Below the pieces are notes generated by a model that saw only the letters and a list, made by a program, of their open reading frames with translations, was not told the origin of the DNA and searched no databases. Shown one piece after another: positions 1-64,000 of a DNA stretch of 64,000 nucleotides (its first letter is position 1; the number at the start of each line of letters is the position of its first letter). A program made the translations under genes and the position numbers. The stretch comes from Pelagerythrobacter marensis (GTDB lineage: Bacteria; Pseudomonadota; Alphaproteobacteria; Sphingomonadales; Sphingomonadaceae). The DNA is taken from assembly GCF_036700095.1 (NCBI RefSeq), contig NZ_CP144918.1:2791001-2855000 (forward strand), read 5' to 3'.

Positions 1-417
1 GACAGGGCGGCCGAACAACCCGCCGAAGCGCCCGAAGGCGTGCCGGGCCTGACGATCACGAATGCGCGCATGGTGCTGGCCCCGGTGGAGGGCAATCCCG
101 CCGCGGTCTACTTCGATCTCGCTTACGACGGCGACCGCAACGTGGCGCTCAACCGCGCGCATGTGGAAGGCGCTGCAAGCGCTTCGCTTCACGAATACGG
201 CGAGTGGAACCGCCAGGTTCAGATGCAGGAAATGCTGCCTCTCGTCCTGACCAAAGGCGACAGGGTATCGTTCGAGCCGGGCGGCAAGCATGTCATGGCG
301 ACCGACGTCTCGCCCGAACTCCAGCCGGGCGGCACGACCGAAGTGACGCTGACCGTGTCGGGCGGCGACAAGACCACGTTCGAAGCGGAAATCCGCGGCC
401 CCGGGGAAGAGCGCTGA
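1..417 (+). CDS. PCuAC-family copper chaperone, 5' end outside window
   Basis: The reading frame is open from the first base of the window, so the N-terminus, including any signal peptide, is missing. The visible part is a small beta-rich domain with the PCuAC (DUF461) pattern. A histidine follows the conserved ASLHEY stretch, methionines sit in the QMQEM segment, and a final H-x-M pair is seen in KHVMA. Family members are periplasmic proteins that bind Cu(I) and deliver it to the CuA centre of cytochrome oxidase. An internal GTG at 40 is a possible start but would lie inside the mature protein. The stop overlaps the likely start of the next gene. Confidence 0.8.
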   Translation, partial: DRAAEQPAEAPEGVPGLTITNARMVLAPVEGNPAAVYFDLAYDGDRNVALNRAHVEGAASASLHEYGEWNRQVQMQEMLPLVLTKGDRVSFEPGGKHVMATDVSPELQPGGTTEVTLTVSGGDKTTFEAEIRGPGEER

Positions 418-929
418 ACGAAGCGAAGGCCGTTTCCGTTGCCGTTCCGGCGTGTCCGGCCGGCGGCGAACGGCCGCTGACCCCGGGCGAGATCGCCCTC
501 GCCCGCAGCGTCTTCGGCGATGCGATCGATTACGATCGTGTGACGATCCGCCGCCGCAAATTCTTTCCCTTCCAACCGCGCCGGATAACCATGGCGCCGC
601 GCGGGCACCTCCACTTTCACCCGAAGGGAGAGGCCTACTGCGACGATTTCTCGCAGGTCTCGGTTATCCGACAGGGGCTCTTCATTCACGAGATGGTGCA
701 TGTCTGGCAGGCCCAGACGCGGGGCAGCTGGTGGCTGGTGTTTCGCCGAATGCCCTGGGCGCGTTACGACTACAGCCTCAAGCCCGGATGGCCGCTCCAC
801 CGCTACGGGATCGAGCAACAGGCGGAGATCGTGAAACACGCCTTCTGGCTGCGCAACGGCGTGGCGGTTGCGGGGGTGTCGGACGCGGCTGCATACGATC
901 TGCTGGTGCGCTTTCCGGGTGCCTCTTGA
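414..929 (+). CDS. Zincin-like conserved protein (vgr-related family of sphingomonads)
   Basis: About 170 residues. The core contains FIHEMVHVWQ, an HExxH-type pair of histidines with the intervening glutamate, typical of zinc metallopeptidase folds. It is preceded by a basic aromatic stretch (RRRKFFPFQPRR) and MAPRGHLHFHP. Sphingomonad genomes carry similar proteins usually labelled vgr-related; no activity is known to me. The start is uncertain. Homology reaches upstream of the first in-frame GTG (540), and the only in-frame candidates above it are a CTG at 414, overlapping the previous stop behind a GGGGAAG stretch, or an ATG at 204 deep inside the previous gene. CTG 414 is proposed on spacing. 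Confidence 0.6.
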   Translation: MNEAKAVSVAVPACPAGGERPLTPGEIALARSVFGDAIDYDRVTIRRRKFFPFQPRRITMAPRGHLHFHPKGEAYCDDFSQVSVIRQGLFIHEMVHVWQAQTRGSWWLVFRRMPWARYDYSLKPGWPLHRYGIEQQAEIVKHAFWLRNGVAVAGVSDAAAYDLLVRFPGAS

Positions 930-1004
930 GAGAAACGGTTTCAACCGATACCATTTGACCCATGACCGGGCGGCCCAACCCGCGCCCGGCATGCAGGTTC
1001 AAAC

Positions 1005-2165
1005 ATGGAGCTAAAGGACTATGGGATGTCGCGCGAGCGCGGCTTCCTTTCGCATTACGAGATCGATTCGATCACCCTTCCCAGCCAGTTCGATCCCGTG
1101 GTCGAAGCCGCCGGAAAGCTTTCCGGCCTGCTGACCACCGGTCGTATCCGTCACTGGCTCGACGCGCTTCCCGATCCCGGACTGGAAGACTGGGCGAAAG
1201 AGGCTGCCGAGGAGGACGTACGCACCGCGATGGTGCATTATTCGTTCCTGGTGCAGGCCTATGTCTGGGGCGAACCGGAACCGCCCGCCGCCCTGCCGGC
1301 GAACCTTTCCCGCCCGATGGTCGCGATCGCCGACCGGCTGGGTCAGGCGCCGCTCCTGCCCTATTCCGCCTATGTCCTCGACAACTGGTACCGGATCGAC
1401 AAGTCGGGGCCGGTCGACCTCGACAATATCGCCATGTACCAGAACTTCTACGGCGGGGCAGACGAGAACTGGTTCGTTCTGGTCCATGTCGCGATCGAGG
1501 CTGAAGCCGGCGTGCTGCTCGACAATGCGGCCAGGCTGGTCACCGTGTCGCAACAGCGCGACGAGGCCGAGGCGATCCGTCTTTTGGCCGAAATGGATGC
1601 CGCCTGGGAGCGGATATACGGCCATTTTAGCCGTATGCCCGAGCGCTGCGATCCCTATATCTATTTCCACCGCGTCCGGCCTTACATCCACGGCTGGGCC
1701 AACAATCCGGCGTTGAATGGCGGGCTCGTCTACCGCGGGATCGACAGGTTCGGCGACACGCCGCAGGCCTTCCGCGGCCAGACCGGCTCGCAGTCCAGCA
1801 TCGTGCCGTCGATGGATGCGCTTTTCCAGGTCGGACACTCGGACGATCCGCTCAAGAGCTTTCTCGATGAGCTGCATCACTACCGCCCCGTCCCGCACCG
1901 CCGCTTCATCGAAGATCTGGCGGCGCAGTCGACGCTGCGCGATTTCGTGAGCGGGTCGGACAATCGGGCGTTGAAGGATGCGTTCAACGCCTGCCTCGAA
2001 CAATCGGCGCGTTTCCGCACCCGCCATCTCGAATATGCGGCCAGCTACATCAACAAGCAGGCCGGCTCGATCGCGGGCAACGACCCCGATGTCGGCACCG
2101 GCGGGACGCCGTTCATGCGCTATCTGAAAAAGCACCGCGACGAGAACCGCGCGCAGACCGTCTGA
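1005..2165 (+). CDS. Indoleamine 2,3-dioxygenase family heme protein
   Basis: A 386-residue protein of the indoleamine 2,3-dioxygenase family, which opens the indole ring of tryptophan to N-formylkynurenine using heme and oxygen. The C-terminal third matches the vertebrate enzymes closely: a PHRRFI segment near 298, a region ending in RTRHLEYAASYI where H341 aligns with the proximal heme histidine, and GTGGT at 364-368, the loop that closes over substrate. FRGQTGSQSS at 257-266 corresponds to the conserved distal-side segment. Length fits the family (about 380-400). No other kynurenine-pathway genes are adjacent, so the in vivo substrate is inferred. The gene ends just before a clear terminator. 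Confidence 0.85.
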   Translation: MELKDYGMSRERGFLSHYEIDSITLPSQFDPVVEAAGKLSGLLTTGRIRHWLDALPDPGLEDWAKEAAEEDVRTAMVHYSFLVQAYVWGEPEPPAALPANLSRPMVAIADRLGQAPLLPYSAYVLDNWYRIDKSGPVDLDNIAMYQNFYGGADENWFVLVHVAIEAEAGVLLDNAARLVTVSQQRDEAEAIRLLAEMDAAWERIYGHFSRMPERCDPYIYFHRVRPYIHGWANNPALNGGLVYRGIDRFGDTPQAFRGQTGSQSSIVPSMDALFQVGHSDDPLKSFLDELHHYRPVPHRRFIEDLAAQSTLRDFVSGSDNRALKDAFNACLEQSARFRTRHLEYAASYINKQAGSIAGNDPDVGTGGTPFMRYLKKHRDENRAQTV

Positions 2166-2203
2166 GATCGGCGCGCGCTCTCAAGGCATTCCCGGCAATG
2201 CAA

Positions 2204-2237
2204 GGGGCCGCCCCGTGGAGGAGCGGCCCCATTTTTT
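2204..2237 (+). terminator. Rho-independent terminator after the dioxygenase gene
   Basis: An 8-bp perfect GC stem (GGGGCCGC at 2204-2211 with GCGGCCCC at 2223-2230, 11-nt loop) is followed by a six-T run. It lies about 40 bp after the dioxygenase stop and just before the convergent lipoprotein gene. Confidence 0.9.
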
Positions 2238-2258
2238 GTTCAAGCGGGTCGCGGCGGA

Positions 2259-2555
2259 TCAGCGAAAATAATCGCGATACCGGTCGTTATCGCGACAATC
2301 GTCGTCGAGATAGCGGCCGTTGCGTTCGTACCAGCCATCGCACCGGTTGTTCTTGTCCTTGAAATAGCCGGCAATGCCGCCGACGGCGGCACCGGCGATG
2401 GCATAGGTTTCGAGATCCTCTCCGGTAATCGCGGCGGCGGCGGCCCCTGCGGCCGCGCCCAGCCCGGCCCCTTCGACCGCATAGTTCTCTGCACAGCCGG
2501 CAAGGCCGAGCGAAGAGGCGAACAATGCCGGGGCGAGAAGAATTCTGGCTTTCAT
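2259..2555 (-). CDS. Small glycine-zipper lipoprotein
   Basis: A 98-residue protein. The N-terminus is a lipoprotein signal with lipobox LAGC, so C21 would be acylated and anchored in the outer membrane. Residues 29-66 form a glycine/alanine-rich segment (GLGAAAGAAAA, then GAAVGGIAGYF) resembling glycine-zipper membrane motifs. The C-terminal 30 residues are highly charged and aromatic (WYERNGRYLDDD) with two cysteines. The function is not known. It lies downstream of, and in the same direction as, the DUF885 gene with a gap of about 100 bp. Confidence 0.75.
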   Translation of the reverse strand: MKARILLAPALFASSLGLAGCAENYAVEGAGLGAAAGAAAAAITGEDLETYAIAGAAVGGIAGYFKDKNNRCDGWYERNGRYLDDDCRDNDRYRDYFR

Positions 2556-2658
2556 GGATAATCTCCGTTGCATCCCTGTCGGATTGCTACGGGCGCGCCC
2601 GTCCAAAGTTCCATCGGCGGGTCGGGGGATGCGACGAAGCGAGCGTTGCCGGAGCCGC

Positions 2659-4407
2659 TCAGTTGTAAGCGACCCCGGGCAGGCCCTGCCCGCCGTCGGC
2701 GATGAAGGCATCGATCCGCTCTTCGAGCACGGGCAGGGGAACCGACCCGAGCGACAGCACGACATCGTGAAACTTTCGGATGTCGAACCGGTTGCCCAGC
2801 GCCTCCTCGGCTTTCGCGCGCACCCGGCGCATGGTCATCTCGCCCAGCTTGTACGCCAGCGCCTGCCCCGGCCAGCTGATATAGCGATCGACTTCGGTTT
2901 CGACCTCGTGCTGCGAAAGCGCGGTGTGACGGGACAGATAGTCGATCGCCCGCTCGCGGCTCCAGCCATAGTGGTGAATGCCGGTGTCGATCACCAGCCT
3001 CGCGGCCCGCCACATCTCGTAACTCAACTTGCCGAAACGCTCGTAGGGCGTGCGGTAGATGCCCATTTCCTCGCCCAGGTACTCGACATAGAGGCCCCAC
3101 CCTTCGCCGAAGCCGGAGAAATAGGTCTGCCGCCGGAAGCGCGGCGCGTCTTCCTGCTCCAGCGCCACGCCGGCCTGGAAGCTGTGGCCGGGGATGCATT
3201 CGTGCAGCGTCAACGCCGGAATGTTGTAAAGCGGGCGCGAGGGCAGGTCGTAAGTGTTCATCATGCAGGCATCGAGGCCGCCGCGCCCGGCGGTATAGAA
3301 CGGCGCGATCGCATCCGGCACCGGGCGGATGGTGAAGCGATGACGCGGCAGAAAGCCGAAGTAGTCGGCGATCACCCCGTCGACGCGCTTCGCGACATAG
3401 GCCGATACCCCCATCAGTTCGTCGGGGGTGCGCGCGACGAACTGCGGGTCGCTTCGCAGGAAGGCGATGAACGCGTCCAACGAGCCTTCGAACCCGGCTT
3501 CGGCCCGGACTTTCTCCATTTCCGCAGTGATTCGGGCGACTTCGGCCAGGCCGATCTCGTGGATCTGCTCGGCCGTCAGGTCGAGCGTCGTATACTGCTC
3601 GATCTGCTGCTGATAATAAGCCGCTCCATCGGGCATTTCCCCGGCAGCGAGCGTTGTGCGCGTGCCGGGCAGATATTCCTCGCGGAAAAACGCAAGAAGC
3701 TCGGCATAGGCCGGAGCGACGGCTTCGGCGATTGCCGCGCGGCCTTCCGCCTTCAGTCGCTCGGCTTCGTCGCTCGGGATGCGCGCAGGCATTTCGGCAA
3801 AGGCGGTCCAGAACGGGCTTTCTTCGGGTTCGTCGACCACGCTCGACGCGATCGAGGCGTCGCGCCCCGCCAGCGTTACGCGCGGAACGCTGAAACCGCG
3901 CGCCAGGCCGGCACGGGCATTGGCGATATGCTCGCCGAAATAGCGGGGAATATCGCGCATCCGGGCGATATAGCGTTCGTACTCCTCGACCGTGGCGAAC
4001 CCGCTGCGCGGGGCGAGATAGCTCCAGAAGCTGGAATCGCTGTCGAACGGCATTTCCCATTCGCGGAACCGGGCATCGCCGATTTCGTGTTCGAGCAAAG
4101 TGCGAAAGACGGCGGCGTCGATCTGCGACTGCGTGTCGAGGGCCGCCTTGTCCAGGCTCTCGAGCCGGGAAAGAAACTCCCGCGCTTTCGCCGCGCGCGC
4201 AAGATGCGCCTCGGGCGTAACCGACCACAGCCGGTCGCCGGGCGCGGTGCTGCCGTTGCCCTGTTCGATCTGCCGATATTCGGCCAGGCGATAGCTGTAA
4301 TACTCGTCGGTCAGGGCAGCGAGGCGGTCGTCGGCGCTTTCCTGCGCCGCAACCGGTGCGGCGACCGCGCAGGCGACAACCGCTACTGCCTGAAACACCG
4401 TTCTCAT
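2659..4407 (-). CDS. DUF885 family protein, secreted zinc-peptidase-like
   Basis: A 582-residue protein with an N-terminal signal peptide cleaved around AVAAPVAAQ. The rest matches the DUF885 family, which is all-helical and related to M3-like and carboxypeptidase Taq-like metallopeptidases. The diagnostic segment LTLHECIPGHSFQ contains a modified zinc site, H-E-x3-G-H, and is followed about 40 residues later by FGEGWGLYVE, which supplies a downstream glutamate. It probably acts in the periplasm on peptides, but no substrate can be read from the sequence. Length is typical. Neighbours are grpE upstream and a lipoprotein downstream; nothing suggests a shared function. Confidence 0.85.
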   Translation of the reverse strand: MRTVFQAVAVVACAVAAPVAAQESADDRLAALTDEYYSYRLAEYRQIEQGNGSTAPGDRLWSVTPEAHLARAAKAREFLSRLESLDKAALDTQSQIDAAVFRTLLEHEIGDARFREWEMPFDSDSSFWSYLAPRSGFATVEEYERYIARMRDIPRYFGEHIANARAGLARGFSVPRVTLAGRDASIASSVVDEPEESPFWTAFAEMPARIPSDEAERLKAEGRAAIAEAVAPAYAELLAFFREEYLPGTRTTLAAGEMPDGAAYYQQQIEQYTTLDLTAEQIHEIGLAEVARITAEMEKVRAEAGFEGSLDAFIAFLRSDPQFVARTPDELMGVSAYVAKRVDGVIADYFGFLPRHRFTIRPVPDAIAPFYTAGRGGLDACMMNTYDLPSRPLYNIPALTLHECIPGHSFQAGVALEQEDAPRFRRQTYFSGFGEGWGLYVEYLGEEMGIYRTPYERFGKLSYEMWRAARLVIDTGIHHYGWSRERAIDYLSRHTALSQHEVETEVDRYISWPGQALAYKLGEMTMRRVRAKAEEALGNRFDIRKFHDVVLSLGSVPLPVLEERIDAFIADGGQGLPGVAYN

Positions 4408-4432
4408 TCGCCCCTCCCCGTCGATCTCGTGC

Positions 4433-5056
4433 CTATTTCGCGACGCTGACCATCGCCGGGCGCAGCAGGCGATCCTTGATCATGTAACCCGACTGCAGTT
4501 CCTGCACGATCGTGCCCGGTTCCTGCCCTTCCTCGGCCGGGACTTCCATCATGGCCTGGTGGACATTGGGGTCGAGCGGCATTCCCGTGGCGGCGATGCG
4601 GGTAATGCCGTGCTGCGCGAACACTTTCTCGATCTCGCGCATCGTCGCCTCGATCCCTTCGACGAACCGCTTGGCCTGTTCGTCCTCGCGCAGGGCGGCA
4701 GGCACGTGGTCGAGCGCGCGGGCGAGGTTGTCCGCGACCGACAGAATATCGCGCGCGAAACCGGTCGCGGCGTAGCTGCGCGCATCCTGCACGTCCTTTT
4801 CGAGACGGCGGCGCACGTTCTGCGTCTCCGCCCGGGCATAGAGGACATCCTGCTTCGCGGCGTCCAGATCGGCACGCAGCGCGGCGAGCGCATCGTTCAG
4901 GTCGCCCTCGCCTCCGCCCTCGGCGCCGCTGTTTTCGTCGCCACCGTTCTTGTTGCCGGCCTCGTCCAGAAATTCCTCGGGAACGCCTTCCAGTTCCTTG
5001 TCGACGGCTTCGTCGCGGGGCTGCTCGCTATCCTTGCGAGTATCGTTGTCGCTCAT
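4433..5056 (-). CDS. grpE: Nucleotide exchange factor GrpE
   Basis: A 207-residue GrpE. It has an acidic, low-complexity N-terminus, then a long coiled coil (about 50-125, with RRRLEKDVQDA and YAATGFARDIL) and the C-terminal beta domain with PLDPNVHQAMM and IKDRLLRPAMVSVAK, the family signature. GrpE drives ADP release from DnaK in the cytoplasm. It lies 12 bp downstream of hrcA, so the two are almost certainly co-transcribed as in many bacteria. dnaK is not in the window. Confidence 0.96.
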   Translation of the reverse strand: MSDNDTRKDSEQPRDEAVDKELEGVPEEFLDEAGNKNGGDENSGAEGGGEGDLNDALAALRADLDAAKQDVLYARAETQNVRRRLEKDVQDARSYAATGFARDILSVADNLARALDHVPAALREDEQAKRFVEGIEATMREIEKVFAQHGITRIAATGMPLDPNVHQAMMEVPAEEGQEPGTIVQELQSGYMIKDRLLRPAMVSVAK

Positions 5057-5068
5057 GATTTCTCGTAT

Positions 5069-6112
5069 CTATCCGATGAGTTTGCCCAGGGATCGGGCGG
5101 TGAAGTCCACCATGGGGACGACTCGGGCGTAATTCAACCGAGTGGGGCCGATCACCCCCAGCACGCCGACGACCCTCCCCTCCCGGTCGCGATAGGGCGA
5201 CGCGACGACGGACGAGCCGCTGAGAGCGAAGAGGCGGTTTTCGCTGCCTATGAAGATGCGCATGGCTTCCGCCTGGCGCGCGCTTTCAAGCAGTTCGGCA
5301 ACCGACTGCTTGTTTTCCAGATCGTCGAGCAGCGATCGCACGCGCTCGAGATCGGACAGGGCGGCATCGTCGAGCAGGTTCGCCTGTCCCCGCACGATCA
5401 GCACGGGCCGTTGCGCGGCGTCTTCGCTCCACACGGCCAGCCCGCGTTCCACCAGGCTGCTGCTGGCCTCGTCGAGCTGCGAGCGGCCCGACGCGATTTC
5501 GGCGCGCATCGCGGCCACCGCCTCGGGCAGGGTTCGTCCGGCAAGGCGGGCGGTGATATAATTGCTCGCCTGCTCCAGCATTTGCGGGGAGACCCCCTCG
5601 CTCTGTTCGATCACCCTGTTTTCGATCGCGCCGTCTTCGCCGACCAGCACGGCCAGCACGCGCCCCTGGCCCAGGTTGACGAGGCTCAGTTGCGCCAGGC
5701 GCGGTTCGAGCCGCGGAACCATGACCATGCCGGCGGCGCCCGAAATGTCGGACAGGATGGCGCTCGTCTGTTCGAGCGCCTGCTCGATCGGGCCGGGTTC
5801 GGCCAGTCGCCGTTCGATCTCCTTGCGCTCGGCCCGGGTCGGTTCGGCGATCTGCATCATGCCGTCCACGAACAGGCGCAGGCCGGTTTCCGTGGGCATC
5901 CGGCCGGCGCTGGTATGCGGCGCGGCCAGCAGACCGAGCGCTTCGAGATCGGCCAGCACCGAGCGGATGGAGGCGGGCGAGAGATTGAGCCCGTGGTCGC
6001 CGGCCAGCGTCTTCGATCCGACCGGTTGCCCGCTGTCGAGGTACCCCTCCACCACCAGGCGGAAAATCGCCCGGGCGCGCTCGGACAGTTCGGTCACAGG
6101 TGGTGATGCCAT
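5069..6112 (-). CDS. hrcA: Heat-inducible transcriptional repressor HrcA
   Basis: A 347-residue HrcA. The N-terminal winged helix contains the family segments [14 protein letters not shown] and [13 protein letters not shown] followed by [18 protein letters not shown]. The C-terminal GAF-like domain ends with [19 protein letters not shown]. HrcA represses chaperone genes by binding CIRCE inverted repeats, with GroE modulating it. I looked upstream (6113-6255) for TTAGCACTC-N9-GAGTGCTAA and did not find it, so its targets here are probably elsewhere (for example groESL). It is transcribed away from rph. Confidence 0.96.
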
Positions 6113-6255
6113 TGCTTCGACTTAGCCACAATCGCGGAAGTTTCAATTTTCCTTCGGCTCTATCGTTCCGGCAAGGCCGGATAGCCTTGTCGAACCACCC
6201 GCGGGGCTTTAGCGCCGGGGGCAATCGGCTTTGCCGCCATTTTTTGGAGATTTTC

Positions 6256-6972
6256 ATGCGACCTTCCGGCCGTGCGCCAGACGAAATGCGCGCCATTACC
6301 ATCGAAACCGGATATACCCGCCATGCCGAAGGCTCGTGCCTCATCGGCTTCGGCGATACCCGGGTCCTGTGCACCGCGAGCATCGAAGAGCGGATTCCGC
6401 CATGGCTTCGGGGCAAGGGCGAAGGCTGGGTGACCGGCGAATACGCGATGCTGCCGCGCGCGACGCACACCCGCGGACAGCGCGAGGCGGCACGGGGCAA
6501 GCAGAGCGGCAGAACGCAGGAAATCCAGCGCCTCATCGGTCGCAGCCTGCGGGCCGTGGTCGATCTGAAGAAGCTCGGCGAACGGCAGATCACCCTCGAT
6601 TGCGACGTGATCCAGGCCGATGGCGGAACGCGCACGGCCGCGATTTCGGGCGCCTGGGTGGCATTGCGAATTGCGATAGACGGCTTGATAGAAGGCGGAG
6701 AGCTCGCCGAAGATCCGATTGCGGCGCAAGTTGCCGCGGTCAGCTGCGGAATCCATCAGGGCACGCCGGTGCTCGACCTGGATTATGACGAAGACAGCAC
6801 GGCCGACGCCGACGCGAACTTCGTGCTCATTTCGGGCGGAAAGATCGCGGAAGTCCAGGCAACCGCCGAAGGCGCGACTTACGACGAGGAAGGCCTGCTG
6901 CGCCTGCTGCGCCTCGCCCGGATGGGCTGCGACCGCATTTTTGCCGCACAGCTGGACGCGGTGAAAAAATGA
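6256..6972 (+). CDS. rph: Ribonuclease PH
   Basis: A 238-residue RNase PH, a phosphorolytic 3'-5' exonuclease that trims tRNA precursors. It begins [12 protein letters not shown] and shows the phosphate-binding region with [18 protein letters not shown] and the acidic active-site segment [14 protein letters not shown]. The ATG at 6256 is chosen because it gives the standard length and has TTTTGGAG about 7 bases upstream; the frame is open further upstream but homology starts here. Its stop overlaps the rdgB start by four bases, so the genes are translationally coupled. Confidence 0.96.
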
Positions 6973-7595
6973 CCCGCCGCCTCGGTTCCGGCTCGCTCGT
7001 GATCGCGACCCACAATCCGGGCAAGTTGAAGGAGATCGGCGCCCTGCTGGAGCCTTACGGCCTGAAGTGCATCAGCGCCGGCTCGCTGGGGTTGCCGGAG
7101 CCCGCCGAAACCGGGTACTCGTTCGTCGAAAACGCGCTTATCAAGGCGCGCGCCGCGGCGGAAGCCTCGGGCATCGTCGCTCTCGCCGACGACAGCGGCC
7201 TTGCGGTCGACGCACTCGGCGGCAGGCCGGGCGTCTATACCGCCGATTGGGCCGAACGGCAGTGGTTCGAAGGCGATCCCGGGCGCGACTGGTACATGGC
7301 AATGGGCAAAGTCGAAGGCATGCTCGCCGCGCAAGGGCCGGAAACTTCGCGCGATGCCGCCTTTCATTGCGTGCTGGCGATCGCCTGGCCCGATGGCGAG
7401 CACGCGGTCTACGAAGGCAGCATCGCCGGCAGCCTGACCTGGCCGCCGCGCGGAACGCTGGGTTTCGGATACGACCCCGTTTTCATCCCCCAGGGACATC
7501 GGCAGACTTTCGCGGAGATCGACCCGGCCGTGAAATATCGGATCGGCCACCGGGCCGACGCCTTTGCCAAGCTGGTTGCCGATCAGTTCGGCTGA
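6969..7595 (+). CDS. rdgB: dITP/XTP pyrophosphatase (RdgB/HAM1)
   Basis: A 208-residue member of the HAM1 family. It hydrolyses ITP, dITP and XTP to monophosphates and so keeps deaminated purines out of nucleic acids. Visible motifs are the N-terminal [11 protein letters not shown], the metal-binding [17 protein letters not shown] and the C-terminal [10 protein letters not shown] followed by HRADAFAKL. Its ATG overlaps the rph stop (ATGA), the common alphaproteobacterial rph-rdgB-hemW order. Confidence 0.95.
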
Positions 7596-7644
7596 TCCCG
7601 TCCCGCGCCTTCGCAGGCGAGCGGCGGCATGCTAGAGGAAAGAC

Positions 7645-8796
7645 GTGGCACGCGCGCTCTACATCCACTGGCCATTCTGCCTGAAGAAGTGCCCCTATTG
7701 CGACTTCAACAGCCATGTGCGCGACGAAGTCGATCATGCCGCATGGCAGCGCGCGCTGATCGCCGACATGCGGCACGAAGCCGCGCTGGCGGGTGGGGAG
7801 CGGCTCGAATCGATTTTCTTCGGCGGCGGGACCCCGTCGCTGATGCCTCCCGCGCTGGTCGGCGACCTCCTGGCGGAAGCGGAGCGGCTGTGGGGTTTTT
7901 CCGGGACCGTGGAGATCACGCTGGAAGCCAACCCCTCCTCGGTCGAGGCAGCGGCGTTCGGCGATCTGGCAAGCGCAGGCGTCAATCGCGTTTCGCTCGG
8001 CCTGCAGGCGCTCGACGATTCCGCATTGCGGTTTCTCGGCCGGCTGCACGATGTTGCCGAAGGGCTCGATGCGCTCGCCATCGCGCAGCGACACTTCGCG
8101 CGCGTCAGCTTCGATCTGATCTATGCCCGCCCCGGCCAGGGGGCTGCCGAGTGGGAGTGCGAGCTGAGCCGCGCGCTGGGCTTCGGCACCGGGCATCTTT
8201 CGCTCTACCAGCTGACGATCGAACCCAACACCCGCTTCGCAACCGATGTCAGGCTGGGCCGTTTCGATCCGCTCGACGACGACCCGGCGGCGGAACTGTT
8301 CGAAACGACCCGCGCCCTTACCGCCGGAGCCGGCTTGCCGGCTTACGAGATCAGCAACCATGCGCGACCGGGCGAGCAGAGCCGGCACAATCTCGCTTAC
8401 TGGCGTTATCGGGACTATTGCGGGATCGGGCCGGGCGCACATGGCCGGCGCGGCGGCCTGGCCACGATGCGGCACCGGAAGCCCGAAAACTGGCTCGCCG
8501 CCGTCGGTGAGCAGGGCCATGGATTGCGCGAGGAAACGCCGCTGTCCCCCGCCACCGCCGCTTCGGAAGCCCTGCTGATGGGGCTACGGCTGGCGGAAGG
8601 CGTATCGCTGCCGGAGATAGCCCGGCGTTTCGGGATCGAGCCCGCGCGTCTGATCGATCCTGACCGCCGCGAGATGCTCGCAAGGCTCGGTTTCGTGCAC
8701 GAGGATGGCGGGCGGCTCGCAGTCACGCCGCGCGGAATGCCGGTGCTCGACGCGATACTGGGCGAACTGGTCCACCCGGAACTGGTGACCGCATGA
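7645..8796 (+). CDS. hemW: Radical SAM heme chaperone HemW
   Basis: A 383-residue radical SAM protein. The cluster motif FCLKKCPYCDF places cysteines at 12, 16 and 19. The residue after the last cysteine pattern is phenylalanine-containing CDF rather than the CxC of coproporphyrinogen dehydrogenase HemN, so HemW, a heme-transfer protein, is the better call. GGGTPSLM and LGLQALDD are further family segments. A GTG start is used, with GAGGAAAG seven bases upstream. The stop overlaps xerC (ATGA). Confidence 0.92.
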   Translation: MARALYIHWPFCLKKCPYCDFNSHVRDEVDHAAWQRALIADMRHEAALAGGERLESIFFGGGTPSLMPPALVGDLLAEAERLWGFSGTVEITLEANPSSVEAAAFGDLASAGVNRVSLGLQALDDSALRFLGRLHDVAEGLDALAIAQRHFARVSFDLIYARPGQGAAEWECELSRALGFGTGHLSLYQLTIEPNTRFATDVRLGRFDPLDDDPAAELFETTRALTAGAGLPAYEISNHARPGEQSRHNLAYWRYRDYCGIGPGAHGRRGGLATMRHRKPENWLAAVGEQGHGLREETPLSPATAASEALLMGLRLAEGVSLPEIARRFGIEPARLIDPDRREMLARLGFVHEDGGRLAVTPRGMPVLDAILGELVHPELVTA

Positions 8797-9704
8797 GCGG
8801 CGCGGATCTGCTTGCCGAATGGCGCGATCATCTGGCGCGCGACCGCCGCCGATCGCCGCATACGGTGCGGGCCTATCTGGCCGCAGCGCAGCGGTTGATC
8901 GCCGCGACCGGCTGTAGCGACTGGCAGTCGGCCGCCGCGATCGACGCGCAGGGCCTGCGTGCCCAGCTCGCCGGCCGTCGTGCGGAGGGGATCGGAAACG
9001 CCTCTGCTGCGCGCGAGCTTTCCGCGCTGAAAGCGTTCGTCGCCTATGCGCGCGCGCGCGCCGGGCATGTGGATGCCGCGCCCCCTCGCGTGCGGGGGCC
9101 GCGGATTCGCAAGGGACTGCCCCGCCCGATCACGCCCGACGAAGTGGCCAATCTCGCCGATCTCGTCGCCGCCGACGCCGCGGAGCCGTGGATCGGCGCG
9201 CGCGACCGTGCGGTGCTGCTGCTGCTCTATGGTGCCGGGCTGCGCATTGCGGAGGCACTCTCGCTCACCGGCGGCGATGTCCCCCTGGGCGAGACGCTTG
9301 CGGTTACCGGCAAAGGCGGCAAGCAGCGAGTCGTGCCGATCCTGCCGGTCGTCGCTGCGGCGGTTGCCGACTATGTGCGGCAATGCCCCTGGCCCGTGGG
9401 CAAGAGAGATCCGATCTTCCGCGGTGCCAAGGGCGGCGTGCTGAACCAGGGCATGGTGCAAAAGGCGGTCGCCCGCGCGCGCGTGGCGCTCGGGTTGCCG
9501 GCGACGGCCACGCCCCACGCCTTGCGCCACTCGTTCGCCACGCATTTGCTCGGCGCCGGTGCCGATCTGCGTTCGCTGCAGGAGCTTCTCGGCCACGTCA
9601 GCCTGGGTTCGACGCAAATCTACACGAAAGTCGACGCGGTCACGCTGCTCGACACGTATCGCGCCGCCCATCCGCGCGAGCGGGTCGGGCCCGAGGCGGA
9701 CTGA
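8793..9704 (+). CDS. xerC: Tyrosine recombinase XerC
   Basis: A 303-residue tyrosine recombinase. It has an N-terminal SAM-like core-binding domain (1-90) and a catalytic domain with R151 (GAGLRIAEAL), K174 (GKGGKQR), H242 and R245 (HALRHSFATHLL), H268 (LLGHVSLGS) and the nucleophile Y277 (TQIYTKV). Housekeeping XerC works with XerD at dif to resolve chromosome dimers. The gene is the last of the rph-rdgB-hemW-xerC run rather than beside a tRNA or repeats, which favours XerC over a mobile-element integrase. Confidence 0.92.
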   Translation: MSGADLLAEWRDHLARDRRRSPHTVRAYLAAAQRLIAATGCSDWQSAAAIDAQGLRAQLAGRRAEGIGNASAARELSALKAFVAYARARAGHVDAAPPRVRGPRIRKGLPRPITPDEVANLADLVAADAAEPWIGARDRAVLLLLYGAGLRIAEALSLTGGDVPLGETLAVTGKGGKQRVVPILPVVAAAVADYVRQCPWPVGKRDPIFRGAKGGVLNQGMVQKAVARARVALGLPATATPHALRHSFATHLLGAGADLRSLQELLGHVSLGSTQIYTKVDAVTLLDTYRAAHPRERVGPEAD

Positions 9705-9714
9705 GCGCCCCCGA

Positions 9715-10329
9715 TCAGTCCCCCTCACGCTCCGATCGCGGCGTCCAGGTCGACACTCGCCAGAGGTAGCCCGCCACGGTCAGGGCAACGATCCCGATCA
9801 CGATCCAGCCGAAGGCGTGTTCGTATTCTTCGAGGTAGCGCGCCAGCGCCGCGCCCCCGAGCACGAGCAGCGCGTTCCAGAGGCCGGCACCGACGAACGT
9901 GAAGGCGAGGAAACGCCAGACGCTCATATGCGCGAGCCCGGCGGGGAGCGAGATCATCGTGCGGAAGACCGGGGTGCAGCGCAAAGCCAGGACCACCCAT
10001 TGGCCGTGCCGGCGAAAGAACCGCGAAGCGCCTTCGATATGTTCCCAGTCCAGCGTCAGCCAGCGTCCCCAGCGGTCGATGAACGGACGCATGCGGCGAT
10101 AGCCCCATCTGTTGCCGAGCCAGAACCAGGCATAGTTGCCCGCGGTCGAGCCGACCGTGCCGGCCAGCATAAGCGGCCAGAATGCCATGTCTCCGCGCGC
10201 GACCAGCACGCCGCCGACGCCCATGATCACTTCCGAGGGGATGGGCGGAAATACGTTCTCGATCGCCATCAGCACGGCAATGCCGAGATAGCCGCCCCGC
10301 GCGATCGCCTCGATGATGAAATCCTGCAC
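9715..10329 (-). CDS. DedA family membrane protein
   Basis: About 204 residues with several hydrophobic segments. DedA/SNARE-associated family features are the N-terminal AIENVFPPIPSEVIM, then AGTVGSTAGNYAWFWLGNRWG, then FRRHGQWVVLALRCTPVFRT. Family members are inner-membrane proteins implicated in lipid-carrier translocation and membrane homeostasis. The start is taken as the GTG at 10329, which gives a normal DedA N-terminus 19 bp after gshB; a longer frame exists but would run into gshB. It is last in the rsmI-yraN-gshB-dedA run. Confidence 0.88.
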   Translation of the reverse strand: MQDFIIEAIARGGYLGIAVLMAIENVFPPIPSEVIMGVGGVLVARGDMAFWPLMLAGTVGSTAGNYAWFWLGNRWGYRRMRPFIDRWGRWLTLDWEHIEGASRFFRRHGQWVVLALRCTPVFRTMISLPAGLAHMSVWRFLAFTFVGAGLWNALLVLGGAALARYLEEYEHAFGWIVIGIVALTVAGYLWRVSTWTPRSEREGD

Positions 10330-10348
10330 GGTTTTGTCGGCCGGCGGC

Positions 10349-11305
10349 TTAGAGCGCGGCGTGGCGCGCTTCGATCGCGTCCCAGATGCGGGCGCCGCTG
10401 TCGCTGCCGTTGAACGCATCGATGGCGACGATCCCTGTGGGACTGGTCACGTTGATCTCGGTCAGCCACTTGCCCCCGATCACGTCGATCCCCACGAAAA
10501 CGAAACCCCTGCGCTTAAGCTCCGGCCCCATGGCCGCGCAGATCTCCTCTTCGCGCGCGGTAAGGTCGGCCGCCTCGGCCCGGCCGCCTTGCGCGAGGTT
10601 GGAGCGGAATTCGCCTTCGCCGGGGAAGCGGTTGATGGCCCCGGCGAATTCGCCGTCGATCAGGACGATCCGCTTGTCGCCTTCGGCGACTTCGGGCAGA
10701 AACGGCTGAACCATGTGCGGCTCGGGCCAGGTCTGGTTGAACACTTCCGACAGGGCGGAAAGGTTCGTGCCATCCGCGTCGATCCGAAAGATCGCTTTGC
10801 CGCCGTTGCCATGCAGCGGCTTGACGACGACTGCCCCGTGCTTGCGGTGAAACGCGCGAATGTCCGCCAGTTGCCGGGCGATCAGAGTCGGCGGCATGAA
10901 GCGCGCATAATCGAGCACGAACATCTTTTCCGGCGCGTTCACGACCTCGCGCGGATCGTTGACGACCAGCGTCTCGCCCTTCAGCCGGTCGAGCAGCAGG
11001 GCGGCGCTGATATAGCCGAGGTGGAACGGTGGGTCCTGACGCATCAGCACAACGTCGATCTCGCTGCCGAGGTCGATCTTGCGCAAGTCGCCTTCCCAGC
11101 GGAAATGGTCGCCTTCGACACGCCGGACCGAAACCTCGCGCGCCCAGGCGGTGACCCGGTTTTCCTCCCACGCCAGGGTCGACACGTCGTAGTGCCACAG
11201 GCGGTGCCCGCGGGCCTGGGCCGAGAGCATCAGCGCGAACGAGGAATCGCCCGCGATCCTGACGGTTTCGATCGGGTCCATCTGAACGGCGACGCGTAGG
11301 GTCAT
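10349..11305 (-). CDS. gshB: Glutathione synthetase
   Basis: A 318-residue ATP-grasp enzyme that joins gamma-glutamylcysteine to glycine. Segments typical of GshB are VAVQMDPIETVRIAGDSSFA at the N-terminus, LMRQDPPFHLGYI, KPLHGNGGKAIF in the ATP-binding loop, and TEINVTSPTGI at the C-terminus. The ATG at 11305 is preferred to a longer frame because AAGGAAAG precedes it and it yields the usual length. Its product fits the glutathione-dependent enzymes encoded at 24-32 kb, though the two loci are separate. Confidence 0.96.
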   Translation of the reverse strand: MTLRVAVQMDPIETVRIAGDSSFALMLSAQARGHRLWHYDVSTLAWEENRVTAWAREVSVRRVEGDHFRWEGDLRKIDLGSEIDVVLMRQDPPFHLGYISAALLLDRLKGETLVVNDPREVVNAPEKMFVLDYARFMPPTLIARQLADIRAFHRKHGAVVVKPLHGNGGKAIFRIDADGTNLSALSEVFNQTWPEPHMVQPFLPEVAEGDKRIVLIDGEFAGAINRFPGEGEFRSNLAQGGRAEAADLTAREEEICAAMGPELKRRGFVFVGIDVIGGKWLTEINVTSPTGIVAIDAFNGSDSGARIWDAIEARHAAL

Positions 11306-11369
11306 GTCTTTCCTTCCGTTCGCCCCCGCGATGCCGAGGGACGGATTCTCGGGTGCCCGGGCGATGCCA

Positions 11370-11720
11370 TCAGGGCTGCCAGGCGTTGACGATGTGGCGA
11401 GGGAAACTGCCCGGCGCAAGCAGGATCACATCGATGCGGATGTCTTCGCCATCGTTCGCATATTCGTGCGCCACCGCTTCTGCCGCCGCGGCGACCCGGC
11501 CCAGTCGATATTCGTCGATCGCATGGTCCAGCTCCGCCGAGGACTTGCGCCACTTCACCTCGACGAAAGCGATCACGTTCCCTCGCCGGCAGATCAGATC
11601 GATTTCTCCCAGAGATGTCCTGCGCCGGCGATCGAGAACGCGCCAACCCTGCATCTGCAGCCATAGTGCAGCGCGCCCTTCCCCCGCCCGGCCCTGCCGT
11701 TCGGCGCGTTGCCGCTTCAT
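11370..11720 (-). CDS. YraN family (UPF0102) nuclease-fold protein
   Basis: A 116-residue protein of the UPF0102/YraN family with an endonuclease-like core: RTSLGEIDLICRRGNVIAFVEVKWRK carries the E-x-D ... E-V-K arrangement of restriction-endonuclease-like folds. The biological role is unsettled. It overlaps the rsmI stop by four bases, the standard rsmI-yraN arrangement. The start ATG at 11720 matches the usual N-terminus with a short basic stretch (RQRAERQGR). Confidence 0.88.
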   Translation of the reverse strand: MKRQRAERQGRAGEGRAALWLQMQGWRVLDRRRRTSLGEIDLICRRGNVIAFVEVKWRKSSAELDHAIDEYRLGRVAAAAEAVAHEYANDGEDIRIDVILLAPGSFPRHIVNAWQP

Positions 11721-12589
11721 ACCCCGCGAAGTTCCAGTGCGCGGGCATAGAGCGCCCTGCGATCGCGCCCCGTGGCCTTCGCGACTTGTGCCGCGGCCTG
11801 CGAAGGCTTGGCCGATCGGAGGGCGTCCGCCAGGAGCGCGTCGATGTCTTGATCCCCCACCGGGGCGGCCGCCCCCGGGCCGATCATCAGCACGATTTCC
11901 CCCTTCGCCGGACAGGCCGAATAATGCGCGGCAAGATCTTCGGCACGGCCGGTGCGGCACTCTTCGTGCAGCTTGGTCAGCTCGCGGGCGACCGAGACCT
12001 CGCGGTCGGGCAGCATCTCGGCTATCGTTTCGAGCGACTTCACCAGACGCGGCGCGGTCTCGTAGAATATCGCGGTCGCGCTCATCTGGGCAGCGTCGTT
12101 CAGCGCTTCCCGGCGGGCCTTGTCCTTGTTCGGCAGGAATCCGGCAAAAAGGAACCGGTCGTTCGGCAGGCCCGAAAGGGTCAGGCCCGCGATCGCCGCG
12201 CAAGCGCCGGGCAGCGCGGTGATCGCAAGGCCCGCGGTCCGCGCATCCCGCACGAGGCGGTATCCCGGGTCGGACACGAGCGGCGTGCCCGCATCGCTGG
12301 CGAGCGCAACGGCCTTTTCCTGCATCGCGGCGAGAATGCGGGCGCGGTCGGCCTCGCTCGCATGATCGTCATAGCGCCACAGCGGCTTCGACAGGCCCAG
12401 GTGCTTCATCAGCTTGCCGGTAACCCGCGTATCCTCGCACGCCACCGCATCGCAACGTGCCAGCGTCTCGGCTGCCCGCAAGGTTATGTCGCCGAGATTG
12501 CCAATCGGAGTTGCGACTATATAGAGACCGGGTCGGAGGGGTTCGTGGGCCACTTCCGCACCATTGAACACGACGACGGGGAGCCGCAA
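11717..12589 (-). CDS. rsmI: 16S rRNA C1402 2'-O-methyltransferase RsmI
   Basis: About 290 residues. Tetrapyrrole-methylase fold with PGLYIVATPIGNLGDITLRA at the N-terminus, CEDTRVTGKLMKHLG, and ALASDAGTPLVSDPG, all hallmarks of RsmI, which methylates the ribose of C1402 in 16S rRNA. The start is uncertain. The longest frame begins with TTG at 12589, only two bases from the divergent lipoprotein ATG at 12592; GTG codons at residues 7 and 13 are alternatives. Whichever is used, the divergent promoters must lie partly inside coding sequence. Confidence 0.93.
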   Translation of the reverse strand: MRLPVVVFNGAEVAHEPLRPGLYIVATPIGNLGDITLRAAETLARCDAVACEDTRVTGKLMKHLGLSKPLWRYDDHASEADRARILAAMQEKAVALASDAGTPLVSDPGYRLVRDARTAGLAITALPGACAAIAGLTLSGLPNDRFLFAGFLPNKDKARREALNDAAQMSATAIFYETAPRLVKSLETIAEMLPDREVSVARELTKLHEECRTGRAEDLAAHYSACPAKGEIVLMIGPGAAAPVGDQDIDALLADALRSAKPSQAAAQVAKATGRDRRALYARALELRGV

Positions 12590-12591
12590 GC

Positions 12592-13752
12592 ATGAAGCGT
12601 TGGAAACTGGATCGGCGGATGCTGGTTGTCGCGGGGGCGAGCGCCTTCCTGGCGGGATGTCAGATCATCCCCAAGGGCCCGACCACGGCCCCGCCGCCCG
12701 AACCGGTGCCGACCCCCGATCCCGGGCCGTCCGGCCTTCCCACCGACGATACGCGCCATCGCGTGGCTCTGCTCGTTCCCATGTCGGGCGACAACGGCGC
12801 GGTCGGGCAATCGATCGCCAATGCCACCACAATGGCTCTGCTCGACACGAATGCCGACAACCTGCGGATCACGACCTACGACACTTCGTCGGGCGCGCGC
12901 AACGCGGCGCGGCGGGCCATCGCCGATGGCAACCGCCTGATCCTCGGCCCGCTGCTGGGCGACAACGTCCCGCAGGTCCTGGCCGAGGCGCGGCCTGCCG
13001 ACGTGCCCCTGATTTCCTTCTCCAACGACATATCCGTCGCCGGGCCGGACGCGTTCATCATGGGACATATCCCGGACCAGTCGATCGCGCGCAGCGTCGG
13101 CTTTGCGCGCGAGCGGGGCTCTTCCCGGTTTGCAGCGATCGTGCCCGACGGCGAATATGGCCGGCGCGCCGAACTCGCGTTTTCCAATGCCGTGCGCGGC
13201 GCGGGCGGCCAACTCGTCGCGACGGAGCGCTATACCCGCGGCAACACCTCGATCGTCAGCGCGGCCCAGCGGCTGAAGCAGGCGGGCGGATACGATACCG
13301 TGCTGATCGCCGACGGCGCACGTCTCGCCACCCAAGCCGCCGGCGAACTGCGCCCGCGCGGCGCCGGCGACACGCAGATTATCGGCACCGAACTCTGGAG
13401 CGGCGAAAGCGCGGTCACCCGCGCCTCGGCATTGCGCGGCGCGCTGTTCTCCGCCGTTTCGGACGCCCGATTCAAGCGATTTTCCGACAGCTACCGCAAC
13501 CGTTTCGGATCGCAGCCCTATCGCATTTCCACGCTGGGTTACGACGGCGTCCTGCTCGCGCTTCGGGTGGCGCAGGACTGGCGGGTCGGCCGCCCGTTCC
13601 CGGTCTCGCAGCTGCGCGACGATAGCGGCTTTCTCGGCCTCGACGGGCCGTTCCGGTTTCGGCGCAACGGCGTGATCGAACGGGCGATGGAAGTGCGCGA
13701 AGTGCGCGACGGGCAGGTGGTCATCGTCTCGCCCGCACCGCGCGGATTCTGA
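12592..13752 (+). CDS. Penicillin-binding protein activator (LpoA-like lipoprotein)
   Basis: A 386-residue lipoprotein with lipobox LAGC around residue 23, then a proline-rich linker (PPPEPVPTPDPGPS) and a periplasmic-binding-protein fold (VALLVPMSGDNGAVGQS, TTYDTSSGARNAARRA). Proteins of this type sit in the outer membrane and stimulate PBP1a-type synthases. The position opposite rsmI is conserved in proteobacteria and supports the call. GGGGAG lies eight bases before the ATG. Confidence 0.87.
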   Translation: MKRWKLDRRMLVVAGASAFLAGCQIIPKGPTTAPPPEPVPTPDPGPSGLPTDDTRHRVALLVPMSGDNGAVGQSIANATTMALLDTNADNLRITTYDTSSGARNAARRAIADGNRLILGPLLGDNVPQVLAEARPADVPLISFSNDISVAGPDAFIMGHIPDQSIARSVGFARERGSSRFAAIVPDGEYGRRAELAFSNAVRGAGGQLVATERYTRGNTSIVSAAQRLKQAGGYDTVLIADGARLATQAAGELRPRGAGDTQIIGTELWSGESAVTRASALRGALFSAVSDARFKRFSDSYRNRFGSQPYRISTLGYDGVLLALRVAQDWRVGRPFPVSQLRDDSGFLGLDGPFRFRRNGVIERAMEVREVRDGQVVIVSPAPRGF

Positions 13753-13851
13753 CCCCGTGGGCCTGATGCGACCCGATCGCCGGCCAGAGATGGTCGGATA
13801 ACCGCGCGTCGCCACTTGAGCGCAGCCCGGCCTGTCGCCAATAGGCGTATT

Positions 13852-15828
13852 ATGTCCGAAGATCTGTTTGCCAATACGCCCACCTCCAGCGGCGATTACG
13901 ACGCTTCCTCGATCGAGGTTCTCGAAGGGCTGGAGCCCGTGCGCCGCCGCCCGGGCATGTATATCGGCGGGACCGACGATCGCGCGCTGCATCACCTCGC
14001 TGCCGAAGTGCTCGACAATGCGATGGACGAAGCCGTTGCCGGCCACGCCTCGCGGATCGAGGTTTCGCTGGAGGAAGGCAACCGGCTGACGATCGCCGAC
14101 AACGGCCGCGGCATTCCGGTCGCCGAACACCCCAAATTCCCCGGCAAGTCCACGCTCGAGGTGATCCTCTCCACCCTGCATTCGGGCGGCAAGTTTTCGG
14201 GCAAGGCCTATGCCACCAGCGGCGGCCTTCACGGCGTGGGCGTGTCGGTGGTCAATGCGCTGTCCAGCCACACCCGGGTGGAGGTCGCACGGGATCGGCA
14301 GCTCTACGCCCAGGAGTTTGCGCGCGGCGCGGCGCTGGGCGAGTTGCAGGAACTCGGCCCCACCCCCAACCGCCGCGGCACGACCGTCGCGTTCACCCCC
14401 GACAGCGAGATTTTCGGCGAACGGCAGTTCAGCCCGAAGCGGCTGTTCAAGCTGGCCCGATCGAAGGCGTACTTGTTCGCCGGGGTGGAGATCCGCTGGA
14501 AGTGCGCTGCTGCGCTGACCAGCGAGGACGTGCCGGCCGAAGCGGTCTTCAAGTTCCCCGGCGGCCTTGCCGACCACCTGACCGAACAAGTGGGCGATCG
14601 CGAGTGCGTCACCAGTCAGCCATTCGCCGGAACGCAGGATTTTCCCGATGGCCAGGGCCGCGTCGAATGGGCGATCGCCTGGCCGCTGTGGTCGGACGGC
14701 TCGACCAGCTGGTACTGCAATACCGTTCCGACACCCGACGGGGGCACGCACGAACAGGGTCTGCGGGCGGCACTGACGAAGGGCTTGCGCGCGTTCGGCG
14801 AACTGGTGGGGCAGAAGAAGGCGAAAGATATCTCTGCCGACGATGTGATGACCGGCGCGGAGACCATGCTCAGCGTCTTCATCCGCGATCCCCAGTTCCA
14901 GAGCCAGACCAAGGACCGCCTGACTTCGCCCGAAGCCGCACGACTGGTCGAAAACGCGGTGCGCGATCATTTTGACCACTTCCTGTCTGACAACATGGAG
15001 CGCGGCAAGGCGCTGCTCGGCGCGGTGATGGAACGCATGGACGAACGGCTCCGGCGCAAGCAGGAACGCGAGGTCAAGCGCAAGACGGCGACCAATGCGA
15101 AGAAGCTGCGCCTGCCGGGCAAGCTGACCGATTGCAGCGGGGAGACGGGCGGCGAGACCGAGCTTTTCATCGTGGAGGGCGACAGCGCCGGCGGCAGCGC
15201 CAAGCAGGCGCGCGACCGCAAGACCCAGGCGATTCTCCCGATCCGTGGCAAGATCCTCAACGTCGCTTCCGCCAGCGCGGACAAGATCCGCGCGAACAGC
15301 GAAATCGCCGATCTCGCCCTCGCCCTCGGCTGCGGCACGCGCAAGGATTGCGACGTGGAGAGCCTGCGTTACGACCGCATCGTGATCATGACCGACGCCG
15401 ATGTCGACGGCGCGCATATTGCGACCTTGTTGATGACGTTCTTCTTCCAGGAAATGCCCGAGGTCGTGCGCCGCGGGCACCTGTTTCTAGCCCAGCCCCC
15501 GCTCTATCGCCTGACCGCCGGCAAGGAGAGCGCCTATGCCCGCGACGACGCCCATCGCGCGGAGCTGGAAGCCACGCTGTTCAAGGGGAAGAAGGTGGAA
15601 GTCGGTCGGTTCAAGGGGCTCGGCGAAATGAACCCTCAGCAGTTGCGCGAAACGACGATGAACCCCGAAACGCGCAGCCTGATCCGTATTACCCTGCCGG
15701 CCGAGCACGAGCAGCGCCACGCGGTGAAGGAGCTGGTCGACCAGCTGATGGGGCGGAACCCGGAACACCGGTTCAACTTCATCCAGAACCGCGCCGGCGA
15801 ATTCGATCGCGAAATGATCGACGCCTGA
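13852..15828 (+). CDS. parE: DNA topoisomerase IV subunit B
   Basis: A 658-residue GyrB/ParE protein. GHKL ATPase motifs are EVLDNAMDEA, DNGRGIPV and GGLHGVGVSVVNALS. The TOPRIM domain has EGDSAGGSAKQARDR and MTDADVDGAHI, the metal ligands, and the C-terminus has GRFKGLGEMNP. The length without a GyrB-type insertion and the LPIRGKILNVASA segment favour ParE. The ATG at 13852 begins MSEDLFANTP; the frame is open 36 bp further upstream but that part is not conserved-looking. parC is not in the window. Confidence 0.93.
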   Translation: MSEDLFANTPTSSGDYDASSIEVLEGLEPVRRRPGMYIGGTDDRALHHLAAEVLDNAMDEAVAGHASRIEVSLEEGNRLTIADNGRGIPVAEHPKFPGKSTLEVILSTLHSGGKFSGKAYATSGGLHGVGVSVVNALSSHTRVEVARDRQLYAQEFARGAALGELQELGPTPNRRGTTVAFTPDSEIFGERQFSPKRLFKLARSKAYLFAGVEIRWKCAAALTSEDVPAEAVFKFPGGLADHLTEQVGDRECVTSQPFAGTQDFPDGQGRVEWAIAWPLWSDGSTSWYCNTVPTPDGGTHEQGLRAALTKGLRAFGELVGQKKAKDISADDVMTGAETMLSVFIRDPQFQSQTKDRLTSPEAARLVENAVRDHFDHFLSDNMERGKALLGAVMERMDERLRRKQEREVKRKTATNAKKLRLPGKLTDCSGETGGETELFIVEGDSAGGSAKQARDRKTQAILPIRGKILNVASASADKIRANSEIADLALALGCGTRKDCDVESLRYDRIVIMTDADVDGAHIATLLMTFFFQEMPEVVRRGHLFLAQPPLYRLTAGKESAYARDDAHRAELEATLFKGKKVEVGRFKGLGEMNPQQLRETTMNPETRSLIRITLPAEHEQRHAVKELVDQLMGRNPEHRFNFIQNRAGEFDREMIDA

Positions 15829-15830
15829 GC

Positions 15831-15844
15831 GCCCGCCGGCGGGC
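15831..15844. terminator. Palindrome between convergent parE and hydrolase/OsmC genes
   Basis: GCCCGCCGGCGGGC is a perfect GC palindrome in the 16-bp gap between two convergent genes. There is no T tract, so it is only a candidate bidirectional terminator. Confidence 0.4.
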
Positions 15845-17059
15845 CTATTCGACGCGGCGGGTGTGGATGTGCAGATGCCCCGTCAACGTGCGATGGACAG
15901 GGCACTTGTCGGCAATGTCCATGATCCTGGTGCGTTGTTCGTCGGTCAGCTCGCCGTCGAGTTCTATCCGGCGGTTGAGCGCCTGGATCCGGCCCTCCTC
16001 CCCCTCGACAACATGTGCGCAGTCTTCCTGATGATTGCGATCGTGCGTCAGGTGGATCGTGGCCCCCTCCAGCGGCCATTCGCGCCGTTCGGCATACATT
16101 CGCATGGTCATCGCGGTGCATGTGCCGAGAGCCGCCAGCAGGAGGTCGTAAGGCGTCGGTCCGCTGTCGTCCCCGCCATAGCTCGCCGGTTCGTCGGCAA
16201 CGAAGCGGTGGCTCGCGGTGTGAACCTCCGTGCCGAATTTCCCATGCCCGGTTTTCACCACGATGCCATCGTCGGGCATCGGCCAGTCGTCCCGAATCGG
16301 GAGATAGCGGCTGCTCCAGCCCGCGATGACCGTTGCCGCGAAATTCGCATCGCGTTCGTCGAGCAGGAGATGGTCGGCCCCCTCGAGGCTCACGAAACTC
16401 TTGGGATGGCGCGCGGCCTGGAACAGGACGCCTGCATTCTCGATGCCCACCAGGTCGTCGGTCGGCGAATGCAGCAGCAGCAGCGGCACGCGCAATTTTC
16501 CGACTTCTGCGACCAGGTCGATGTTCTCCACCCGCTCCAGAAATTCGCGGCTCAGTTCGAAGGAACGGCCTCCGATCGAGACCGAGCCGGAACCGCGTTC
16601 GCGAATCGCGGACAGGTCGCCTTCGATGCGTTCCAGCACGTGCGGCACGTTCGAAGGCGCGCCGATGGTCGCAATTGCCGCAACCCGGTCGAAACCGAGG
16701 CCGCCGGCTGCGGCCAGCACCGCCGCCCCGCCCAGGCTGTGCCCGACCAGCAATATCCTGTTGCCGAAACGGTCGGCCAGATAGCGGGCGGCCGCGATCA
16801 AATCGGCAACGTCGGTGGCGAAGCCGGCGCGCCCGAACTCCCCGCCGCTGCCGCCGAGACCGGTGAAATCGAAACGCAGGCACGCGATTCCCTCCCGCGC
16901 CAATGCCCGGGCGGTCGCGACCGCCGCCTTGCTCTGGCGCGTGCACGTAAAGCAGTGCGCGAATAGGGCGGCACCGCGCACAAGGCCCGTCGGCAGTTCG
17001 AGAGATCCGGCCAGTTCGTGTCCGGCTTCGGTCGCGACGCTGATATTTTCGGTGGGCAT
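15845..17059 (-). CDS. Bifunctional alpha/beta hydrolase / OsmC-family protein
   Basis: A 404-residue fusion. Residues 1-250 are an alpha/beta hydrolase with the nucleophile elbow GHSLGG and downstream aspartate and histidine (HSPTDDLVG; EGADHLL). From about 265 the protein is an OsmC-like domain with the catalytic-type cysteine in GTCTAMTMRMYAERR and a second cysteine near QEDCAHV. OsmC proteins reduce organic hydroperoxides using paired cysteines. The same fusion is found in other proteobacteria. The hydrolase may release a peroxide-bearing acyl substrate for the OsmC half, but that is conjecture. Confidence 0.88.
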   Translation of the reverse strand: MPTENISVATEAGHELAGSLELPTGLVRGAALFAHCFTCTRQSKAAVATARALAREGIACLRFDFTGLGGSGGEFGRAGFATDVADLIAAARYLADRFGNRILLVGHSLGGAAVLAAAGGLGFDRVAAIATIGAPSNVPHVLERIEGDLSAIRERGSGSVSIGGRSFELSREFLERVENIDLVAEVGKLRVPLLLLHSPTDDLVGIENAGVLFQAARHPKSFVSLEGADHLLLDERDANFAATVIAGWSSRYLPIRDDWPMPDDGIVVKTGHGKFGTEVHTASHRFVADEPASYGGDDSGPTPYDLLLAALGTCTAMTMRMYAERREWPLEGATIHLTHDRNHQEDCAHVVEGEEGRIQALNRRIELDGELTDEQRTRIMDIADKCPVHRTLTGHLHIHTRRVE

Positions 17060-17265
17060 CGATGCTCCCCAGGTTGACGCGTGAATCGTTTCGCGCCCGG
17101 CTTACCCGCTGCCGCGCCGGATACGAAATTTCGGCGACGGGGAGAAAACGAAACCGGACGATGTGCCCGACCCCCTATCAGGGAATCGGTTCGTTTCAGC
17201 GACAGCGCTCTCGACGCGCTTGCCCGAAGCGTCCACGATTGCAGCGCAACAAGGGGAACCACGCC

Positions 17266-18552
17266 ATGATCCGACCGATCGCCGCTTCGCTTGCCCTGGG
17301 CCTTGCCGTTCCGTCCGCTCCGCTTGCCGCGCAGGTGCCGCCAGCAGAAAGCGCGGTGCCCGCGCCGCTCGAGGCGGCTGCCGAAGGCGTGGTGGCCGTC
17401 CTCCGCGAGGAGCGACCGGCGCGCGAGGTGTTCGCTCCGTCGTTTCTCGCGGCAGTGTCCGAAACGCAACTGAGGGCCATGATGCAGCAGATGACCCGGC
17501 AGTTCGGCGCGCTTCACGGATTGGAGAACGTCGCGAGTACCGGCACCGGCGCCGGCGTGATCGCGCTCCGATTCGACCGGGCGATCGCGCGCGGGCCCGT
17601 GCGGCTCGACCCGGACGGGCGAGTCACGGGGTTGTTGCTGAACCAGTTCGATCCGATCGACGACGGAGCGGACAAGATCGTGGCCGATCTCGCCGCGCTG
17701 CCTGGCAGGATCAGCGTCTATTACGCCCTGCTGGACGACCAGGTCGATCCGATCCTGGCGATCGACGCCGATGCGCAATATGCGATCGGATCGACCTTCA
17801 AGCTCTATGTCCTGTCGGCCCTGGCTCGCCAGGTGGTCAGGGGCGAGCGTTCGTGGGACGAAGTCGTGCGCCTCGACAGACGCTCCTTGCCGAGCGGAAT
17901 ATCGCAGGACTGGCCCGAGGGGTCCCCCGTGACGCTGCAGACGCTCGCCACCCTCATGATATCTCTCAGCGATAACACGGCGACAGATCAGCTTATCGCA
18001 GTCGTCGGCCGCGACGCCATTGCCGAGGAACTGCGAGCCAGCGGCCACTCGGCGCCCGACATTACCCTGCCGTTTCTTACCACGCTCGAACTGTTCGGCC
18101 TCAAAGGCGATCTTCAGCACGGGCTTGCCTATGCCGCGGCGGGCGAGGACGAGCAGGCCCGGCTGATCGATGCATTCTCGACCGAAATCGCCGGCGATCC
18201 CGAACGGATAATCAAGCCGACATTCACCCGGCCGACGGCGATCGACACACTCGAATGGTTTGCCAGCGGGCGCGATCTGGCTTCGCTCATGCGGCGCATT
18301 GTCGCGCTCGACGATCCCACCGCGCGCCGAATCATGGCGATCGATCCGGCCTTGCCCGAAGGGCGCCGTCAAGACTGGCGCTACGTCGGGTACAAGGGCG
18401 GGTCGGAGCCGGGTGTCCTCAACCTGACCTGGCTTCTGCAGGATCAAGAGGGCGAATGGCGTATCCTGACCTTGAGCTGGAACAATCCCGATGCCCCGCT
18501 CGACGCGGGCGCGCTGGAACCGATCGCCCAGCGCATACTCGCTTTACCTTAG
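17266..18552 (+). CDS. Class A beta-lactamase-family serine hydrolase, secreted
   Basis: A 428-residue protein with a signal peptide (cleavage near PLAAQ). After an N-terminal region of about 150 residues that resembles an NTF2-like domain, it has the penicilloyl-serine transferase motifs S-x-x-K (GSTFKLY), SDN (ISLSDNTATDQ) and K-G-G (YKGGSEPG). The extra N-terminal domain and the weak E166-type omega region mean true beta-lactamase activity cannot be assumed; a peptidase or esterase role is possible. AAGGGGAA lies upstream of the ATG at 17266. Confidence 0.8.
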   Translation: MIRPIAASLALGLAVPSAPLAAQVPPAESAVPAPLEAAAEGVVAVLREERPAREVFAPSFLAAVSETQLRAMMQQMTRQFGALHGLENVASTGTGAGVIALRFDRAIARGPVRLDPDGRVTGLLLNQFDPIDDGADKIVADLAALPGRISVYYALLDDQVDPILAIDADAQYAIGSTFKLYVLSALARQVVRGERSWDEVVRLDRRSLPSGISQDWPEGSPVTLQTLATLMISLSDNTATDQLIAVVGRDAIAEELRASGHSAPDITLPFLTTLELFGLKGDLQHGLAYAAAGEDEQARLIDAFSTEIAGDPERIIKPTFTRPTAIDTLEWFASGRDLASLMRRIVALDDPTARRIMAIDPALPEGRRQDWRYVGYKGGSEPGVLNLTWLLQDQEGEWRILTLSWNNPDAPLDAGALEPIAQRILALP

Positions 18553-18576
18553 GGCCAGAGCGACCCCAGAGAGATC

Positions 18577-18602
18577 AAGATATATAGAACTCTTTATATC
18601 TT
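18577..18602. promoter_or_regulatory. AT-rich palindrome abutting the metE promoter (operator candidate)
   Basis: AAGATATA (18577-18584) and TATATCTT (18595-18602) form a perfect 8-bp inverted repeat in an otherwise GC-rich genome. It ends two bases before a TTGACA box. Read on the minus strand it contains TATAAAGAG-TTCTATATA, resembling the TATAAAGA-type palindromes I recall for ArsR-family methionine regulators (SahR/SamR). It could instead act as a weak terminator of the beta-lactamase-family gene. Confidence 0.5.
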
Positions 18603-18604
18603 TC

Positions 18605-18633
18605 TTGACAATACGAGCGATCGGGGCTTTGTA
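18605..18633 (+). promoter_or_regulatory. Probable sigma-70-type promoter for the riboswitch-metE transcript
   Basis: TTGACA at 18605-18610 is a consensus -35 box. The hexamer 17 bases later (TTTGTA, 18628-18633) is a weak -10. Transcription from here would start just ahead of the cobalamin element. Confidence 0.5.
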
Positions 18634-18639
18634 GGGCCG

Positions 18640-18850
18640 GTCGAGGTTCCTCGTGCAGGGCGATGCGATTCGCACTTTCGCGAGGCTAAGACGGGAAGCC
18701 GGTGACGTCCCGCGGGGATGAAGTCCGGCGCTGCCCCCGCAACTGTAGGCGGAGAGCGGTGCCCCAATTCGACCACTGGTTCCGCCGGGCGGAACCGGGA
18801 AGGTTCGGGGCCATCGCGACGACCCGCGAGCCAGGAGACCTGCCTGCGAC
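18640..18850 (+). ncRNA. Cobalamin (B12) riboswitch
   Basis: Conserved elements appear in order: GAGGTTCC near 18643, ACGGGAAGCCGGTGACGTCC around 18691, the core GCGCTGCCCCCGCAACTGTA at 18728-18747, CCACTGGTTC, GGGAAGG, and the B12 box GCGAGCCAGGAGACCTGCC at 18826-18844. This element binds adenosylcobalamin-type ligands and shuts down expression. The downstream gene is the B12-independent methionine synthase, a classic target: when B12 is present the cell can use MetH instead. Confidence 0.95.
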
Positions 18851-18898
18851 GCGATAACGTTCTTCGGACGGGGGTTCTTCCGGCGGACGCGCGATAGA

Positions 18899-18926
18899 AA
18901 GGTGCCCTGTATCGGGCCTCCACCTT
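18899..18926 (+). promoter_or_regulatory. Hairpin in the metE leader, possible riboswitch expression platform
   Basis: AAGGTG (18899-18904) pairs with CACCTT (18921-18926) around an inner CCC/GGG pair. It lies between the aptamer and metE. There is no U tract, so it would act through translation or Rho rather than intrinsic termination. The rest of 18927-19136 shows no gene; a short frame there lacks coding character. Confidence 0.35.
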
Positions 18927-19136
18927 GCCGCGCGCACGCCCGACCGATCTCCGCCCGCGATGCGAGGTGATACGATCGATGCCGAATATGCCCCATCCGG
19001 CCTTCGTTTGCCGCCCGATCCGAATGTGCATGCGCGCCGGGTCTGTCTGACGCGGCGCGCTGCCCCTCACCGCAAACCGACTGATCGAAGAACCAGCAAC
19101 GGCCGGGCGAAAGCGCGCGGCCGGAGGAGACGACTC

Positions 19137-21464
19137 ATGCCCGTTACCACCGCCAATCTCGGCTTCCCCCGCATCGGTCCGCGCCGCGAACTGAAGAAGG
19201 CGCTCGAAGCCTTTTGGGCCGGAAGCATCGACGAAAGCGCGCTGCGCGAAACCGCACGCTCGCTGCGCGCCGCCAACTGGGCGCGGCAGAGCGCGGCCGG
19301 AATCGCCGTGCTGCCGAGCAACGATTTCTCGCTCTACGACCAGGTGCTCGACACCAGCGTGATGCTCGGTGCCATTCCGCAGGCCTACCGCGACCTGGGA
19401 GCGCCCGATTCGCTCGAGGTCTATTTCGCAATGGCGCGCGGAACGCGATCGGACGCCGAGCGCGAAGACGATGCGGCCTGTAGCCACCGGCAGGAAAGCG
19501 ACGGCCTGCCGGCGCAGGAAATGACCAAGTGGTTCGACACCAACTATCACTACATGGTCCCCGAGGTAGAGCCGGGCCAGGCGTTCTCGCTCTGCGCGGC
19601 CAAGCCGCTGGGCGAATTTGCGGAAGCACTGGCGCTTGGCCATCGCTCGCGCCCCGTGGTGATCGGCCCGGTGACCTGGCTGTTGCTGGCAAAATCGCGC
19701 ACACCCGGGTTTGCTCCGCTCACGCTGCTCCCCGCCCTGCTGCCGGTCTATCGCGAACTGCTGGCACAGCTGCGCGCCGCCGGCGCCGAATGGGTGCAGA
19801 TCGACGAGCCGGCACTGGTGACGGATCTGGACGAGACCGCGCGCGAGGCGTTTCGTACCGCCTATGCCGACCTGGGCAGTGCAGCAGGTCCGCAGATCAT
19901 GCTCACGACCTATTTCGGCGGTCTGGAGGAAAATCTCGACCTTGCCCTGTCGCTTCCCGTCGCCGGTCTGCACCTCGACCTGGTCCGCGCGCCCGATCAG
20001 CTGGAGCCTGCCTTGACGCACGCGAGAGAGGATCTCGTGCTTTCCCTGGGCGTGATTGACGGGCGCAACGTGTGGAAGGCCGATCTCGGCGCTCTGATCG
20101 ATCGGCTCGCCCCCGTTGTGAAGGCCCGCCGCGCAATCCAGATCGCTCCATCCTGCTCGCTGCTTCACGCGCCGATCGATCTCGCGCTCGAAACCGAACT
20201 CGACCCGCAGATCGCCGACTGGCTCGCATTCGGCGTGCAGAAGCTGGAGGAACTGGCGCTGCTGGGCCTCGGGCTGGAACGCGGGCGCTACGTCGTTGCC
20301 GACGAGCTGTCGGCCAATGCCGATGCGATCGCGGCCCGGCGCGGCTCCCCGCTGACCAACGATCGCGCGGTGCGCGAGCGGGTCGCGGGGATCACGCCCG
20401 CGTCGGCGCGCCGCGATATGCCCTTCGCGCGGCGGATCGAACGCCAGCGCGAACATCTCCGCCTTCCGCCGTTGCCGACCACCACCATCGGATCGTTTCC
20501 CCAGACCGGCGCCGTGCGTAAAGCCCGTGCCGATCATCGCAAGGGCACGCTCGACCGTGCGGGCTACGAAGCGTTCCTGCGCGAAGAAACCGGGCGGGCG
20601 ATCCGCTGGCAGGAGGATATCGGCCTCGACGTGCTCGTCCACGGAGAGTTCGAGCGCAACGACATGGTCCAGTATTTCGGCGAACAGCTATCCGGCTTCG
20701 CGTTCACCCGCGCCGGATGGGTGCAGAGCTACGGCTCGCGCTGCGTGCGTCCACCGATCCTCTATGGCGATGTCTCGCGCCCGCGCGCGATGACGGTGGA
20801 CTGGTGGCGCCATGCCCAGAGCCTGACCGAACGCCCCGTGAAAGGGATGCTGACCGGCCCGATCACGATCCTGCAATGGTCGTTCGTGCGCGACGATCAG
20901 CCGCGTGCCGAAACCTGCCGCCAGATCGCGCTGGCGATCCGCGACGAAGCGAACGACCTCGAAGCCGCGGGCGCGCGGATCATCCAGATCGACGAAGCTG
21001 CCCTGCGCGAAGGGCTGCCGCTCCGCCGCGCGGGCTGGGACGAGTATCTGGACTGGGCGGTCGAATGCTTCCGCCTGGCGGCATCCGGCGTCGCGCCGGA
21101 AACGCAGATCCATACCCACATGTGCTATTCGGAATTCAACGATATCATCGCCGCGATCGGGGCGATGGATGCCGATGTCATCTCGATCGAAACCGCCCGG
21201 TCGAAGATGGAATTGCTCGATGCCTTCGCCAGCTACCGCTATCCGGCGGAGATCGGACCGGGGGTCTACGATATCCATTCGCCCCGTGTTCCGCCGGCAG
21301 ACGAGATAGAGGCCCTGCTGCGCAAGGCCTCTGCCGCAATCGATCCGCGGCAGCTGTGGGTCAATCCCGATTGCGGCCTGAAAACCCGCAAGTGGGAAGA
21401 CGTGCGCCCTGCCCTGACCAACATGGTCGCGGCGGCCCGGTCGGTTCGCGGCACGCTCGCCTGA
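19137..21464 (+). CDS. metE: Cobalamin-independent methionine synthase
   Basis: A 775-residue MetE that transfers a methyl group from 5-methyltetrahydropteroyl-triglutamate to homocysteine. It begins TTANLGFPRIGPRRELKKAL. The zinc ligands are visible at H661, C663 (HTHMCYSEFND), E685 and C746 (NPDCGLKTRKW), each exactly 20 residues beyond the E. coli positions. The ATG at 19137 is chosen because it follows GGAGGAG and gives the family length; the frame is open upstream through the leader but that stretch is not protein-like. It is controlled by the cobalamin riboswitch upstream. Confidence 0.97.
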   Translation: MPVTTANLGFPRIGPRRELKKALEAFWAGSIDESALRETARSLRAANWARQSAAGIAVLPSNDFSLYDQVLDTSVMLGAIPQAYRDLGAPDSLEVYFAMARGTRSDAEREDDAACSHRQESDGLPAQEMTKWFDTNYHYMVPEVEPGQAFSLCAAKPLGEFAEALALGHRSRPVVIGPVTWLLLAKSRTPGFAPLTLLPALLPVYRELLAQLRAAGAEWVQIDEPALVTDLDETAREAFRTAYADLGSAAGPQIMLTTYFGGLEENLDLALSLPVAGLHLDLVRAPDQLEPALTHAREDLVLSLGVIDGRNVWKADLGALIDRLAPVVKARRAIQIAPSCSLLHAPIDLALETELDPQIADWLAFGVQKLEELALLGLGLERGRYVVADELSANADAIAARRGSPLTNDRAVRERVAGITPASARRDMPFARRIERQREHLRLPPLPTTTIGSFPQTGAVRKARADHRKGTLDRAGYEAFLREETGRAIRWQEDIGLDVLVHGEFERNDMVQYFGEQLSGFAFTRAGWVQSYGSRCVRPPILYGDVSRPRAMTVDWWRHAQSLTERPVKGMLTGPITILQWSFVRDDQPRAETCRQIALAIRDEANDLEAAGARIIQIDEAALREGLPLRRAGWDEYLDWAVECFRLAASGVAPETQIHTHMCYSEFNDIIAAIGAMDADVISIETARSKMELLDAFASYRYPAEIGPGVYDIHSPRVPPADEIEALLRKASAAIDPRQLWVNPDCGLKTRKWEDVRPALTNMVAAARSVRGTLA

Positions 21465-21477
21465 CCGGCCTGGCGTG

Positions 21478-21509
21478 GCGGCCGGGGCGAGCGCCTTTGC
21501 CCCGGCCGC
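21478..21509. terminator. Strong hairpin after metE, shared with convergent gene
   Basis: GCGGCCGGGGC (21478-21488) and GCCCCGGCCGC (21499-21509) form a perfect 11-bp stem with a 10-nt loop. It lies in the 82-bp gap between convergent genes. No T tract. Confidence 0.6.
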
Positions 21510-21546
21510 GCCCGTCGTTGCCGTTCGTCCTGCGAGCGGGCGGGTC

Positions 21547-21960
21547 TCAACCGACGCCCGTCACCAGGTGCCGCATCATGCGCCGCGCAGCCGCCCAGAC
21601 GGCATTGCGACCACCTTCCCCGATCATGTCGCGGACGAACGCGTCGAACCGGGCGCGTTCGCCGCGCGCCGCCGCAGTCGCCAGATCGACCAGCAGCATT
21701 TCGTCGTAGCTGAAGGCGGGCTGGCACGGGGGGTTGAGAACGATCTTCTCCGGCCATGCCCGCCCCGCCTCGTCCATGAATACATGGAAGCTCTGCACCG
21801 CGCACAGCGTGCCGAGATGCCGGGCAAGCCCGCGGTGCGAATAGTCGTTCACATTTCGCGCCAGGTGGGTGTAGCGCATCGCGCAGACCAGCCGCGCCTG
21901 GACCGGCGGCACGGTCCGCAGGTCCGGCGTGCTGGTGAGCTGGGCAAGATCAAAAGCCAC
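21547..21960 (-). CDS. Uncharacterised protein, third gene of the fpr operon
   Basis: About 137 residues, not recognised with confidence. It starts with GTG at 21960 behind AAGGAGG, an unusually good ribosome site. Features are a conserved-looking CAMRYTHLARNVNDYSHRG stretch, a cysteine in TLCAVQSFHVFMDE, and a basic C-terminus (AARRMMRHL). No signal peptide or membrane segment. It overlaps the preceding gene by 11 bp, and both follow ferredoxin-NADP reductase, so a role in redox or iron physiology is plausible from context only. Confidence 0.65.
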   Translation of the reverse strand: MAFDLAQLTSTPDLRTVPPVQARLVCAMRYTHLARNVNDYSHRGLARHLGTLCAVQSFHVFMDEAGRAWPEKIVLNPPCQPAFSYDEMLLVDLATAAARGERARFDAFVRDMIGEGGRNAVWAAARRMMRHLVTGVG

Positions 21961-22420
21961 GAAACGCCTCCTTCGATGAAACGCGCTCGAACGGGCACCG
22001 GGCCGCCACGCCCGGGGCCGCGCCCGGCAAGGCGGTGCCTTCCTCGATCGCGAAGGCGCGGCGCACGACCATCGCCGCCCAGCAGATCGCACCGGGAAGG
22101 CCGTGCGGCACCTGAACGACGGCGACAGCAGGCCGCAGCGCGGGCGCGATCGAGACCACCCCCAGCAGCGCGCGCTCGTCGGGCGAGAGGCGCTGGCTGC
22201 AACAACGTTCCGCGTGCAGCGGCCGCCCCAGGTGCGCTTCGATCAATTCGAACAGGCTGGCGCAGGCCGGCACGGCCTCGTCGGGCAGATCGAGCGGCGC
22301 GACGATTTCCTGCATTCGGGCGAAGTCGCCCGCGCCCGCTCCCGCTGCACGGCAGGCCGACCAGGCCCTGAACAATCGCACCAATATGCCTTGCGCAAAT
22401 TTCTCTCTTCCCGTTGCCAT
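21950..22420 (-). CDS. Uncharacterised protein, second gene of the fpr operon
   Basis: About 156 residues. It resembles small uncharacterised sphingomonad proteins that carry a Cys-Cys pair; here HAERCCSQRLSPDERALL, followed by a hydrophobic stretch (LPGAICWAAMVVRRAF). A further cysteine sits in the N-terminal RAWSACRAAG and another in VPACASLFELIE. Membership of DUF6628 is possible but unverified. The cysteines could bind metal or a cluster. It lies 43 bp after fpr in the same direction, under the same Fur-like box. Confidence 0.62.
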   Translation of the reverse strand: MATGREKFAQGILVRLFRAWSACRAAGAGAGDFARMQEIVAPLDLPDEAVPACASLFELIEAHLGRPLHAERCCSQRLSPDERALLGVVSIAPALRPAVAVVQVPHGLPGAICWAAMVVRRAFAIEEGTALPGAAPGVAARCPFERVSSKEAFRGF

Positions 22421-22463
22421 GTTTCCTCTCCCCGGCGAATGCGACGACTGCGAAAGGGCGGCG

Positions 22464-23276
22464 CTAGCCGACGAAAGCACGCTCGATAACGAACTGGCCC
22501 GGCCGCGAATTGCTGCCTTCGACGAAGCCGCGCGCTTCCAGGTCGACCGCATGATCCCTGATCATGGCCATGCTGCCGCACAGCATGATGCGATCGCCCT
22601 GCGGGTCGAAGCACCGGGGGCCGCTCACGCGTTCGAACAGCGTCCCCCGTTCGATCAGGCGCGCGATCCGGCCCTGCGTTCCGAAAGGCTCGCGCGTGAC
22701 GGTGGGCAGGTAATGGAACTGCAGCAGCGCCTCGTCCTGGACGAGGGGATCGCCCGCCAGCTGCCCTTCCAGCAGGTCGCGCCAAGCAAGGTCGGCGACC
22801 TGGCGCACGCAATGGACCAGCACGATCTCGGCAAAGCGGGCGTAAACCTCGGGATCCCTGACCAGGCTCATGAACGGCGCGATCCCGGTTCCGGTCGACA
22901 GCAGGAACAGGCGGCGGCCGGGCAGGAGCGCGTCGGTCACCAGCGTGCCGGTTGCCTTCCTGCCCAGATAGACCGGGTCGCCCGCGCGGATATGGCGCAG
23001 GCGCGAGGTCAGCGGCCCATCCTCGATTTTGACCGACAGGAATTCCAGCTCGTCGGCATAGGCCGGGCTGGCGATCGAATAGGCGCGCAGCAAGGGCCGT
23101 CCATCGCCGGGCAGGCCGACCATCGCGAATTCTCCCGATCGGAAGCGGAAGCCCGGCGGCCGGGTAATGGCGAAGCAGAACAGCCGATCGGTCAGATGGC
23201 GAACGCGCGTCACCGTTTCCACCGCAAGCGCTGCCGAAGGACTGAAGGCTGCGCGATCTATGGCCTGATGTGTCAA
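22464..23276 (-). CDS. Ferredoxin--NADP reductase
   Basis: A 270-residue FAD/NAD-binding reductase of the FNR superfamily, subclass Fpr. FAD-binding segments are FRFRSGEFAMVGL and RAYSIASPAY; the NADP domain has LLSTGTGIAPFMSLVRDPEVY and LCGSMAMIRD. It moves electrons between NADPH and ferredoxin or flavodoxin and is often induced by oxidative stress or iron limitation. The start is TTG at 23276, because no in-frame ATG or GTG precedes the conserved domain except a GTG about 18 residues in. A Fur-like palindrome overlaps its promoter. Confidence 0.9.
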   Translation of the reverse strand: MTHQAIDRAAFSPSAALAVETVTRVRHLTDRLFCFAITRPPGFRFRSGEFAMVGLPGDGRPLLRAYSIASPAYADELEFLSVKIEDGPLTSRLRHIRAGDPVYLGRKATGTLVTDALLPGRRLFLLSTGTGIAPFMSLVRDPEVYARFAEIVLVHCVRQVADLAWRDLLEGQLAGDPLVQDEALLQFHYLPTVTREPFGTQGRIARLIERGTLFERVSGPRCFDPQGDRIMLCGSMAMIRDHAVDLEARGFVEGSNSRPGQFVIERAFVG

Positions 23277-23308
23277 GAACAGGTTCCCGTGATGGAGAGT
23301 CGTTAATT

Positions 23309-23327
23309 GCGAGTGATTGTCATTAGC
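23309..23327 (-). promoter_or_regulatory. Fur-like box over the -10 region of the fpr operon promoter
   Basis: On the minus strand GCTAATGACAATCACTCGC matches 14 of 19 positions of the classic GATAATGATAATCATTATC Fur consensus and is an imperfect dyad. It overlaps a candidate -10 (CTAATG, 23326-23321) that lies 17 bases from a -35 (TTGACG, 23349-23344). Binding here would block initiation about 40 bases before the fpr start. Confidence 0.65.
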
Positions 23328-23485
23328 GACTCTGGAGCAGAAACGTCAACAGCGGACCGACATTGCCCGGCCCCGTTTCTCCCCAGCCCGTTTCTGCGCG
23401 GTGCCGAAACGCGTGGACAAGTTTGCCCCGCCCCCGGACGCAGCGCGTCTCGGGATCGGCAGGGACCGGCAGATGGGCGGTTCGG

Positions 23486-24181
23486 TCAGGCCAGCTTCGG
23501 GGGCAGCGCAAAAAGACCCGCATACTGCAGCGCAAGCGCATGATCGCCCTCGATCACAAGGCCCGCATCGCGCTCCAGATCGTCCCAGGGTATATCGGCG
23601 TAGAGTCCGCCGGCCACGACCGAGGCCGTGGGCGCGCGGAATACCGTATCGGCGTCGGCCGGGTCGGCACGGCGAATTGGCAGCGCGCCCTCCGCCGGTT
23701 CTGCGACGAACCCTTCTTCTCCGATGACAAACCCGATCCTGCCCCGGATCGCCCCGACCCGTTCCTTGTCCACCATCGTGCGCATGGAAAGCATCAGGGA
23801 GACGGGTGAAAGCGGCAGAGTGGGATCGTGCGCGCTCGATTGCGCCGCCCATCGCCCCGCTTCCTGGATCAGCGGCTCGGCGGCATAGCCCCATGGGGTC
23901 AGTTCATAGACCTGCATCTTTCCCGGAGGGGGAAGCTGCCGCTTGGTCAGAACACCCGCTTCCTCCAGCGAAGCGAGCCGTTCGGTCAGAACTTTGGCGC
24001 TGATCCCGGGCAAGCTCGCGCGGATGTCGGAGAAACGAAGCGCGCCCAGCATGAGTTCGCGCACGATCAGCAGCGACCAGCGCTCCCCCACCAGCTCCAT
24101 GGCAAAGGCCGTTCCGCAAGCGTCGCGATACCATTTGCCGTGGAGGGATAGATCCATTTTGATTTCTTTTTGTAACTTCAT
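23486..24181 (-). CDS. HxlR-type winged-helix repressor with C-terminal SCP2-like domain
   Basis: A 231-residue regulator. The N-terminal 110 residues are an HxlR winged helix: MELVGERWSLLIVRELMLG, then LRFSDIRASLPGISAKVLTERL, then the wing with YELTPWGYA. The C-terminal 110 residues resemble the ligand-accepting sterol-carrier-like half seen in longer HxlR members. Two starts are possible: ATG 24181, with AAAAGG six bases upstream, and ATG 24157. It is divergent from the detoxification run, with tandem TTTTGTAACT repeats at its start, so it probably regulates that run and itself. Confidence 0.85.
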   Translation of the reverse strand: MKLQKEIKMDLSLHGKWYRDACGTAFAMELVGERWSLLIVRELMLGALRFSDIRASLPGISAKVLTERLASLEEAGVLTKRQLPPPGKMQVYELTPWGYAAEPLIQEAGRWAAQSSAHDPTLPLSPVSLMLSMRTMVDKERVGAIRGRIGFVIGEEGFVAEPAEGALPIRRADPADADTVFRAPTASVVAGGLYADIPWDDLERDAGLVIEGDHALALQYAGLFALPPKLA

Positions 24182-24198
24182 GGTTGCCTTTTGTAACT
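24168..24198. promoter_or_regulatory. Tandem TTTTGTAACT repeats, candidate HxlR operator
   Basis: TTTTGTAACT occurs at 24168-24177 and again at 24189-24198, a 21-bp period equal to two helical turns. The pair straddles the upstream start codon of the HxlR gene and lies 54 bp before the first gene of the divergent run. HxlR-family regulators commonly bind paired repeats next to their own genes. Confidence 0.55.
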
Positions 24199-24251
24199 GA
24201 GTCGTTCAGAAAATGCAAGGTCGATTCGCTGCGAACAGAGGAGAGCGCCCG

Positions 24252-24710
24252 ATGCCACGAATGATCTTTGTGAACCTGCCCGTTGCCGACCTCGACCGGT
24301 CGAAGGCATTCTACGAAGCCGTGGGATTCACCAACAATCCGCAATTCTCCGACGAGAATGCGGCGTGCATGGTCTGGTCCGAGGCGATCCATGTCATGCT
24401 GCTGAAACACGATTTCTGGAAAACCTTCACCAGCAAGGCGATCCCCGATGCAAAGGCCAGCGCGCAGGTCATGCTCGCGCTCAGCCATGACAGCGTGGCC
24501 GATGTCGATGCCATAGTGGAACGTGCGGGCGAAGCGGGCGGCTCGCTCGACCCGACACCAAGGCAGGACCTCGGGTTCATGTACGGGCGCAGCTTCGAAG
24601 ACCCCGACGGTCATATCTGGGAGAACGCCTTTATGGACATGTCCGCGGTCCCCGACGGCGAAACGCCCGCTCCCGACAGTGGCGACAACGGCGCCCTCCA
24701 GAGAACCTGA
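24252..24710 (+). CDS. VOC-fold (glyoxalase/extradiol-like) protein
   Basis: A 152-residue single-module vicinal-oxygen-chelate protein. It begins MIFVNLPVADLDRSKAFYEAVG, the standard VOC opening, and has the C-terminal metal-loop region GFMYGRSFEDPDGHIWE. Close relatives are lactoylglutathione-lyase-like proteins of unknown substrate. GAGGAG precedes the ATG at 24252. It is the first gene divergent from the HxlR repressor and the most likely direct target. Confidence 0.85.
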   Translation: MPRMIFVNLPVADLDRSKAFYEAVGFTNNPQFSDENAACMVWSEAIHVMLLKHDFWKTFTSKAIPDAKASAQVMLALSHDSVADVDAIVERAGEAGGSLDPTPRQDLGFMYGRSFEDPDGHIWENAFMDMSAVPDGETPAPDSGDNGALQRT

Positions 24711-24818
24711 TCGATGACCGGCAGCCCTTCCCTGCCCTCCCACCTTCGGGTCCGCTTGATTGAGGGTCGAGGTGCTCGGCTCCGTCTTGTCAACTGATGC
24801 GGCAAAGGATTGATTATC

Positions 24819-25529
24819 ATGCCCCTCGATAAACACGCTTCGATTACCATCACGGCTTACGACTGGGTGCCGGACTTCGCACGCGGCCTGGTCCGCGACC
24901 TGCGGGTGCGCTGGGCGCTGGAGGAGGTCGGACTGGACTACCGCGTCGAATACCTGCCGCAGGGAACGCAGAAGATGCCGCCGCATCGCCGGCGCCAGCC
25001 GTTCGGCCAGGTTCCGACATACGAAGAAGGCGATCTGACACTGTTCGAATCCGGTGCGATCGTGCTTCATATCGCCGATCGCGCACCGGGCCTGTTGCCC
25101 GGCGGGCCCGACGCCCGGGCGAGAGCCACGCAGTGGGTGATCGCGGCGCTCAACACCATCGAACCGCATCTGAGCGACTGGGCCTTGGCGACGATTTTCG
25201 AAGCCGGAGAACCGTGGTCCCTGCCCCGCAAGCCGGCGATCCGCGAGCGGATCGACGAACGCCTGGGCGAGCTGTCGGCGCGCCTGGGAACGAACGATTG
25301 GCTGGAAGGCGATTTCTGCGTCGGCGATCTGGTGATGGTCGCGACGCTCCAACAGGTCGACGACGAACTCGCCGACCTGTTCGACCGCTATCCCAATCTC
25401 GCCGACTATCGCGCGCGCGGCGAGGCGCGCCCTGCCTATCGCCGCGCGCTTCAGGATCATCTCGCAGGATTTACGGGCAGCCCTCCTCCGGGCTGGGCCG
25501 AGGATCAGGAAAAGGAAGCTCTATCATGA
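24819..25529 (+). CDS. Glutathione S-transferase family protein (1 of 4)
   Basis: A 236-residue GST-like protein. Thioredoxin-fold N-domain: residues 10-85, with LRVRWALEEVGLDYRVEYLP and the cis-proline and glutamate-serine glutathione-binding pair in FGQVPTYEEGDLTLFESGAIV. The helical C-domain has WLEGDFCVGDLVMVATL. There is no obvious N-terminal catalytic cysteine; a serine or tyrosine would be used. Its stop overlaps the start of the DUF1428 gene (ATGA), which suggests coordinated production. Confidence 0.85.
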   Translation: MPLDKHASITITAYDWVPDFARGLVRDLRVRWALEEVGLDYRVEYLPQGTQKMPPHRRRQPFGQVPTYEEGDLTLFESGAIVLHIADRAPGLLPGGPDARARATQWVIAALNTIEPHLSDWALATIFEAGEPWSLPRKPAIRERIDERLGELSARLGTNDWLEGDFCVGDLVMVATLQQVDDELADLFDRYPNLADYRARGEARPAYRRALQDHLAGFTGSPPPGWAEDQEKEALS

Positions 25530-26242
25530 CCTATATCGAAGGATTCGTGGCCGCCGTCCCGACCGCCAACGAAGCTACCTATACCGAGCACGCCCGCGAG
25601 GCGTCGGGCCTGTTCAAGGAGTTCGGCGTTGCCCGGATGGTGGAAACCTGGGGCGACGACGTCCCGCACGGCGAAGTCACGGACTTCTACCGGGCAGTCG
25701 AGGCGAAAGACGACGAGACGGTCGTGTTCTCGTGGTTCGAATATCCCGACAAGGCCGCCCGCGATGCCGCCAACGAGAAAATCGTCAACGACGACCGGAT
25801 GAAGGCGTTCGGCGAAACGATGCCCTTCGACGGCAAGCGCATGATTTTCGCCGGATTCGACACCATCGTGGACGAAGGCGATCGCGGAACGCCGGGCTAT
25901 GTCGACGGGATCGTCCTGCCGGTTCATCCCGACAAGAAGGACGCCTATCGCGAAATGGCGCAGACCATGGCGCACAAGTTCGTCGAAGCAGGTGCCGTGC
26001 GCGTGATGGAAGCCTGGGGCGACGATGTGCCAGCCGGGGAAACGACCGATTTCCGCCGCGCCGCAAAGGCGCAGGATGGGGAGACCGTGGTATTCTCCTA
26101 CATCGGATGGCCCGACAAGCCGACCCGCGACAAGGCCTGGGAAAAGATCATGGAAGATCCCGAAATGCACCCCGATGGCGACATGCCTTTCGATGGAAAG
26201 CGCATGTTCTGGGGCGGTTTCCGTCCGATCCTCGACCTCTGA
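25526..26242 (+). CDS. Two-domain DUF1428 protein (tandem duplication)
   Basis: A 238-residue protein built of two DUF1428 domains (about 1-118 and 123-238). Each repeats the same landmarks: YxxGxVxxVP near the start, E-x-WGDDVP, G-E-x-T-D-F-x-R-A, ETVVFS, and a C-terminal MPFDGKRM followed by GGF. DUF1428 is a small ferredoxin-like alpha/beta-barrel fold of unknown biochemistry. The protein overlaps the GST gene by four bases and is followed by a separate single-domain copy. Confidence 0.85.
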   Translation: MTYIEGFVAAVPTANEATYTEHAREASGLFKEFGVARMVETWGDDVPHGEVTDFYRAVEAKDDETVVFSWFEYPDKAARDAANEKIVNDDRMKAFGETMPFDGKRMIFAGFDTIVDEGDRGTPGYVDGIVLPVHPDKKDAYREMAQTMAHKFVEAGAVRVMEAWGDDVPAGETTDFRRAAKAQDGETVVFSYIGWPDKPTRDKAWEKIMEDPEMHPDGDMPFDGKRMFWGGFRPILDL

Positions 26243-26290
26243 GGCCCGAACGGCTCCGGCCATCTGCTCCATAATTTCGGAGAGAGAACA

Positions 26291-26662
26291 ATGTACGTGA
26301 ACGGATTCATCCTGGCGGTGCCTGCCGACAAGAAGGACGCCTACAGGGACGTCGCCGAGAAATTCTGGGAAGTCGTCAAGGACTATGGCGCGAAATCGCA
26401 GGTCGAATGCTGGGAGGTCGATGTGCCCGATGGCGAGACCACCGATTTCCGCCGGGCGGTCAAGTGCGAGGAAGGCGAGAAAGTCGTCTTCTCCTGGGTG
26501 ACCTGGGAGGACAAGGAAACCGCCGATGCCAGCCACGACAAGATGATGGCGGACGAGCGGATGAAGACTCTCTTCGGCAACCCCGACGGCAGCGACATGC
26601 CCTTCGACGGCAAGCGCATGGTCTATGGCGGGTTCGAACCGCTCGTGTGGAAGGAGGCCTGA
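26291..26662 (+). CDS. Single-domain DUF1428 protein
   Basis: A 123-residue DUF1428 protein. It starts MYVNGFILAVPADKKDAYR, has CWEVDVPDGETTDFRRAVK and ends MPFDGKRMVYGGFEPL. By eye it is more similar to the second domain of the preceding protein (shared DKKDAYR and GETTDFRRA) than to the first, so it probably arose by tandem duplication. Function is unknown. Confidence 0.85.
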   Translation: MYVNGFILAVPADKKDAYRDVAEKFWEVVKDYGAKSQVECWEVDVPDGETTDFRRAVKCEEGEKVVFSWVTWEDKETADASHDKMMADERMKTLFGNPDGSDMPFDGKRMVYGGFEPLVWKEA

Positions 26663-26664
26663 GC

Positions 26665-27468
26665 ATGACGGAAGATCGCGGAGCCTTCGTCTGGTACGAA
26701 TTGATGACCACCGATCGCGCAGCGGCGGCGGCCTTCTACCGATCGGTGATCGGATGGACATTCGGCGATACGAGTTCCTCGCCGCCCGGCGGGCCCGACT
26801 ATCGTATGATCCAGCGCACCGACGGCGGCCTCACGGGCGGCGTCCTGACACTGACCGACGCCATGTGCGAAGGCGGCGCCAGGCCCGGCTGGCTGGGCTA
26901 CATCCATCACCCCGATGTCGACGGCGCCGTGGCACGGATCGTCGACGCGGGCGGTGCCGCGCATATCGCGCCCCACGACATGGAAGGCGTGGGCCGGATT
27001 GCGCTGGTCGAGGACCCTCAGGGGGCGCCGATCTATATCATGAATCCCACCCCTCCCCCGGATCGACCGGACGCGAAAAGCGATGCGTTCGACCACGAGA
27101 AGGCGCAGCACGTTCGCTGGAACGAACTGCAGACGACGGACTGCGATGCCGCAATCGCGCTCTACACCGAACTGTTCGGGTGGGAGCAGAAGGACAGCAT
27201 GCCGATGGGCGAACTGGGCGAGTATCGCTTCATCCATCGCGGCGAAACGATGATCGGTGCGATCATGCCCAAAACGCCAGCAGTGCCGCAATCCGTCTGG
27301 TCCTATTACGTCGGCGTGGACGACATCGACCGGGCGGCACGGGCCGTGATCGACGGCGGCGGCCGTCTTCTCGACGAGATTATGGAGATCCCCGGCGGCG
27401 AATTCGCTGTCCAGTGCATGGACCCGCAGGGCGCCACCATCGGGCTGGTCGGCCCGCGCAGGAATTGA
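26665..27468 (+). CDS. Two-module VOC-fold protein
   Basis: A 267-residue protein with two glyoxalase/VOC modules (about 1-130 and 140-267). Each opens with a WYEL- or WNEL-containing beta strand (FVWYELMTTD; VRWNELQTTD) and ends with a D-P-x-G-A element (VEDPQGAPIYIM; CMDPQGATIGLVG). Proteins of this layout are annotated as hydroxylases or glyoxalases, but the substrate is unknown. It begins three bases after the preceding stop, behind AAGGAGG. Confidence 0.87.
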   Translation: MTEDRGAFVWYELMTTDRAAAAAFYRSVIGWTFGDTSSSPPGGPDYRMIQRTDGGLTGGVLTLTDAMCEGGARPGWLGYIHHPDVDGAVARIVDAGGAAHIAPHDMEGVGRIALVEDPQGAPIYIMNPTPPPDRPDAKSDAFDHEKAQHVRWNELQTTDCDAAIALYTELFGWEQKDSMPMGELGEYRFIHRGETMIGAIMPKTPAVPQSVWSYYVGVDDIDRAARAVIDGGGRLLDEIMEIPGGEFAVQCMDPQGATIGLVGPRRN

Positions 27469-27479
27469 GGAGCAAGGCA

Positions 27480-27956
27480 ATGAACAAGAACACGATCTGT
27501 CTCTGGTTCGACCGGGATGCGGAGGAAGCGGCGCGCTTCTATGCCGCGACCTTCCCCGACAGCGAAGTGACGGCGGTGCGCACCGCGCCCACCGATTTCC
27601 CGGGCGGGAAGAAAGGCGACGCGCTGACGGTGGAATTCACCGTCTGCGGCATTCCCTGCCTCGGCCTCAACGGCGGCCCGTCATTCCCGCAGACCGAGGC
27701 TTTCTCGTTCCAGATCGCGACCGACGACCAGGAGGAAACCGACCGGTACTGGAATGCGATCGTCGGCAATGGGGGCGAGGAATCGGCCTGTGGCTGGTGC
27801 CGCGACAAGTGGGGCCTCAACTGGCAGATCACGCCGCGCACCCTGACCGAAGCGATGGCCGCCGGTGGCGACGAAGCCGCACGGGCCTTCGAGGCCATGA
27901 TGCAGATGCGCAAGATCGACGTTGCCGCGATCGACGCCGCCCGGCGCGGAGGCTGA
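27480..27956 (+). CDS. VOC family protein of the PhnB / 3-demethylubiquinone methyltransferase-like type
   Basis: A 158-residue protein resembling the PhnB-like branch of the VOC superfamily: ICLWFDRDAEEAARFYAATF, FTVCGIPCLGLNGGP, a pair of cysteines in ESACGWCRDKWGLNWQI, and the tail of helices with AFEAMMQMRKIDVAAI. The name 3-demethylubiquinone methyltransferase is historical; no methyltransferase motif is seen. It lies 11 bp after the previous VOC gene. Confidence 0.87.
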   Translation: MNKNTICLWFDRDAEEAARFYAATFPDSEVTAVRTAPTDFPGGKKGDALTVEFTVCGIPCLGLNGGPSFPQTEAFSFQIATDDQEETDRYWNAIVGNGGEESACGWCRDKWGLNWQITPRTLTEAMAAGGDEAARAFEAMMQMRKIDVAAIDAARRGG

Positions 27957-27958
27957 CC

Positions 27959-28624
27959 ATGGGCCGCAGAATAATCGGCGGCGCGTTCATCTCGCTCGAC
28001 GGCGTGATACAGGCGCCGGGCGGGCCGGAGGAGGATACCACCGGCGGCTTCGCATACGGGGGCTGGCTGGCCAATCTGTTCGAAGAGGCTGTCGCCAACC
28101 AGGTCGATACCCTGCTGTCGATGCCGTTCGACCTGTTGCTGGGCCGGCGTACCTACGACATTTTCGCGGGACACTGGCCTCACCAGCCGCAGGACGACCC
28201 GATCGCGGCCATGTTCGCCCAGGCGCGGAAGTACGTGCTTACCGGATCGGATCGGCAGCTCGAATGGCAGGGCAGCCATCGCCTGGTCGACCTCGACGCG
28301 CTCGCCGCGCTGAAGCGCCAGGAAGGGCCCGATCTCGTCATCCAGGGCAGTTCGACGCTCTATCCGCAACTGCTCGAACGCAAGCTGCTCGACCGGCTGG
28401 TGCTGATGACTGCGCCGGTGACGCTGGGCGCAGGCAAGCGGCTGTTCGGCGATGGGACGCCTGCCCGCACGTTCCGGCTGATCGAGCAACGCATTGGCGC
28501 GAACGGCAGCGTCCTGTCGACGTACGAACCCAACGGCGCTCTCGAAACCGGGACGTTCGCCAGCCAGGAGCCGAGCGAGCCGGAGATGGAGCGGCGGCGC
28601 AAGATGCAGGAAGGGACCTGGTGA
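27959..28624 (+). CDS. Dihydrofolate reductase / RibD C-terminal-like reductase
   Basis: A 221-residue DHFR-fold protein: FISLDGVIQAPGGPEEDT, LLLGRRTYDIFAGHWP, VIQGSSTLYPQLLERKLLDRL, and VTLGAGKRLFGDGTPA. These match the RibD C-terminal-type reductases common in soil bacteria, presumed NADPH-dependent, with unknown substrates. It starts two bases after the preceding stop and its own stop abuts the next ATG, so it is tightly embedded in the run. Confidence 0.87.
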   Translation: MGRRIIGGAFISLDGVIQAPGGPEEDTTGGFAYGGWLANLFEEAVANQVDTLLSMPFDLLLGRRTYDIFAGHWPHQPQDDPIAAMFAQARKYVLTGSDRQLEWQGSHRLVDLDALAALKRQEGPDLVIQGSSTLYPQLLERKLLDRLVLMTAPVTLGAGKRLFGDGTPARTFRLIEQRIGANGSVLSTYEPNGALETGTFASQEPSEPEMERRRKMQEGTW

Positions 28625-29274
28625 TGCTTGCACTCTACGGCCATCCGTTCTCGGCTTACACCTGGAAAGCGCTGATCCCGCTCTACGCCAACGGGACGCC
28701 GTTCGAACTCAGGGAAGTCGGCCCCGATCATCCCGCGCATGCCGAATTCGTGCAGGCCGCGCATCCCGGCGGGAAGTTTCCCGTGCTGATCGATGGCGAC
28801 ACCACGGTGATCGAAGCGACCGCGATCGTCGAGCATCTGGCGCTGCATCATCCCGGCCCCGCGCCGCTGATCCCTGCCGATCCCGCGCAGGCCACGGTCG
28901 TTCGCATGCTCGACCGGGTGTTCGACAATTACGTGATGGGCAGCCTGATGCGGGCCGTAAACGCCTATCTCGCCGACCGCGACAATCCCGATCCCGACGA
29001 CGTGCGCCTGGGCAAGTCCGGGCTACGGCGAGCCTACGAATGGCTGGAAGCCTGGCTGGGTGCGAACAGTCTGCCCGCCCATGTCTCGCTGGTGACCTGT
29101 GCCGCGGCGCCGTCGCTATTCTATGCCGACTGGGTGGAGCCGATTCCCGCCGAGTGCCCGCGCCTCGCCGCCTTCCGGGCGGAGCTTCTCGCCCTGCCGC
29201 CCGTCGTGCGGTGCGTCGACGATGCACGCCCCTATCGGCACTTGTTTCCGCCGGGCGCGCCGGACCGGGATTGA
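28624..29274 (+). CDS. Glutathione S-transferase family protein (2 of 4)
   Basis: A 216-residue GST. It opens LALYGHPFSAYTWKALIPLY, where the serine after the proline is the likely catalytic position. The glutathione-binding loop KFPVLIDGDTTVIEATAIVEHL contains the cis-proline and glutamate-alanine pair. It has a shortened C-domain ending in a proline-rich tail. The ATG overlaps the DHFR-like gene's stop. Confidence 0.85.
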   Translation: MLALYGHPFSAYTWKALIPLYANGTPFELREVGPDHPAHAEFVQAAHPGGKFPVLIDGDTTVIEATAIVEHLALHHPGPAPLIPADPAQATVVRMLDRVFDNYVMGSLMRAVNAYLADRDNPDPDDVRLGKSGLRRAYEWLEAWLGANSLPAHVSLVTCAAAPSLFYADWVEPIPAECPRLAAFRAELLALPPVVRCVDDARPYRHLFPPGAPDRD

Positions 29275-29331
29275 GTTGACGGACCGCCTTCGTTCACTTA
29301 ATGTTCCATCGAACATTCGGGGAGATTCGCG

Positions 29332-29970
29332 GTGGCCGAGTATACGTTCTTCTTCAATCCGATGAGCCGGGCCCAGATTGCGCGATGGGCACTGCACGAG
29401 GCGGCTGTCGATTACGAACCCGTGTTGGTTTCGTTCGACGACAAGCCGGCTGCATTGCTCGAAGCCAATCCGCTGGGCAAATTGCCCACGATCGTCCATC
29501 ACCATGAAGGGCGTGATCATATCGTGACCGAGGCAGCGGCGATCTGCCACTACCTGGCCGAGATGTCGGCGCCCGAACTGCTGCCCCAGCCGCATGAGAA
29601 GGCCGATTATTTTCGTTGGCTGTTCTATGCCGCGGGGCCACTGGAACAGGCGGTGACGGCGCATATGCTCGGCTGGGAAGTGCCCCCCGAAAGGGAGATA
29701 AGCGCCGGGTTCGGCAATTACGAACGCGCGCTCGATGCAATCGAAGGATGGCTGGCCAGGCACGATTATGTGTGTGGCGAGCGCTTCACGATGGCCGATG
29801 TCTATGTGGGCAGCGCGATCGACTGGGGCCTCCAGTTCGGGTTCATCCCGCAGCGCGAGGCGTTCGAAACCTACGCGGCCCGCTTCCGCAAGCGGCCAGC
29901 CTATCAGGAAGGCAAGGCGATCGACGGCAAGCTGATGGCGGAAATGCAGGCGGAAGGCGGTGACGCATGA
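29332..29970 (+). CDS. Glutathione S-transferase family protein (3 of 4)
   Basis: A 212-residue GST with the N-domain segment FFFNPMSRAQIARWALHEAA, where a serine-arginine pair occupies the catalytic position, then NPLGKLPTIVHH and the glutathione-binding EAAAICHYLAE. The C-domain has CGERFTMADVYVGSAIDWGL, the conserved hydrophobic-staple region. GTG start. The stop overlaps the ATG of the GFA-family gene. Confidence 0.88.
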   Translation: MAEYTFFFNPMSRAQIARWALHEAAVDYEPVLVSFDDKPAALLEANPLGKLPTIVHHHEGRDHIVTEAAAICHYLAEMSAPELLPQPHEKADYFRWLFYAAGPLEQAVTAHMLGWEVPPEREISAGFGNYERALDAIEGWLARHDYVCGERFTMADVYVGSAIDWGLQFGFIPQREAFETYAARFRKRPAYQEGKAIDGKLMAEMQAEGGDA

Positions 29971-30317
29971 GCTATGCCAGCACATGCCATTGCGGCGCGA
30001 TCGGGGCGACGATTTCCGGCGACTTGCCGGCAGAGGCGATGACCTGCAATTGCTCGATCTGCCGGCGCAAGGGCACCGTTCTGCACTTCGTCCCGGCAGG
30101 CGAAGCGACGCTCGAGGCGCCGGCCGACAAGCTGGGCGACTACACTTTCAACAAGAACGCCATTCATCACCATTTCTGCCTGGTCTGCGGCTGCACGCCC
30201 TTCACCACCGGGACCGACCCGCAAGGGAACGAGATGGTCGCGGTCAATCTGCGCTGTGTGCCCGAATGCGATCTCGACCGATTGAAACTCACGGCCATAG
30301 ACGGCGCCTCGTTCTAA
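29967..30317 (+). CDS. GFA family protein (glutathione-dependent formaldehyde-activating fold)
   Basis: A 116-residue zinc protein of the GFA/CENP-V family. Cysteines are arranged as CHCGA, CNCSICRR and CLVCGC, the usual two-zinc set. Some members bind or add glutathione to formaldehyde, though the enzymatic role is disputed. It overlaps the preceding GST start-to-stop and its own stop overlaps the convergent J-domain gene by four bases. Confidence 0.88.
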   Translation: MSYASTCHCGAIGATISGDLPAEAMTCNCSICRRKGTVLHFVPAGEATLEAPADKLGDYTFNKNAIHHHFCLVCGCTPFTTGTDPQGNEMVAVNLRCVPECDLDRLKLTAIDGASF

Positions 30318-30907
30318 CCGAAAACCGCGCTCTTCCGCAGCAACTGGTAGGCTTCGACCACCCGACCGAGGCGCGCCTCGTGCCGGCGATCCCCGCCATT
30401 GCGGTCGGGGTGGTAACGGCGCACCAGTTCCGAATAGCGCCGGCGCAGGCGCCGCAGATCCGTGTCGAGGCCCAGCCCCATCGTTTCCAGCGCCCTGGCC
30501 TCCTCCGCGCTGAAGCGGCTGTCCATCGCCATGCGCGCCTCGCGCTCGGCGCGGCTTCGGATACCGCTTGCGCGCGCGGAAATGGCATCGAGCGGATCGT
30601 CGAAGTCCGCCCAGCGCGGCATTCCGTCGACTCCGCCGGGCGGCCGGAAAGCATGGCTTTCGGTCCGCCAGCCGGCACCGGGCGCCTGTACGGCGAGGAT
30701 CTCTTCCGCGCTCATCCCCTCGAACCAGTCGTACCCCGCGTTGAACTCGCGCACGTGGTCGAGGCAGAACCAGCGCCACTCCCCAGGCCCGTCGAACGAA
30801 TTGCCGCGCGTGCCGGGCGCGCGAAATTCGCCCCGCTCGCTGCATCCCGGCCTTTCGCACGCGCGCCCGCTGCCCTCGCACCGCCCATGGAACTTCGTCT
30901 GCTTCAC
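30314..30907 (-). CDS. J-domain protein
   Basis: About 197 residues. The N-terminal half has a cysteine-rich, zinc-ribbon-like segment (CEGSGRACERPGCSERGEF) and WRWFCLDHVREFNAGYDWF. The C-terminal 60 residues form a DnaJ J-domain with LRRLRRRYSELVRRYHPDRNGG, including the HPD tripeptide needed to stimulate DnaK. Sphingomonads carry similar proteins with the J-domain at the C-terminus. The GTG at 30907 is the best start I can see, but no strong ribosome site precedes it. It runs against the surrounding cluster. Confidence 0.82.
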   Translation of the reverse strand: MKQTKFHGRCEGSGRACERPGCSERGEFRAPGTRGNSFDGPGEWRWFCLDHVREFNAGYDWFEGMSAEEILAVQAPGAGWRTESHAFRPPGGVDGMPRWADFDDPLDAISARASGIRSRAEREARMAMDSRFSAEEARALETMGLGLDTDLRRLRRRYSELVRRYHPDRNGGDRRHEARLGRVVEAYQLLRKSAVFG

Positions 30908-30958
30908 GCCATTAGGATGGGCATGGACAAGCGCAATGGGAACCCCCAAACCGGGCAG

Positions 30959-31234
30959 ATGACCACTCCGTTGCAAACCGAGATCGAATCGCGCCTCGCC
31001 GAGGCATTCTCCCCCGTCCGGCTGGAGGTCATCAACGACAGCGCCAGTCACCGCGGCCATGCGGGCGACGACGGCAGCGGCGAATCGCATTTCACGCTGG
31101 TGATCGAAAGCGCCGCTTTCGCCGGGAAGAGCCGGCTTGAACGCCAGCGGATGGTGAACCGGGCGCTGGGCGACATCCCGGGCGACCGGGTCCACGCCCT
31201 CGCCATTCGCGCCTTCGCGCCGGGCGACAACTGA
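30959..31234 (+). CDS. BolA family protein
   Basis: A 91-residue BolA-like protein: LEVINDSASHRGH near residue 25 and ESHFTLVIESAAFAGKSRLERQRMV, with the conserved histidines (H31, H34 region and SHF) that share a cluster with monothiol glutaredoxins. BolA-glutaredoxin pairs handle iron and iron-sulfur signalling. It is divergent from the J-domain gene with about 50 bp between, and overlaps the next GST gene by one base. Confidence 0.9.
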   Translation: MTTPLQTEIESRLAEAFSPVRLEVINDSASHRGHAGDDGSGESHFTLVIESAAFAGKSRLERQRMVNRALGDIPGDRVHALAIRAFAPGDN

Positions 31235-31941
31235 TGGCCTACGACCTCTGGTACTGGCCGAATATCCCCGGACGCGGGGAATTCGTGCGGCTGGCGTTGG
31301 AGGCGGCGGATATCGCCTATCGCGACAGGGCGCGCGAGGAAGGGGCCGACGCGCTCGTCGCCGACTTGCAGGCGCGCCGCGGTCTGCGCCCGTTCGCGCC
31401 GCCCTATCTCGTCGATGGCGATTTCGCGATCGCGCATGTTGCGCATATTCTGGCCTGGCTGGCCGACAGGCACGGTTTCGGTGCCGGCGACCTGCCCCGC
31501 GATCTCGAGTTGATCACGCTCCAGCTCACGATCAGCGACATGGTCGCGGAAGTCCACGCCGTTCACCATCCGATCGGCGCAGGTCTCTACTACGAAGACC
31601 AGAAGGAGGCTGCGGCGCGCGCCGCCGCGCAGTTTCGCGAGGAGCGCATTCCCAAGTTCCTCCACTATTTCGAAGATGCGCTGGCGCCCAACGGCGGACC
31701 GTTCGTGCTCGGCAGCGGCTGGAGCCATGTCGACACCTCTCTCCTCCAGCTGGTCGAGGGTTTGCGGTACATGTTCCCGCAACGGATGGAGACGCTGGGC
31801 GAGCGCTATCCGCGCCTGCAAGCCTGCTGCGAGGCCGTGGCCGGGCTGGCGCGCGTGGCGGCCTATCGCGCGTCCGACCGCTGCATCGCCTTCAATGAAG
31901 AAGGTATTTTCCGCCACTACCCGGAGCTAGACAGCCGATGA
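31234..31941 (+). CDS. Glutathione S-transferase family protein (4 of 4)
   Basis: A 235-residue GST most like the sigma or alpha type: YDLWYWPNIPGRGEFVRLALE has a tyrosine near the N-terminus and the GRGE motif of these classes. The thioredoxin-fold domain is followed by FAPPYLVDGDFAIAHVAHIL. The helical domain has a VLGSGWSHVDTSLLQLVEGL element. It differs clearly from the other three GSTs, so the set is not a recent expansion. It overlaps BolA and pirin coding ends. Confidence 0.87.
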   Translation: MAYDLWYWPNIPGRGEFVRLALEAADIAYRDRAREEGADALVADLQARRGLRPFAPPYLVDGDFAIAHVAHILAWLADRHGFGAGDLPRDLELITLQLTISDMVAEVHAVHHPIGAGLYYEDQKEAAARAAAQFREERIPKFLHYFEDALAPNGGPFVLGSGWSHVDTSLLQLVEGLRYMFPQRMETLGERYPRLQACCEAVAGLARVAAYRASDRCIAFNEEGIFRHYPELDSR

Positions 31942-32819
31942 TCGAACAGACGATAACCCCGGTAACCCACGACCTCGGCCAGTTCGAAGTCCGCCGCGCG
32001 ATCCCCTCGCGGGAGCGGTCCATGGTCGGCCCGTTCATCTTCGTCGACCAGTTCGGCCCGGCAGAGCTGGACATCGGCGCTGGCATGGACGTGCGGCCGC
32101 ATCCGCACATCAACCTGGCCACCGTCACCTGGCTGTTCGAAGGCGCGATCGACCATCGTGACAGCCTGGGCACTTTCGCCACGATCCGTCCCGGCCAGGT
32201 CAACCTGATGACCGCGGGCAGCGGCATCGTTCATTCGGAACGCAGCCCGCAGGGCGAGCGCGATCAGGGCGCGCGGCTCTATGGCATGCAGACCTGGCTC
32301 GCGTTGCCCGACGGGCAGGAGGAAATCGCGCCGGCGTTCGAGGCGCAGACCGATCTGCCGGTGGTGGAGGACCGATGCGCCCGCGCCATCGTGATTATGG
32401 GCGAGCTGTGGGGCCGCCGCGCGCCGACCACGACCCATGCCGGGACGATCTATGCCGAAATCGCGCTCGCCCCCGGCGGCACGATCCCGGTCGAAGCCGA
32501 GGCGGACGAACGCGCCGTGATGCTGGTCGAAGGTGCGGCCACGATCGGCGGACAGCCTCTGACATTGTTTGCGCTGACCGTCCTCGCGCCCGGCCAGGCG
32601 ATGACCCTGGCGAGCGAAAGCGGCGGCCGGGTCATGCTGCTGGGCGGCGAGGCGTTCGCCAGCAAGCGCCATGTGTGGTGGAACTTCGTCAGCTCCGACC
32701 GCGAACGGATCAACCAGGCTAAGCGCGATTGGCGAGACGGGCGCTTTCCGATCGTCCCGGGTGACGAAGACGAATTTATTCCCCTTCCCGAAAAGGCAAC
32801 GACAGTGAGCTATCCATGA
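31938..32819 (+). CDS. Pirin family protein
   Basis: A 293-residue bicupin of the pirin family. The metal ligands are visible as HPHINLATVTWLFEG (two histidines), then HSERSP and the usual downstream glutamate. Further segments are MVGPFIFVDQFGPAEL and RLYGMQTWLALP. Pirins are iron-binding and some have quercetin dioxygenase activity. It overlaps the GST gene (ATGA) and the SDR gene, so it belongs to the same transcription unit. Confidence 0.92.
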   Translation: MIEQTITPVTHDLGQFEVRRAIPSRERSMVGPFIFVDQFGPAELDIGAGMDVRPHPHINLATVTWLFEGAIDHRDSLGTFATIRPGQVNLMTAGSGIVHSERSPQGERDQGARLYGMQTWLALPDGQEEIAPAFEAQTDLPVVEDRCARAIVIMGELWGRRAPTTTHAGTIYAEIALAPGGTIPVEAEADERAVMLVEGAATIGGQPLTLFALTVLAPGQAMTLASESGGRVMLLGGEAFASKRHVWWNFVSSDRERINQAKRDWRDGRFPIVPGDEDEFIPLPEKATTVSYP

Positions 32820-33631
32820 GCTTCGACGGACAGGTCGCCTGGATCACCGGCGCATCGTCGGGCATCGGCGCGGCACTGGCGCGCGAACTGGCGGCGCGCG
32901 GCGCGCGGATCGTGCTGTCGGGCCGGGACGAAGCGCGCCTTTCGGCGGTTGCGGCGGAGCTGGACACGGACACGCTGTGCCTGCCCTTCGACGTGCGCGA
33001 CGACGCGGCAATGGCCGCCGCGACGCGCGCGGCGATCGACTGGCAGGGCGGTGTCGATATCGCGATTGCCAATGCCGGCGTTTCACAACGCGGAACCGCG
33101 CGCGAGACCGACATGCAGGTCTATCGCGACATCATCGCGATCGACCTGACCCAGCAGATTGCCTTTGCCCAGGGGCTGGTGCCTCATATGGCCGATCGGG
33201 GCAGCGGCCGGCTGGTATTCGTCTCCTCGGTCGCGGGCAAAGTCGGCGTTCCGATGCGCACCGCCTACTGCGCCGCGAAATTCGGACTGATCGGCTATGC
33301 CGACGCGCTGCGTGCCGAGCTGTCGCAATCGGGGGTGGAAGTTCACGTGATCGCACCGGGTTCGGTCGCCACCGATGTCAGCCGCAATGCGCTGACCGCC
33401 GACGGATCGAAACGCGGCAAGAGCGACCCGGCCATCGACAACGGCATCCCGCCAGACGAGGCCGCGCGCGAAATGGTCGATGCAATCGCGCTGAACCAGC
33501 GCGAGATCGTCGTCGCGCGCGGAATGGAAGAGGCGCTGGGCAAGCTGCGCCAGACGCCCGACCAGGTGTTCGATCAGGTCGCGGCCATGGTTGCGAGCGG
33601 ATATATCGAGAAAATGAAAGCGGAGGGATAA
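32816..33631 (+). CDS. Short-chain dehydrogenase/reductase
   Basis: A 271-residue SDR. The nucleotide-binding motif TGASSGIGAALA is at about 11-22, the NAG element in IAIANAG, the catalytic serine in VFVSSVAGKVG and the Y-x-x-x-K pair in YCAAKFGLIGY. The cofactor loop has an arginine-rich segment (SGRDEARL), suggesting NADP. The substrate is unknown. Its start overlaps the pirin stop. Confidence 0.9.
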   Translation: MSFDGQVAWITGASSGIGAALARELAARGARIVLSGRDEARLSAVAAELDTDTLCLPFDVRDDAAMAAATRAAIDWQGGVDIAIANAGVSQRGTARETDMQVYRDIIAIDLTQQIAFAQGLVPHMADRGSGRLVFVSSVAGKVGVPMRTAYCAAKFGLIGYADALRAELSQSGVEVHVIAPGSVATDVSRNALTADGSKRGKSDPAIDNGIPPDEAAREMVDAIALNQREIVVARGMEEALGKLRQTPDQVFDQVAAMVASGYIEKMKAEG

Positions 33632-33634
33632 GGC

Positions 33635-34531
33635 ATGGAACAGACGCGCGTGACACTGGCAAACGGGATCGAACTCGACACCGTCGATATCGGCCCCAGG
33701 GATGCCCCCGCGCTGATTTTCCTTCACGGTTTTCCCGAAAGCCACCGGACCTGGCGCCATCAGCTGGCCCACCTTTCGGACCGTTTCCGCTGTATCGCGC
33801 CCGATCAGCGCGGCTATCGCGGATCGTCCAAGCCGCAGGAGGTAGAGGCCTACACTCCCGACAAGCTGATCGGCGACATCTTCCTGCTGGCCGATGCGCT
33901 GGGAATCGATCGGTTCACCGTCATCGGGCACGACTGGGGCGGCGCGATCGCCTGGGGAACCGCCCTTGCCGGGCAGGCGAACGGCCGGGTCACCCGCGCT
34001 GTCGTGGCCAATGCGCCGCATCCGGCCATTTTCCAGAAACTGCTCTACACCAACGAGAACCAGCGCAAATCCAGCCAATATATCCGCGGGTTCCGCGACC
34101 CCGCCAACGATGCGCTGGTGCGCGAACACGGGCTGGCCGCGCTCCTGATGCAAGAGGTCAAGTGGGACCGGCCGAGCGAGATGGAACCCGCCGAGCGCGA
34201 GGCTCTGCTACGCGACTGGCAGGATCGCGACGCCGCCTTCGGAATGCTCAACTGGTATCGCGCAAGCCCGGTCGACGTGCCGCCGCTCGACGCGCCCTAC
34301 GAGCTGCCCGAAGGCTGGACCCCGCCGCGCCTGCCCAGGCTGACTATTCCGACGCTGGTGATCTGGGCGATGGACGATCGCGCGCTGCCCCCGGAAAACC
34401 TCGCGGGGATGGACGATCTGATCGAAGATCTGACCCTTGTCGAAGTGCCCGACTGCGGCCACTTCGTCCCCTGGGAAGCGCCTGCGAAGGTCAATGCGGC
34501 GCTGGACGCATTCCTGGCGGACACGAACTGA
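33635..34531 (+). CDS. Epoxide-hydrolase-like alpha/beta hydrolase
   Basis: A 298-residue alpha/beta hydrolase. HGFPE at about 31-35 gives the oxyanion loop of epoxide hydrolases, and GHDWGG carries the nucleophilic aspartate. The late histidine is in DCGHFVPWEAP. The nucleophile being aspartate rather than serine points to epoxide or haloalkane substrates. It is the final gene of the plus-strand run and fits an electrophile-removing pathway with the GSTs. Confidence 0.9.
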   Translation: MEQTRVTLANGIELDTVDIGPRDAPALIFLHGFPESHRTWRHQLAHLSDRFRCIAPDQRGYRGSSKPQEVEAYTPDKLIGDIFLLADALGIDRFTVIGHDWGGAIAWGTALAGQANGRVTRAVVANAPHPAIFQKLLYTNENQRKSSQYIRGFRDPANDALVREHGLAALLMQEVKWDRPSEMEPAEREALLRDWQDRDAAFGMLNWYRASPVDVPPLDAPYELPEGWTPPRLPRLTIPTLVIWAMDDRALPPENLAGMDDLIEDLTLVEVPDCGHFVPWEAPAKVNAALDAFLADTN

Positions 34532-34572
34532 GCTTCCGGCCGCACGGCACCTGCCACCGACAGCGAACGCTG

Positions 34573-34602
34573 GCTCCCCTCCCTCTGCCGAGCAAGGGGA
34601 GC
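34573..34602. terminator. Inverted repeat between convergent hydrolase and TonB-receptor genes
   Basis: GCTCCCCT (34573-34580) and AGGGGAGC (34595-34602) form an 8-bp stem with a 14-nt loop in the 96-bp gap. It may serve both strands as a terminator; no T tract. Confidence 0.45.
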
Positions 34603-34627
34603 TGTGGCGTCGCCTGTGCCAGGAAGA

Positions 34628-37570
34628 TCAGAACGCGACGCGCACGCCGCCGAAGAACTCACGCCCTTCGAGATCGTTCAGAACCGAGGTGAGGTTCTGG
34701 CTTCCACCGGAATTGAGGCCATCCGGCATGAACGGCCCGAGATCGTCGAACACATTGTTGACGCCGGCGTAGATCGAAAATCTCGGGTTATCTCGGAAAG
34801 AATACCGCATGTAAAAGTTATGGTAGTCCTGGCTACCGACTTTGAAATAGGCATTGTCGGTAGGCAGGACGTCGTTGTCGTCGACACCCCCGCTCTGATA
34901 GAGCGTAGTCCAGGTTGCCCGGAAACCGCCGACCGAATAGCCCACTTTGGCGCGGAATTCGTCTTTCGGATGTCCGATCTCGCCCAGATCGACGCCGGTC
35001 TGCGGGCCGGCGATCGACAGGAACGTGAACTCATCCTCGAAATAATGCGCATACCGGACGTCGAAATCGACGGAGCCGGGCAGAAAGCCCAGTTCTGTAC
35101 GATAGTTCGCGGTGACATCGACACCGGACACCTTCACACTGTTCAGGTTCTCTTCCTGATTGACGATCTGCGTGACGCGACCGCTGCTGGCATCGCGGGT
35201 GATGACGCTGCAGAACCGATTGTCGGGGAAATTGGCGTCGCCATAGCAAAGATCGGCGGTTAGCTGAGAGGAAATCGTGCCGATCGCGCCCTTCACCTTG
35301 ATATTGTAGTAATCGACGATCAACGAGAAATTCGGTAAGAACGACGGCGCGATCACGGCGCCGATCGTGAAGGTATCGGCCGTTTCTTCCTTCAGATTCT
35401 GATTGCCCGCATTCGGCCCGCTGATCGAACCGTCGAATTCGAACGCATTGCCGGCATTCTCGGGATCGTTGAAAAACGCCTGGATGCCGGGTTCGGCAAG
35501 GCAGTTTGCGGCGATGGTTGCGGCAGACGCCGTGCTCCCGGGTGCAGGAGTGATCCCGCTGCCATCGGGCATCAGACCGTGGCACGGATCCCTGAGATCG
35601 TCGGCATCGCCGCGAGGCGCGGAAAAGAATTCGGTGATCGTCGGCGCGCGTTGGGATCGCGAATACTGCCCGCGAAAGCGCAAGCCGTCGACGGGCGTGA
35701 AGCTGCCCCCCGCGTTGTAGCTCAAGATGGTTCCGACCGTCGAATAATTCGCAACGCGGCCGGCCAGCTGCAGCGACAGCATATCCCGAATGATCGGGAT
35801 ATCCGCTTCCGCAAACCCTTCGATGACGTCGAACTGGGCCCGGATATCGGGGATTACGGAAGCGGAAGTCAGTTCGAATTCGTTGTCGGCATCGCCGTCC
35901 GTATCCTGCTTTTCCTTGCGATACTCGAATCCGGCGGCGAACTTCACAGGGCCTGCGGGAATTTCGAACAGATCGCCGTTGATCGACCCGCCGGCGGTAT
36001 ACTGTTGCCGGATCTGCTTCAGGAACGAGGTATAGCGAATATAATCGGCCGCAGCGGGCGAGATCGAGTTCGTCCCGAAGATGTTCAGCGGAACGCACCC
36101 ATCCGCGCGCGCTGCCGCGTCGACGCAGCGATATCCGCCGGAGCCGTCCGCTTCGATGTCGAGCGCATTGCGGATGTTAAGGTAATTGACCTCGTTCAGC
36201 GTGGTCTGCCGCTGTTCGAAACGACCGTAAGTGCCATACACTTCCCAGTTGAGCGGCCCGAAGAACCCTTCGGCGCCGGTAATCAGACGCAATGTATCGC
36301 GCTTGTTGATCTTTTCGCGCTTCCCGAGTTCGTTGAACCTGCGCGACCAGCTCACACTGCCCGACCGCGTTTCTTCCACTTCGGGCGGAATGAACGGATG
36401 AGACGCCGGCATCGAACCGATGTCGCCCAACTCGTTGAGTACGCCGACGTCCGTCGTGTTGCTGGCCGTACGCGGAGACGTTTTCGTCCTGGTGTCGACA
36501 GCGGAATAGAACGCGTTGGCGAAGACCGTAACGTTCGGCGTGATATCGAAGGTCCCGCGAAAGGCGCCGTTGACGGATTCGAACTGCGGCGACAGCGTGC
36601 GTCCCGGGCGGAAGTTGTAACCGTCGACATCGGTCACGAAATCCTCCCCATCGGGGCGACCGTCCTGCGGCTGGAGCGACTCGTCGTTGAACCAGACGCC
36701 ATCGACGTTCCAGGCATCGCCGGCCTCGAAGCGGCCGCCGGGCAGGATCGAACTCAGGCCGGGCGCAAAACAGTACCGGCCGCTGTCGTCGCAGCCGGGA
36801 AGATCGGTTTCGTCGTTCCAGCCCCCGACCGTCGGCGCGCGCCATTCCAGGCCGAGGAGCGAACCGGGCCGGGTTTCGTCGGCAATAATCGCGGTTTCCC
36901 GATCGTACGTGGCGCCGATCAGAATATAGCCGCGATCGTCGGCAAATTTCTTGCCCAGCGTCAGGTCGATCGTCGTTTCCCGTTCGCCGGACCGATCCGC
37001 CTTCCCATACCGGACATTGCCCCGGAATCCGTCGAGGTCGTCTTCGAGCAGAATGTTGGCAACGCCGGCAATGGCATCCGAACCATAGATGGCGGATGCA
37101 CCGCCGGTGGTGACTTCGATCGATTTGACGAAACCGGCCGGGATCGTGTCGAGGCTGACGCGTTCGCCGTTGCCGGAATTGGATACCACGCGGCGGCCGT
37201 CGATAAGCACCAGGGTCCGGTCGCTCCCCAGACGACGCAGGTTGATCGTGCTCAAACCGGCATTCTGGGTGCTCAGCGCCGAATTGTCCGGCGTGATGTC
37301 GGCGCTCACGCCCGGAAGCTGCAGGATGATTTCGGCCGTATCGACGGTGCCGACTTCGTCTATATCGCTCCGACCCAGTATTTGCACCGGGATGGCCGCC
37401 GTTTCGTTCGACCGGCGGATGCGCGACCCCGTTACGACGATGGTGTTGTCACGCCCGGCAGCGGCCGAACTCTCCGCCGAATCCTGCGCCATTGCAGGGA
37501 CGGCCGGAAGGCTCAGTGGAACGGCTGCGAGGATCGACGTGGCGAGCAGTTTCTTGCGCGGATTTATCAC
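34628..37570 (-). CDS. TonB-dependent receptor (980 aa)
   Basis: An outer-membrane receptor of about 980 residues. The signal peptide is KKLLATSILAAVPLSLPAV-type, followed by a TonB-box-like TIVVTGSRI and a plug domain with LPGVSADITPDN, RRLGSDRTLVLIDGRRV and the family GGASAIYGSDAIAGVANILL. The barrel ends in EFFGGVRVAF with the terminal phenylalanine. The GTG at 37570 is chosen because AAGGAA precedes it and it gives a proper signal peptide; the frame extends 90 bp further. The ligand is unknown; the plug resembles receptors for plant-derived or peptide substrates. Confidence 0.93.
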   Translation of the reverse strand: MINPRKKLLATSILAAVPLSLPAVPAMAQDSAESSAAAGRDNTIVVTGSRIRRSNETAAIPVQILGRSDIDEVGTVDTAEIILQLPGVSADITPDNSALSTQNAGLSTINLRRLGSDRTLVLIDGRRVVSNSGNGERVSLDTIPAGFVKSIEVTTGGASAIYGSDAIAGVANILLEDDLDGFRGNVRYGKADRSGERETTIDLTLGKKFADDRGYILIGATYDRETAIIADETRPGSLLGLEWRAPTVGGWNDETDLPGCDDSGRYCFAPGLSSILPGGRFEAGDAWNVDGVWFNDESLQPQDGRPDGEDFVTDVDGYNFRPGRTLSPQFESVNGAFRGTFDITPNVTVFANAFYSAVDTRTKTSPRTASNTTDVGVLNELGDIGSMPASHPFIPPEVEETRSGSVSWSRRFNELGKREKINKRDTLRLITGAEGFFGPLNWEVYGTYGRFEQRQTTLNEVNYLNIRNALDIEADGSGGYRCVDAAARADGCVPLNIFGTNSISPAAADYIRYTSFLKQIRQQYTAGGSINGDLFEIPAGPVKFAAGFEYRKEKQDTDGDADNEFELTSASVIPDIRAQFDVIEGFAEADIPIIRDMLSLQLAGRVANYSTVGTILSYNAGGSFTPVDGLRFRGQYSRSQRAPTITEFFSAPRGDADDLRDPCHGLMPDGSGITPAPGSTASAATIAANCLAEPGIQAFFNDPENAGNAFEFDGSISGPNAGNQNLKEETADTFTIGAVIAPSFLPNFSLIVDYYNIKVKGAIGTISSQLTADLCYGDANFPDNRFCSVITRDASSGRVTQIVNQEENLNSVKVSGVDVTANYRTELGFLPGSVDFDVRYAHYFEDEFTFLSIAGPQTGVDLGEIGHPKDEFRAKVGYSVGGFRATWTTLYQSGGVDDNDVLPTDNAYFKVGSQDYHNFYMRYSFRDNPRFSIYAGVNNVFDDLGPFMPDGLNSGGSQNLTSVLNDLEGREFFGGVRVAF

Positions 37571-37939
37571 TGGTGCGTTTCCTTGAAGGCTATGAAACGG
37601 GATGATTATCCGGCTATCCGAGTGGCTATCCGATGTGAAGCTTTCACAAACTTTGGCCATAAGATACTGTTATTATGTTATTTCTCGTGAGCCCTAAACT
37701 CGGGTTTGTTTCTTTGTTGCGAAATGGAGACACTTTTCCTGCACGCAGCCGCAGATCGGCACGACGGCGATAACGCACAGGAATAGTGGCATGAACAAGC
37801 GTTATGCTTCGGCGGCCTCTCGGCATTGCCTTCGCAGTTCGGGACCTGCAGATGGCTTGCCTGCACTGCCCCACGCCAAGCCGAGAGAGGCCGAGAATTG
37901 ACCGTTCACACCCCCGCCGGCCCTGCCCGCCTCCACCGC
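37571..37939. other. Divergent intergenic region between TonB receptor and serine hydrolase
   Basis: No gene is seen. It is locally AT-rich around 37660-37720 and is the probable promoter region for the receptor. GGCTATCCGA occurs twice, at 37612-37621 and 37624-37633, close upstream of the receptor start. An imperfect ATGATTATCC run nearby at 37602-37611 faintly recalls a Fur half-site but is not convincing. Confidence 0.5.
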
Positions 37940-39337
37940 ATGGTGAAAACCCTGGCGCTGATCCTGCCGCTCGCAATGGCGGGTGCGAGCGCACAGGCCA
38001 GCGAAGCGGCAATGCGCCAGGCCATCGCCGATCCCTTGCATCGGGCAGCCCCCGGCTGCGTCGCTGGTCGTTTCGAAGAGGGGCGTCTCGTGCAGTTCGC
38101 CGCCGCGGGATTTGCCGACATCGACAAGGGCCGGCCGCTCGGCCGCGACACGCTGTTCTACGGTGCCTCGCTGTCCAAGCAGTTTACCGCGCTGGCCGCG
38201 GCCACGCTGATTGCGGACGGCAAGCTCGCCCTCGACGACGATGTGCGGCGCTATCTGCCCGAACTGCCGCGCTATCGCGCGCCGATAACGGTGGCCATGC
38301 TCATGCACCACACCTCGGGCATTCGGGATTCGCTGGGCCTCCTGCGCATGGCCGGGATGAGCGACGTCGGCCGGGCCTCGAAGCAGGAGGCACTCCAGCT
38401 GCTGTTCCGACAGACTGACACCGCCTTCGTACCCGGAACCCGCTACGACTATTCCAACGGCGGTTACCTGCTGCTTGCCGAGATCGTCGAGCGTGTCTCC
38501 GGCATGTCGTTCGCCGAATATGCGCATCGGGCGATCTTCGCACCGCTGGGCATGCCCAATGCCTATTTCCTCGACGACGCCAGCCCCCGCCCGGGAACTT
38601 TTGCGCATGGTTATATGCCGGCGGACACGGCTGACGGGGCCGAGGGCGGAAGGTTCGTTCGGCGCGACACCTTTCCGCGCTTCAGCGGGTCGGGCGGATT
38701 GATGCTCTCGATGGCGGACCTCGAGCGTTACGAAGCCGACATCGAGCACGGTCACCGCGTTTTCACACCCGAAGTCGCCCGGATTCTCCTGACGCCGGGG
38801 CGCTACAGCGATGGCAGGGAGGTCGATGACGGCCGGGGGCTGAGCTATGGCGGCGGGCTGCACATAGGGCGCAAGGGTGGCCGGCGCGTGGTCAGGCACG
38901 GCGGTTCGGCCGAGGCCTTGAAGCATGCCTACCTGCGCCTGCCCGATACCCGCCAGGCCTTTGCAGTGCTGTGCAACCGGGGCGACTGGAAGGCAAGCGA
39001 CAGGCTGGCGCGGGTCATGGCCGCCAGCGGCGTGCCGGCACCGGGCCTGCCCGACGCGCAACCGGTAGGACTGTTCCATTCCCCCGAACTGGACGCAGAT
39101 TACCGCATCACCGCCGACGGCGCCGGATTGACCGTGCAAGTGACTTCGCCGCTGGTGGAGGAAGCGCAGATCCTTCGTTTCGCGCCCAAAGACGACGGCG
39201 CCTATCATAGCGGAGCGACAACGATCGCGCCGACCGGCGATCCCGCGCGCATAATCGTCAGCCGCGGCGGCTCGGGACCGATTGCCTTTACCCGCGTGCC
39301 GGCAGGGCCGGCAGGGAACGAATCTTCTGCGCCATAG
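37940..39337 (+). CDS. Secreted serine hydrolase (class C beta-lactamase/esterase family)
   Basis: A 465-residue protein with signal peptide VKTLALILPLAMAGASAQA. Class C beta-lactamase-like motifs are S-x-x-K (YGASLSKQFTAL), Y-x-N (YDYSNGGYLLLAEI) and H-G-G (VRHGGSAEA). Such proteins include D-aminopeptidases and esterases as well as lactamases, so the substrate is open. The ATG at 37940 lacks a good ribosome site; a TTG at 37898 in the same frame has GAGAGG behind it and would extend the N-terminus by 14 residues. Confidence 0.82.
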   Translation: MVKTLALILPLAMAGASAQASEAAMRQAIADPLHRAAPGCVAGRFEEGRLVQFAAAGFADIDKGRPLGRDTLFYGASLSKQFTALAAATLIADGKLALDDDVRRYLPELPRYRAPITVAMLMHHTSGIRDSLGLLRMAGMSDVGRASKQEALQLLFRQTDTAFVPGTRYDYSNGGYLLLAEIVERVSGMSFAEYAHRAIFAPLGMPNAYFLDDASPRPGTFAHGYMPADTADGAEGGRFVRRDTFPRFSGSGGLMLSMADLERYEADIEHGHRVFTPEVARILLTPGRYSDGREVDDGRGLSYGGGLHIGRKGGRRVVRHGGSAEALKHAYLRLPDTRQAFAVLCNRGDWKASDRLARVMAASGVPAPGLPDAQPVGLFHSPELDADYRITADGAGLTVQVTSPLVEEAQILRFAPKDDGAYHSGATTIAPTGDPARIIVSRGGSGPIAFTRVPAGPAGNESSAP

Positions 39338-39395
39338 ACTTCGCCGCGCGCCCTACTCGTATCCTTGAAGATCGTGAAAGGAGGCAATCCGGGCA

Positions 39396-40481
39396 CTATT
39401 CAGAGGTATTTCCCAGCCACTCCACCCATGCGCCATGCGGATGCGCAGTGGCGAGCAAAGTCCAGTTCGCCGGCCCGGGCCAATAACGCACGCGCAGTTC
39501 GTGGGCGAACGTCTCGCGGTTGGTCTCCAGCATGATCCACGCGAGCGGTTCGTCGGCCGTGGCCGCCTCGCCCGCTCGCTCCATGGCCTGCACGATCCTC
39601 TCGCGCGACGGTTCGGGGACATATTGCCACACGATCGAGTGGAACAGCGCGCGCGTTACGCCCGCGACCTGCGGCTCGGACAGCACCGCCTCCACCCAGT
39701 CGGCCGCACCCATCCGGTCGAGTTCGGGCGCACGCTCGCACGCCAGCCGGGCGGCGCAGTCGATCCGGCCCATCCGCTCGCGCGCTTCGGGCCAGACATA
39801 GCTTTTCAGCCGCAGCACGGTGTCGGGATCGCGCAAGTCCATCGGCTTGAGGTCGCAACCGCGGATGCCATCGATCCGCACCGGATCGGCGGGCGGCGGC
39901 GGCCCGCGCCATTCGGGCGCAAGGCGCATCGGCGAATCCGCCGGCCCTGCGGCCACACCGCCCAGGTCGAAGCGAAACCGTTCCATCATCGTGTTGATGC
40001 CCGCGCTGGCGCCGATCTCGTTCATTTCGAAGCGCGGGCCGAGCCGGCCCGACAGCCACAGCAGGCCCGCCATGATGCTGGCCGAACGGCCCGCCTCGTT
40101 GGTCTGCGGCGGATGGTCGAGCCAGGGGAGCAGGAGATGATCGTATGTCTCGACCAGGCCGGACACCAGTTCGTCCACCGCGCCCTGGTCGGTCGTCAGC
40201 CCGGCATAGACCGGCTCGAGCCGTTTGTCGGCCCCGCTCAGCAGCAGGTAATGCAGCCCGCCCGCGATCCGGAGCGGCATCGCGTCCTCCAGCACCAGTC
40301 CGTGCCAGTTGGCCATCCGGCGGCCCACCGCGGTTTCGGTTTCGAGCACGGCCAGCATCGCGCGGATGACCCGCGCCGTGCCCGGCGCCCCGGCCTTTTC
40401 GGCGTGCTGCGCCTGCCACTCGATCCCGGCGGGAACCGAGCGCGTATGCATGATCGCGTGCGGACTTTCCGCCATGTCCAT
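39396..40481 (-). CDS. DUF2332 family protein
   Basis: A 361-residue DUF2332 protein. The GLLWLSGRL then [19 protein letters not shown] region is characteristic, with a glycine-rich loop resembling a SAM-methyltransferase motif [23 protein letters not shown] and a tryptophan-rich C-terminus ([18 protein letters not shown]) complete the pattern. Function is unknown. It is divergent from hisG across a 38-bp gap, so promoters overlap. Confidence 0.88.
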
Positions 40482-40519
40482 TGCCCTTTCCGCGCCCCTT
40501 GCCTAAGTGCCGCGGCGCA

Positions 40520-41176
40520 ATGGCAACACCGCTGACCTTCGCCATCCCCAAGGGGCGCATTCTCGAAGAGGCTCTGCCCGTGATGGAACGTGCCGGCGTC
40601 GTGCCGGAAGAGGCGTTCCATGACAAGGGCAACCGCAGCCTCACATTCGCCACTACGCGGGAAGACCTGCGCCTGATCCGGGTCCGTGCATTCGATGTCG
40701 CCACTTTCGTCGCGCACGGCGCGGCGCAGGCGGGCATCGTGGGGTCGGACGTGATCGAGGAATTCGACTATTCCGATCTCTACGCGCCGGTCGATCTCGC
40801 CATCGGGCACTGCCGATTGTCGCTCGCGGCGCCGGCCGAGGTGCCCGAGGCAGGGGCCGGCGCGAGCCACATGCGCGTGGCCACGAAGTATCCGAACCTG
40901 ACCCGTCGCTGGTTCGAACGACAGGGCATCCAGGCCGAGTGCGTGAAGCTCAACGGCGCGATGGAGATCGCGCCCGCCCTGGGCCTTGCCCGACGGATCG
41001 TCGATCTCGTGTCCACCGGCCGCACGCTGGCGGAAAACGGGCTGGAGGAACGCGACGTGATCATGCAGGTTTCCGCCCGCCTGATCGTCAATCGCGCGGC
41101 GCTCAAGACGGACCCGCGCGTGGGCGAACTGGTCGAACGTTTCCGCGCGATCGCAAACGGCTCCGAGGCGGCCTGA
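40520..41176 (+). CDS. hisG: ATP phosphoribosyltransferase, short form
   Basis: A 218-residue HisG, first enzyme of histidine synthesis. Signatures are [25 protein letters not shown] and the PRPP-binding segment [19 protein letters not shown]. The length corresponds to the short HisG class that lacks the C-terminal regulatory domain and normally needs HisZ. No hisZ is seen in the window. The ATG at 40520 gives the standard N-terminus. The stop overlaps hisD by one base. Confidence 0.95.
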
Positions 41177-42465
41177 TGCGGCGCCTTTCGATCGCAGAGC
41201 CGGGATTCGAAACCGCCTTTGCCCGGCTGGTCGACGGCCGGCGCGAAAGCGACATCGCGGTGTCGCAGGATGTCGCCACAATCGTCGAGCGCGTCCGGCG
41301 CAAGGGCGATGCGGCGCTGGCGGAATATACCCGGCGGTTCGACAAGCATGATCTCGTCGACGATGGCGACTGGCGCATCGCGCCCGGGGCCTGCCAGGCG
41401 GCTTACGAACACCTGACCCCGCAGCTGCGCGAGGCGCTGGACCTCGCCGCACGCCGGATTGAAGCTTACCACCGCGATCAGTTGCCGTCCGATCGCGATT
41501 TTACCGACGACGCCGGGGTCCGCCTGGGCGCGCGCTGGCAGCCGGTCGATGCCGCGGGCCTCTACGTGCCCGGCGGCCGCGCGGCCTACCCCTCCTCGCT
41601 GCTGATGAATGCCATTCCCGCGCGCGTCGCCGGGGTCGGACGGCTGGTGGTGGTCACTCCCACGCGCGGGGGCGAGAGCAATCCGCTGGTACTCGCCGCG
41701 GCCCATCTCGCCGGCGTGGACGAGATCTGGCGCATCGGCGGGGCGCAGGCGATCGCGGCGCTGGCCTATGGCACCGAACGGATCGCGCGGGTCGATGTCG
41801 TGACAGGCCCGGGCAATGCCTGGGTGGCGGAGGCCAAGCGCCAGCTTTACGGCGTGGTCGGGATCGACATGGTTGCCGGGCCGAGCGAGATCCTGGTGAT
41901 CGCCGACGGCGACAACGACCCCGACTGGATCGCCGCCGACCTGCTGAGCCAGGCGGAGCACGATCCCACCTCGCAATCCATCCTCATCACCGACGACGCC
42001 GCCTTCGCCGATCAGGTGGAGGACCGCATCGATATCCAGTGCGCCATGCTGGCGACTCGCGCCACCGCGCAGGCGAGCTGGCGCGACAACGGTGTGATAA
42101 TCTTGGTCGAATCGCTCGACCAGGCCGTCCCGCTGGCCAACCGGCTCGCGGCCGAGCACGTCGAGCTGGCAGTGGCCGATCCCGGCGCCCTGTTCGCGGG
42201 CCTGCGCCACGCGGGCAGCGTCTTCCTGGGCCGCCATACGCCGGAGGCCGTGGGCGACTATGTCGCCGGGCCCAACCACGTTCTGCCCACCGGGCGCCGC
42301 GCGCGCTTCGCCAGCGGCCTGTCGGTGCTCGATTTCATGAAGCGCACAAGTTTCATCGAGCTCGATCCCGCTTCGCTCGCCGCCATCGGCCCTGCTGCGG
42401 TTGCGCTGGCCGAGGCCGAAGGGCTACCGGCGCATGCCAATTCGGTTTCCATGAGGCTCAAATGA
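41176..42465 (+). CDS. hisD: Histidinol dehydrogenase
   Basis: A 429-residue HisD that oxidises histidinol to histidine in two NAD-linked steps. Visible features are VPGGRAAYPSSLLMNAIPA, GGAQAIAALAYGTE, VTGPGNAWVAEAKRQLYG and DMVAGPSEILVIAD, then the zinc-binding AEHDPTSQS and GPNHVLPTGRRARFASGLSV near the C-terminus. It is coupled to hisG upstream and to nusB downstream by stop-start overlap. Confidence 0.96.
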   Translation: MRRLSIAEPGFETAFARLVDGRRESDIAVSQDVATIVERVRRKGDAALAEYTRRFDKHDLVDDGDWRIAPGACQAAYEHLTPQLREALDLAARRIEAYHRDQLPSDRDFTDDAGVRLGARWQPVDAAGLYVPGGRAAYPSSLLMNAIPARVAGVGRLVVVTPTRGGESNPLVLAAAHLAGVDEIWRIGGAQAIAALAYGTERIARVDVVTGPGNAWVAEAKRQLYGVVGIDMVAGPSEILVIADGDNDPDWIAADLLSQAEHDPTSQSILITDDAAFADQVEDRIDIQCAMLATRATAQASWRDNGVIILVESLDQAVPLANRLAAEHVELAVADPGALFAGLRHAGSVFLGRHTPEAVGDYVAGPNHVLPTGRRARFASGLSVLDFMKRTSFIELDPASLAAIGPAAVALAEAEGLPAHANSVSMRLK

Positions 42466-42920
42466 CATCCGCCCCTTCGCCCCGGCGCTCGATCGCGCGT
42501 TCGGCCGCGCGCCTTGCAGCCGTTCAGGCGCTGTACCAGCGCGAGATGGAGCGCACCGCCCTCGCCCGCCTGCTCGACGAATTTCACCAGCACCGGCTCG
42601 GCGCGGTGATCGAGGACGAGCACTATGCCGAGGCCGAAGTCGCCTTCTTCGACGATGTCGTATCGGGCGTGGATGCGCGGTGCGACGAGATCGACCTGCT
42701 GCTGAGCGAAAGGCTGGCCAAGGGGTGGAACCTCGCGCGGCTGGACAAGACGATGCTGCAGATCCTGCGCGCCGGAACCTACGAACTGCTCGCGCGGGCG
42801 GACGTGCCCGTCGGCACCGCGATCAGCGAATATGTCGACGTCGCCAAGGCCTTCTTCGACGACCGCGAGGCCAAGTTCGTCAACGGCATCCTCGACGCGG
42901 TGGCCAGGCAGGTGCGGTGA
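42462..42920 (+). CDS. nusB: Transcription antitermination factor NusB
   Basis: A 152-residue NusB. The first 30 residues hold the arginine-rich RNA-contact patch (RRSIARSAARLAAVQALYQ), and the C-terminal part has LDKTMLQILRAGTYELL, VPVGTAISEYVDVAKAFFD and KFVNGILDAVA, all conserved. NusB with NusE binds boxA RNA during rRNA transcription. Both ends overlap neighbours (hisD and thiL). Confidence 0.95.
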   Translation: MTSAPSPRRSIARSAARLAAVQALYQREMERTALARLLDEFHQHRLGAVIEDEHYAEAEVAFFDDVVSGVDARCDEIDLLLSERLAKGWNLARLDKTMLQILRAGTYELLARADVPVGTAISEYVDVAKAFFDDREAKFVNGILDAVARQVR

Positions 42921-43792
42921 GCGGCGAGCTCGATCTGATCGAGCGCCTGCGCGCCCTCCCGCTGCATCCGGGGGCGCGAAACCTGGACGACGATGCCGCC
43001 GTGCTCCAGATCGGCGGCGAAACCCTGGTGCTGACGCACGACATGCTGATCGAAGGTGTGCATACCGCGCCGGGCCAGGACGCGGCCGACGTGGCGTGGA
43101 AACTGGTCGCGACCAACCTTTCCGACCTCGCCGCCAAAGGCGCGCGGCCCGTCGGCGTGCTGATCGGCTTCACCCGCGGAGGGGACGACGACCGGTTCGT
43201 CGCGGGGCTGGAGGAGGCCCTGTCGCATTTTGCCGTCCCGCTGCTGGGGGGCGACACCGTTGCAGGCGGGCCGCCGCGCAGTCACGGTCTCACCGCGATC
43301 GGCCGGGCAACGCATGTCCCGGTGCCTGCGCGCAGCGGCGCGCGACCGGGCGATGCGGTCTGGGTTACCGGCATCCTGGGCGCCGCACTGGCCGGGTACG
43401 AGGCCTTTCTGGCCGGCGACCGGCCGCGCGCCGACGCCTATCTGCGCCCTCGCCCCCTTGTCGAAGAGGGCATCGCGCTCGCCCCGGTGGCGACCGCGAT
43501 GATGGACGTTTCCGACGGCTTGTTGCTCGACGCCTGGCGCATGGCGCGCGCCAGCGGGGCCAGCTTCGCGCTGGACAGCGCAGCGGCACCTGTCGCGCTG
43601 CCCGAGGGGCGCCGGGACGAGGCCCTGCGCTGGGGCGACGATTACCAATTGCTCTTCACCCTGCCCGCCGGGATCGCCCCGCCCCTTCGCGCGACCCGTA
43701 TCGGTGCGGTGACGCGGCGCGAAGGCGATGCGGCGCTGATTCTCGACGGGGAGTCGATCGAATCACCCGACGGACTCGGCTACAACCATTAG
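42917..43792 (+). CDS. thiL: Thiamine-monophosphate kinase
   Basis: A 291-residue ThiL that phosphorylates thiamine monophosphate to the diphosphate. Motifs are LDDDAAVLQIGGE (metal), THDMLIEGVHTAP, WKLVATNLSDLAAKGARP, LLGGDTVAG and MMDVSDGLLLDAWRMA. It starts with GTG overlapping the nusB stop (GTGA); nusB-thiL is a common pair. Confidence 0.95.
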   Translation: MSGELDLIERLRALPLHPGARNLDDDAAVLQIGGETLVLTHDMLIEGVHTAPGQDAADVAWKLVATNLSDLAAKGARPVGVLIGFTRGGDDDRFVAGLEEALSHFAVPLLGGDTVAGGPPRSHGLTAIGRATHVPVPARSGARPGDAVWVTGILGAALAGYEAFLAGDRPRADAYLRPRPLVEEGIALAPVATAMMDVSDGLLLDAWRMARASGASFALDSAAAPVALPEGRRDEALRWGDDYQLLFTLPAGIAPPLRATRIGAVTRREGDAALILDGESIESPDGLGYNH

Positions 43793-43831
43793 GGTCGTTT
43801 TCAGCAAGGCCGAAGCGGCTCCGGCCCGCGC

Positions 43832-44821
43832 TCAGATATCGGGGCAGGGAACGCCGCGCTTCTCCAGGATCGGGCGCAGCGCGTAGTAGGCTTCCTTGGT
43901 GCGATGGCTGGGGATCGCCGGGTAGAGGTGATGGATGAAATGGGTTTCCATCCCGATCGAGCCGATATGGCCCAGCCGGCTCTTGAACAGGCGCGTATTG
44001 GTATAGCGGCCCTGCTCCACGCGGGGATGATGCGGCGCCCAGGACAGGTAGAACCGGATGTAGCTGAGGCCGATATGGCGCGGCAGCCACCAGATCAGCG
44101 CCGCCTCTATCGCATATCCGCTCCACGCCATGCCGAACAGCACTGCCATGAAGATCAGTTGCAGCCGGATCGTGTCCTTCAACGAATCCGACGCTTCCTT
44201 CGTGCCCATCTCGTGCAGGATGCGCTTGTAGATGTGGATCGACCCGTCGACGCCCGGCTGGCGGTTGAGCCAGGTCTTGTAGATCGCGTGCCACGGGCCG
44301 TTCGCCCGGTCGGGATAGTCGGGGTCCTTCTCGGGATGGTTGGTGTGATAGTGATGCTCCAGATGCATCAGCCGCGCCATCGAGAACGGGAAGACGATGA
44401 TGATCGTCGAAACCTTGCCCGTCCATTCGTTCAGCCAGCGCCACTTGCTGCCCGGGCGGGCGATGTTCGAATGCATCGCCTCGTGACTGGTGACATAGCC
44501 GCCCACGGCGAACACGGTCGAAAGGACGAATGCCAGCGGCAGGTTCAGCCAGCCCATGATCGCGAGCGGGAAGAAGCTGAGCCAGATCGCGTAACAGGTG
44601 AAGGCGAAGGCGGGATAGATCCACATCTTCCCGCCCTCGAATTGCTTCGCGATCTCGCGCTCTTCCTTGAGCAGCGCGACGCGCGTGTGCCGGTCGAGCG
44701 TCGAATCGCCGGAAAGCGGTATCGCCGGGCTATCGCCGGGCGTCGGCGTGTCGGCTTGCCTGTCGCGGTCGAAACCGCCGCGCTGGTGGAGTTCGCGCGT
44801 TCCGCCGACACCTTCGGTCAC
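43832..44821 (-). CDS. Membrane-bound fatty acid desaturase/hydroxylase family protein
   Basis: A 329-residue integral membrane diiron enzyme. The three histidine boxes are HEAMHSN, HLEHHYHTNH and HFIHHLYP, with an additional HHPRVEQ between. Hydrophobic segments flank the first box. A desaturase or a carotenoid-type hydroxylase would both fit, and the box spacing does not decide between them. The GTG at 44821 overlaps the stop of the small upstream gene (GTGA) and is preferred to an upstream ATG inside that gene. Confidence 0.85.
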   Translation of the reverse strand: MTEGVGGTRELHQRGGFDRDRQADTPTPGDSPAIPLSGDSTLDRHTRVALLKEEREIAKQFEGGKMWIYPAFAFTCYAIWLSFFPLAIMGWLNLPLAFVLSTVFAVGGYVTSHEAMHSNIARPGSKWRWLNEWTGKVSTIIIVFPFSMARLMHLEHHYHTNHPEKDPDYPDRANGPWHAIYKTWLNRQPGVDGSIHIYKRILHEMGTKEASDSLKDTIRLQLIFMAVLFGMAWSGYAIEAALIWWLPRHIGLSYIRFYLSWAPHHPRVEQGRYTNTRLFKSRLGHIGSIGMETHFIHHLYPAIPSHRTKEAYYALRPILEKRGVPCPDI

Positions 44822-45012
44822 AGCCAGCGCCCCTTTATCGTTGCGTAGAGCCCCCATGGGCCGCCGATCAGCAGGCCGAAGCCGATGGGGGACAGGCCGA
44901 GCGGCGGCGTCCAGCCCCAGTAGGCCATCGTCTGCGCGATCAGCGGCGCGATGAAGCCGATGCCGAACAGAAACGGCATGATCTTGAACAGGGACTGCAC
45001 TGCCTTCTGCAT
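44818..45012 (-). CDS. Small membrane protein preceding the desaturase gene
   Basis: A 64-residue protein with two hydrophobic segments (residues 9-33 and 37-57; FLFGIGFIAPLIAQTMA and IGFGLLIGGPWGLYAT). Not recognised. The overlapping stop and start with the desaturase gene indicate co-translation, so it may assist or stabilise that enzyme. A 16-bp palindrome sits immediately upstream. Confidence 0.7.
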   Translation of the reverse strand: MQKAVQSLFKIMPFLFGIGFIAPLIAQTMAYWGWTPPLGLSPIGFGLLIGGPWGLYATIKGRWL

Positions 45013-45019
45013 GGCCGTT

Positions 45020-45035
45020 TACTTAATCTTAAGTA
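45020..45035. promoter_or_regulatory. Perfect palindrome TACTTAATCTTAAGTA upstream of the desaturase operon
   Basis: Arms of 7 bp with a 2-bp spacer, 8 bases upstream of the small membrane protein's ATG. An AT-rich perfect inverted repeat in this GC-rich setting is typical of a repressor operator. No regulator gene is adjacent. Confidence 0.5.
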
Positions 45036-45160
45036 CGTTCGGCCGCAAGCTCGCGTCGATTTCGGTCGGGCTAGCGTCGCATTTCGGTGCATCGCCGGAC
45101 AAAGCGCGCAAAGCGCTGCAGGCCCCCTTGCGCGATGCGCACCACCGCCTATACCTCGTA

Positions 45161-45196
45161 GGCGCAAACGGCCCTGCGAAAGCGGGGCCGTGCGCC
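45161..45196 (+). promoter_or_regulatory. Stable hairpin in the hppA 5' leader
   Basis: GGCGC and ACGGCCC on the left pair with GGGCCGT and GCGCC on the right around a 10-nt loop, with a small bulge. It ends about 40 bases before the hppA start codon. It could be a leader structure or the terminator of an upstream transcript. Confidence 0.4.
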
Positions 45197-45236
45197 AAGA
45201 GAACAAGTATTCTGGGAAAAAAGAGGGGACACGCGC

Positions 45237-47342
45237 GTGAATCTAGTCACGATCGCAATCGCTCTGGGGCTGCTTGCCGTCATCTACGGCATTGTCACCA
45301 GCCGCCAGGTGCTCGGCGCAAATGCCGGTAGCGCAAAAATGCAGGAAATCGCCGGCGCCATTCAGGAAGGCGCACGCGCCTATCTGAACCGCCAGTATAC
45401 CACGATCGCTTTCGTCGGCATCGCCGTCGCCGCGATCGTATGGTATTTCCTCGGCCCGATCTCGGCCATCGGCTTCGTCCTCGGGGCGATCCTGTCGGGC
45501 GTTGCGGGCTTCATCGGCATGAACATTTCGGTCCGGGCCAACGTGCGCACGGCCGCCGCGGCGCAGACCGGGTTGCAGCAGGGGCTCACTCTCGCGTTCC
45601 GCGCGGGCGCGATCACCGGGATGCTGGTGGCCGGCCTCGCCCTGCTCGCGATCGCGGTGTTCTTCTACATCCTGATCGGCCCGATGGCGCTGGCGCCCAA
45701 CGGCCGCGAAGTGATCGACGCGCTGGTTGCGCTTGCCTTCGGCGCCTCGCTGATCTCGATCTTCGCGCGGCTCGGCGGCGGCATCTTCACCAAGGCCGCC
45801 GATGTCGGCGCCGATCTGGTCGGAAAGGTCGAGGCGGGTATCCCGGAGGACGATCCGCGCAATCCCGCGGTGATCGCGGACAATGTGGGCGACAACGTGG
45901 GCGACTGCGCCGGCATGGCCGCCGACCTGTTCGAAACCTATGTCGTCACGGTGGGCGCGACGATGGTGCTCACCGCGCTGCTGCTCACCACCGTGGGCGA
46001 GCTGCTTCTGCCGCTGATGGCCCTGCCGCTGCTGATCGGCGGCGCCTGCATCGTCACCTCGATCATCGGCACTTATTTCGTCCGCCTGGGCGGCGGAACG
46101 AACGTGATGGGGGCGATGTACAAGGGTTTCCTCGTCACCGCCGTTCTGTCGATCCCGGCGATCTGGTTCGTCACCAGCTATGCGCTGGGCGGCGACATGA
46201 ACAGCGTGATCAACCCCGGCACCGACATGGTGCCCTTCAACGGGATGGACCTGTTCTGGTGCTCGATGGTCGGGTTGGCGATCACCGGCCTGATCATCTG
46301 GATCACCGAGTATTACACCGGCACCAATTATCGCCCGGTCCGCTCGATCGCCAAGTCCTCCGAAACCGGCCACGGAACCAACGTGATCCAGGGCCTGGCG
46401 ATCTCGCTGGAGGCGACCGCGCTGCCGACGCTGGTGATCGTGGCGGGCATCGTCATCGCCTACCAGATCGCCGGCCTGATGGGCATCGCCTATGGCGCGA
46501 CCGCCATGCTGGCGCTGGCGGGCATGGTCGTGGCGCTCGACGCCTATGGCCCGGTCACCGACAACGCCGGCGGCATTGCCGAGATGGCGGGCATGGACGA
46601 CAGCGTGCGGGAGAAGACCGATGCGCTCGATGCCGTGGGCAACACGACCAAGGCGGTGACCAAGGGCTATGCCATCGGATCGGCGGGGCTTGCCGCGCTC
46701 GTGCTGTTCGCCGCCTATACTACCGACTTGCGCGAGTTCTTCCCCGATGCCACGGTCGATTTCAGCCTCGAAAATCCCTACGTGATCGTCGGCCTCCTGC
46801 TCGGCGCGCTGCTGCCTTATCTGTTCGGCGCGATGGGCATGACCGCGGTCGGCCGCGCGGCGGGCGACGTGGTGAAGGACGTGCGCGAACAGTTCGCCGC
46901 CGATCCGGGCATCATGGCCGGCACCAGCCGCCCCGATTATGCCCGCACGGTCGACCTGGTGACCAAGGCCGCGATCAAGGAAATGATCGTGCCTTCGCTG
47001 CTGCCGGTGCTGGCGCCGATCGTCGTCTATTTCGCGATCACCCTGATCGCGGGGCAGGACAACGGCTTCGCCGCATTGGGCGCGCTGCTGCTGGGCGTGA
47101 TCGTCGGCGGGCTTTTCGTCGCGATTTCCATGACCGCCGGCGGCGGCGCATGGGACAATGCGAAGAAGTACATCGAAGACGGCAACCACGGCGGCAAGGG
47201 CTCGGAGGCTCACAAGGCCGCGGTGACCGGCGATACGGTGGGCGATCCCTACAAGGATACGGCCGGCCCGGCGGTGAACCCGATGATCAAGATCACCAAC
47301 ATCGTGGCGCTCCTCCTGCTCGCGGCCCTCGCCGCGGCCTGA
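45237..47342 (+). CDS. hppA: K+-insensitive proton-translocating pyrophosphatase
   Basis: A 701-residue membrane pyrophosphatase with about 16 hydrophobic segments. The catalytic loop has [20 protein letters not shown] and [19 protein letters not shown]. In [18 protein letters not shown] the lysine (K472) replaces the alanine of K+-dependent enzymes, marking the K+-insensitive, H+-pumping class. It couples PPi hydrolysis to proton export into the periplasm. GTG start with GAGGGG upstream; it stands alone with its own leader and a downstream hairpin. Confidence 0.95.
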
Positions 47343-47370
47343 AAGGCGCCCGTTCGGCCTGCATGATCGA

Positions 47371-47403
47371 GGGGCACGGAACCGGCCGGGTTTCGTGCCC
47401 CTT
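47371..47403 (+). terminator. Hairpin after hppA
   Basis: AGGGGCACG (47371-47379) pairs with CGTGCCCCT (47395-47403) with a 15-nt loop that can fold further. Only a short TT follows, so it is a likely but not certain intrinsic terminator. Confidence 0.6.
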
Positions 47404-47482
47404 CGCCGTTAAGCCTTCCTAAGCACCCGCCTGCTAACCCGCGCATGCGGCGATCCGTGCCGCGGATTTCGAAGGTTAACGC

Positions 47483-48655
47483 GTGGTCAGCGCTTCACTC
47501 GAACGCCAGCATCCGTCGGCCGTGCCTGGGCGCGCGAACCGCACCGATTCGTCCGGCACGGTCTTCGCTGCGGTCGACCGGCGCGATCTCGAAAGCGCCA
47601 TCGCGCTCGCCGAATGGGACGATCTGGCGCGGGATACGGGCGAGCCCAATCCGTTCTACGAGCACTGGAGCCTTTTGCCCGCGCTGGATGCGTTCGGGGA
47701 GCGGGCGGCCTGCACGCTCATGGTCCTGCGCTGCGAGGGGCGGCTCTGCGGGCTGATCCCGCTGGCCCGGGCAGCCGGCTATTACGGCTACCCCCTCCCC
47801 CATCTCGCCAACTGGAGCCACGACAATCTGTTCGTCGGCAATCCCCTGGTTCGCCGCGGGTACGAGGAACGTTTCTGGCGCGAGCTGCTCGATCATGCCG
47901 ATGCCGCGCCGGGTGGTGCGCTGTTCCTCCATCTCGACCGACTGGCCGAGGACGGGCCGCTGTTCGCCGCCCTCGCCCGCATAGTCGGCGAGCAAGGCCG
48001 CGCATGGGCGGTCGTCCAGCGCGAAGAACGCGCGATGCTGCAATCGGACCTGTCGCCGCAGGCCTATTTCGAACGCGCTCTCAACGGCAAGAAGCGCAAG
48101 GAACTGCGCCGGCAGGACAAGCGCCTGGCCGACGAAGGCACGCGAGGGTTCGAGCGGCGCGACGACGAGGCCGGACTGGACCGGTGGATCGAGCAGTTCC
48201 TGGCCCTGGAGAAAGCGGGCTGGAAGGGGCGCAACGGCTCCGCCCTGGCCGACGATCCGCGGACGCGTGGCTGGTTCGTGCAGACCATGCGCGGCGCGGC
48301 GGCGCACGGCCGGCTCGAACGGCTCAGCCTGACGCTCGACGGCGCACCGATCGCGATGCTGGCCAATTTCATTGCCCCGCCCGGCGCCTTCAGCTTCAAG
48401 ACCGCTTACGACGAACGCTTCGCCCGCTATTCGCCCGGGGTGCTCCTCCAGCGCGAGAACCTCGACCTGCTGACCCGCGACGGGATCGCCTGGTGCGATA
48501 GCTGCGCGGCGGCGGACCATCCGATGATCGAGCGCATCTGGCGCGAGAAGCGCGCCATGGTGCGGGTCAACCTGGCCATCGGCGGCAAGCTGCGCCGCAC
48601 GGTCTTCCGCCAGGTCCTGCGGGCAGAACTCGCGCGTCAGTCCAGGAGTAGGTGA
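47483..48655 (+). CDS. CelD/BcsL-type GNAT-fold acetyltransferase
   Basis: A 390-residue protein of the CelD/BcsL family (Acetyltransf_6 fold), often linked to polysaccharide or lipid acylation. Typical features are the N-terminal WDDLARDTGEPNPFYEHW, the central NGKKRKELRRQDKRLADEG, then LEKAGWKGRNGSAL and the C-terminal FSFKTAYDERFARYSPGVLL. GTG start with GAAGG six bases before. It is followed four bases later by the cupin-like gene, so the two are probably co-transcribed. Confidence 0.85.
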   Translation: MVSASLERQHPSAVPGRANRTDSSGTVFAAVDRRDLESAIALAEWDDLARDTGEPNPFYEHWSLLPALDAFGERAACTLMVLRCEGRLCGLIPLARAAGYYGYPLPHLANWSHDNLFVGNPLVRRGYEERFWRELLDHADAAPGGALFLHLDRLAEDGPLFAALARIVGEQGRAWAVVQREERAMLQSDLSPQAYFERALNGKKRKELRRQDKRLADEGTRGFERRDDEAGLDRWIEQFLALEKAGWKGRNGSALADDPRTRGWFVQTMRGAAAHGRLERLSLTLDGAPIAMLANFIAPPGAFSFKTAYDERFARYSPGVLLQRENLDLLTRDGIAWCDSCAAADHPMIERIWREKRAMVRVNLAIGGKLRRTVFRQVLRAELARQSRSR

Positions 48656-48658
48656 ACG

Positions 48659-49546
48659 ATGGGTATCCAGTCCCCGATCGGCCCTGGTGCCGCCGGCGAG
48701 AGCCACGGCCCGGTGTTCGGCGAAGCCGCCCGCGCGCAGTTCGCCGCGTCCTATCCCGAAACGCCGCATGTTCTGCCGCATGGCCTGGGCCACCACCATC
48801 TGCTGACGCTGGACGCGCTGGCGGCGCTTGCCGGGCGGCTTCCCGAGAGCGCGATCGAATACAACCGCGGCGATCTGCCGGTCGGGGTCGACGGCAAGCC
48901 GGAAGGCACCGGCCTGTCGATCGAGGAAACGATCCGCCACATCGCGCGCAGCAACAGCTGGGCCGTGCTCAAGAACGTCGAACAGGTGCCCGAATACGAG
49001 GCGCTCCTGCTTTCGCTGCTGGGCGAAATCCGCCCGCAGATCGAGGCCCGGACCGGGGCGATGCTGCGCCCCCAGGGGTTCGTCTTCATTTCCAGCCCGA
49101 ACGCCGTCACCCCCTATCACTTCGATCCCGAGCACAACATTCTGCTGCAACTGGCCGGCAGCAAGACGATGACCCAGTTCCCCGCCGGCGACGACCGCTT
49201 CGCGCCCGACACCGTTCACGAATCCTATCACGCGGGCGGCGCGCGCGAGCTGACCTGGCACGACGAGCTGATGGAAGGCGGCCGCGCCTTCGCGATCGGA
49301 CCGGGCGAAGCGGTCTACGTTCCGGTCATGGCCCCGCATTTCGTTCGCAACGGCCCGGAAAGCTCGATCTCGCTGTCGATCACCTGGCGCAGCGACTGGA
49401 GTTTCGCCGAGGCCGATGCGCGCGGGTTCAACCGCGTGCTGCGCCGCATCGGGTTGCGCCCGGCCGCGCCGGGGCGCTGGCCGGCGACGAACAAGGGCAA
49501 GGCGCTTGCGTATCGCGCGCTGCGCAGGCTGGGCATGACCGGTTGA
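48659..49546 (+). CDS. JmjC/cupin-like protein
   Basis: A 295-residue cupin of the JmjC-like class. The iron site is probably the H-x-D in TPYHFDPEHNILLQLAG together with a distal histidine near VMAPHFVRNGPESS, which also fits the 2-oxoglutarate fold. Proteins of this type are sometimes annotated as transcriptional regulators but no DNA-binding domain is seen. It directly follows the CelD-type gene, so hydroxylation or acylation of a shared target is conceivable. Confidence 0.78.
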   Translation: MGIQSPIGPGAAGESHGPVFGEAARAQFAASYPETPHVLPHGLGHHHLLTLDALAALAGRLPESAIEYNRGDLPVGVDGKPEGTGLSIEETIRHIARSNSWAVLKNVEQVPEYEALLLSLLGEIRPQIEARTGAMLRPQGFVFISSPNAVTPYHFDPEHNILLQLAGSKTMTQFPAGDDRFAPDTVHESYHAGGARELTWHDELMEGGRAFAIGPGEAVYVPVMAPHFVRNGPESSISLSITWRSDWSFAEADARGFNRVLRRIGLRPAAPGRWPATNKGKALAYRALRRLGMTG

Positions 49547-49578
49547 CCGCGCCCCGCGGGCACCGCAAAGCGCAGGAC

Positions 49579-50496
49579 ATGACCGAACAGCCCACCCCCG
49601 CGACTCTCGTAACCGATCTCGTCGAACTGCTCACCGTCTCGCCCGCCGGGACGGGCATGTTCGAAGGGCGCGCGCAAAAGGGCGGGGTCGGCCGGGTCTT
49701 CGGCGGCCAGGTCGTCGCCCAGGCGCTCCAGGCAGCCCAGGCGAGCGCGCCCGAAGGCATGGTCGCCCATTCGCTCCACGCCTATTTCCTGCGCGGCGGG
49801 CGCGAGGGTGCGGCGACCGGCTATCGGGTCGAGGCCGATTTCGACGGCCGCAGCTTCGCCAACCGCCGCGTGGTCGCGAGCCAGGCCGACCCGGAGCGCG
49901 GCGAGACGCCGATCCTGAACCTCATCGCCAGCTTCCAGCGGCCGGAGGACGGGCTGTCGCACGACGACTATACGATGCCCGACGTCGCGCCGCCCGAAGA
50001 TCTTCCCACCGATATGGAACAGCGCCGCCGCTTCGTCGAACAGATGGGCGAGCTGAGCGAAGCGCAGCGCGCGCTGATGCTGCGCCCCCGCGCGATCGAA
50101 ATGCGCACGGCCGACAGCCTGCACTGGATGAACAGCGATCCGCGCCCGCCGCATGCCCATTCGTGGTTCCGCGCCGCCGCCCCGCTGCCCGACGATCCGG
50201 CGCTGCACCGGGCGGTCATCGCCTATGCGAGCGACTATACCCTGCTGGGCACGAGCGCCCTGCCCCACGGCATCAGCTGGGCGCGCGGGGAAATGGTGGG
50301 GGCGAGCCTCGACCACGCGATCTGGTTCCATCGCCCGGCGCGAGCCGACGAATGGCTGCTCTACGCAACCGACAGCCCGTGGAGCGGCAATGGCCGCGGG
50401 TTCAACCGCGGGCGAATCTTCGACCGCTCGGGCAAGCTGGTGGCGAGCGTGGCGCAGGAAGGCATGATCCGAAAGCGCAAGGAAAAAGCCGCCTGA
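49579..50496 (+). CDS. tesB: Acyl-CoA thioesterase II
   Basis: A 305-residue double-hotdog thioesterase. The N-domain has RVFGGQVVAQALQAA and HSLHAYFLRGG, and the C-domain has HRAVIAYASDYTLLGTSALPHG, LDHAIWFHRP and NGRGFNRGRIFDRSGKLVASVAQEG, the TesB signature with the catalytic aspartate and the glutamine of VAQEG. It hydrolyses medium- to long-chain acyl-CoA. The ATG at 49579 gives the family length. Confidence 0.93.
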   Translation: MTEQPTPATLVTDLVELLTVSPAGTGMFEGRAQKGGVGRVFGGQVVAQALQAAQASAPEGMVAHSLHAYFLRGGREGAATGYRVEADFDGRSFANRRVVASQADPERGETPILNLIASFQRPEDGLSHDDYTMPDVAPPEDLPTDMEQRRRFVEQMGELSEAQRALMLRPRAIEMRTADSLHWMNSDPRPPHAHSWFRAAAPLPDDPALHRAVIAYASDYTLLGTSALPHGISWARGEMVGASLDHAIWFHRPARADEWLLYATDSPWSGNGRGFNRGRIFDRSGKLVASVAQEGMIRKRKEKAA

Positions 50497-50937
50497 ATCG
50501 CGCCCGGGCGTTGACACTCGAGGGGGTATTTGTGCGCTGTGACCTTTGCCGGCGGGGCCGTGTGTCCCGCGTTCGCCACGATCCCGGCGGAGATCGATAA
50601 ACGCATATATATCAACAGTTTGAAGGCCGCTCTTCGGTTGCCGAAAGGCGCAATCGCGCGGCCGGGAGTCCGCCCCGAACGCGGCCCTGCCGGCGGCCGC
50701 CTGTGACCTTTCCGAAACGCGGTCACACCGCCGTGTGACCTTCCGGCCCGGCCGCCCCGCGCACTGCCCGGGGCGCGGCCGGAACGAGCAGGGGAAGGAG
50801 GCGGTGAATCGTGCCATCGGCGAGTTTAAGGCAGATTTTCGCCGTGTAGGAAAGCGATTTTGTCGCACCCCGGGAAAGGCGCCTTTCCGCCCCGTTCCGC
50901 TCGCCCGAGCCCGGCGAAGGAAAGGCTTGGCGGATAC
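50497..50937. other. Non-coding gap with GTGACC repeats and a perfect hairpin
   Basis: No convincing gene. TGTGACCTT occurs near 50538, 50702 and 50735. GGTCACAC (50721-50728) and GTGTGACC (50733-50740) form a perfect 8-bp inverted repeat with a 4-nt spacer. TTGACA at 50511-50516 lacks a good -10. A short frame through 50735-50995 runs across a terminator and is unlikely to be real. Confidence 0.5.
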
Positions 50938-50966
50938 AAAAAAGGCCCCGAAAAACGAGGCCTTTT
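50937..50966 (-). terminator. Intrinsic terminator for the GGDEF/EAL gene
   Basis: On the minus strand AAAAGGCC (50966-50959) and GGCCTTTT (50947-50940) form a stem with an 11-nt loop, followed by a seven-T run. It lies about 120 bp downstream of the CHASE2-GGDEF-EAL gene. The remaining bases to 51088 hold no gene. Confidence 0.85.
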
Positions 50967-51088
50967 CCATGTTAAATCAACAGGATCTCAATTGAAGACC
51001 CATTCCCAGAACCAAGACCATTCCATCGGCTATCTCCTTCTGCGAAATGCAGAGGAGAATTACGTTAACCATGATTGTTTGTAAAGTA

Positions 51089-53428
51089 TTAACCAAACCT
51101 GTCGCGTATCATCGGGCTATCCCTTTGTAATGTCAGTATCTCTTGCAAATGGCTCAGCGTTACCGGGCGCGAGATGTAATACCCCTGCCCGATGTCGCAG
51201 CCCATTTCCCGCAGGAACATGTAAGTCTCGCGATCCTCGATCCCTTCCGCCACAGATGTCAGCCCGGCATCGCGGGCAAGCCGGATGACGTTTGCGACAA
51301 TGGCATGCGCGGTATCCGAACGGTGCGCATCGCGAACGAAAATCTGGTCGATCTTGATCTCGTCGAACGGCAATTCGAACATCGCTTCGAGATTGGCGCT
51401 CGCCACGCCGAAATCGTCCATCGACAGGCTTACGCCGAGCCGCCTGATCTGCTCGAAGACCTCGCGCGCCGCCGAAAAGTCCTCGATCCGCGCGGTTTCG
51501 GTCACCTCTATCGTCAGCTTCGCGGGATCGACCGAATGCATTGCCAGGCTCTTCTCGATCAGTTCGGCGATCCGGCTATCGACGAACTGGATGGCCGACA
51601 CGTTCACCGACATGCGCGGATAGTGGTCGCTTCTGCCGAGCGTCTCGGCCGCGTCGAGGCTCTTGGCCAGGATGCGTTTGGTCAGTTCGTCGAGCCGGCC
51701 GACGCGTTCGCACTGGAGGATGAAGCGCGAGGGCGCAACTTCGCCGTGCTCCTCGTCGACCCACCGGGCCAGCGCCTCGACCCCGACGAACTGCCCGCTG
51801 CGCAAGTCCACCTGGGGCTGCAGCTTGATCGAGATGCGGTCGTCCGACAGCGCGCTTTCGAGCCGTGCCTGCAACGAATAGTCCCATTCCTCGCTGTCGG
51901 CGGCGAAATCGGAGATGATGAACACCGGGCGATAGGCCTCGCGCGCCTGGTCGGCCGCAGAGATCGCCGCGCTCAGGCGGGTCGAGACGGACCGTTCCTG
52001 CGATTCGTCGACCCCGATGGTCATCGACACGTCGAGCACGCGCTGCGAAACGGTGATCGATTGCGATGCGACGGCCCGCAGACCTTCGAGGTGTTCCTGA
52101 AGATCGTTGTATTCGTCGCTTTTGACGAGGAACGCGAAATACTTGCCGCCATCGTAATAGATCGTCGTGCGGGTATCGCCGAGTGCCAGCCGCGATGCCA
52201 GTTGGCGGAGGTAGCGCGCCTGGTCGGATGGCCCGAGAGTCGCGAAGACGGCGTCGAGGCGCGCGATCTTGGCGACGACGATCGACGTCCTGTCACCCGG
52301 ATATTCGGCGAAGTCCCGCTGCAGCGCCACGAAGTTCGGCAGCCCGCTTCGCGATTCGACGAACAAGTGCCGCCGCTTGAAGTTCACCGTCGATCGCTGC
52401 GCTGCATAGACCAGTGCGAGGACCAGCGTTTCGCCGAACAGTGCGCGAATCCCGAAATATGCGGTCGCCACGAATGTTCCGGCCAGTGCGGCAATCCAGA
52501 AGAGATAGAATATCCGTCTGGGTGTCGTCCGCCTGAAAACGATCACTCCGATCAGCAGGCTCAACCCGAAAGCGCCGATCATCCAGAACCAGTCCAGATT
52601 CTGGCCGGTGCCGCGCAAGGCCGTTTCGGCCGCAAGAATATGGACGAAGCTCGACGGGCCGAACGCATACCCCGGGATCTTCACGATCCTTGCCTCGGCT
52701 CCCGCCGGTCCCAAAACGACCGTCTTGCCGGCAAGCGCGGCGGCGTCCGCTGCTCCCTGTTCCAGCGCAGCGAGCTTGTATCGCGGGATTTGATCCCGAT
52801 CGATCGAGTAGTCCAGAGATATCGTTTCCTGAGAGTGTGGGCTTGCTGCCAGAGCCTTCCACATCGCCGGTAATGTGACCGTACCGTCGGAATACGATCC
52901 ATCGAGAATCCATACAAATCCGAGAAAATCGGCTCGGTAGTCACTACTGACGACGGAGACGCCTCGTTCGAAAAACGGGTCCCCGTTCTGTGGTAGCGGC
53001 CCCGCTGAAAAGCCGGGCTGAAAGACTCTCGTCAGCACGATCCTGTCCGCCGCGCGAACCAGTTGTTCGTGCAGTTGCCTATCGAGCTCGGGGGAGTTGC
53101 TGCGCTGGATGGGCATGTCGATGAAAATCCGGTCGACCCCAAGATCGAGCAAATGGCGCAGGGATCGAAGAAGATGCTCGTTATCTACGGATTCCCTATC
53201 AAGGTCGGGCGCGGCGCCGACCTCGACGAAGACGATATCGGAACTGGGGGGACGATTGAACAGCTTCGCCTGGAGCGACCAGGCGGTGATGTCGACTGGT
53301 CGGAGTAGCGTTGACACGCCGACCAGCATGGCCAGGCCAATGGCGATGGCCGCATGGCGCACCCGCTCGGATGCAATCAGTTTTCGTGCCAGTGGCAACA
53401 AAGCAGCAATCCTTACTCGTCGCTGCAA
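51089..53428 (-). CDS. CHASE2 sensor with degenerate GGDEF and EAL domain
   Basis: A 779-residue membrane protein. One transmembrane segment (25-43), a periplasmic CHASE2 sensor (45-275), three membrane segments (280-343), then GGDEF (355-505) and EAL (515-765). The GGDEF site reads YYDGGKYF, so it cannot make c-di-GMP. The EAL half keeps E551 (EALARW), N609, E644, D671/D672 (MDDFG), K692, E728 and Q747, so it should be an active phosphodiesterase. Its loop 6 (DDFGVASANL) departs from the usual DDFGTG. The start is a TTG with no clear ribosome site; a downstream GTG is possible. Confidence 0.88.
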   Translation of the reverse strand: MQRRVRIAALLPLARKLIASERVRHAAIAIGLAMLVGVSTLLRPVDITAWSLQAKLFNRPPSSDIVFVEVGAAPDLDRESVDNEHLLRSLRHLLDLGVDRIFIDMPIQRSNSPELDRQLHEQLVRAADRIVLTRVFQPGFSAGPLPQNGDPFFERGVSVVSSDYRADFLGFVWILDGSYSDGTVTLPAMWKALAASPHSQETISLDYSIDRDQIPRYKLAALEQGAADAAALAGKTVVLGPAGAEARIVKIPGYAFGPSSFVHILAAETALRGTGQNLDWFWMIGAFGLSLLIGVIVFRRTTPRRIFYLFWIAALAGTFVATAYFGIRALFGETLVLALVYAAQRSTVNFKRRHLFVESRSGLPNFVALQRDFAEYPGDRTSIVVAKIARLDAVFATLGPSDQARYLRQLASRLALGDTRTTIYYDGGKYFAFLVKSDEYNDLQEHLEGLRAVASQSITVSQRVLDVSMTIGVDESQERSVSTRLSAAISAADQAREAYRPVFIISDFAADSEEWDYSLQARLESALSDDRISIKLQPQVDLRSGQFVGVEALARWVDEEHGEVAPSRFILQCERVGRLDELTKRILAKSLDAAETLGRSDHYPRMSVNVSAIQFVDSRIAELIEKSLAMHSVDPAKLTIEVTETARIEDFSAAREVFEQIRRLGVSLSMDDFGVASANLEAMFELPFDEIKIDQIFVRDAHRSDTAHAIVANVIRLARDAGLTSVAEGIEDRETYMFLREMGCDIGQGYYISRPVTLSHLQEILTLQRDSPMIRDRFG

Positions 53429-53621
53429 TATGCGAATATTGTAAACATGGTGTTGCCGGCATCGACGGGATGCCGCAGAAATCCACCAACTGCTGCACTC
53501 GTATGGTAAACGCCGACCGGCCCGCCCGCCCGGCCTCGCCGATGTTTCGGCCCGAATGGTTTAGCGCCTGTAAACGGCGCCTTCTATTTCCCCCTATCGA
53601 TCCGGCGTCCGGCGCTCCGCC

Positions 53622-55565
53622 CTATCCGGCGGGGTGATAGAAGTCGTAGATTTTCTGCGCGACCGCGGCGCTGATGCCGGGCGTTCGCTTGAGATCCTCC
53701 AGCGCGGCGGCGCGCACTTTCCCGGCGGTGCCGAAATGCAGCAGCAGGGCGCGCTTGCGACTCGGCCCGATCCCCGGAATTTCGTCCAGCGGAGAGGCGG
53801 AAATCGCCCGGCTGCGCTTCGCCCGGTGCGCGCCGATGGCGAAGCGATGGACCTCGTCGCGCAATGTCTGGAGGTGGAACAGCAGGGGGGAATTGGTCGG
53901 CAGCGTCTTCTCGCGGCCGTCGGGGAAATGGAACACCTCGCGCCCTTCGCGCCCGTGGTGCGGCCCCTTGGCGATCGCGATCAGCGGCACGTCCTCTATC
54001 CCCAGTTCCTCCAGCGCGTCGCGCACGGCCGACATCTGCCCCTTGCCGCCGTCGATCAGCACGAGGTCGGGCCAGGTATCGCCGTCGCGATCGGGGTCTT
54101 CCTCCAGCGCGCGGGCGAAGCGGCGCGTCATGACCTCGCGCATCATCCCGAAATCGTCGTTGCTTTGCGCGGAGCGGATATTGAACTTGCGGTACTGGTT
54201 CTTGATGAAACCGTCCGGCCCGGCGACGATCATCGCGCCCACGGCCTTCGCGCCCTGGATATGGCTGTTGTCGTAAACCTCGATCCGCCGGGGCGGTTCG
54301 GCCAGCTCAAAGAATTCCGCCAGGTCGCGGTTGATCTTCGCCCGGGTGCCGCTTTCGGCCAGCCGCCGCTCGAGCGCCTCGACCGCGTTGCGGCTCGCCT
54401 GCGCCATCAGCCGGCGCCGCTCGCCGCGCTGCGGGACGCTGATCTCCACCCGGTGGCCCGCGCTTTCGCCCAGCGCCTCGCTCAGCAGGGCCTGCTCGGG
54501 CAGCGGGCGGTCGACCAGCACGGTGCGCGGGGGCGGCACTTCCTCGTAGAACTGGGCGAGCACGCCGGCGAGCACCTCCGCCTCCTCCACATCCTGCGTG
54601 TGGGTGGGAAAGAACGCGCGATGGCCCCAGTTCTGCCCGCCGCGAACGAAGAAGGCCTGGATGCCGACCCGGCCGCCCTTCGACGCGAGCGCGAAGACAT
54701 CGGCATCGCCGACCCCGGCGGCGTTGACCGCCTGGCTCGCCTGGATCGCGGTGGCGGCGCGCAGCCGGTCGCGCAACATGGCCGCGCGCTCGAAATCGAG
54801 CGCTTCGGCGGCCTGCGCCATCTGCGCCTCGATCTTCTTCTGCACGGCGCCCGAACGGCCGGACAGGAAATCCTTCGCTTCGCGGACCAGCTCGCCATAG
54901 GCCTCCGGCTCGATCCGGCCGACGCACGGGGCGGAACAGCGCCGGATCTGGTAGAGCAGGCAGGGCCGGTCCCGGCGAGAGAAAAAGCTGTCTGTGCAGG
55001 ACCTTAGCAGGAACAGTTTCTGCAGGGCATTAATCGTCGTGTTGACCGATCCGGCGCTGGCGAAGGGGCCGTAATAATTGCCCTTGGCCCGCCGCGCGCC
55101 GCGGTGCTTCATGATCCGCGGAAATTCATGATCGGCGCGCAAGAGGATGAATGGAAACGACTTATCGTCGCGCAGCAGGACGTTGTAAGGCGGGCGGAAG
55201 CGCTTGATCAGCTGCGCTTCGAGCAGAAGCGCCTCGGCCTCCGAATTGGTGGTGACGATCTCCATGCGCCGCGTCTGGCTGACCATGCGCCGCAGCCGGT
55301 TCGAGAGGTTGGCGACCTGGGTATAGTTCGCCACCCGGTTGCGCAGCGCACGCGCCTTGCCGACGTAGAGCACGTCGCCGCGGGCATCGAGCATTCGGTA
55401 GACGCCTGGCTTGGGGCGCAGCGTCTTCACCGTGTCGCGGATCGCCGCCACCCCCGCCTCGATATCCGGCTGGGTGCTGCCCTTGACGGTATATGTGGCG
55501 CGCTCCTCGTGGAAGCGTTCGGCGCCTCTCGGGTTGGGCGGGGTTCCGGCGGGGGTGCGCGACAT
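53622..55565 (-). CDS. uvrC: Excinuclease ABC subunit C
   Basis: A 647-residue UvrC. The GIY-YIG domain has GVYRMLDARGDVLYVGKA, followed by SEAEALLLEAQLIKRFRPPYN. The UvrB-interacting motif is in MAQAAEALDFERAAMLRDRL, the RNase H-like 5' nuclease carries VYDNSHIQGAKAVGAMI and VLIDGGKGQMSA, and tandem helix-hairpin-helix motifs are IPGIGPSRKRALLLHFG and TPGISAAVAQKI. It makes both incisions in nucleotide excision repair. The ATG at 55565 is preferred to a TTG at 55592. Confidence 0.96.
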   Translation of the reverse strand: MSRTPAGTPPNPRGAERFHEERATYTVKGSTQPDIEAGVAAIRDTVKTLRPKPGVYRMLDARGDVLYVGKARALRNRVANYTQVANLSNRLRRMVSQTRRMEIVTTNSEAEALLLEAQLIKRFRPPYNVLLRDDKSFPFILLRADHEFPRIMKHRGARRAKGNYYGPFASAGSVNTTINALQKLFLLRSCTDSFFSRRDRPCLLYQIRRCSAPCVGRIEPEAYGELVREAKDFLSGRSGAVQKKIEAQMAQAAEALDFERAAMLRDRLRAATAIQASQAVNAAGVGDADVFALASKGGRVGIQAFFVRGGQNWGHRAFFPTHTQDVEEAEVLAGVLAQFYEEVPPPRTVLVDRPLPEQALLSEALGESAGHRVEISVPQRGERRRLMAQASRNAVEALERRLAESGTRAKINRDLAEFFELAEPPRRIEVYDNSHIQGAKAVGAMIVAGPDGFIKNQYRKFNIRSAQSNDDFGMMREVMTRRFARALEEDPDRDGDTWPDLVLIDGGKGQMSAVRDALEELGIEDVPLIAIAKGPHHGREGREVFHFPDGREKTLPTNSPLLFHLQTLRDEVHRFAIGAHRAKRSRAISASPLDEIPGIGPSRKRALLLHFGTAGKVRAAALEDLKRTPGISAAVAQKIYDFYHPAG

Positions 55566-55697
55566 GCGCCTGACATAATCGCTGCGTCGCAAATGGGAAC
55601 CGGCAGACGGACAAGCGCCGGTTCAGGTTCGCCTCGCTATCGCCGACAGCGGCCCCGGCGGCTATGCTGGGCCGTCGAGAATCGGGAGTTCGAACGA

Positions 55698-55826
55698 ATG
55701 ATGAAGAAAGTGATCGCCATCGTGGCCCTGGGCGCCTCGGTCGCGACCCTGGCCGCGTGCAATACGGTGAAGGGCCTCGGCCGCGACATCGAATCGGTCG
55801 GCGAAGCGGGCGACCGCGCGATCTGA
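55698..55826 (+). CDS. Entericidin A/B-like lipoprotein
   Basis: A 42-residue protein: signal sequence KKVIAIVALGASVATLAAC with lipobox LAAC, then CNTVKGLGRDIESVGEAGD, matching the entericidin family of tiny outer-membrane lipoproteins. These are named from an enterobacterial toxin-antitoxin pair, but isolated copies like this one are common and usually of unknown function. No partner gene is seen. Divergent from uvrC. Confidence 0.85.
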   Translation: MMKKVIAIVALGASVATLAACNTVKGLGRDIESVGEAGDRAI

Positions 55827-55867
55827 CCGCGCTTGCCATTCCGGCCGGCTGCTCTACCGCCCCCGGG

Positions 55868-57070
55868 ATGGAGGATTACGACGTCATCGTACTCGGCGGA
55901 GGCGCCGCCGGGCTGATGTGCGCCGCCGTCGCCGGACAGCGGGGACGGCGCGTGCTCGTGCTCGAACGTGCGGCCGAAGTCGGGCGCAAGATCCTGATTT
56001 CCGGCGGCGGACGGTGCAATTTCACCAATATCCATACCGCGCCCGACCGCTACCTTTCCGCCAACCCGCATTTCGCCAAGTCCGCGCTGAGCCGCTACAC
56101 CGCGCAGGATTTCCTGACGCTGGTGGAACGCCACGCGATCGCCTGGCACGAAAAGACGCTGGGCCAGCTGTTCTGCGACGGATCGGCACGGCAGATCGTC
56201 GCCATGCTGCTGGACGAATGCGCCGCGGCGCAGGCGCAGGGCGGCCATGTCGACATCCGCTGCGGAGAGGATATCGCCGAGGTTGCCCATGCCGGCGGCA
56301 GGTTCGACGTCACGACGCCATCCGGCACCCGCTCCGCCCCCGCGCTGGCGATCGCCACCGGTGGGCCCTCCATCCCCAAGATGGGCGCGAGCGATTTCGC
56401 CTATCGCCTCGCCCGCCGGTTCGGCCTGCGGATCGTCGAACCGCGCCCGGCGCTGGTGCCGCTGACGCTGGGCGGGGAGGACGTGCTGTTCCGCGAGCTG
56501 TCGGGCGTCTCCGCCCCGGTCGAGGCGCGCTGCGGCCGCGCCGCGTTCCGCGAAGCGGCGCTGTTCACCCACCGCGGGCTGTCCGGCCCGGCGATCCTGC
56601 AAGTCTCCTCCTACTGGCGGCCCGGCGACGCCGTGGCGATCGATTTCCTGCCCGGCATGGCGCCCGACTGGCTGGTCGAAGCGAAACGCCATGCCCCGCG
56701 CGCGCACTTGCGCACCGTTCTGGCCGAGCGCCTGCCCGACCGGCTGGCGGCGACGCTGGCCGAGCGGATCGGGCTGCCCGGCGATCTCGGCAACCTGCCC
56801 GACAAGGGCCTGCGCGCGGCGGGGCAGAGGCTCGCCGACTGGCGCTTCCACCCCAATGGCAGCGAGGGCTTCGCCAAGGCGGAGGTCACGCTGGGCGGAA
56901 TCGCCACGGCGGAGCTTTCGTCGAAGACGATGGAGGCGAAGCGCGTCCCCGGCCTCTACGCCATCGGGGAAGCGGTCGACGTGACCGGCTGGCTGGGCGG
57001 CTACAACTTCCAGTGGGCCTGGGCGAGCGCGGTCGCGGCCGGCACTGCCCTGGCCGAGCGGGGCGCGTAG
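55868..57070 (+). CDS. HI0933-family FAD-dependent oxidoreductase
   Basis: A 400-residue flavoprotein of the HI0933/BaiN family. The Rossmann motif is VIVLGGGAAGLMCAAVAG, followed by GRKILISGGGRCNFTN, which is diagnostic. The C-terminus has YAIGEAVDVTGWLGGYNFQW and ASAVAAGTALA. The family is annotated as aminoacetone oxidase-like or NAD(P)/FAD-dependent oxidoreductase; the true substrate is unclear. It begins 41 bp after the entericidin stop. Confidence 0.9.
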   Translation: MEDYDVIVLGGGAAGLMCAAVAGQRGRRVLVLERAAEVGRKILISGGGRCNFTNIHTAPDRYLSANPHFAKSALSRYTAQDFLTLVERHAIAWHEKTLGQLFCDGSARQIVAMLLDECAAAQAQGGHVDIRCGEDIAEVAHAGGRFDVTTPSGTRSAPALAIATGGPSIPKMGASDFAYRLARRFGLRIVEPRPALVPLTLGGEDVLFRELSGVSAPVEARCGRAAFREAALFTHRGLSGPAILQVSSYWRPGDAVAIDFLPGMAPDWLVEAKRHAPRAHLRTVLAERLPDRLAATLAERIGLPGDLGNLPDKGLRAAGQRLADWRFHPNGSEGFAKAEVTLGGIATAELSSKTMEAKRVPGLYAIGEAVDVTGWLGGYNFQWAWASAVAAGTALAERGA

Positions 57071-57091
57071 CGCCGCGCCCGGCCCGTCAGG

Positions 57092-60000
57092 TCAGAACAG
57101 CTTGCGGAATTCGATTTCGAACGTGCGGCCCAGCGGGTCGATCAACGCGGGCTGATAGCTGAGCGGCACGGTGCCGCTGGCATCGGTGACCCGCTGGTGC
57201 GCGTCGAACAGGTTGTCCACCCGCAACGACAGGCGCGCGCCCTTCCAGAAGCCGGGCGTGTCGCCGGTCAGCCATTCCTGCTGCTCCAGACTGACGAAGG
57301 CGCGCAAGTCGAACGTCGCGATATCGTCGAAGAACAGGTCCTGCGATCCGGGCAACCCGCTGCCGTCGATCCGGGTGGCGGACTGGTAATTGCCCGAGAG
57401 GCGCAGGCCCACGCCCTTGTGGAACAGCCCGCCTTCCAGCTCGATCTTGTGGCGGGGGATGCCGCTGCCGATCGCCTCGCCGCTCAACTGGTCGAGCACC
57501 GGGCCGCCGGGCGCGACGAGCACTTCGTTCTCGAACTCGATCGAATGATAGAGGCCGAGGTTCCAGCGCCCCTGGCCGCCCGGCCCGCGGCCGAAACCGA
57601 CGCCCCCGCCGCCCCTGCCCCCGCCGCGAGCGCCGCCTCCGCCGCCCGACCGTGCCTCCCCGCCTGCCGGCGGCGAAGTGCCTTCGCCGTCGCGCGTTTC
57701 GGGCAGGGCGCAGATCCGTTCGCGGAACGCGGCGAGCCGGGCGGGATCGATCTCGCCATTCTCGCCGGTCAGCCGCGAGCGAACCTGTTCGGGCAAGGCA
57801 GCGACATCGACTTCGGCCGCCGGATCGGCGCAGAGCGTCTGGCGCAAGGCGGCGAACCGTTCCGGGTCCATCCGGCCGAACTGCCCGCCGGCGGCGGCCC
57901 CTTCCGCGCTGCAGAACCGTTCGCGCAGCGCCGCGACCCGCGCGGGATCGACCTGCCCATCCTCGCCGGTGAGCCGCGCGACAAGGCGTTCGGGCAGGCC
58001 GGAAAGGTCGGGCATCTCGCCTTCGGGCGTGGCGCAGAACCGCTGGCGCATTTCGGCCATGCGCGCCGGATCGAACCGGGCGCTGCCTTCGCCGCCATTG
58101 GCCGGCGCCGGCGGACCTTCGCCGCCGTTGGCCGGCGGCTGCGGAGCGGCACCCGCCACGCGCATCCGCCCGCCCCCGCTCGCACTCATGCCGCCACCGC
58201 TTCCGCTCTCCGCCTCTTCCTTGCCCACCCGGCCGAACAGGTTGACGCCATAGCGCAGCCGGGAGCTTTTCGTGCCCGCGAAGGTCACTGGCCGCCGGTC
58301 GATCGAGACCAGATTGCCCGCCCCGTCGCGCACGACGCGATCGGGGAAAGCCGCCTCGATCGCCGGCGTGAGCAGCGGGAACGACTGCGTGACGTCGTCC
58401 GACCGGTTGCGGAAGTATTCGACCACGATGTTGGCGCGGTCGAACAGATCCAGCTCGTAATTCGCCGCCAGCTTGATGTCGCGCTGCGTTTCCGCGGCGA
58501 GATCGGGATTGCCCCCGGTCACGACGGTCGCCAGCACGCTTTCGCCGCGGCTGAAATCGTAAACCGGCACGTTGAATTCGGTGACCACCGGATCGCCAAG
58601 CTGCGACAGGCTGGGCGCCGCCTCGCGCCAGATATAGCTGGCCTGGAGCGAGAGGCGATCGGTCGGGCGCCAGGCCAGGCCGGCGGTGGCATCGGCCAAG
58701 GTGCCGAAGTCGGACAAGTGGTCGACCCCGGCGGCAAGGTTCAGGGTAAGCTCGCCCAGCGCGCCCAGAACCCCTTCGCGCGCGCTGGCAATGGGCAGGC
58801 CCACATTGACCCCCGCGTTGAGGTTGCCGCGCGTCTGCGCCAGTTCGCCGGCGTCGGAACGGGTATCGGTGCTCTCGATCCGGTTCCACGCATAGCCGGT
58901 GTCGAACGTCACCTGCGCCTCGCCCGCCGGCAAGGCGAAGGGCACGCCGCGCAGCGTGGTCTTGAAATCGGCCGCATATGTCGTGCTGTCGGCGCGGTCC
59001 ACGCCGCCGGGGCCGATCGCGGGCAGCGGACCGTCGATTGCCAGTTCCCCGGCATCGACCAGATCCTGCAACACGCCGGTGTCGCGCCGCGCGTCGATCA
59101 GTGTGGTCTTGTCGGCCCGGCTGGCGTCGAGCGTGGCATCGAGCATCCAGTCGCCCACAGGCTTGTTGAGCGATCCGCCGAACGCATAAGTCGTCGAACG
59201 ATTGCGCCGCTCCAGCGGATCGCCGTCGATCGTGCGCACCGCGCTTTCGCCGCCATCGGTCAGGGTCACGACGTCGAGGCCGGAGAGCGAGCGGCTGAAG
59301 CTGCGTTCCACCCCGAGGTTGAGCGAATACGTCCCCGAACCGGGCGCATCGCCCAGGCTGTCGTTGACCGTCGCGTCCAGTTCCCAGCTTTCCGCATCGG
59401 GGCGCAGGCTGCGGAACGGCGCCGGGTCGGGGTCGCCGGGCACGGTCGGCGTGCTGCCCGGGGTCTGCACGATATCGCGCTCGTCCTCGGTCAGCATGGA
59501 ATTGGTGTTGAACTCGAACCCGATATTGGCCCGGCGCGATCCGTCGATGGTCAGCTGCGACAGCTCGATCTCGCCATTGGCGGTGCCGCCGCGATCCGGC
59601 CCGCCATATTCCAGCTCCACCTCGCGCGAGGTGAAATTGTCCTTGAGGATGAAGTTGATAACACGCTGATCCGCCGGATAGCCGAATTGCAGCGCCACCT
59701 CTTCGGGCAGGACTTCGACTTTTCGGATCGCCTCGGGCGGATAGCGGCGGAATTCGCGGAAGCCGCCGACCCGCTGGCCGTTGATCAGAAACACCGGCCG
59801 GCCCGATCCGCGGCCGCGGCCCGATCCGGTCTGCGGCGCAAGCAGTTCGATCAGTTCCTCGATCGAGCCGGCGCCATAGGCCGCGATCTCTTCCTCATCC
59901 AGCTCCAGCACCGGCGGCACGTTCGTATCGACCTGCCCGCGAATACGCTCGGCAGTGACCACGATATCGGCATCGCTTTCGCCCGCCGGATCGCCGCCTT

Positions 60001-60103
60001 GCGCAAGATCGGGCGCGGCGGACGGATCGCCCTGGGCGAATGCCGGGGCGGCGGTGAAGGCGGCAATGGCAAGGAAGGATGCAGTGGCGGACAGTCTCGG
60101 CAA
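57092..60103 (-). CDS. TonB-dependent receptor with cysteine-repeat insertion (about 1003 aa)
   Basis: Signal peptide (SATASFLAIAAFTAAPAFAQ), TonB-box-like DIVVTAERI, and a short plug with RPVFLINGQRVGGFREFRRYP and a FGYPADQRVINFIL stretch. The barrel ends with TFEIEFRKLF. Residues 676-800 interrupt the barrel with four repeats of DP[AE]R-x5-R-x3-C (cysteines at 690, 731, 758, 798) followed by a glycine-rich stretch to about 835. The start is unclear: a TTG at 60103 has AGAGGA upstream; an ATG at 60181 also lies in frame. Confidence 0.87.
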   Translation of the reverse strand: MPRLSATASFLAIAAFTAAPAFAQGDPSAAPDLAQGGDPAGESDADIVVTAERIRGQVDTNVPPVLELDEEEIAAYGAGSIEELIELLAPQTGSGRGRGSGRPVFLINGQRVGGFREFRRYPPEAIRKVEVLPEEVALQFGYPADQRVINFILKDNFTSREVELEYGGPDRGGTANGEIELSQLTIDGSRRANIGFEFNTNSMLTEDERDIVQTPGSTPTVPGDPDPAPFRSLRPDAESWELDATVNDSLGDAPGSGTYSLNLGVERSFSRSLSGLDVVTLTDGGESAVRTIDGDPLERRNRSTTYAFGGSLNKPVGDWMLDATLDASRADKTTLIDARRDTGVLQDLVDAGELAIDGPLPAIGPGGVDRADSTTYAADFKTTLRGVPFALPAGEAQVTFDTGYAWNRIESTDTRSDAGELAQTRGNLNAGVNVGLPIASAREGVLGALGELTLNLAAGVDHLSDFGTLADATAGLAWRPTDRLSLQASYIWREAAPSLSQLGDPVVTEFNVPVYDFSRGESVLATVVTGGNPDLAAETQRDIKLAANYELDLFDRANIVVEYFRNRSDDVTQSFPLLTPAIEAAFPDRVVRDGAGNLVSIDRRPVTFAGTKSSRLRYGVNLFGRVGKEEAESGSGGGMSASGGGRMRVAGAAPQPPANGGEGPPAPANGGEGSARFDPARMAEMRQRFCATPEGEMPDLSGLPERLVARLTGEDGQVDPARVAALRERFCSAEGAAAGGQFGRMDPERFAALRQTLCADPAAEVDVAALPEQVRSRLTGENGEIDPARLAAFRERICALPETRDGEGTSPPAGGEARSGGGGGARGGGRGGGGVGFGRGPGGQGRWNLGLYHSIEFENEVLVAPGGPVLDQLSGEAIGSGIPRHKIELEGGLFHKGVGLRLSGNYQSATRIDGSGLPGSQDLFFDDIATFDLRAFVSLEQQEWLTGDTPGFWKGARLSLRVDNLFDAHQRVTDASGTVPLSYQPALIDPLGRTFEIEFRKLF

Positions 60104-60321
60104 GGTTTCGTTTCCTCTTGTCGTTACCCTCGCCCCTTGGCCCCGGAACTGCCAAGGCCGGGGCAGGCGCGCAATCCCCATGCGCGTAACGAATTGTCGC
60201 ACAAAGCTTGCTCCACGATTGACGGAGGACGGCACGCGATGGCGGACAAGGCTTCCCTTTTGCTTCGTGCGCCGCTAAAGGGCGCGCCCGATCAAACACA
60301 TTCGCATGGAACGATTACTGG

Positions 60322-60567
60322 ATGGCCAAAGAAGAACTCCTCGAAATGCGCGGCAAGGTGGTGGAACTGCTGCCGAACGCGATGTTCCGGGTCGAGCTCG
60401 AAAACGGTCACGAGGTTCTCGGCCATACCGCGGGCAAGATGCGCAAAAATCGCATCCGCGTGCTCGTGGGGGACGAGGTGCTGTGCGAACTGACGCCTTA
60501 CGATCTGACCAAGGCGCGCATCACCTACCGCTTCATGCCCGGACGCGGCGGCCCGGGGCCGCAATAG
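60322..60567 (+). CDS. infA: Translation initiation factor IF-1
   Basis: An 81-residue OB-fold protein: [19 protein letters not shown], then [20 protein letters not shown] and [22 protein letters not shown], nearly identical to typical IF-1. The alphaproteobacterial form carries a glycine/proline tail. It assists IF-2 and IF-3 at the 30S A site. The 218 bp upstream is the likely promoter region. Confidence 0.95.
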
Positions 60568-60652
60568 GCGGTGCCGCCCCTGCCCCGGCCCATCGGACCG
60601 CTCCGGCCATCGGCCGGGCGGCGGTTCGCGGCGCGCGGCGAAAGCTAGAGCC

Positions 60653-61264
60653 ATGAGCGACCGTTCCGCCCCGCCGCCCGCGGGCGAAGGCGCAGGGCCG
60701 GCGCTGGTCCTCGCCTCCGCCAGCCCGCGCCGGCGCGAACTGCTGGCCCGGCTGGGCGTGGAACCGGCCGCAATCGCCCCCGCCGATATCGACGAGACCC
60801 CGCATCCGGGCGAGCTGCCGCGCGTCTATGCCGCACGCATGGCGCGCGAAAAGGCGCAGGCCGCCGCCGCTCCGGCGCGGCACGTTCTGGCCGGCGACAC
60901 GGTGGTCGCGGCCGGGCGGCGCATCCTGCCCAAGGCCGAGGACGAGGCGACCGCGCGCGCCTGCCTGCAACTGCTGTCGGGCCGGCGGCACCGCGTCTAT
61001 TCCTCGGTCGCGCTGCTCCATCCCGACGGCACGCTGCGCGAACGGCTGAGCGAGACGAGCGTGCGTTTCAAGCGGCTCTCCCGCGAGGAACTCGATGCCT
61101 ATATCGCCGGCGGCGAATGGCACGGGAAGGCCGGCGGCTATGCGATCCAGGGCGCGGCCGAAGGGCTGGTGGCGTGGATCCAGGGCAGCCATTCGGGCGT
61201 GGTCGGCCTGCCGCTGTTCGAAACGCGCGCCCTGCTGAAGGCGGCGGGTTTCGCCCTTGGCTGA
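60653..61264 (+). CDS. maf: Maf-like nucleoside triphosphate pyrophosphatase
   Basis: A 203-residue Maf protein: LVLASASPRRRELLARLG at the N-terminus, DIDETPHPGE, the catalytic LAGDTVVAAGRRILPKAE, then GRRHRVYSSVAL and GKAGGYAIQGAAEGLVAWIQGSHSGVVGLPL. Maf proteins hydrolyse dTTP, UTP or modified nucleotides. The order infA-maf-RNase-yacG is common in alphaproteobacteria. Confidence 0.95.
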   Translation: MSDRSAPPPAGEGAGPALVLASASPRRRELLARLGVEPAAIAPADIDETPHPGELPRVYAARMAREKAQAAAAPARHVLAGDTVVAAGRRILPKAEDEATARACLQLLSGRRHRVYSSVALLHPDGTLRERLSETSVRFKRLSREELDAYIAGGEWHGKAGGYAIQGAAEGLVAWIQGSHSGVVGLPLFETRALLKAAGFALG

Positions 61265-62228
61265 CTGGCTGGTCGAGGAAGGGATCGGCGAGCACCGCGC
61301 GGTGCGGATCGCCGATGGCCGGATCGTGGAGGCGCAAGTGGAATGGCCGGGCCGGGCGATGCCGGGCCAGGTGCTCGACGCCCGCCTGGTCGCGCGCTCC
61401 GCCGGGGCCGCGCGCGGCACGGTCGCGCTGCCGGGGGGCGAGCAGGCGCTGGTCGACCGCCTGCCGCGCGACGCGGCCGAAGGGGCCGCGCTACGGGTGG
61501 AGATCGTGCGCGCCGCGATCGGCGAGCGGGGCCGCCACAAGCTCGCCCAGGCGCGGCCGAGCGCCGCTCCGCCCGCCGCCCCCACTCTGGCCGAACGGCT
61601 GCGCACTGCCGGACATGCGGTGCGCGTCGTCCACGCCTTCCCCGCCTGCGACTGGGACGACCTGATCGGCGAGGCCTTCGATGCGCGGGTCGATTTCGCC
61701 GGCGGCACGCTGCTCTTCGCGCCCACGCCGGGCATGACGGTGATCGATATCGACGGGCACTTGCCCGCGCGCGAGCTGGCGCTGGCCGCCTGCGCGCCGA
61801 TCGCCGCCGCGCTGCGCCGCTTCGACCTCGGCGGCGCGATCGCGATCGACTTTCCCACCCTGCCCGGCAAGGCCGACCGCCGCGCGGTCGACGCCGCGCT
61901 GGGCGAGGCGCTGGAAGGCTGGCCGCACGAGCGCACGGCGATGAACGGCTTCGGCCTCGTCCAGCTCGTCGCGCGGCTGGAGCGGCCTTCGCTGCTCCAC
62001 CTCGCGCATGCCACACCCGCTGCCCTTGCTGCACGGCGCCTGCTTCGCCGGGCGGAGCGAGTGACGGAGCCGGGCGCGCTGCTGCTCACCTGCCACCCCG
62101 CGGTCGCCGCGCAGATCGGCGAGCCTTGGCGGGACGCGCTGGCCCGCCGCACGGGCCGCACGGTGCGGGTGGAATGCGACCGAACCCTTGCCCCGGAGGC
62201 CGGTTTCGCGCAGGCAGTGGCGGCATGA
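61257..62228 (+). CDS. RNase E/G-like protein, short form
   Basis: A 323-residue protein resembling the catalytic core of RNase E/G but shorter. The S1-like region has LVEEGIGEHRAVRIADGRI, and the catalytic half contains MTVIDIDGHLPARELALAA and the FDLGGAIAIDFPTL segment with the acidic residues that bind magnesium. The N-terminal extension is much reduced compared with RNase E. It starts with TTG overlapping the maf stop by eight bases. Confidence 0.85.
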   Translation: MADWLVEEGIGEHRAVRIADGRIVEAQVEWPGRAMPGQVLDARLVARSAGAARGTVALPGGEQALVDRLPRDAAEGAALRVEIVRAAIGERGRHKLAQARPSAAPPAAPTLAERLRTAGHAVRVVHAFPACDWDDLIGEAFDARVDFAGGTLLFAPTPGMTVIDIDGHLPARELALAACAPIAAALRRFDLGGAIAIDFPTLPGKADRRAVDAALGEALEGWPHERTAMNGFGLVQLVARLERPSLLHLAHATPAALAARRLLRRAERVTEPGALLLTCHPAVAAQIGEPWRDALARRTGRTVRVECDRTLAPEAGFAQAVAA

Positions 62229-62392
62229 CCAGCCCCCGCCCCTGCCCGATCTGCAAGAAGCCGCGCAGCGACGCATTCGCCCCCTTCTGCTCGGCCCGAT
62301 GCCGCGACCGCGACCTCGCGCAGTGGTTCAACGACGGCTATGCCGTGCCCGGCCGCCCGGCCTCTCCCGACGAGATCGTGCAGGAGGACTGA
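62225..62392 (+). CDS. yacG: DNA gyrase inhibitor YacG
   Basis: A 55-residue zinc protein: CPICKKPRSDAFAPFCSARCRDRDLAQW holds four cysteines (C-x2-C ... C-x3-C) typical of YacG, which binds GyrB and blocks DNA access in E. coli. Its ATG overlaps the preceding stop. Confidence 0.93.
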   Translation: MTSPRPCPICKKPRSDAFAPFCSARCRDRDLAQWFNDGYAVPGRPASPDEIVQED

Positions 62393-62477
62393 TTCCCCCC
62401 TTGCCAAGCAAGGCAGCCTTCGCCATAGCGCCGCTTCCAACCGCTCGCCGGCCCTTCGCGGGTCGTTCGCAGAGTGC

Positions 62478-62553
62478 GCCCAGGTAGCTCAGTTGGTAGA
62501 GCATGCGACTGAAAATCGCAGTGTCGGCGGTTCGATTCCGTCCCTGGGCACCA
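62478..62553 (+). tRNA. tRNA-Phe (GAA)
   Basis: 76 nt including an encoded CCA. The acceptor stem GCCCAGG pairs with CCTGGGC, the D-loop has AGCTCAGTTGGTAGAGC, the anticodon GAA is at 62511-62513 within ACTGAAAAT, and the T-loop is GGTTCGATTCC. Confidence 0.97.
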
Positions 62554-62631
62554 TAGCCCTCCCCCCGACGCCCTTCCCCCCTGCGCATTTTTCATTTTCC
62601 TACACGGCGATTTTTTGCTCCACCCTGCAAA

Positions 62632-63564
62632 ATGACCCGCCGCACAGACAATCGCGAGACCCGCCTGCCCGCCCGGGAGGTGGTCGAGAACGGGGGCGAA
62701 CTGCCCGCGTTCACCCCCGTCCCCCGCAAGTGCCGCCGCCACGACGGCTGGACCGACGAACGCCAGCGCGCCTTCATCGAGGCGCTGGCCGACACCGGCA
62801 GCGTCGAGGCCGCCTGCCGCGCCGTGAACATGAGCACCGTGGGCGCATACCACCTGCGCCGCCAGCCGGGGGCGGACAGCTTCCGCAAGGCGTGGGAGGC
62901 CGCGCTCCGGCTCGGCGTGCAGAAGATCGAGGATGTCGCGATGGACCGCGCGCTCAACGGCGTCGAGGTGCCGGTCTACTCCTACGGCAAGCTCGTCGGC
63001 ACGCGCCGCGCGTACAACGACCGGCTGCTGATGTTCATGCTCCGCAACCGCGCGCCCGAGCGTTTCACCGAAGGCAAGGCGAAAGGCCTCGGCGCGATCG
63101 GCAAGATGGAGCTGGAGCGCATGAAGAAGCAGTGGCGCCAGGAATGGGAGGCGGAGAAAAAGCGCGAAGCCTCCTACGAGCACGAGGACGAAGTGCTCGC
63201 CAGCATCGACCGCAAGCTGGGCAAGATGCGCGAACGCCACCTCTATTACATGAGCCCCCGCACCCGCGCCCTCCACGACGCCTACGAAGCCGCCCGGCAG
63301 GAGGACGAAGCCAACGGCTACGACCCCTTCCAGGACCCGGACCACCCGGCCTCCCAGGCCTACCAGGACCGCGAGCGCGAGAAGGCCGCCCTGCCCGAGC
63401 TGCCCCCGCCGGAAGGCGACTATCCCACCGCGACGAACGACCGCGAGGCGCCGGAGCAGGAACCGGAAAGCGACGCCAACGCGGCCGCAGACGAGCCACC
63501 GGACCCCCCGCCCCCCGAACCCCGCGGCCCGCGCATCAGAACGCTGAGGGACGACAGGTGGTAA
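62632..63564 (+). CDS. Terminase-small-subunit-like HTH protein
   Basis: A 310-residue protein. The first 90 residues resemble a phage terminase small-subunit-type helix-turn-helix: WTDERQRAFIEALADTGSV and AACRAVNMSTVGAYHLRR. The middle is a long charged coiled coil (KMELERMKKQWRQEWEAEKKRE) and the C-terminus a proline/acid-rich tail. No terminase large subunit follows within the window, so it may be a domesticated or partial phage gene or a sphingomonad-specific DNA-binding protein. It sits 78 bp after tRNA-Phe. No ribosome site is evident before the ATG. Confidence 0.7.
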   Translation: MTRRTDNRETRLPAREVVENGGELPAFTPVPRKCRRHDGWTDERQRAFIEALADTGSVEAACRAVNMSTVGAYHLRRQPGADSFRKAWEAALRLGVQKIEDVAMDRALNGVEVPVYSYGKLVGTRRAYNDRLLMFMLRNRAPERFTEGKAKGLGAIGKMELERMKKQWRQEWEAEKKREASYEHEDEVLASIDRKLGKMRERHLYYMSPRTRALHDAYEAARQEDEANGYDPFQDPDHPASQAYQDREREKAALPELPPPEGDYPTATNDREAPEQEPESDANAAADEPPDPPPPEPRGPRIRTLRDDRW

Positions 63565-63892
63565 CCTCCTCCCCTCCCGCTCGCGGGAGGGGTCGGGGGT
63601 GGGTCTGTTTCGTCACAACACCCAACGCTTGGAATCCTCTGGCGGCGACCCGACCGACCGCAAGGTCGACCGGCCGACCGGAGCGCTCTGCGCGGAGATC
63701 GCCAAGGGGCGCGGATGCGCCATACCCAGCGTTTCAGGGCCAGCGCTCCGCTACTGAGGCTGGGGCGAAACCCGTCGGGCGAAGGCTCGGGCCGATAGTA
63801 AATCGCCGATTCTTCGGCACGCGCCCTTAAGATAATTTCTGACTCAAATAGAGCGCGATTTATGGCTAGGTTCATCCCCGGGCAGGGGGGGT
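63565..63892. repeat. Repeat-rich non-coding gap near the right edge
   Basis: No convincing gene. CCCCTCCCGC (63571-63580) and GCGGGAGGGG (63583-63592) form a near-perfect hairpin of a kind common between alphaproteobacterial genes. CCGACCG units recur at 63650-63680. A longer imperfect hairpin spans 63731-63771 (GTTTC with GAAAC, GCCAGC with GCTGG). Composition turns AT-richer after about 63825. Confidence 0.55.
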
Positions 63893-64000
63893 ATGGTAAT
63901 GTCAGACTTCGAGATTCTCCTAAAGTATGATGGCGGCGATGCACGAGAACATACAATTGATGCTAAGCTATACGGGCAGTCTCTGCAGGGCTTGGACCGG
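63893..64000 (+). CDS. Partial gene at right edge, lower GC
   Basis: A frame opens at ATG 63893 (or 63899) behind a G-rich run and continues to the end of the window, giving at least 34 residues: MSDFEILLKYDGGDAREHTI and onward. Codon use is more AT-rich than in neighbours. The short N-terminus resembles uncharacterised accessory-region proteins but cannot be assigned. Confidence 0.55.
   Translation, partial: MVMSDFEILLKYDGGDAREHTIDAKLYGQSLQGLDR

Follow-up and report, generated by a model that had tools for sequence, protein, structure and literature searches.

The periplasmic turns of TonB-dependent receptors usually consist of only a few residues, and the C-terminus of their barrels is periplasmic. 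An added periplasmic part is known from receptors of the FoxA type, which have an N-terminal extension for regulation. FoxA is treated in the review PMC11658791, where the turns T8 and T9 of FhuA are labelled in a figure of the TonB-box/TonB sheet. We take these labels to mean that T8 would lie near TonB. Here we describe a receptor of the BtuB and FepA type from Pelagerythrobacter marensis, whose plug and barrel align with BtuB through to the C-terminal Phe of the latter. In BtuB the chain passes from strand to strand within few residues, whereas this receptor has 218 residues between two modelled strands. This stretch contains a real, conserved and unnamed two-cysteine module, and the turn of the receptor in which it sits is most likely periplasmic.

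The window, i.e. the whole stretch of 64,000 nucleotides that was analysed, carries the TonB-dependent receptor gene at 57092..60235 on the minus strand, with an open reading frame of 1047 amino acids from the listed GTG. The true start is probably the GTG at 60127 (residue 37), and a putative signal peptide following it would end near residue 67. The barrel profile PF00593 matched the receptor above its Pfam cut-off (37.8 bits, cut-off 27) and the Pfam Plug profile matched below (18.7 bits, cut-off 23.9); the plug was recognised by a profile alignment of the receptors that extends through the plug of BtuB. Close relatives were found in named records, among them Pelagerythrobacter marinus with 82% in the best segment. 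P. aerophilus and P. rhizovicinus had 74%, and two Altererythrobacter records 78% and 75%. The full-length model of the receptor was weak (mean pLDDT 60.1, pTM 0.43). Its best Foldseek matches were TonB-dependent receptors, e.g. PirA with an E-value of 3.9e-11 and BtuB with 1.4e-10. Since the query-normalised TM-scores of these matches were low (0.18-0.28) and the rmsd was about 19-27, the match is local and the superposition poor. The neighbouring genes at the receptor locus gave no substrate prediction.

The insert and its surroundings, all on the minus strand, were divided as follows. The last modelled strand before the insert covers the residues 650-670 (58226..58288; DSSP on the model) and has the number 16 when six strands are counted back from strand 22. 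It is followed by a first tether of the residues 672-719 (58079..58222) that consists to 71% of Gly, Pro, Ala and Ser and showed low model confidence and poor conservation. Module 1 (residues 720-779; 57899..58078) contains the cysteines 734 and 775 and is connected by a short Gly/Ala linker (780-787; 57875..57898) to module 2 (788-846; 57698..57874), which contains the cysteines 802 and 842 and is 53% identical to module 1. A glycine-rich second tether (847-888; 57572..57697) then leads to the six C-terminal barrel strands 17-22 (889-1047; 57095..57571), which were placed with the model and the BtuB alignment and have Phe as the last residue.

In the preliminary description of this DNA, four DP[AE]RxAxxRxxxC motifs with cysteine spacings of 41, 27 and 40 residues had been reported. 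All four are present, DPARMAEMRQRFC at the residues 722-734, DPARVAALRERFC at 763-775, DPERFAALRQTLC at 790-802 and DPARLAAFRERIC at 830-842, and their cysteines are the only ones of the 1047-residue protein. The glycine-rich tail that was said to follow them corresponds to the second tether with 69% Gly, Pro, Ala and Ser. The bases given for the block, 57565-58080, hold approximately the residues 719-891, whereas the residue numbers given with them (676-835) were mismatched, probably because of a later start codon. The LPE...RLTG linkers described between the motifs were found within the cysteine pairs 1/2 and 3/4, but are absent from the gap between Cys 2 and 3. Since the linkers occur only inside these two intervals, the natural unit is Cys-LPE-RLTG-Cys, present twice. 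As the comparison with relatives shows, the real unit is a two-cysteine module of about 60 residues in two copies rather than the motif of 13 residues. When copy 1 (720-779) was compared with copy 2 (788-846), the local BLOSUM62 score was 166, whereas the best of 2000 shuffles reached 48, which excludes a chance repeat. The view that the block is not a standard plug or barrel element was borne out; it is a repeated block in the turn between two barrel strands.

The module alone was confidently predicted from 12 alignment rows, with a mean pLDDT of 83.7 and a pTM of 0.60. The three helices of this small model span the module positions 4-16, 30-36 and 45-57, and helices 2 and 3 are joined by a tight turn, TGEDGQV. 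Cys 15 is close to the C-terminal end of helix 1 and Cys 56 close to that of helix 3, and from this model we infer a disulfide between them within the module. The pairing was followed in an alignment of 73 receptors, which contained five duplicates and hence 68 distinct receptors. The module was borne by 58 of these, 31 with four and 27 with two cysteines, all located in the turn, and none of the 58 has a further cysteine from residue 92 on. The ten receptors without module have no cysteine in the turn; one of them has two cysteines elsewhere. The distance between paired cysteines ranges from 37 to 64 residues and the pairing is nonetheless kept. Since these 58 receptors always have two or four cysteines there, and no others from residue 92 onwards, the pattern fits one disulfide per module, and the disulfides considered in the preliminary description are likely. 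Left out of the count were the window itself (L001), two distant receptors (L029, L030), four incomplete ORFs (L015, L020, L022, L025) and the short stretches L040-L070, only some of which showed the pattern at first inspection. A further 40 loci, L071-L110, were hand-picked from the module matches listed for the family sample.

Across 82 modules, Gly 41 was present in all 82, Arg 11 in 76, Pro 29 in 78 and Arg 35 in 75. Both cysteines were invariant in these modules, partly by construction, as the modules were cut around cysteine pairs; the even cysteine count and the absence of other cysteines are independent of the cutting. For the predicted proteins, the aligned sequences demonstrate a modular unit that occurs in 0, 1 or 2 copies at a fixed place with an even number of cysteines.

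Pfam gave no match to module 1 of the window. When all 82 modules were searched, the Pfam matches listed belonged to at least 25 families, and none of the 48 modules for which the cut-offs were compared reached one. The most frequent weak match was PF11333 (DUF3135), which was found with 9 of the 82 modules at E ≤1 (best 8.6e-5). The four DUF3135 matches analysed in detail were partial, covering about half of the profile or less, and with 17.8, 14.7, 20.5 and 17.4 bits they were all below the cut-off of 22.7. WH_MCM3_C matched two modules (best E 3e-4). The NCBIfam search with the 82 modules listed 12 families with a best E-value of 0.0044. Sequence searches of the PDB gave best E-values of 0.13 and 0.014, the latter to a designed protein, and Foldseek of the module model against the PDB found no match at E ≤0.001. 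VIA-align of the module model had a best Z of 2.8 with an rmsd of 3.5 over 49 aligned residues, which does not by itself show a novel fold. Among the titles and abstract openings of the open-licence papers listed in literature searches, none described such a domain. On this point the preliminary description, which knew of no named domain that fits, is supported within the Pfam, NCBIfam, PDB and literature searches.

The distribution of the module was analysed in genome samples of increasing breadth. With a 12-row profile, 116 of the 397 genomes sampled from the Sphingomonadaceae were positive, which belong to 31 of 96 genera. In the order-level sample, searched with an 82-row profile, 120 of 396 genomes were positive and all matches listed were in the same family; since the genomes listed include no other family, this says little about the other families of the order. 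The class sample had 4 positives among 289 genomes and the phylum sample 7 among 299, and the only matches outside the family were one in G686 and one in G941. The match in G686 (E 2.1e-4) is in a reading frame that we take to encode a glnE-like protein and was regarded as chance, and the match in G941 was weak (E 7.7e-4, 29 residues). No module outside the Sphingomonadaceae was confirmed in the class and phylum samples. Among the matches listed for family and order, the modules were in open frames of about 800-1270 amino acids, except for one of 392 amino acids at a contig end, and all module-bearing frames read among them were this receptor. In its own genome the module is confined to the receptor at 57092-60235; a paralogue (G000:C1:1282501-1285044) has a short corresponding turn without cysteines.

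The relatives have two, one or zero modules, always between the same two barrel strands. In all 9 named loci, the receptor gene has rng and maf to one side and uvrC to the other. Two receptors of Novosphingobium at the orthologous locus are without modules, and their turn is still rich in Gly and Pro with 94 and 124 residues, including about 28 strand residues. Since the same locus between rng/maf and uvrC exists with and without modules, modules were acquired or lost in situ, and the Gly/Pro-rich turns of module-less relatives suggest that a long flexible periplasmic turn may predate the modules. A phylogenetic tree of the modules was calculated on about 60 columns, and its support values were given no weight. 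Of 29 two-module receptors, 5 had their own two modules as mutual nearest neighbours; in the remaining 24, one or both modules were nearer to the module at the same position of another receptor. These groupings indicate that the module pair is old in the group of the window and that duplication probably recurred. Expansions of the turn 16/17 rich in Gly and Pro, with 111-145 residues including about 28 strand residues, were also seen in the receptors L021, L023, L027 and L028, which have no modules.

The amino-acid identity of the modules was compared with that of the tethers. To the receptor of L002 the modules were identical at 0.87 and 0.85 and the tethers at 0.63 and 0.62; to L003 the values were 0.83 and 0.76 for the modules and 0.55 and 0.66 for the tethers. 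The dN/dS of the two nearest pairs was 0.21-0.30 for the modules, 0.05-0.20 for plug and barrel and 0.22-0.23 for tether 2. In two distant pairs the modules had a dN/dS of 0.44-0.82 at a dS of 0.75-1.15. By dN/dS, constraint on the modules is weaker than on plug and barrel and similar to that on tether 2.

The side of the membrane on which the insert is exposed was deduced from the strands that follow it. DSSP assigned six modelled strands after the insert, at 889-906, 928-939, 942-956, 967-982, 1000-1011 and 1038-1045. Because the C-terminus is periplasmic, six following strands would place the insert in a turn on the periplasmic side; for a barrel of 22 strands, this is the turn that joins strands 16 and 17. 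For an alignment with hhalign, the insert columns were removed from the profile of 73 receptor rows, of which 61 were kept after the filter of the program. The alignment spanned BtuB of E. coli from its plug through its final residue (probability 96.5, E 1e-9) and the insert point fell between the preprotein residues 491 and 492, ahead of the last six strands, at a middling column confidence near the insert. We take the BtuB residues 491-493 to be the periplasmic turn T8. With FepA (probability 94.9, E 4.4e-8) the insert was found in the matching turn; the profile alignment with FhuA was unusable (probability 2.8, E 0.016). Strand count and the BtuB and FepA alignments together support, but do not prove, a position of the insert on the periplasmic side in turn T8.

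These predictions bear on the proposal of the preliminary description that the block is a large extracellular loop. A periplasmic position, which had been named there as speaking against this proposal, is what the predictions give, and in the predicted topology the insert connects a down-strand to the following up-strand. An extracellular loop domain that binds a metal or a ligand, or forms surface disulfides, is accordingly improbable: with six strands still to come, the insert falls on the same side as the C-terminus, and the BtuB and FepA alignments concur on a periplasmic turn. In general, however, TonB receptors usually lengthen their extracellular loops and not their periplasmic turns. 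Additional strands were also modelled at 322-335 and at 551-574, which we read as extracellular hairpins; they make the count ambiguous from the N-terminus, where the model has low confidence. Likewise unlikely, although somewhat less so, is a periplasmic metal-binding domain in which reduced cysteine thiolates or an EF-hand-like loop would hold an imported or sensed metal. The module resembles an EF-hand in its succession of helix, DGx[IV]D turn and helix, the DGx[IV]D loop is largely conserved across the 82 modules, and profile searches of the PDB gave calmodulin and troponin C over this loop with non-significant E-values of 0.47-2.2. The cysteines are, however, at the helix ends and the partners 37-64 residues apart, EF-hand families were absent from the Pfam matches listed, and the loop lacks its calcium ligands at positions 1 and 12. 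With the invariant Gly numbered as position 6, all 82 modules had a hydrophobic residue and none an acidic one at position 1, and 2 of 82 had Glu at position 12. A canonical EF-hand was therefore rejected, and the metal binding considered in the preliminary description found no positive evidence.

That the modules have no role of their own and are tolerated in a disordered Gly-rich turn growing almost neutrally is as improbable as the extracellular loop. It would account for a turn whose length varies from 39 to 145 residues (including about 28 strand residues) even without modules, for modules that were gained, duplicated and lost, and for their dN/dS close to that of tether 2. Against it, the cysteine count is even in all 58 distinct module-bearing receptors despite the varying spacing, Gly 41, Arg 11, Pro 29 and Arg 35 are kept in nearly all modules, and the modules exceed the tethers in amino-acid identity.

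We consider it likely that the insert is a pair of disulfide-stapled three-helix mini-domains of about 60 residues each, held on Gly/Pro-rich tethers in the turn T8. The modules would then hang beneath the barrel, beside the plug and the TonB box. Helical domains that are stapled and flexibly tethered at this place suggest docking, and we tentatively propose a putative docking role of the modules. They may catch a periplasmic partner, which could be the C-terminal domain of TonB, the peptidoglycan or a substrate carrier, all three being equal candidates, and the docking would aid energised uptake or the hand-off of the substrate. The conserved arginines could contact an anionic partner or form internal salt bridges. 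More doubtful still is the wider possibility of a novel family of disulfide-stapled periplasmic accessory domains in T8 that are copied and lost as whole units, dock to TonB or the cell wall and tune energised transport.

If true, a TonB receptor would be regulated from within the barrel sequence instead of from the N-terminus. With the FoxA type the receptor would share an added part on the periplasmic side; the FoxA-type extension is N-terminal, whereas the insert described here interrupts the barrel. A folded and stapled domain in a periplasmic turn would adjoin the plug and the TonB box, and the occurrence of 0, 1 or 2 modules at one locus offers a handle on the role of the periplasmic face of the receptor. 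The periplasmic assignment also revises the reading of the repeat block as a surface loop, which was probably mistaken.

The surroundings of the receptor gene were also inspected. The gene at 55868-57070 on the plus strand, presumably encoding an FAD-dependent oxidoreductase, converges on the receptor gene and adjoins it at 5 of the 9 named loci. Between it and uvrC, a small ORF of 42 amino acids at 55698-55826 (plus strand) has a lipobox-like LAAC and is presumably an entericidin-like lipoprotein. On the other side, a gene at 60322-60567 (plus strand), which we take to be infA-like (translation initiation factor IF-1), diverges from the receptor and is followed by maf, rng and the tRNA-Phe at 62478-62553. 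A large ORF at 51089-53428 on the minus strand reads as a membrane-bound signalling protein with domains that we take to be GGDEF/EAL.
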